This document shows positions 1 to 20,517 of a stretch of 20,517 nucleotides of DNA, piece after piece. The translations under genes and the position numbers were made by a program. The notes beneath the pieces are model-generated. The model ran no database searches, was not told where the DNA came from, and saw only the letters and a program-made list of their open reading frames with translations. This stretch comes from a virus. The stretch lies in the IMG/VR virus record IMGVR_UViG_3300017788_000223, positions 1-20,517 of that record; one strand, written 5' to 3'. Each line of letters starts with the position of its first letter. Within the stretch, counting starts at the first letter, position 1.

Positions 1-7
1 ATAAAAA

Positions 8-715
8 ATGAAATCATTAAGAGATTATATCAACATCGTAGAAGGCACTGCACTTCTAGAAAATCCCTGGCAAGCCACAGATCCTGCTAAGGCAGCAGCA
101 TGGGCCGCATTGAGCCCCGAAGATCAAAAGTTTTTAGGCAATGCAGATCCCACAGATGCTGCCATACTAGCAAGAGCTCCAAACAAAGGCAAACCTGCCG
201 CGCCACCGGCAGCAGTACCGCCAGCCCCGGGCGCTAACGTTCCTAATCCAGGTCAGCCGGCAGCAGCAGCATCAGATACTGGTGAAGTTCCTGGAGTTAC
301 CACACAGTCAGGTGCAACTGCACAGGCAGCAGCACCAGCAGCGTCAGACACTGGTGAAGTTCCAGGAGTTACTACACAACCCGGAGCAACTGCACAGGCA
401 GCAGCACCCGCAAATAGAGATGCTATGCCATTTGGTAAAGCATTTGCTGATGCTAAATCTAAAGGTGAAAAGGAGTTCACTTGGAAAGGCAAAAAATACG
501 CCGTGGCCACAGCAGCTCCACAGGCAGCAACACCAGCACAGCCTGGTATGTGGGATAAATTCAAAAATTGGGCAACTAGTGGCGGTAAAGCGGCACAGGC
601 AGTCAGTGGCCAGCAGATCAGCGACACACCTGCGGCAGAAAGCGTGGAAACAAAAACGGATAATTTGGTTAATGAATTAGACGAAATACGTAGGATTGCA
701 GGTTTGAAGAAATAA
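8..715 (+). CDS. Low-complexity Ala/Pro-rich phage protein, probably virion-associated
   Basis: A 235-residue protein of unknown function. Residues 1-12 (MKSLRDYINIVE) and the C-terminal NELDEIRRIAGLKK resemble short end motifs I associate with virion or scaffold proteins of marine T4-like phages; this is from memory. Residues 60-135 are Ala/Pro/Thr-rich and include two nearly identical 24-residue units (88-111 and 112-135). Residues 141-166 (FGKAFADAK...FTWKGKKYAV) match a short motif pattern, F-x2-AF-x2-A-x5-G-x3-F-x-W-x-GK-x-Y, that recurs in phage proteins. No signal peptide or membrane segment is visible. The ATG lies only seven bases into the window, so its ribosome binding site and any upstream start cannot be judged. 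It is followed by an intrinsic terminator, so it ends a transcription unit separate from gp32. The gene call is firm, the role is inferred. Confidence 0.8.
   Translation: MKSLRDYINIVEGTALLENPWQATDPAKAAAWAALSPEDQKFLGNADPTDAAILARAPNKGKPAAPPAAVPPAPGANVPNPGQPAAAASDTGEVPGVTTQSGATAQAAAPAASDTGEVPGVTTQPGATAQAAAPANRDAMPFGKAFADAKSKGEKEFTWKGKKYAVATAAPQAATPAQPGMWDKFKNWATSGGKAAQAVSGQQISDTPAAESVETKTDNLVNELDEIRRIAGLKK
269..412 (+). repeat. Two tandem 72-bp in-frame repeats
   Basis: Two adjacent 72-base units, 269-340 and 341-412, each encode 24 residues of the form ASDTGEVPGVTTQ(S/P)GATAQAAAPA. The protein copies differ at one residue (Ser or Pro after TTQ), while several third codon positions differ (for example gatact versus gacact, and cctgga versus ccagga). 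The duplication is therefore not brand new and has been held at the protein level. It extends the Ala/Pro/Thr linker of the first gene. Confidence 0.9.
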
Positions 716-754
716 ATCCTATTTTATGGCAAGATTGCACTTGCGAACATAAAT

Positions 755-792
755 AAAAGCGTATAACATTACTGTTATGCGCTTTTTGTTTT
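755..792 (+). terminator. Rho-independent terminator upstream of gp32
   Basis: Bases 755-768 pair with 773-786 to form a 14-bp stem with one G-U wobble (T762 with G779) and a TTAC tetraloop at 769-772. A T-rich run covers 783-792. The lower stem is A-rich on the left and T-rich on the right, so it could also work on the opposite strand. It separates the first gene from the gp32 operon. Confidence 0.88.
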
Positions 793-848
793 ACAGAGGT
801 TGTAGAACAAATACAGGCAAATACAAAGGCTAATAAAGGAGAAAAATT

Positions 849-1829
849 ATGGCATCTTTGGCTGAAATTAGAGCAAAACTTAAAGAGCAGGAGTCACGTA
901 GTACAGGCGAAAGAACTGGCAGTGACAATTCAATTTACCCATTCTGGAACTTGAAGGAAGGCAGCGAATCAACTGTACGTTTCCTCCCAGATGGCGATTC
1001 AAATAACACTTTTTTCTGGGTTGAGCGAGCAATGATCAAGCTCGAGTTCGCTGGCGTCAAAGGTGAAGCAGAAAGCAAAAAAACAATGGTACAAGTGCCC
1101 TGCATGGAAATGTATGGTGAAACTTGTCCGATCCTAAACGAAGTACGTGCATGGTTTAAAGATCCCAAATTAGAAGACATGGGTCGTAAATATTGGAAAA
1201 AGCGTAGTTATGTTTTCCAAGGCTTTGTTGCCGAAGACGGACTCAAGGAAGAAAACAACCCCGAGAATCCAATCCGTAGATTTATCATTGGTCCACAGAT
1301 CTTTACATTAATCAAGGGCGCATTGATGGATCCAGAAATGGAAGACTTACCCACTGACTTTGTACACGGTGTTGACTTCCGTCTTATCAAATCAAGCAAA
1401 GGTGGATATGCTGATTATTCAACTAGCGCATGGAAGCGTCGTGAGCGTCCACTAAGTGACGAAGAACAAGCCGCTGTCAAACAGTATGGCCTGTTTAATC
1501 TCAAGGACTTCTTACCTAAGAAACCCACTGAGGTTGAACTCAAAGTCATCAAAGAAATGTTTGAAGCATCAGTGGATGGTGAAGCATTTGACATGGACCG
1601 TTGGGGTCAGTATTACAAACCCAGTGGTGCTGGAGCCGCTACTGGTGATCCAGTAGCACCAACTCAAACTGCTAAGGCCGCGCCTGCTCCAACAGCAAAA
1701 GTCGATGAAGATGATGCACCTTTTAAAGAAGATCCTCCAAAGGCAGCTCCTGCCGCAACTGCTAGTACTGCTGGTGGTGACAATCGTGCCCAAGACATCT
1801 TGGCAATGATTCGTAACCGTCAGAAGTAA
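849..1829 (+). CDS. 32: gp32-like single-stranded DNA-binding protein
   Basis: A 326-residue homologue of T4 gp32 (301 residues), which coats single strands cooperatively during replication, recombination and repair. The family layout is visible: a basic N-terminal arm, a core opening with TVRFLPDGD (42-50), a Cys region CMEMYGETCPI (85-95), a GPQIF segment (compare FGKKIW in T4), and a long Ala/Pro tail rich in Asp and Glu (about 260-310) ending in a short basic helix (QDILAMIRNRQK). In T4 zinc is held by His64, Cys77, Cys87 and Cys90. Here only C85 and C93 remain, the third Cys position is Leu96, and no His is seen at the expected upstream place, so the zinc site looks lost. T4's very acidic C-terminus is replaced by an end that is acidic and then basic. 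The AAGGAG at 836-841 lies 7 bases before the ATG. Confidence 0.92.
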   Translation: MASLAEIRAKLKEQESRSTGERTGSDNSIYPFWNLKEGSESTVRFLPDGDSNNTFFWVERAMIKLEFAGVKGEAESKKTMVQVPCMEMYGETCPILNEVRAWFKDPKLEDMGRKYWKKRSYVFQGFVAEDGLKEENNPENPIRRFIIGPQIFTLIKGALMDPEMEDLPTDFVHGVDFRLIKSSKGGYADYSTSAWKRRERPLSDEEQAAVKQYGLFNLKDFLPKKPTEVELKVIKEMFEASVDGEAFDMDRWGQYYKPSGAGAATGDPVAPTQTAKAAPAPTAKVDEDDAPFKEDPPKAAPAATASTAGGDNRAQDILAMIRNRQK

Positions 1830-1837
1830 AAACAAAA

Positions 1838-1860
1838 TTAAGGGGCCCGGTGCCCCTTAA
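1838..1860 (+). other. Perfect 9-bp GC-rich hairpin between gp32 and uvsX
   Basis: TTAAGGGGC (1838-1846) pairs perfectly with GCCCCTTAA (1852-1860) around the loop CCGGT. It begins 9 bases after the gp32 stop. On the plus strand it is followed by AAACATAAC and not a T-run, so it is a poor intrinsic terminator in the direction of the genes. On the minus strand a T-rich stretch follows it, but no minus-strand gene lies there. It may stabilise the 3' end of the abundant gp32 message or partly attenuate uvsX; that is inference. Confidence 0.7.
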
Positions 1861-1888
1861 ACATAACTAGTATGCAAGGAGACTAACT

Positions 1889-2950
1889 ATGGCTACAAAA
1901 GCCTTCGATTTAAGTAAATTTAGAAAGACCTTGACCAAAAGTATCGATGGTCTTGGTGTAGGATTCAATGACCCCACTGATTGGGTCAGTACTGGCAATT
2001 ATGCATTAAACTATTTGATCAGCGGTGACTTCCATCGAGGCATTCCTCTTGGTAAAGTCACTGTGTTCGCTGGTGAAAGTGGTGCAGGCAAGAGTTATAT
2101 CTGTTCAGGAAACTTAGTTAAAAATGCTCAAGAGCAAGGCATATATGTTGTATTGATCGACAGCGAAAATGCACTTGACGAAAAATGGTTAAAGGCTTTA
2201 GGTGTTGACACCAGCGAAGAAAAACTGCTGAAACTCAACATGGCCATGATCGATGATGTGGCAAAAACTGTCAATGAATTTATGAAAGAATACAAGGCCA
2301 TGGAAGAACGTCCCAAAGTCTTGTTTGTTGTCGACAGTCTTGGAATGTTGTTGACTCCTACTGATGTCAATCAGTTCGAAGCAGGAGATCTCAAAGGCGA
2401 TCTCGGTCGCAAAGCCAAATCACTTACTGCTTTGGTACGTAACTGTGTAAACATGTTTGGTAACTACAATGTTGGACTAGTAGCCACAAATCACACCTAC
2501 GCCAGTCAAGATATGTTTGATCCAGATGATAAGATCAGTGGCGGGCAAGGGTTTATCTACGCTAGTTCAATTGTTGTTGCTATGAAAAAACTCAAACTTA
2601 AAGAGGATGAAGATGGCAATAAAATTTCAGAAGTCAAAGGTATTCGTGCTGCCTGTAAGATTATGAAAACACGTTACGCTAAGCCTTTTGAAAGTGTACA
2701 GGTCAAAATTCCTTATGAGACTGGCATGAATCCCTATAGCGGTTTAGTAGACATGTCAGAAGCAAAAGGCTTACTTAAGAAAGATGGCAACAGACTTAGC
2801 TTCACTACCGGTGATGGTGAAATTGTTAAATACTATCGCAAGGAGTGGGAGCGAAACGAGGAAGGCTGTTTAGATAAAGTGATGGCAGATTTTTCTAAAA
2901 TTGTTCCACAACCAGAAGCTATCTTAGAGGAGACCGCAGTAAATGACTGA
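1889..2950 (+). CDS. uvsX: UvsX, RecA-like recombinase
   Basis: A 353-residue ATP-dependent strand-exchange protein, slightly shorter than T4 UvsX (about 390 residues, with a longer acidic tail). It forms filaments on gp32-coated single strands with UvsY's help and drives recombination-dependent replication. Walker A is GESGAGKS (62-69), Walker B is VLFVVD (144-149), and NHTYASQDMF (201-210) matches the UvsX signature NHTYETQEMF. SGGQGFIYAS (217-226) corresponds to MGGGTGPMYSAD, and NPYSGLVDM (281-289) to DPYSGLLDM. A strong AAGGAG (1876-1881) precedes the ATG by 7 bases. It overlaps the next gene by 8 bases, so translation is probably coupled. Confidence 0.96.
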   Translation: MATKAFDLSKFRKTLTKSIDGLGVGFNDPTDWVSTGNYALNYLISGDFHRGIPLGKVTVFAGESGAGKSYICSGNLVKNAQEQGIYVVLIDSENALDEKWLKALGVDTSEEKLLKLNMAMIDDVAKTVNEFMKEYKAMEERPKVLFVVDSLGMLLTPTDVNQFEAGDLKGDLGRKAKSLTALVRNCVNMFGNYNVGLVATNHTYASQDMFDPDDKISGGQGFIYASSIVVAMKKLKLKEDEDGNKISEVKGIRAACKIMKTRYAKPFESVQVKIPYETGMNPYSGLVDMSEAKGLLKKDGNRLSFTTGDGEIVKYYRKEWERNEEGCLDKVMADFSKIVPQPEAILEETAVND

Positions 2951-3179
2951 CAACCAAATCAGCGACGTTTGGCTATTTTTCAAAGAGTTCATCGACAAGA
3001 AAGAACTAGAAGTTGCCGCAGAACAGTATGTTGATCTGCTAGCAGATTTTGGCATCAAGGACAAAGTTCTCGAAGGAGCTAGAGGTGCAGATGCAGAATT
3101 AGATGCTGCCATCGAATACTATCTAGAAGATGATGTCACCGAAGAAGTTGAAGACGACTACGAAGACGACGAATACTGA
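2943..3179 (+). CDS. Small acidic protein between uvsX and uvsY
   Basis: A 78-residue protein of unknown function. The N-terminal half (SDVWLFFKEFIDKKELEVAA) looks like an amphipathic helical domain. The last 20 residues are almost entirely Asp, Glu, Val and Tyr (EDDVTEEVEDDYEDDEY), a strongly acidic tail of the kind seen in single-strand-binding proteins and DNA mimics. GAGGAG at 2927-2932 lies 10 bases before the ATG. The start overlaps the uvsX stop by 8 bases, and its own stop shares one base (TGATG, 3177-3181) with the next start. It is therefore expressed together with UvsX and the UvsY-like protein, and may act with them or with gp32; this is inference from position and charge. Confidence 0.8.
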   Translation: MTDNQISDVWLFFKEFIDKKELEVAAEQYVDLLADFGIKDKVLEGARGADAELDAAIEYYLEDDVTEEVEDDYEDDEY

Positions 3180-3631
3180 TGTGGTATAACAAGATCAGCA
3201 AAGATATTTCCTACATTCCCGATGCCGTGGAATATTACAACGCCGAATTGCAGGCTGCAAAAACAGAATGCCGTATAACGGGTAATATTGAAAAGGCCGC
3301 AGCCAATATGCCTGGCATCGTGGAACAGAGATTCAATCAATTGCAGGAAATCGAAGCTATCTTAGAATACTTAAACATCGAACTTCGTCGACTACGTAGT
3401 CAGCATTTTAGAAAATATTTAGAAAATTATCAGCGATCATTAAGCAGTAGGGACTGTGAAAAGTATGTAGAGGGTGAAGCCGATGTTGTGGACTTTGAAA
3501 AGATCATCAACGAATTTGCCCTACTACGCAACAAATGGTTGGGCATTACCAAAGCATTGGATGTTAAACAGTGGCAGTTAAGTAATGTCATCAAACTGCG
3601 CACAGCCGGCATGGAGGACGCCAGTCTTTAA
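3179..3631 (+). CDS. uvsY: UvsY-like recombination mediator
   Basis: A 150-residue, mostly helical, charged protein close to the length of T4 UvsY (137 residues). UvsY helps load UvsX onto gp32-coated single strands. Matching features are the N-terminal acidic and aromatic region, a central basic helix (IELRRLRSQHFRKYL, about 67-81), the short acidic segment before VDFEKIINE, and a C-terminal part reading KWLGITKALDVKQWQLSNVIKLRTAGMEDA, shown here only by key positions: K-W-L at about 119-121, Q-W-Q-L at about 131-134 and K-L-R at about 139-141. UvsY proteins of marine T4-like phages end with a similar W-x-I/L-x-N-x4-R pattern. Position after uvsX supports the call. No clear Shine-Dalgarno is seen; translation probably restarts from the overlapping stop. 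Confidence 0.72.
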   Translation: MWYNKISKDISYIPDAVEYYNAELQAAKTECRITGNIEKAAANMPGIVEQRFNQLQEIEAILEYLNIELRRLRSQHFRKYLENYQRSLSSRDCEKYVEGEADVVDFEKIINEFALLRNKWLGITKALDVKQWQLSNVIKLRTAGMEDASL

Positions 3632-3651
3632 TTAACCCAATTATCTGCGTA

Positions 3652-3659
3652 TATAAATA
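3652..3659 (+). promoter_or_regulatory. T4-type late promoter TATAAATA
   Basis: An exact copy of the T4 late promoter octamer, in the 27-base gap between the UvsY-like gene and the glycan cassette. In T4 this element is read by the gp55 sigma factor and transcription starts about six bases after it, here at about 3665, which is the A of an ATG. The message would be leaderless. The sequence is AT-rich, so chance occurrence is possible, but it is one of only two exact matches I found and lies at an operon start. Confidence 0.6.
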
Positions 3660-3664
3660 TGATT

Positions 3665-4426
3665 ATGAAAATAGTCATAGTTACAGGTGGTTTTGACCCC
3701 ATCCATTCTGGTCATATCTCATATTTTAATGCAGCCAAAAAACTAGGCGATGTTTTAGTTGTTGGGTTAAATTCTGACGACTGGCTACGTCGCAAAAAAG
3801 GCCGAGAATTTATGCCATGGCATGAACGTGCAGAGATAGTACGTAATCTCAAAATGGTAGACTTTGTTATCAGTTTTGATGACAGTGATGGCACTGCTAT
3901 AGATGCTATTAAAAAAGTTGTTGAAAAAGAACCAGAATCTTTTATTATCTTTGCCAACGGTGGCGATCGTACTCCAGAAAATATTCCTGAAATGGCTGTT
4001 ACTGACGAACGTGTTAGTTTTGCCTTTGGAATAGGTGGAGAAGATAAAAAGAATTCTAGTAGTTGGATACTAGAAGAATGGCGTAAACCTAAAACTGAAC
4101 GTCCTTGGGGCTATTACAAAGTACTTCATGAAGTGGGCAAAGAAGTAAAATTAAAAGAACTAACTGTTGATCCTAGACAAAGTCTTAGTATGCAACGTCA
4201 TAGAAGTCGTGCAGAATTTTGGTTTGTCAGTGAGGGCGAAGCCACTGTTTACACACTAAATCGTAAGACCGATGCTGAGCTAGTAGGTAAATTTACGCAG
4301 TTTGATCATACATGGATAGCAAACAATGAGTGGCACCAACTGTGTAATGAAACTGACAAACCCCTACGCATCATTGAGATTCAGTATGGTGATAATTGTG
4401 TTGAAGAGGATATAGAAAGAAAATGA
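3665..4426 (+). CDS. Cytidylyltransferase-like nucleotidyltransferase fused to ManC-type cupin
   Basis: A two-domain protein of 253 residues. The N-terminal part is a cytidylyltransferase-like (HIGH-superfamily) nucleotidyltransferase: MKIVIVTGGFDPIHSGH with the HxGH motif at 14-17, and SSSWILEEWRK (about 131-141) in the place of the ISSTxI motif. Relatives such as TagD and RfaE/HldE activate polyol or heptose phosphates with CTP or ATP. The C-terminal part is a cupin like the mannose-6-phosphate isomerase domain of ManC: ERPWGYY (145-151) and SMQRHRSRAEFWFV (about 175-188) are diagnostic. Together they suggest making or modifying a nucleotide-activated sugar. An ATG at 3659 would add two residues, but it overlaps the late promoter octamer and lacks a ribosome binding site; the N-terminus from 3665 fits the family better. 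The stop overlaps the next start by ATGA. Confidence 0.85.
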   Translation: MKIVIVTGGFDPIHSGHISYFNAAKKLGDVLVVGLNSDDWLRRKKGREFMPWHERAEIVRNLKMVDFVISFDDSDGTAIDAIKKVVEKEPESFIIFANGGDRTPENIPEMAVTDERVSFAFGIGGEDKKNSSSWILEEWRKPKTERPWGYYKVLHEVGKEVKLKELTVDPRQSLSMQRHRSRAEFWFVSEGEATVYTLNRKTDAELVGKFTQFDHTWIANNEWHQLCNETDKPLRIIEIQYGDNCVEEDIERK

Positions 4427-5103
4427 TTCCGATTTTTATAGGCTATGATCCAAGAGAAGCAATAGCATTTCATGTTTGTCATAACAGTATCATTAGACAT
4501 AGTAGTCAGCCTGTATCAGTAAGTGCGTTGGCATTGAACATACTCAAAGGCTACGAAGAAAAACATACTGATGGCAGTAATCATTTTATCTACAGCAGAT
4601 TCCTTGTACCACACTTAATGAACTACAAGGGATGGGCTCTGTTTATTGATGGTGATATGATTCTTAGAGATGATATAAACAAATTATGGGATCTAAGAGA
4701 TGATTCAAAAGCAGTAATGGTGGTCAAACATGATTATAAGACTAAAATGACAGAAAAATATCTTGGATCAAAAAATGAAAATTATCCAAGAAAAAATTGG
4801 AGCAGTGTAATATTATGGAACTGTGCTCATCCTGCTAATGCTGTTGTGACTCCAGAATTTATACAAAATGCCACAGGTGCTCAGGTCCATAGATTTAGTT
4901 GGTTATCAGATGAGCTAGTTGGCGAGTTACCTAAAGAATGGAATTGGTTAGATATAGAATATGATCATAATCCTGAAGCAAAGTTAATACACTATACACT
5001 CGGTTCCCCATGCTTTCATGAATTTGCAGATCAGGGCGACTTTTGTGACGAATGGCATCGTGAAAGAATCTATACAGAATACTGTCAACAAAGGACTCTA
5101 TGA
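4423..5103 (+). CDS. GT8-like glycosyltransferase
   Basis: A 226-residue GT-A-fold transferase resembling family 8. It starts IPIFIGYDPREAIAFHVCH, a common opening of the bacterial and phage members. FIYSRFLVPHL (55-65) is followed by ALFIDGDMIL with the DxD metal and nucleotide-sugar site at 76-78. A late HYTLGSP segment with the following FH fits the C-terminal His that binds metal in GT8. It would transfer a sugar from a nucleotide donor; donor and acceptor cannot be read from the sequence. It is linked by ATGA overlaps to the genes on both sides. There is no membrane segment, so it should act in the cytoplasm. Confidence 0.82.
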   Translation: MIPIFIGYDPREAIAFHVCHNSIIRHSSQPVSVSALALNILKGYEEKHTDGSNHFIYSRFLVPHLMNYKGWALFIDGDMILRDDINKLWDLRDDSKAVMVVKHDYKTKMTEKYLGSKNENYPRKNWSSVILWNCAHPANAVVTPEFIQNATGAQVHRFSWLSDELVGELPKEWNWLDIEYDHNPEAKLIHYTLGSPCFHEFADQGDFCDEWHRERIYTEYCQQRTL

Positions 5104-5987
5104 AAGCGGCAGCAGTTTCTGGTACAGTCAAAAATTTTGGTCCAGTATCTAGAGGACTAAGTTGTCATGGCATAGAAACAAATCTTTTTTACACAGTCGA
5201 AGAAGCATTGGATTGGGGCTGTGATTTTTTTGTACAGACAAATATCTATAACCAGTTTAAATCTGACAAAGAATTATATAAAAAAATTAAAACAACTGGA
5301 AAACCTATATTAGTAATCGAAAGTCCTGTGTTTAGATTTATCGATGATGAAATATATAAATGGTACAGACTAAGTTGGAATGATTATCTATTTCCAGAAG
5401 CCATATATCCTATCGATGATAGCAATGAGCGGTGGGAATGGATAAAACAAGAATATAATTTAAAAATTAATGAGTGGCAGCACAGTGGTACTAGTATTGC
5501 TATTGCTTTACAAAAATTCAGTGACAGTAGTTTAAATTCTTTATACAGCGAAGAAATTGAAAAACCATTTCCAAGATACATTGAATGGTTGGATTCTGTA
5601 ATTGATAGTATAAAAGATTTAGGTTTTAGAAAAATCATTTTAAGACCCCACCCATTAAATAATCCCACACAAAATAGAAAACTCTCTGAAAAATATATTA
5701 AACATACTATAAGTCGCGACAACAACTTTGTCAAAGACTACAAATGTGTAGTAACGTTTAATAGTCTTTATGCTATTGACTGCTTATATAACGGCATATC
5801 TGTGATAAGTTTATCTGATTCTAGCCTACAAAATCAATTTGCAAAATACCAATTACAGGATATAATTAATCCTCCCACTCCTTCTAACAGAGAAGATATT
5901 TTTTCAAAATTAAGCTATTGTCAATGGCGTGAAGATGAAGTTAGACAAGGTGTTCCTTTTGAAAAACTTTTAAAAATATTTCAATGA
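5100..5987 (+). CDS. Putative KpsS/KpsC-like glycosyltransferase, cassette paralogue 1
   Basis: A 295-residue member of a family present six times in this window. The C-terminal half looks like a GT-B glycosyltransferase related to capsule synthesis proteins (KpsS/KpsC type, Capsule_synth): IILRPHPLNNP with RPHP at 182-185, then CVVTFNSLYAIDCLYNGISVI (216-236, key residues N221, S222 and G232) as a sugar-nucleotide binding loop, and a closing SYCQWREDEVRQG segment. The N-terminal half carries LVIESPVFRF (71-80), similar to IVLEVGGLIR in the 12572 paralogue. In capsule enzymes such motifs transfer Kdo or related sugars. Assignment rests on motif reading. The gene is visibly AT-richer than gp32 or uvsX and is coupled at both ends by ATGA. 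Confidence 0.68.
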   Translation: MKAAAVSGTVKNFGPVSRGLSCHGIETNLFYTVEEALDWGCDFFVQTNIYNQFKSDKELYKKIKTTGKPILVIESPVFRFIDDEIYKWYRLSWNDYLFPEAIYPIDDSNERWEWIKQEYNLKINEWQHSGTSIAIALQKFSDSSLNSLYSEEIEKPFPRYIEWLDSVIDSIKDLGFRKIILRPHPLNNPTQNRKLSEKYIKHTISRDNNFVKDYKCVVTFNSLYAIDCLYNGISVISLSDSSLQNQFAKYQLQDIINPPTPSNREDIFSKLSYCQWREDEVRQGVPFEKLLKIFQ

Positions 5988-6808
5988 ATAAGATTTATAT
6001 TACAACAATGAATCAAGAATATTTTGATTCTTTAGGTTTTAAAACTTTACAATCATGGTTAAAAAATTGTAAACAAGGTAATATTATTCTTTATGCAGAA
6101 AACTTTTTACCCATATGGGATAAACCTCATCAAATTATTAATTGGGATGATTCCTATTATAATAGACTAATTGTTAAAAAAATTAATTTAGATGAACAAT
6201 GGAAAAGTTTATATTATACTTTGACTGGCAGAGCAAAAAATTTTATTTGGAAGGCTGCGTCGTGGACCGAAGCATGTAAAGAGTTTAAAGGCATTGTGAC
6301 TTTTTTCGACGCTGATCTAATTTGTTTCAGTGATCCAGAAAAAATTATAAATCAATTTATAGATAACAACTACGATGCAAGTATTTTATCAGTTAAAGAT
6401 ATAAAACCACATGCTGATTCTTGTTTTTACAGTATCAATACATTAAAAAATAATAATATTATAGACGAATATACGAATCAATATTTTAAAAAAATTTTCG
6501 ATAATACAATATACCCCAAGCCGTATGATGCTCCAGTTTATGCCAAAACTTTGAATATTTTAAAAGATCAAATTAAAATTTGGGATTTTAATTCTGGTTC
6601 GGATGCAAAATCACCATTAAAAGATACTGTACTTAATAATTATTTTAGACATCTAAAAGCAAATCAAAAAGACAGTGGCAGACTGCTAGGTTTGATAGAT
6701 AAAACAATAAATGCTATTGATAAAGATAAAACCATAGAAGATGTTTTATTAAGATTCGATAGAAAATTAAGACAAGATGACAGTAAAAAAACAGGAGTAC
6801 CTTTTTAA
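5984..6808 (+). CDS. GT-A-type glycosyltransferase-like protein, copy A
   Basis: A 274-residue protein with a probable DxD site in IVTFFDADLICFSD (DAD at 109-111), preceded by a helix with K-A-A-S-W-T-E-A (about 90-97). HADSCFYSIN and, near the end, a YFRHLKANQKDSGRLLG segment are matched in the minus-strand gene at 11682-12524 by SECGFYSLNL and YLDHLKGDRKTSGKSY, so the two are paralogues. These features suggest a nucleotide-sugar-dependent transferase, with the acceptor unknown. A lysine- and aspartate-rich tail (about 240-270) has no match in the paralogue. The coding sequence is strongly A/T-rich. The start overlaps the previous stop by ATGA. Confidence 0.65.
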   Translation: MNKIYITTMNQEYFDSLGFKTLQSWLKNCKQGNIILYAENFLPIWDKPHQIINWDDSYYNRLIVKKINLDEQWKSLYYTLTGRAKNFIWKAASWTEACKEFKGIVTFFDADLICFSDPEKIINQFIDNNYDASILSVKDIKPHADSCFYSINTLKNNNIIDEYTNQYFKKIFDNTIYPKPYDAPVYAKTLNILKDQIKIWDFNSGSDAKSPLKDTVLNNYFRHLKANQKDSGRLLGLIDKTINAIDKDKTIEDVLLRFDRKLRQDDSKKTGVPF

Positions 6809-7627
6809 ATGATTAAGTGGAGGACTCAAAATGACTCGTATCTTTTACAGATGTTAAATGCTGGTGTAAAGGATAATCGAATAGAATTGGCTATAATTTC
6901 TGATCTTAAAAAAGATGACAGTACAGACCCTATGTTTTTAAGGGGCATTGCAGGAAAAATTTTAAGATATAGGTATAAACACAATTTGCCATACTGGTAC
7001 ATGGATACTGGATATTGGGGTAACTACAGAGATGTGAACAATTTTAAAGGTTTTAAAATTTGGCACAGAATTGTTAAAAATGGATTACAACACAATAGTA
7101 TTATAAAAAGGCCTGCTGATCGCTGGGAATATCACAAATATAAAATACCTAAACGAAAAAAAGAAGGCAGTGATATATTATTAATACCAGCAAGTGCAAA
7201 GTCTGCTAAATTTTATGGTATAGACAATGACGTGTGGGTTCAACAAACTATTGAAAAATTAAAACAATATACTGATAGGCCTATAAGAGTTAGAAATAAA
7301 ATAGGAAGAACACAACGTATAATAGAAAATACAATATTTGATGATTTAGATTCAGCATATTGTGCCATAACATATAATAGTATTGCCGCCAGCGAAAGTG
7401 TGTTATATGGAGTTCCAGTTATAACTTTAGCACCTAATGCCGCCGATCCTGTCAGCGAAAAACAAATAGAAAAAGTTGAAAATCCGTATTTTCCAGACAA
7501 AGATTTGATCTTTGATTGGGCATGTCATCTAGCATATGGACAAGTTTCTAGTTTTGAATTTGAAAACGGCCATGCCTATAGGCTTCTTTTAGAACATTGG
7601 AATTTTAATGTACCTTTTATTAAGTAA
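6809..7627 (+). CDS. Putative KpsS-like glycosyltransferase, cassette paralogue 2 (RPHP absent)
   Basis: A 272-residue member of the six-copy family, in the subgroup with an extra N-terminal signature: PYWYMDTGYWGN (61-72) followed by WHRIVKNGLQHNS (85-97) and RPADRW (101-106). The C-terminal module keeps KQYTDRPIRVR (152-162), TYNSIAASESVLYGVPVI (188-205) and the closing AYGQVSSFE, but the RPHP of paralogue 1 is replaced by RNKI. Either the catalytic chemistry differs or this copy is not an active transferase. Its start abuts the previous stop, and AGGAG at 6793-6797 lies 11 bases upstream. It overlaps the next gene by 20 bases. Confidence 0.65.
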   Translation: MIKWRTQNDSYLLQMLNAGVKDNRIELAIISDLKKDDSTDPMFLRGIAGKILRYRYKHNLPYWYMDTGYWGNYRDVNNFKGFKIWHRIVKNGLQHNSIIKRPADRWEYHKYKIPKRKKEGSDILLIPASAKSAKFYGIDNDVWVQQTIEKLKQYTDRPIRVRNKIGRTQRIIENTIFDDLDSAYCAITYNSIAASESVLYGVPVITLAPNAADPVSEKQIEKVENPYFPDKDLIFDWACHLAYGQVSSFEFENGHAYRLLLEHWNFNVPFIK

Positions 7628-8690
7628 TAAAGAAATAATCGATTTTTTAATTGAAAAAATTGACTACGCAAAGAAATTTGCAAACGTTCCTATATCATGG
7701 ACAGAGACTGAAGAATATATATCTTCTATAGATGAAAAGTATCTTGTAGGAGAAAAATTCATACCAAAGTTTAAACAAAGAGTAGCTGCCCTAGTTGAAA
7801 GCGATCTTTTTAATCACATAAAACTTATTGAAGAATTAATTAAAAAAGAAAAGAAAAAAAATTTTAATTTAATAAACAACAACATTGATTATTTTGTCGA
7901 CACTTTAGGCAAAGATAAAATTTTAGATTTTTATCTGAAAGATAAAAAGAAAAACTTTGTAAAAAGCACAGGATTGCATATAGATTCACAGGCGCAATTA
8001 ATAAGACGAAGTGATTATTCAGATAACACTAAAAATTGCTTGTTTAGAAACATGGACGGAAACGAAGAAATGTTGCTAGACAAAATGAGTAGAAATTTAC
8101 CTTTTTGGTTTATAGATACTGGGTACACAAATTTTTTAAATGGTAAGAACAAAATCTGGCATAGATTAGTAAAAAATAATCTACACCACAGCACATATTT
8201 TGAAGCGCCAGTTGATAGACTTGGTATATTTGAATCTTTTCCTTTACCATGGAGAAATGGCGGTGATAAGATATTAATTATAGAACCAGGCGAGTTTAGT
8301 GCCAAAACTTTTGCTATTGATATAGCATCTTGGAAGAAAAATATCATTTCTGAATTAAAAAAATATACAGATAAAAAAATAGTAATTAGAGAAAAATTAA
8401 GCAAAACAGTTAGAACAAATTTATATAACGAACTTTGTGATGATGATTACTATTGTGTAATAAACATTAATTCAAACGCCGCAGTAGAATCTATATGGGC
8501 AGGAATACCAGTAATAACACTAGGAAAACACATATCTAATTCAGTTAGTAGGAGTAAAATTTCTGATGTGAACAATTTATATAAACCTCATTTAGCACAA
8601 TGGTTATGTATGTTAAGCTACAGTCAATTTACCTATGAGGAACTAATAAACGGTATTGCAGTGAATATCGTAAAGCAACATCATGTCTAA
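7608..8690 (+). CDS. Putative KpsS-like glycosyltransferase, cassette paralogue 3 with long N-terminal extension
   Basis: At 360 residues this is the longest member of the family. Residues from about 160 match paralogue 2: NLPFWFIDTGY (163-173), IWHRLVKNNLHHS (183-195), APVDR (200-204), KKYTDKKIVIRE (251-262), INSNAAVESIWAGIPVI (287-303) and SYSQFTYEEL near the end. RPHP is replaced by REKL. The first 140 or so residues have no match in the other copies; residues 60-90 are rich in Lys, Glu, Ile and Leu and could form a coiled coil. The ATG overlaps the previous gene by 20 bases; no other Met occurs before residue 149, so this start is the best available, though a non-ATG start cannot be excluded. 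It is among the most A/T-rich genes here. Confidence 0.65.
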   Translation: MYLLLSNKEIIDFLIEKIDYAKKFANVPISWTETEEYISSIDEKYLVGEKFIPKFKQRVAALVESDLFNHIKLIEELIKKEKKKNFNLINNNIDYFVDTLGKDKILDFYLKDKKKNFVKSTGLHIDSQAQLIRRSDYSDNTKNCLFRNMDGNEEMLLDKMSRNLPFWFIDTGYTNFLNGKNKIWHRLVKNNLHHSTYFEAPVDRLGIFESFPLPWRNGGDKILIIEPGEFSAKTFAIDIASWKKNIISELKKYTDKKIVIREKLSKTVRTNLYNELCDDDYYCVININSNAAVESIWAGIPVITLGKHISNSVSRSKISDVNNLYKPHLAQWLCMLSYSQFTYEELINGIAVNIVKQHHV

Positions 8691-9606
8691 ATTAACAGCA
8701 GTCGCATATTATAGTGGTATTCCACCTAATAATAAAAATCCTGAAAAACCTTTGATTCTAGACTATTTTTGTCAGGGTGTAAATGCCTGCGGCGATACTG
8801 CAACTGCACATAGAGGATTTAATCCTATAAACTGTGATGTGGCTCTTATTCAAGGATTTGTTCATGAAGATGGTAAAAACATGCCACACTTGAATTTAAG
8901 AAAACAAGCACTGATATTGCAAAAAAATACAGGTAAAAAATCATTAATAGTAGACAGTAATTTATTTTTATTTGCAGATCCAGGAAATTCTCAACACTAT
9001 TTAAGATATAGTTTTGATGGAGTTTTTCCAACTACTGGATTTTATTTTGATAGAGATATTGACCCAACTCGTTGGCAAAAAATCAGCAAAAATTTAAACA
9101 TAAGTTTGCAACCATATAGAAATTCCGGAGATCATATTTTAATTTGTTTACAGAGAAACGGCGGCTGGAGTATGAAAGGGTTAAATTCGTTAGTATGGCT
9201 AAATGATACTGTTACTAAGATTAAACAATACAGTGATAGAAAAATAATTGTTAGAGCACACCCAGGAGATAAAAAAACACAAGGCTTTATCAAATTGCAT
9301 CATAAAAATGTGCTGTTAAGTCAAAAAGAAAAACTAACAGATGATTTAATTAATGCTTGGGCCACTGTGGTATACAATAGTAGCCCCAGTGTTGCAAGTT
9401 TAATTATGGGAGTTCCAGCATTTTTAACTGATCCTGTGCCACAAAATAGTCAAAGTTTTGGGGCTGCAAATTTAGATATAAGTAAAATTGAAAACCCTGA
9501 ATTCTTTGATCGGCAGTCATGGATAGAAAAAATTAGTATGTGTCACTGGAACTTTGAAGAACTTAGATCAGGTGAATCTTGGACATTTTTTAAGAGATAT
9601 GTATGA
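8683..9606 (+). CDS. Putative KpsS/KpsC-like glycosyltransferase, cassette paralogue 4
   Basis: A 307-residue member of the subgroup that keeps the His-Pro motif: KQYSDRKIIVRAHPGDKKT, with RAHP at 191-194. It continues with VVYNSSPSVASLIMGVPAF (key residues N, S, S and G-V-P), ISKIENPEFFDRQSWIEKI and a closing CHWNFEELRSG. The N-terminal half contains a CDVALIQGFV stretch and a SLIVDSNLFLF strand (87-97), like the 5100 and 12572 copies, in place of the DTGY/WHR signature of copies 2, 3 and 5. It is likely a cytoplasmic GT-B transferase for a surface-type glycan, inferred from motifs. It overlaps the previous gene by 8 bases and the next by ATGA. Confidence 0.68.
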   Translation: MSKLTAVAYYSGIPPNNKNPEKPLILDYFCQGVNACGDTATAHRGFNPINCDVALIQGFVHEDGKNMPHLNLRKQALILQKNTGKKSLIVDSNLFLFADPGNSQHYLRYSFDGVFPTTGFYFDRDIDPTRWQKISKNLNISLQPYRNSGDHILICLQRNGGWSMKGLNSLVWLNDTVTKIKQYSDRKIIVRAHPGDKKTQGFIKLHHKNVLLSQKEKLTDDLINAWATVVYNSSPSVASLIMGVPAFLTDPVPQNSQSFGAANLDISKIENPEFFDRQSWIEKISMCHWNFEELRSGESWTFFKRYV

Positions 9607-10325
9607 TAAAATTAGATAACGGTTGGCATGTACCAGAAGGCGATATAAAAATGACTACTCATGTGTCATTAGACGAATCAGTAGATCAGCCAACTTATGA
9701 ACAGCGACATAGAGATAGTATATTAAAGTTTATTCCAAATAAAGAAACATTTGTTGATGTTGGAGCAAATTTAGGCATATGGTCCATAGCAATGTCTCCG
9801 TTTTTTAAACGCATAATATCTTTTGAACCAAGCCCTAGAAATAGAGAATGTTTAGAACAAAATTTAAAAGACCGAGCAGAAATACGTCCGTATGCTGTTA
9901 GTAATACTAATGGCGTTGCTTATTTTTCTGATGCTGTAAAAAATTGTGGAGATTCAAAACTAGTTAGTTCTAACTCACCAATGAAAAGAAAACAATATGA
10001 AGTAAATGTAGTTACTTTAGATAATCAGAACATTACTGACTGTTCTTTAATTAAAATTGATGTACAGGGTCATGAACTACCAGTTGTATTAGGTGCTGAA
10101 AAAATAATCACAGAACAGCAGCCTTGGGTAATATTTGAAATCAATGAGGACATTGACGAAATTTGTAAGTTTTTTGAAAATAAAAACTATGATATGATCA
10201 TTAACAAATCAAAAAGAGTTTTTATTTTTGCACCTAAAGAAGGAAAAAATAAACCTTTAGATGAATCTGCTTTTGGCCGATGGTTTGGGCATGGTCCTTA
10301 TAAAAAATTACTAAAAGTTAGATAA
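9603..10325 (+). CDS. FkbM-family SAM-dependent methyltransferase
   Basis: A 240-residue class I methyltransferase. Motif I is FVDVGANLGIWSI (50-62), typical of FkbM, followed by the acidic strand end IISFEPSP (71-78). The FkbM signature LIKIDVQGHELPVVLGAE spans 149-166 (key residues D153, G156, H157 and E158). FkbM proteins mostly O-methylate sugars or other small molecules; with glycosyltransferases on both sides, methylation of a sugar residue is the likely role. The last 25 residues (NKPLDESAFGRWFGHGPYKK) form a Gly/Trp tail beyond the core. It is the last plus-strand gene of the left operon and ends two bases from the convergent minus-strand gene, with no terminator visible between them. 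Confidence 0.88.
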   Translation: MIKLDNGWHVPEGDIKMTTHVSLDESVDQPTYEQRHRDSILKFIPNKETFVDVGANLGIWSIAMSPFFKRIISFEPSPRNRECLEQNLKDRAEIRPYAVSNTNGVAYFSDAVKNCGDSKLVSSNSPMKRKQYEVNVVTLDNQNITDCSLIKIDVQGHELPVVLGAEKIITEQQPWVIFEINEDIDEICKFFENKNYDMIINKSKRVFIFAPKEGKNKPLDESAFGRWFGHGPYKKLLKVR

Positions 10326-10327
10326 AA

Positions 10328-11098
10328 TTAATTAAGGTCGAAATACATACCAGATGATAATTCTTCTCTGGTAAATTGACTATAAGATAAGTGATAAATC
10401 CAACGCATTTTAATATCGTTATCAACTACTGACAATTCCTCTATTTTTGAAATATCACTGTTGTATATGCTACACGTTGCTGATTCCCCTACACTTATAA
10501 CAGGTATGCCATACATTGCCGATTCTACTAGTGCATTAGAGGAATGTCCAATAACACAATATGTATTTTTAGAAATAAAGTTTAAAAATGTATCACTAAC
10601 AACTCTTTCTCCTCTAGATGCAGGACGTTGTCTAATTCGTATAGGCCTATCTGAATATTTTTTTATTTCGTAAATAATTGATGTTAGCCAGTCATTTACA
10701 CTGGGTGCTAAATTTTCAATATGAAGTTTTTTTTCATCAGGTAGAACAATAACAATATCATCACCCCTAGTTAAATTAGTCAACTTGATATTAAAGGAAT
10801 TCCATCTATCTGAAGGCCGGTCTATGACATCTGTTATGTTTTGATAAGAGTTTTTTGATACTCTAAAATAAGTTTTTAATTTATTGTTTGAAAAATAGGC
10901 ACTATCTAAATTATAAAAATCTAAGTTATGTTTTTTACAATGTGTATGTAAGGTTTTCTTATATCTCCCAGCCCAACACATAGGTAAAGACGTATTACTC
11001 ATTGCCTCTTCAACAGATACAATTTTGCCATTACCTCCCAGAGTAAAGGCATTAACACCGTACTTCTCACCCCCAAAAGACAAAAAATTTATTGTCAT
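10328..11098 (-). CDS. Putative KpsS-like glycosyltransferase, cassette paralogue 5
   Basis: A 256-residue family member on the minus strand. It belongs with copies 2 and 3: FYNLDSAYFSN (61-71) aligns with YWYMDTGYWGN, and RPSDRW (94-99) with RPADRW. It keeps KKYSDRPIRIRQRP (146-159), GHSSNALVESAMYGIPVI (184-201) and SYSQFTREELSSG near the end. RPHP appears as RQRP, with the Pro kept and the His lost. It opens with MTINFLSFGGEKYGVNAF and lacks the long extension of copy 3. Its start overlaps the stop of the upstream minus-strand gene by ATGA (11095-11098), so it is the last gene of a three-gene operon. Confidence 0.66.
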   Translation of the reverse strand: MTINFLSFGGEKYGVNAFTLGGNGKIVSVEEAMSNTSLPMCWAGRYKKTLHTHCKKHNLDFYNLDSAYFSNNKLKTYFRVSKNSYQNITDVIDRPSDRWNSFNIKLTNLTRGDDIVIVLPDEKKLHIENLAPSVNDWLTSIIYEIKKYSDRPIRIRQRPASRGERVVSDTFLNFISKNTYCVIGHSSNALVESAMYGIPVISVGESATCSIYNSDISKIEELSVVDNDIKMRWIYHLSYSQFTREELSSGMYFDLN

Positions 11099-11685
11099 TT
11101 TAATAAAGCAATTTGATTGTGTCTAGCACCCTGCCATTTTAATAGAGCAAGTTGTTTTCTTTTTGGTCGTTCTGGCATGGTCATTTCTATGATTTCATGA
11201 CTAGCAGATAAATTAGATGTAATTTCATCTATTGCCTGCTTAACACCTTCAATTTGATAATCATCAAACACAATTACTGTGCTTTCTTTTACCATAAAAT
11301 AATCATGCATTACAGTTTCGTAGCTATGCCCACCATCAATATATACAAAATCATATGCTACTGGGCTAGTTAAGGTGTCTTTTGTGTAACCTTTGATAAG
11401 TTCATAACTAAATCTTTTCCCGTATTTTTCTTTTCTTTTTGTCAAAGCCTTGTCAGCTAATTTAAAATTACCGGGCCCTTTGCCATTATGTTCTTGTGCA
11501 TCGGTATTTTTATCTGCTAAATCAAATAGATCATAACCTGTATAGTGTAATCTATGAACTTTTGGGAATAGATAATCTATAAATTGTATGGCACTGCTAC
11601 CATTGTGTGTTCCTATCTCGCAGATATTCTGTGGTAAGTATAGATCAAAAATTTTAAAAAAATTTTGAAGTAAATTAATTTTCAT
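11095..11685 (-). CDS. Class I SAM methyltransferase-like protein (Methyltransf_24 type)
   Basis: A 196-residue protein with ICEIGTHNGSSAIQF (21-35) as motif I and YDFVYIDGGHSYETVMHDY (111-129, key residues D117, G118, G119 and H120), the hallmark of the Methyltransf_24 and cephalosporin-hydroxylase-like groups. VIVFDDYQIEGVKQAID follows. Relatives methylate sugars and other small molecules in glycan and natural-product gene clusters. The C-terminus has a short repeat, with QLALLKWQGARHN followed by QIALLK. It overlaps both neighbours by ATGA, and is therefore co-translated with a glycosyltransferase on each side. Methylation of a glycan intermediate is the likely job, by context. Confidence 0.8.
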   Translation of the reverse strand: MKINLLQNFFKIFDLYLPQNICEIGTHNGSSAIQFIDYLFPKVHRLHYTGYDLFDLADKNTDAQEHNGKGPGNFKLADKALTKRKEKYGKRFSYELIKGYTKDTLTSPVAYDFVYIDGGHSYETVMHDYFMVKESTVIVFDDYQIEGVKQAIDEITSNLSASHEIIEMTMPERPKRKQLALLKWQGARHNQIALLK

Positions 11686-12524
11686 CTTATGCCTGCCCAG
11701 TATAATTCTTTTCTATGTACAGCTAAATCCACTCTGTAACTTTTTCCTGACGTTTTTCTATCACCTTTTAAGTGATCTAAGTAAGCACCCAAATCTGTAT
11801 TGATTAATGGATGTCCTTCACCGGGACTATTTTTTGGATTAGGCCTAATATCTACAAGATGTTGACTCCAGTTATGTGTTTTAAGCCCTTCTTTTTCTAA
11901 ACGTTCTCTAACAATATCAAAAACATAGCTGTCATGCCATTCTTTTAAGGTAAAAATGCCATTTTCTGCATCATCCCACATTTTTTGAAAATCTTCTAAA
12001 AATTTTCTTACCATTGGATCACGTAAATTCAAAGAATAAAACCCACATTCACTATATTTGTTGTGTCTACCTAAATAACAAATGCCCGTGTCCTCAGGAA
12101 CAAAATTATCTAAAAAATTTCTTGGCATATTGCTGTGACATATAATATCGGCGTCCATCCATATCAAAATATCTGCATCTGTCTGTTTTGCGGCTGCAAA
12201 TATTGAATAAACCTTATGACTGAAACGAACTGCGTCCCATTTAAACGGTTTTTTAGCATCTTTACGATTAGGATCAGGACCCTGGCCATTAGCACGTGGA
12301 TCATTTTTATATTTTTCTTTAAATGTTACGATTTCAGGACTTTGTTGGTGTAAATCATAAACATGAATTTTATTTTTATGATTTTCATGTACGTACGGCG
12401 TACAATTTTCTGTAAAAACCATTAATTCCATAGGAATATTTTTTATAAACGTATCTATAAAATTTTGTCCGTATTGTTGTAGGCCTTTTTGATGAAATGT
12501 AGTAACAGCAACAAATTTTCTCAA
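11682..12524 (-). CDS. GT-A-type glycosyltransferase-like protein, copy B
   Basis: A 280-residue paralogue of the gene at 5984-6808. ILIWMDADIICHSN carries the DxD site (DAD at 124-126), preceded by FKWDAVRFSHKVYSI (94-108), where Lys and Phe side chains match copy A's FIWKAASW segment. GFYSLNLRDP and YLDHLKGDRKTSGKSY complete the match. It likely transfers a sugar from a nucleotide donor in the cytoplasm. The start is a TTG at 12524-12522: a perfect AAGGAG lies 6 bases upstream and the first internal Met is residue 32. It is the first gene of the minus-strand operon, behind a possible late promoter. Confidence 0.72.
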   Translation of the reverse strand: MRKFVAVTTFHQKGLQQYGQNFIDTFIKNIPMELMVFTENCTPYVHENHKNKIHVYDLHQQSPEIVTFKEKYKNDPRANGQGPDPNRKDAKKPFKWDAVRFSHKVYSIFAAAKQTDADILIWMDADIICHSNMPRNFLDNFVPEDTGICYLGRHNKYSECGFYSLNLRDPMVRKFLEDFQKMWDDAENGIFTLKEWHDSYVFDIVRERLEKEGLKTHNWSQHLVDIRPNPKNSPGEGHPLINTDLGAYLDHLKGDRKTSGKSYRVDLAVHRKELYWAGIR

Positions 12525-12530
12525 AACTAA

Positions 12531-12536
12531 CTCCTT
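12531..12536 (-). promoter_or_regulatory. Ribosome binding site that fixes a TTG start
   Basis: On the minus strand these bases read AAGGAG, six bases before the TTG at 12524. No in-frame ATG occurs for 31 codons, so this site decides the start of the 280-residue glycosyltransferase. Confidence 0.8.
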
Positions 12537-12555
12537 AAATCGTTAAATATACTAC

Positions 12556-12563
12556 TATTTATG
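12556..12563 (-). promoter_or_regulatory. Near-consensus late promoter CATAAATA
   Basis: On the minus strand 12563-12556 reads CATAAATA, one mismatch from the T4 late octamer. A start about six bases downstream (near 12550) gives a leader of about 25 bases containing the AAGGAG site. It sits in the 47-base gap between two divergent genes, the only place where the minus-strand operon could be driven without reading through a gene. Confidence 0.5.
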
Positions 12564-12571
12564 GATGACTT

Positions 12572-13459
12572 ATGATCTTTGGTTTATTTAAAGACTTCGG
12601 TGCATTAAATTCGGGCTCAGTGTTTGCGGCTTTTGAACAAGGTGTGCAAAAATTGGGCCATACGGCTGTTGGTGGTCATATGGACATGCCAGATGTTGCC
12701 GTAATATGGAGCGTATTGTGGAATGGTAAGATGTCCAAGAACAAAGAAGTCATGGATCATTTTATCAAGCAGGGAAAAAAGGTAATTGTATTAGAAGTTG
12801 GCGGATTAATTAGAAATCAAACATGGAAAGTGGGAATAGGTGGCATAAATGGTGAAGCATATTTTGGCCATGAGACTGAAAATATCAGTGATCGTTTAAG
12901 AAGTATGAAAATTAAGATACAACCTTGGAGATTAAAAAGTTATCAACCAAGATATATTTTAATTTGCGGTCAAAATGATCGAAGTCACCAATGGCGTGAC
13001 ATGCCGCCCATGCAAGAGTGGGTGACTAAGACAATCAGTGAAATTCGTCAGTATACTGATCGAGATATTCGCGTTAGGCCACATCCACGCAGTCCACTAG
13101 ATATGAAATGGACACAACAAACTATCAACGATTTTAATGATGTGTATTTTAATCAGCCAAGACACATAGCAGGTAGCTATGATGACTATGATTTTGAAAA
13201 ACAATTAAGCGATGCATGGTGTGTTATTAATTGGAGCAGTAATCCAGCTACTCAAGCAGTGTTAAATGGCATTCCAATTTTCACAGGACCAGAAAGTTTG
13301 GCCGCTCCTGTGGCAAATTTGCGACTAGCTCGCATAGAAGACCCCGATATGCCAGACAGGCAGCAGTGGGCCAACAATATTGCTTACACTGAATGGACTA
13401 TTGACGAAATTGCCCAAGGTTTACCACTAGCAAGATTAATAGATAAACTAAAAACTTGA
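12572..13459 (+). CDS. Putative KpsS/KpsC-like glycosyltransferase, cassette paralogue 6
   Basis: A 295-residue member with the best-kept capsule-enzyme motifs: RQYTDRDIRVRPHPRSP with RPHP at 169-172, INWSSNPATQAVLNGIPIF (219-237), and AYTEWTIDEIAQG near the end. An LARIEDPDMPDRQQWANNI segment matches paralogue 4. The N-terminal half has the strand VIVLEVGGLIR (71-81), and resembles paralogues 1 and 4. It is likely the most typical active enzyme of the six, by motif integrity. It is transcribed away from the minus-strand operon. The start has only a weak site (TGGATGA); an ATG at 12561 runs into a stop after four codons, so 12572 is chosen. Its stop overlaps the -35 box of the next promoter. 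Confidence 0.7.
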   Translation: MIFGLFKDFGALNSGSVFAAFEQGVQKLGHTAVGGHMDMPDVAVIWSVLWNGKMSKNKEVMDHFIKQGKKVIVLEVGGLIRNQTWKVGIGGINGEAYFGHETENISDRLRSMKIKIQPWRLKSYQPRYILICGQNDRSHQWRDMPPMQEWVTKTISEIRQYTDRDIRVRPHPRSPLDMKWTQQTINDFNDVYFNQPRHIAGSYDDYDFEKQLSDAWCVINWSSNPATQAVLNGIPIFTGPESLAAPVANLRLARIEDPDMPDRQQWANNIAYTEWTIDEIAQGLPLARLIDKLKT

Positions 13460-13483
13460 CTTTGCCTATCAAAGTGTTATAAT
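13456..13483 (+). promoter_or_regulatory. Sigma70-type promoter for a leaderless message
   Basis: TTGACT (-35, 13456-13461) and TATAAT (-10, 13478-13483) are separated by 16 bases, 11 of 12 consensus positions. The expected start, seven bases after the -10 box, is 13490, the A of the ATG. This suggests early expression by host RNA polymerase of the unknown gene and of uvsW and the genes behind it. Confidence 0.82.
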
Positions 13484-13489
13484 AGTCAT

Positions 13490-14686
13490 ATGATGACTGT
13501 TGACGATATTATCTTTAAAATAGAAAATTATGGCTTTGCTAATCTGAGCCCCTCTATATCTAAAAAAGACCGAGATATTTTGGCAAATATAGCCAAGTTG
13601 TTAAAAACTTCAAATTATATTACCAGTAATCAAGGTAACTTGTCCATAAAAATTCTAAAAGAAAATTTAGAACATTTGAACTTTGTAGGCGCTGATTTAA
13701 TTAGTGTTGTTAAATTGCCGTTATGGTCAAGAAATTTCAAAAATCCTGAAAAAATCAGGAAAATTTATCTAAAAACCACAAATTTTAATCAGCCAACAAT
13801 CACTATCAAAGCCACTTACACAAAGGATTTGAAAAAAGCAATTATTGAATTACAAAAAAATTCAGAAGGCCCACTTCACTCAGTAGTCGGTAGTGAATAT
13901 CATATTTCTTTGACTGAAAAAAATCTAATCAGGACCATAGATACACTAAAAAAGTATAATTTTGAGAAATCTACTGAAATTTCTGATTTTTATCAAAAAA
14001 TTAAAAACATAAATTTAGATGAAGTTGAAAAACAATTTGACATTGAGCAATCAATTGACGAAAATTTAAAAAAACAGTTAGTAGCTGATATTGGTTCAGC
14101 AAACAGCAGAGACCCTCTGTTCTTAACTGATAGAAAAATCAAGTTTCAATACACCTATAACAAAAAAATACAGGGTATTGACGAAAATAGTCTGCTATAC
14201 AAAATTTCAACAAGAAAAAATAGTCAAATTTTTGTAAATTCAGAAAACTTTACCACATCAGAGTTAGCATCGACTTTAAGAAGATTAAACAGGTTGCCAG
14301 TACTGATAATTTTAGATGAGTATAACCCAAAAGCCAGCTTAGAAAACCTAAAAATTATCAAAAAAACTATGGATTCATTGAATTTTCGTGGTAACACTGG
14401 TGTTTATTTTAGATTTGATAATACTGGTGAAGGCGCCGAGTTTAATAAACTTGTTGCCGAGTATGGTTACAACAAAAAGTTAGATAGTGATAATAAACTA
14501 ACTATCTTAAGCAATGGAAAAATACCTAAATTTTTGTTAAAAACCAATTGGTACCCAAAATCTGTAATCAGTTTTACAAATAATTTAAGAAATAATAAAA
14601 CCAGCGTGTATTGCAATGAATGTGATTTGATTGTATACTATACACCAACAAAACCAGTAATTGGAAATGTAGATGCCATCGTGTAA
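13490..14686 (+). CDS. Unknown protein upstream of and overlapping uvsW
   Basis: A 398-residue protein that I do not recognise. It is rich in Lys, Asn, Ile and Leu. The middle has an Asn/Glu/Asp/Lys-rich helical part (about 160-195) and a RDPLFLTDRKIKFQYTY segment. Then comes ENFTTSELASTLRRLNRLP followed by VLIILDEYNP (key residues D and E), which resembles a buried strand ending in acidic residues, as in Walker B or DExx-like motifs, but no Walker A (GxxGxGK) is present. The C-terminus has VYCNECDLIVYYTP with a C-x2-C pair. There is no signal peptide or membrane segment. The gene has its own sigma70-type promoter, no Shine-Dalgarno, and overlaps uvsW by 14 bases, so it probably works with or regulates UvsW. 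Confidence 0.82.
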   Translation: MMTVDDIIFKIENYGFANLSPSISKKDRDILANIAKLLKTSNYITSNQGNLSIKILKENLEHLNFVGADLISVVKLPLWSRNFKNPEKIRKIYLKTTNFNQPTITIKATYTKDLKKAIIELQKNSEGPLHSVVGSEYHISLTEKNLIRTIDTLKKYNFEKSTEISDFYQKIKNINLDEVEKQFDIEQSIDENLKKQLVADIGSANSRDPLFLTDRKIKFQYTYNKKIQGIDENSLLYKISTRKNSQIFVNSENFTTSELASTLRRLNRLPVLIILDEYNPKASLENLKIIKKTMDSLNFRGNTGVYFRFDNTGEGAEFNKLVAEYGYNKKLDSDNKLTILSNGKIPKFLLKTNWYPKSVISFTNNLRNNKTSVYCNECDLIVYYTPTKPVIGNVDAIV

Positions 14687-16142
14687 GTTAGTGATAAAAG
14701 ATGAAGTAAACATAAAATTAGAAGGATTGCCCGTAGAAGCAAGGCGCAAACTTGCCAATGCATTCAAATACGAAATTCCATATGCACGTTACCATCCTGC
14801 ATATAAGTTAGGTCGCTGGGATGGTCACAATAGTCTATTTGGTATTGGTGGTAATGGATATTTGAACCAATTAGAAAAGATTATTGAGATACTTGCTTCA
14901 ATGAATATTGAAATTGGTGAAGTAGAAGATCTAAGACAGCCTGTAAATTTTAAATTTACCGCAGTAACGGAAACATATTGGGCAGACAGAGGCAAAGTTT
15001 GGCCTAAGGGTCATGTAGAAGAAGGCAAACCCATTGTGCTACGTGACTATCAAGTCGAAGCTATAAACAAATTTTTAGAAAATCCACAGAGCCTACAAGA
15101 GATTGCCACAGGGGCGGGCAAAACTATCACTACAGCAACATTGGCTAATATCTGTGAAAAATATGGAAGGACTATCGTTATAGTTCCCAATAAAAGTCTA
15201 GTAGAACAGACTGAAGAAGATTTTGTTAACGTGGGTCTCGATGTTGGCGTTTACTACGGTGATAGAAAAGATCTAAACAAAACACACACTATTTGCACGT
15301 GGCAGAGTCTTAACATATTAGATAAAAAAAGTAAAAATGTTGAACATGACATATTAACTTTGGCTGAATTTTTAGATGGCGTTAAGACTGTGATTGTTGA
15401 CGAAGTGCATATGGCCAAGGCCGAAGTGTTAAAAAATTTGCTAACAAAAAATCTCAGCAATGCCTGCATACGTTGGGGATTGACTGGCACTGTACCTAAA
15501 GAAGACTACGAGAGTCAAAGCATTTTTGCCAGTATTGGGCCTGTGATCGGTGGCATTAAGGCACACGAATTACAGGAAAAGGGTGTGTTAAGTAATTGCC
15601 ATGTAAATGTCGTACAACTCATCGACTTGCCTGAATTCAAACAGTATGCAGATGAATTGAAGTATTTGGTCACCAACGAAGATCGTATGCTATATATCAG
15701 CAACTTAATTAGGGAAGTATCTAAGAGCGGTAACACATTAGTATTAGTTAACAGAATCGATAGTGGCAAATTTCTCGTCAATGAACTAACAGACAGTGTG
15801 TTTATTTCCGGCGAAGTAAAGACCAAAGACCGTAAGGAAGAATATGATGAAGTCAAGACTAGTGATAACAAAATTATCGTGGCTACTTACGGGGTTGCCG
15901 CGGTGGGTATTAATATTCCCCGTATTTTTAATCTGGTACTGTTGGAACCCGGTAAGAGCTTTGTCCGTGTTATCCAAAGTATCGGGCGCGGAATACGTAA
16001 AGCTGAAGACAAAGATTTTGTCCAAATCTGGGACATAACCAGCACTTGCAAATATGCCAAGAGGCATTTGACAGAACGAAAGAAATATTATAAGGAGGCC
16101 AAGTATCCGTTCACACTTGAGAAAGTGGATTGGCAAAAATAG
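14673..16142 (+). CDS. uvsW: UvsW, superfamily 2 DNA/RNA helicase
   Basis: A 489-residue homologue of T4 UvsW (about 500 residues), which unwinds R-loops and branched DNA and promotes branch migration, helping the change from origin-dependent to recombination-dependent replication. The N-terminal domain (1-90) has the YHPAYKLGRWDG (40-51) stretch. Helicase motifs follow in order: RDYQ (124-127), Walker A ATGAGKT (145-151), DEVH box (243-246), TGT (271-273), VATYGVAAVGINIP (403-416), and motif VI QSIGRGIRK (435-443). All key residues are intact. The ATG overlaps the previous stop by 14 bases. In T4, uvsW lies close to uvsY; here the cassette and the unknown gene separate them. Confidence 0.95.
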   Translation: MPSCKLVIKDEVNIKLEGLPVEARRKLANAFKYEIPYARYHPAYKLGRWDGHNSLFGIGGNGYLNQLEKIIEILASMNIEIGEVEDLRQPVNFKFTAVTETYWADRGKVWPKGHVEEGKPIVLRDYQVEAINKFLENPQSLQEIATGAGKTITTATLANICEKYGRTIVIVPNKSLVEQTEEDFVNVGLDVGVYYGDRKDLNKTHTICTWQSLNILDKKSKNVEHDILTLAEFLDGVKTVIVDEVHMAKAEVLKNLLTKNLSNACIRWGLTGTVPKEDYESQSIFASIGPVIGGIKAHELQEKGVLSNCHVNVVQLIDLPEFKQYADELKYLVTNEDRMLYISNLIREVSKSGNTLVLVNRIDSGKFLVNELTDSVFISGEVKTKDRKEEYDEVKTSDNKIIVATYGVAAVGINIPRIFNLVLLEPGKSFVRVIQSIGRGIRKAEDKDFVQIWDITSTCKYAKRHLTERKKYYKEAKYPFTLEKVDWQK

Positions 16143-16144
16143 AT

Positions 16145-16651
16145 ATGCAAATATTAACATTAGATAACAAACTGTTTTCACTAAACAACTTGCCCGATGA
16201 GGTAGATGAAAGCACACGATTCGCTGTTCTTGATAACAGTGATCCTAAAGAACCCGACTTTTTCTTTATGCCTTTAATATTTTTAGAAAGTTTTAATAGT
16301 CCAGCGATGGTGTTAAAAATTGGCAATGAGGAAGTAGCAATGCCTATCGATTGGAGTATTGCAGTAGGCGACAGCAGTAGCGGTTGCGACGTCGAGATAC
16401 TACCGTTGACTAGTTTAAATGACCGTGGGTTTGAAGCACTGATTTTTAATCCTTTAAGTAGTTTTAGAGTAGAGTTTAAACCTATCGAGATTGTAAACTT
16501 TTACAACGATGTAAAATGGTACTTTCCTAAGATGCGTAATAATCAACTACTCGCAACGCCATTAGGATATCAAGAAAAACCAAATTGTGCTTATTTTGTC
16601 AAGGAGATAAGTAGACAGAGCGAGATTATTGATATTAGTAAACTGTTATAA
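16145..16651 (+). CDS. Conserved unknown protein downstream of uvsW
   Basis: A 168-residue protein without a recognised domain. It reads as a folded, beta-rich protein with segments I recall from marine T4-like phages next to uvsW, for instance FFFMPLIFLESFNSPAMV, EILPLTSLNDRGFEALIFNP, DVKWYFPKM and CAYFVKEISRQSEI. This recall is not a search result. An in-frame TTG at 16130 would add five residues and overlap uvsW; the ATG at 16145, two bases after the uvsW stop, is preferred. The tight spacing suggests co-translation with UvsW. Confidence 0.8.
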   Translation: MQILTLDNKLFSLNNLPDEVDESTRFAVLDNSDPKEPDFFFMPLIFLESFNSPAMVLKIGNEEVAMPIDWSIAVGDSSSGCDVEILPLTSLNDRGFEALIFNPLSSFRVEFKPIEIVNFYNDVKWYFPKMRNNQLLATPLGYQEKPNCAYFVKEISRQSEIIDISKLL

Positions 16652-16660
16652 GGAAGTAGT

Positions 16661-16861
16661 ATGAGCGATTGGATTGATGAGTCACAAGAACTACAAGAAG
16701 CACAACTAGCAGAAGCATTAGCTAAGAGACAAAAAGCTCCAGTGAAAACTGGATTTTGTTTGGCCTGCGAAGAACCCACAGAGGGTGCATTCTGCTGTAC
16801 TGACTGTAGGGATTATTATGACAAAGTACAAAGAATGAACGCAATAAAAGGAAAATCATGA
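16661..16861 (+). CDS. Small DksA/TraR-like C4 zinc-finger protein
   Basis: A 66-residue protein with a C-x2-C...C-x2-C zinc site: C33, C36, C46 and C49 (C45 is an additional Cys). The N-terminal part (DESQELQEAQLAEALAKRQK) is an acidic amphipathic helix that ends just before the finger. This layout is that of short TraR/DksA-type proteins in phages and plasmids, which bind RNA polymerase in its secondary channel and alter promoter use. The finger CLACEEPTEGAFCCTDC resembles their shape but lacks the usual GE/IP residues, so function is uncertain. AAGGAAG upstream and a 4-base overlap with the next gene (ATGA at 16858-16861) are seen. Confidence 0.72.
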   Translation: MSDWIDESQELQEAQLAEALAKRQKAPVKTGFCLACEEPTEGAFCCTDCRDYYDKVQRMNAIKGKS

Positions 16862-17202
16862 TAGCAGGTAAAGTGTGGGGTCGAACTGAATTATTAGAAG
16901 CTAATGGTGTTTTAGAGTTTCATCGTATTGAAGCTAAAGCAGGTGGTGTATGTAGCAAACACAAACACAAGTATAAATGGAACGGGTTCTTTGTAGAGTC
17001 TGGAAAAATGATTATTCGTGTTTGGAAAAATAATTATGATCTAGTAGATGAAACTATACTAACAGCAGGACAATATACAAAAGTTGCCCCAGGCGAGTTT
17101 CATCAATTTGAAGCCATTGAAGATACTATAGCTTTTGAGCTATATTGGGCCGAATTTGATCACGAAGATATTGAAAGAGAGACTGTGGGGTTTAGTAAAT
17201 GA
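16858..17202 (+). CDS. Small single-domain cupin
   Basis: A 114-residue cupin. The first metal motif is present as H35, H37 (HKHKYKWN) and E47 (FFVESG), and H82 (PGEFHQF) supplies the second-motif His, so a mononuclear metal site is likely intact. Cupins of this size include sugar epimerases, isomerases and small-molecule-binding proteins; the sequence does not tell which. The ManC-like cupin at 3665-4426 belongs to a different subgroup, as it carries RPWG and RAEFW. This gene overlaps the zinc-finger gene and the methyltransferase by ATGA, so the three are co-translated. Confidence 0.82.
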   Translation: MIAGKVWGRTELLEANGVLEFHRIEAKAGGVCSKHKHKYKWNGFFVESGKMIIRVWKNNYDLVDETILTAGQYTKVAPGEFHQFEAIEDTIAFELYWAEFDHEDIERETVGFSK

Positions 17203-17765
17203 CAGTAACAGCTGATTACGCAGAAAGTTTAAAAAAACTTCATGAGAGTAAGGCATTTGGAAATAGAGCAAATATTCCTTCTGAAGTTGCAAGATGTATT
17301 GAAGAATATGATATTCAAAGTATTTTAGATTTTGGATGTGGAAAAGGCAACGTTGTTACTGCACTAAAAGAAACATATCCCAATTTAAAAGTTTACGGCT
17401 ATGATCCAGGTAGAGAAGGGTTTGATGCTCTTCCTGACAATGTTGATATGATTATTAGTACTGATGTACTAGAACACGTTGAACCTGATCTGCTTAACGA
17501 AACACTATTAGATTTAGCAAATAGAACTAATAAAGTCATGTATCATTTGATAGCATGTCATCCAGCAAAAAAATGTTTGCCTGATGGAAGAAACGCACAT
17601 CTTATAGTGGAAACGCCTGATTGGTGGAAAAACAAATTATCATCTGTATTAGGCTGGAAAATGTACAATGAAAATACACACGAATATTTGGCTCAACCTA
17701 AAAAGGGACCATCCATTCAAGTTGTAAAATATACTGTAACTTTAGAAAAAAATGGGAACTCTTAA
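17199..17765 (+). CDS. Class I SAM-dependent methyltransferase
   Basis: A 188-residue methyltransferase with motif I SILDFGCGKGNVV (41-53), acidic loop GYDPGREG (67-74), and IISTDVLEHVEPD (85-97), the usual post-II strand of small-molecule methyltransferases. LACHPAKKCLPDGRNAH corresponds to the substrate lid; no DPPY/NPPY motif of DNA base methyltransferases is present, so DNA adenine or cytosine-N4 methylation is unlikely. With the neighbouring cupin it may act on a sugar or other metabolite. It overlaps the next gene by 14 bases. Confidence 0.83.
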   Translation: MTVTADYAESLKKLHESKAFGNRANIPSEVARCIEEYDIQSILDFGCGKGNVVTALKETYPNLKVYGYDPGREGFDALPDNVDMIISTDVLEHVEPDLLNETLLDLANRTNKVMYHLIACHPAKKCLPDGRNAHLIVETPDWWKNKLSSVLGWKMYNENTHEYLAQPKKGPSIQVVKYTVTLEKNGNS

Positions 17766-18003
17766 ACCAGGTGTAACATATATTTACGAAAGCCCAGATG
17801 GCGGCAAAACAGTTTATGCTAGAGAACATGGTAAGCCGCACAACGAAAGAGTTGTTATTGGGTATCAATATGATCTTTTTGAAGATATAAATTGGCATGA
17901 AATTGCCCTACATGCTCGAACAAATCCAGTGTTGCAAAAAGCTCTTGAACGTGCTATAATAATACATAAATTGAGTAAAGATTATGGCCAAAATAGAGCT
18001 TAA
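17752..18003 (+). CDS. Small conserved unknown protein
   Basis: An 83-residue protein that opens LKPGVTYIYESPDGGKTVYAR, a stretch I associate with short unknown proteins of T4-like phages (shown by key residues P6, G7, Y10, Y12 and P15). It is otherwise featureless, with a helical C-terminus rich in Ala, Leu and Ile. It overlaps the methyltransferase by 14 bases and the next gene by 20 bases, and its last 70 bases contain a promoter for the next gene. No function can be given. Confidence 0.72.
   Translation: MGTLKPGVTYIYESPDGGKTVYAREHGKPHNERVVIGYQYDLFEDINWHEIALHARTNPVLQKALERAIIIHKLSKDYGQNRA
17932..17960 (+). promoter_or_regulatory. Sigma70-type promoter inside the preceding gene
   Basis: TTGCAA (17932-17937) and TATAAT (17955-17960) are separated by 17 bases. 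The -10 box is perfect and the -35 matches four of six. The predicted start near 17967 is 17 bases before the ATG of the clamp-loader-like gene. It would give a replication sub-operon (17984-19733) its own early promoter. Confidence 0.62.
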
Positions 18004-18454
18004 AGAAAAACTAGCCGCAGTTGATTTAAATGCCAAGGAACTGTGGGACGAAATGGATGACGACCAGCGTAAGGCATTAAAACAAGAATTGTTCATATTG
18101 AATAGATATATCAGTAACGTCAAAGTATCTAACAAAGAAAAACAAGAACACTTTGTTCTAGCAGTTAACGAGTATTTTAATAAACATTGGTCTACTCTAC
18201 AAAAACATCCTAAATTGCTTTGGCAATTACTGTGTATGTGTAATTATGATGCAAAGACTGTGTTCTATCATGAATGGATTGGCTTTAAAAGGAAAAAAGG
18301 CGAAACAAAAAGTTTAAAACTTCTTCAAGAATTATACCCTAATAAAAAATCTGATGAGCTTGAACTAATGGCTGAAATTTATTCTACTAAAGAACTAAAA
18401 GCATTAGCTGAAGAAGAATGTTGGGACGAAAAGAAAATAGCCAAATATTTCTAA
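17984..18454 (+). CDS. 62: Probable clamp-loader small subunit (gp62-like)
   Basis: A 156-residue protein that fits the gp62 pattern of T4-like phages (T4: 187 residues), which forms the clamp-loader complex with gp44 and loads the gp45 sliding clamp. Matching features are a FILNRYISN segment (37-45) near the N-terminus (compare FIINR in gp62 proteins), a middle helix with HWSTLQKHPKLLWQLL, KTVFYHEWIGFKRKKG around 91-106 as the compact basic core, and a C-terminus ELMAEIYSTKELKALAEEECW resembling the ILTxEQLxxI close. gp44 is not in this window. The assignment rests on pattern recall. It overlaps the previous gene by 20 bases and the next by one (TAATG). Confidence 0.62.
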   Translation: MAKIELKEKLAAVDLNAKELWDEMDDDQRKALKQELFILNRYISNVKVSNKEKQEHFVLAVNEYFNKHWSTLQKHPKLLWQLLCMCNYDAKTVFYHEWIGFKRKKGETKSLKLLQELYPNKKSDELELMAEIYSTKELKALAEEECWDEKKIAKYF

Positions 18455-19146
18455 TGTTTAAATTAATGGAACAACAGTACACTTGTCCGCATTGTGATTC
18501 AAAGTTTATGAAAGAAAAAACTTTGATAGTACATATGTGTGAACAAAAACGTAGACATTTGGCACGTAATGAAAAACATGTACAAGTTGGTTACCAAGCG
18601 TATATTAGATTTTATCAACTAGTACAAAAACAAGATGTGCCTAAAACATATGAAGATTTTGCACGTAGTCCGTATTACAATGCTTTTATAAAATTTGGCA
18701 GTTTTGTACACAATGTAAATCCCTTATATCCAGATCAATATATCGACTACGTAGTTAAAAGCGGAGTTAAATTAGATCACTGGTGCAGAGATGGACTATA
18801 TGAACAATATGTACTGTATCTTGTAAAAAGTGAACCAGTTGAGGTAGCACTACAAAGAACTATTGGCCACATGATGGAGTGGGCAGAAAATAATAACAGT
18901 GTCTGGAATCACTATTTTAATTACGTCAGTGTCAGTAGAGCAGTGTTTGATATTAAAGATGGCAAGATCAGTCCATGGCTAGTTCTTAACTGTGTAAGTG
19001 GTAAAAAACTATTAGGCAACTTTAATGACGAACAATTAAGTGCTGTGGGTTCAACTATTGACCCAGAGTTTTGGCGTAAAAAGTTTGCTAAACATCCTAG
19101 TGATGTAGAGTTAGTTAAACAAGTAGTTAAGGAGTCAAATCTGTAA
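18454..19146 (+). CDS. Unknown protein with N-terminal C2H2 zinc finger
   Basis: A 230-residue protein. The first domain is a classical C2H2-like finger: YTCPHCDSKFMKEKTLIVHMC, with C-x2-C, the Phe/Leu core and a C-terminal H-x-C (shown by these key residues). The rest is helical with many aromatic residues (GYQAYIRFYQLV, YYNAFIKFGSFVHN, GHMMEWAE, NHYFNYVSVSRAVF) and ends with PEFWRKKFAKHPSDVE. It is reminiscent of a conserved unknown protein of marine T4-like phages. The ATG at 18454 overlaps the previous TAA by one base; longer and shorter starts (18418 and 18466) are possible. Its own stop again shares one base with the following DnaE-like gene, so the two are likely partners. Confidence 0.78.
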   Translation: MFKLMEQQYTCPHCDSKFMKEKTLIVHMCEQKRRHLARNEKHVQVGYQAYIRFYQLVQKQDVPKTYEDFARSPYYNAFIKFGSFVHNVNPLYPDQYIDYVVKSGVKLDHWCRDGLYEQYVLYLVKSEPVEVALQRTIGHMMEWAENNNSVWNHYFNYVSVSRAVFDIKDGKISPWLVLNCVSGKKLLGNFNDEQLSAVGSTIDPEFWRKKFAKHPSDVELVKQVVKESNL

Positions 19147-19733
19147 TGCCTGATATTGATATCGACTTTGCTAATAGAGATAAAATTTTAGAGATAGTAC
19201 AACATGTCAAAGCAAGACGTGTTAACGATGGCGTCGTCACACATCATAATACAGGCGTGTATCCTCATAGTATACCTGTAGATCCTGTAACTAATATTGC
19301 AGGCATTGATTATAAAACTGCTGAAGATCGCGGATATTTTAAAGTTGATTTCTTAAATGTCAGTATCTATGAAAAAATTCAAAATGAAGATCAACTGGTA
19401 AGATTAATGACCACTGAACCCTTATGGGACTTGCTTGAACAGAAAGATTTTTGTGATCTAATATTCCATGTCAATGGTTATCATAATTTGATAGCTAAAA
19501 TGAAACCTCAAAACATTGAGCAATTGGCTATGTTTTTAGCTGTTATTAGGCCAGGCAAAAAACACTTACAATCTAAAGTAGAAACTGATGGATGGGATAG
19601 TATTAAGGATGAAATTTGGACAAAAACTGAAGACAGTTATAGTTTTAAGAAGAGCCATGCTGTGGCCTATGCACACGCCATTGTTGTGCAAATGAATCAA
19701 ATTTGTGAAATTATCAGCTACGGATATAGTTAA
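19146..19733 (+). CDS. Miniature DnaE-like protein (Pol III alpha palm/fingers remnant)
   Basis: A 195-residue protein that reads as a compressed copy of the catalytic region of bacterial DNA polymerase III alpha (over 1,100 residues). Conserved blocks occur in the right order: MPDIDIDFANRDKILEI (1-17) corresponds to PDFDVDF, HNTGVYPHSI (34-43) to KHAGGVVIAP, IDYKTAEDRGYFKVDFLNV (54-72) to the segment ending VKFDFLGL, MKPQNIEQLAMFLAVIRPG (119-137) to the LQPD...RPG stretch, and SFKKSHAVAYA (166-176) to FNKSHSAAYA. D3, D5 and D68 match the catalytic aspartates D401, D403 and D555 of E. coli. The PHP, thumb, beta-binding and OB regions are absent, so polymerase activity alone is doubtful. It may be an ancillary or regulatory factor. 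Confidence 0.78.
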   Translation: MPDIDIDFANRDKILEIVQHVKARRVNDGVVTHHNTGVYPHSIPVDPVTNIAGIDYKTAEDRGYFKVDFLNVSIYEKIQNEDQLVRLMTTEPLWDLLEQKDFCDLIFHVNGYHNLIAKMKPQNIEQLAMFLAVIRPGKKHLQSKVETDGWDSIKDEIWTKTEDSYSFKKSHAVAYAHAIVVQMNQICEIISYGYS

Positions 19734-20107
19734 CGAGTTTTACGAACTAACTGTACATTTTTTCTCTTAACTCTGCGTACACTGAGATTGAGTAAATTTA
19801 CAACAGGACCCAATAATATACGCACATCTTTGCTGTTAAATGTTTTGACACAGTATCTAAAAGGCTCAATTTCTGATCTTAAGAAAATGTTAATAGGGAC
19901 TTGCCTGTTGCTTTCCCACCACCAAGTTTCACCCACTAATAAAAAGGCGTTTTTTTCTTCAGGGGTTCTTAGAGCATTGATATCATAAAAACTAGTAACA
20001 TACTGGTCTTGATTTATAATAATCCCTACATATTCCTGCTCACCGTAGTTAATGACACTGATAAATGGTAAATGTTCTTCTGTTGTTTCTTTAAGCTTCT
20101 TAGGCAT
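19730..20107 (-). CDS. Conserved unknown protein of T4-like phages
   Basis: A 125-residue protein, highly basic at the C-terminus (RRVKRKNVQLVRKTR). The centre has YVGIIINQDQYVTSFYDI, GETWWWESNRQVPINIFL (W-W-W and N-R-x-x-P-I) and a GPVVNLLNL segment, a combination I recall from a widespread unknown protein of marine T4-like phages. No catalytic motif is visible. The reading frame is open up to a TTG at 20164, but the ATG at 20107 is the likely start since the longer start would precede the late promoter; no clear ribosome binding site is seen. The stop overlaps the convergent DnaE-like stop by four bases (GTTAAC region). Confidence 0.82.
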   Translation of the reverse strand: MPKKLKETTEEHLPFISVINYGEQEYVGIIINQDQYVTSFYDINALRTPEEKNAFLLVGETWWWESNRQVPINIFLRSEIEPFRYCVKTFNSKDVRILLGPVVNLLNLSVRRVKRKNVQLVRKTR

Positions 20108-20115
20108 GATAAATA
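20108..20115 (+). promoter_or_regulatory. Near-consensus late promoter GATAAATA for the virion gene
   Basis: One mismatch from TATAAATA. The expected start, near 20121, coincides with AAGGAT (20121-20126), 8 bases before the ATG at 20134. The octamer directly abuts the start codon of the opposite-strand gene. Confidence 0.5.
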
Positions 20116-20133
20116 TGTTTAAGGATTGTCCCA

Positions 20134-20517
20134 ATGCAAAAAATTTCAAGTTATTTATATCCAAACCGAATTGAGGTCATAGCAAATGTGGCGCTAGATC
20201 CTTCGACATGCCCAGTGGAGTGGAAAATTGTGTATCAGAAACCTATAAAAATTTATAAAGGCGTTGATAACGTCCTAGAACTAGAAGTTAAAAACGCCGA
20301 TCAAAAACGTGTAGACATATTTGGCAAAACTGTTAAATTTGTTCTTATGGATCAAACCAGTAGAGAAATAGAAACATATGATGCCACTGTAGTTGATGAC
20401 GGTAGTACTGCATGTATCAAGGGCGTGGCCCGTATCAGTATTCCCGAAACTGACTTAGCCGATTTAGATCCGCAGCATTTGAAATTTACCAGCTACATTC
20501 TTAACAACGACAATACC
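20134..20517 (+). CDS. Virion structural protein (partial, 3' end outside window)
   Basis: An open frame of 128 codons that continues past the window end. It begins MQKISSYLYPNRIEVIANVA, followed by PIKIYKGVDNVLELEVKNADQKRVDI (key positions Y-K-G-V-D-N and K-N-A-D-Q-K-R) and a VARISIPETDLADLDPQ segment. I recognise this opening from virion structural proteins of marine T4-like phages, beta-rich and of unassigned place in the particle (recall, not search). AAGGAT at 20121-20126 is the probable ribosome binding site. It is divergent from the minus-strand gene at 19730-20107. Confidence 0.8.
   Translation, partial: MQKISSYLYPNRIEVIANVALDPSTCPVEWKIVYQKPIKIYKGVDNVLELEVKNADQKRVDIFGKTVKFVLMDQTSREIETYDATVVDDGSTACIKGVARISIPETDLADLDPQHLKFTSYILNNDNT
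20152..20159 (-). promoter_or_regulatory. T4-type late promoter TATAAATA on the minus strand
   Basis: Read on the minus strand from 20159 to 20152 this is the exact T4 late octamer. Start near 20146 gives a 39-base leader to the ATG at 20107. The element lies inside codons 7-9 of the opposite-strand virion gene. Confidence 0.6.

Follow-up and report, generated by a model that had tools for sequence, protein, structure and literature searches.

The window analyzed here is the entire record IMGVR_UViG_3300017788_000223, a linear fragment of 20,517 bases from an incomplete contig. PHROGs profiles recognize T4-like recombination genes in it, namely those for a single-strand DNA binding protein, UvsX, UvsY and a UvsW-type helicase; the helicase has its nearest matches, at approximately 52-56% identity, in large T4-like Rhizobiales, Pseudomonas and Vibrio phages, and the source of the cassette described below is a T4-like aquatic phage. 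The left boundary of the cassette is marked by uvsY (3179..3631, + strand; phrog_231, 8e-17) and the right boundary by the gene for the UvsW-type helicase (14673..16142, + strand; phrog_16, 8e-81). Between them lie six genes for proteins of one family, named here A (5100..5987, + strand), B (6809..7627, + strand), C (7608..8690, + strand), D (8683..9606, + strand), E (10328..11098, - strand) and F (12572..13459, + strand), with B, C and E referred to collectively as the BCE group. They are accompanied by genes for an HldE/RfaE-type nucleotidyltransferase fused to a mannose-6-P isomerase-type cupin according to Pfam (3659..4426, + strand; rfaE_dom_II 4e-23, below cut-off; homolog in 63 loci), a GT8-family glycosyltransferase (4423..5103, + strand; Pfam PF01501, 9e-8), a weakly matching GT-A-like glycosyltransferase (5984..6808, + strand; Pfam Glycos_transf_2, 0.0023, below cut-off), an FkbM-type methyltransferase (9603..10325, + strand; Pfam PF05050, 1.8e-18), a methyltransferase-like protein (11095..11685, - strand; phrog_2675, 1.9e-9) and a second GT-A-like glycosyltransferase (11682..12524, - strand; Glycos_transf_2, 2e-4, just below cut-off). 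No CMP-Kdo synthetase was recognized in the window.

That the six proteins are paralogs of one family, falling into two groups, had been proposed in a first-pass annotation of the same DNA; the open reading frames lie where it had placed them, and tblastn, shuffling, profile comparison and tree inference agree on the kinship. Used as a single tblastn query, the F protein matched the other five copies in the same record (E 2e-18 to 2e-8), all 15 of 15 pairwise alignments scored above all 200 shuffles (z 7.3 to 49.8), and the profiles of the groups align with one another in HHalign at probabilities of 99.9-100. In a midpoint-rooted tree of 286 homologs, drawn from viral contigs plus three records of phages, superclade 1 comprises F, A and D and superclade 2 comprises B, C and E; C, which carries an additional N-terminal region of about 140 aa, is placed there by the tree and by its similarity to B (blastp E 3e-42). 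The common C-terminal layout and the loss of a His in B, C and E, described from the first, are present in the sequences, while the DTGY/WHR signature ascribed to that group is looser in E (DSAY/YFR).

With KpsC and KpsS as outgroup, the phage family forms a single clade with full support. Each paralog clusters with its counterparts from other contigs, apart from its own neighbors; the D line has an ortholog in 80 loci and is single-copy, and the nearest ortholog of E (L009:1808-2578) sits at another place in the cassette of that contig, L009. Judged from these sequence relationships, the copies are old orthologous lines, mostly with one copy per genome. An ordinary recent tandem duplication, yielding copies without distinct roles, would account for genes lying side by side, but the tree contradicts it through the grouping of the paralogs with counterparts from other contigs and the single-copy state of D across its 80 loci, and we regard it as very improbable. 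The recent diversity-generating expansion considered in the first-pass annotation likewise does not fit lines that are old and mostly single-copy, yet it is the BCE copies that diverge fastest. The interior of the cassette, and BCE above all, diverges fastest between close relatives: compared with the nearest relative of the window, L009, identity is 98% for UvsY, 95% for F, 75% for D and 70% for A, and B, C and E reach 45, 56 and 38%, respectively, with their nearest counterparts. So many copies side by side had been described as rare in phage genomes, but for this family several per locus are not rare, three being the commonest state (55/87 loci); the six copies of the window do stand at the high end, six or seven being found in four loci.

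Profile databases contained no Pfam family above cut-off for any of the six proteins, no match in the record to Capsule_synth (PF05159) at E 10, and no PHROGs or NCBIfam model above cut-off over any of the six; E gave a partial match to NeuC (38 residues, 3e-4) that falls far short of the cut-off. When solved structures were searched with the family profiles, the matches were designed TIM barrels and a handful of weak, unrelated chains, which we attribute to chance. AlphaFold2 models were made for one member of each superclade, F and B (mean pLDDT 95.5 and 88.2), the fold of A, C, D and E being assigned by homology. The top PDB matches of the F model (Foldseek and VIA-align) were the retaining Kdo transferases KpsC, WbbB and KrkA, of the bacterial kind that attaches Kdo, an acidic sugar, to capsules and lipopolysaccharide, with a Z of 15.0 to KpsC (3.9 A over 235 residues); GT-B-like entries of other kinds followed at about 10.7. 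The same three proteins headed the matches of the B model, with a Z of 11.3 to KpsC (4.4 A over 214 residues), the next entries after the Kdo transferases reaching 9.2 over one domain only. Aspartate transcarbamoylase was also considered as a fold match and set aside, its Foldseek TM of about 0.24 being too poor.

Alignments of the four groups were then compared in HHalign with KpsC and KpsS sequences from bacterial genomes. Against KpsC and KpsS together the probabilities were 97.2 for A, 95.6 for F, 94.8 for D and 90.6 for BCE; against KpsC alone they were 92.5 for A and 78.9 for F, and weak for D (4.3) and BCE (7.0). As controls, 13 families from these contigs that are unrelated to the paralogs gave probabilities of at most 0.5, and the value of 80 for the GT8 cluster, which is owing to fused BCE members, was not taken as a failed control. 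The alignment of A with cellular KpsC modules pairs ESEPFR with EDGFLRS, QKEGDSS with QTRGDAS, and RPHP with KVHP. The six paralogs are thus predicted to share the KpsC-type GT-B variant fold, on the strength of the models for F and B and of homology for A, C, D and E. The first-pass annotation had guessed at a KpsS/KpsC-type GT-B enzyme, naming folds that differ between copies or a better match outside the glycosyltransferases as grounds against it; the models of F and B agree in fold, and neither matches a non-glycosyltransferase better.

In the solved retaining Kdo transferases, the Asp of a QxxxD motif forms a covalent Kdo adduct, a (K/R)xHP motif binds cytosine and phosphate, and a Glu acts as general base, with a Ser on the phosphate and a further Glu on the ribose (PMC9587256, PMC10148158, PMC12887879); the general-base position varies among known families (PMC12887879). 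Aligned to the ExGF of KpsC, the base position of the phage proteins is Glu in A and F and Asp in D and BCE. The A copy (E74 as base, Q138-xxx-D142, R182-P-H184-P185, S222, D227) appears to retain all catalytic features of these enzymes (Glu base, QxxxD, RxHP) and is predicted to be a canonical KpsC-like transferase. Throughout clade A the base Glu, the Gln and the Asp are kept in 23/23 members and the His in 24/24, and its pattern QxxGDSSL resembles QTRGDASI of cellular KpsC. The Asp of QxxxD is missing from the other five copies, including the two in which the His is kept. F (E75, Q134-xxx-S138, R169-P-H171-P172) has Ser in place of the nucleophile, a replacement found in 84/86 members of its clade, where the base Glu is kept in 85/86 and the Gln and HP are invariant; D (D91, Q157-xxx-G161, R191-x-H193-P194, reading RAHP) has Gly instead, as do 78/80 of its clade, with the base Asp, the Gln and the His present in 80/80 and HP likewise invariant. 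By alignment, Ser138 of F and Gly161 of D would occupy the nucleophile site. In clade BCE the base position is Asp in 93/96, the Gln and the nucleophile Asp are both lost, and (K/R)xHP is missing, with Lys or Arg standing where its His would be in 95/96 (Lys in B and C, Arg in E); B, for example, has D66-T-G-Y and K164-I instead of HP, and keeps S191 and E196. The ribose Glu is kept in 91/96 BCE members and lost in F and D. The QxxxD nucleophile motif, the most informative difference between the copies, had gone unnoticed in the first-pass annotation.

A nearby acid was considered as a general substitute nucleophile in F and D and rejected: such an acid is common, yet absent in 17/86 F and 35/80 D members. 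Because 69/86 F members have an acid at Gln+2 or +3, a shifted nucleophile may nevertheless operate in many of them. An environmental podovirus protein of the F clade keeps ETGY, QVPQDAS and RPHP, and since it retains the site, and the phage family forms a single clade against KpsC/KpsS, the complete active site is most simply read as ancestral and lost in separate lines; given the moderate internal supports and the long outgroup branch, the order of the losses is uncertain. D, F and the BCE copies are classed here as relatives of the retaining Kdo transferases by fold, not as members by chemistry. The proposal that some copies have become non-catalytic stands in so far as the residue losses make canonical catalysis improbable, although the decisive loss is that of the QxxxD Asp and not that of the His. 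The replacements are themselves conserved, as in working sites, D and F lack the ribose-binding Glu, and the core includes a heptose-type nucleotidyltransferase, all of which would suit a scenario in which every copy is active but D, F and BCE have exchanged Kdo chemistry for other nucleotide sugars and ordinary inverting or SNi mechanisms, the fold alone being inherited. However, D and F invariably carry the cytosine-recognizing RxHP and the Gln that binds the carboxylate, which argues for a CMP-ulosonic acid donor in these two lines, and we hold this scenario to be possible though somewhat doubtful.

A conserved core is evident in T4-like viral contigs, in the order nucleotidyltransferase-cupin, GT8, BCE, D, GT-A and F. 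The contigs were collected by likeness to F, so that the frequency of F is uninformative, whereas it is informative that D, BCE, GT8 and GT-A occur together. Among the 80 contigs carrying both D and F, D lies upstream of F in 80/80, a BCE gene directly upstream (5') of D in 67/80 with ends usually overlapping, and a GT-A-like gene between D and F in 78/80, the place taken in the window by the core gene at 11682..12524; GT8 is found upstream of D in 74/80 and the nucleotidyltransferase-cupin gene in 61/80. In contigs spanning both markers, uvsY and uvsW flank the cassette in every case (33/33), and in a second set of contigs (e.g., L033, L066 and L086) uvsY and uvsX follow downstream of F on the opposite strand. 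GT8 and BCE form one fused protein in 19 contigs, and the A copy occurs in only 19/80 loci. With BCE fused to GT8 or directly adjoining it, A so often missing and none of the three core lines possessing a nucleophile, D, F and BCE could be pseudoenzymes acting as scaffolds or regulators of GT8, of GT-A and, where it occurs, of A; we consider this unlikely given that base, Gln and HP are strictly conserved in D and F across a long divergence.

We suggest that the cassette encodes a phage assembly line for a glycan, made up of KpsC-like GT-B enzymes, in which one copy is a canonical CMP-Kdo-type transferase and the others are altered or accessory, a reading to which we assign a probability of roughly 0.68. 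An assembly line, as opposed to redundancy, is suggested by the conserved order and by active sites that are each conserved in their own way, and the pathway of successive transfers envisaged in the first-pass annotation agrees with the order of the core, where three different paralogs stand beside GT8 and GT-A. In this assembly line (i) the BCE, D and F lines would act with GT8, GT-A and the nucleotidyltransferase-cupin as a fixed core, additional copies and methyltransferases decorating the product; (ii) the A copy is most likely a retaining transferase for Kdo or a similar CMP-activated ulosonic acid, working via a covalent Asp142 intermediate and drawing on a CMP-sugar that the host would supply; (iii) D and F, which keep RxHP, Gln and Ser, are probably still able to bind a CMP-sugar and, having no usable Asp, would transfer it by direct displacement or serve as non-covalent partners; and (iv) the BCE copies most likely bind the acceptor or use a changed donor beside GT8. 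Kdo is the first candidate donor because Gram-negative hosts make CMP-Kdo, and a different mechanism or binding role is likely for F and D because their donor-binding residues are kept while the nucleophile is lost. The alternatives weighed above overlap with this explanation, differing from it mainly in the role of the nucleophile-less copies. It is a speculation that the rfaE_dom_II-like nucleotidyltransferase would fit an inner-core-like glycan. A more elaborate version is put forward very tentatively, as we think it improbable: here the conserved QxxxS and QxxxG lines, having evolved in phages without the Asp nucleophile inside a lineage of double-displacement retaining transferases, would continue to bind CMP-ulosonic acids, transferring them by inversion or another route and acting in order with the canonical copy, so that a phage-specified glycan of Kdo- and heptose-like character results.

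Relatives are found mainly in viruses: at least 532 matching loci were seen in viral contigs (IMG/VR, profile pattern), F relatives in 16/50,697 phage records, and 11 loci among the 84,980 genomes of prokaryotes in GTDB, counts that are not directly comparable as the three scans used different search patterns. Several of the GTDB loci are apparently phage contigs binned with bacteria, because uvs genes adjoin the cassette. A structure search of viral models returned several proteins of Tetraselmis virus 1, of which two bear the name capsule polysaccharide biosynthesis protein; in Agrobacterium phage Atu_ph07, no gene in the uvsW neighborhood is annotated as a glycosyltransferase. The most plausible target is a host surface polysaccharide, by analogy with proposals published for the pelagimyophages (PMC7029224). 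Decoration of the virion or of phage proteins is an alternative suggested by the Caulobacter phages, where two homologs and an FkbM gene come after tail genes; the position of the cassette among recombination genes in the relatives of the window speaks against it, as does the host O-chain modification put forward, without experiment, for similar gene sets in the pelagimyophage work (PMC7029224), and we find it rather unlikely.

A large unannotated viral protein family thereby gains a predicted fold and a fixed gene context, together with predictions for single residues. Its paralogs offer a natural series in which to study how a glycosyltransferase with a covalent intermediate may lose its nucleophile and yet stay under selection, and a testable enzyme set for glycan alteration by aquatic T4-like phages. 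Among known systems, pelagimyophage and cyanophage LPS gene islands also bring GT8, rfaE-type and other glycosyltransferase genes together in T4-like aquatic phages, whereas the KpsC-like family and the uvsY-uvsW core are not described in the sections of that work considered here (PMC7029224). Members of the same family, annotated as hypothetical, occur as two copies in the Caulobacter Bertelyvirus CcrSC (gp170/gp171, with FkbM nearby and beside tail genes) and in Pelagibacter phage Mosig (00185/00187, downstream of nucleotide-metabolism genes), in both cases with FkbM or glycosyltransferase genes nearby. WbbB (GT99) and KrkA (GT140) have the same fold in the structure search and the same C-terminal catalytic motifs, but no sequence match to the phage proteins was found for them and their acceptor regions are not comparable; GT118 KpsS1, a pseudaminic acid transferase, is a related retaining ulosonic acid transferase (PMC12887879). 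Closest are the group 2 capsule Kdo transferases, the KpsC modules (GT107) and KpsS, which have the GT-B variant fold in common with the phage proteins, KpsC being the best structural match of both models, and share the QxxxD, (K/R)xHP and S..E motifs, the ExGF-type base position of the phage proteins being assigned by alignment. In contrast to these, the phage proteins go unrecognized by Capsule_synth, are shorter (256-360 aa) with one module each, and have a complete QxxxD in the A copy only. We read the six paralogs as a new, phage-centered branch within the GT-B superfamily of KpsC-like proteins, to which the retaining Kdo transferases belong.

Single genes of the cassette may be mobile, as hinted by the E copy (10328-11098, minus strand), which differs in both position and strand from its nearest orthologue (L009:1808-2578) within closely related cassettes. 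The 7608 copy carries an N-terminal part of about 140 residues (7608-8030) without a match, and its clade mates in two related loci (L009:6514-7605 and L047:3915-5069) are proteins of similar length.

Between the 12572 copy and the uvsW-type helicase lies a protein of 398 aa (13490-14686), for which PHROGs and NCBIfam give no family match; it was found in 55 loci, and this is its usual place. A low-complexity protein with direct repeats of a AASDTGEVPGVTTQ-like unit is encoded at 8-715. In one related locus, a GDP-mannose 4,6-dehydratase-like protein (L062:9627-10631) adjoins the cassette, and since its cluster is represented in 20 loci, some lineages with the cassette may produce their own sugar nucleotide.

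The phage cassette is also present, together with uvsW or uvsY genes, on four contigs of GTDB bacterial MAGs (L096, L097, L100 and L101), which are probably viral contigs binned with bacteria. Among BFVD entries, several proteins of Tetraselmis virus 1, a giant algal virus, have a predicted KpsC-like fold.
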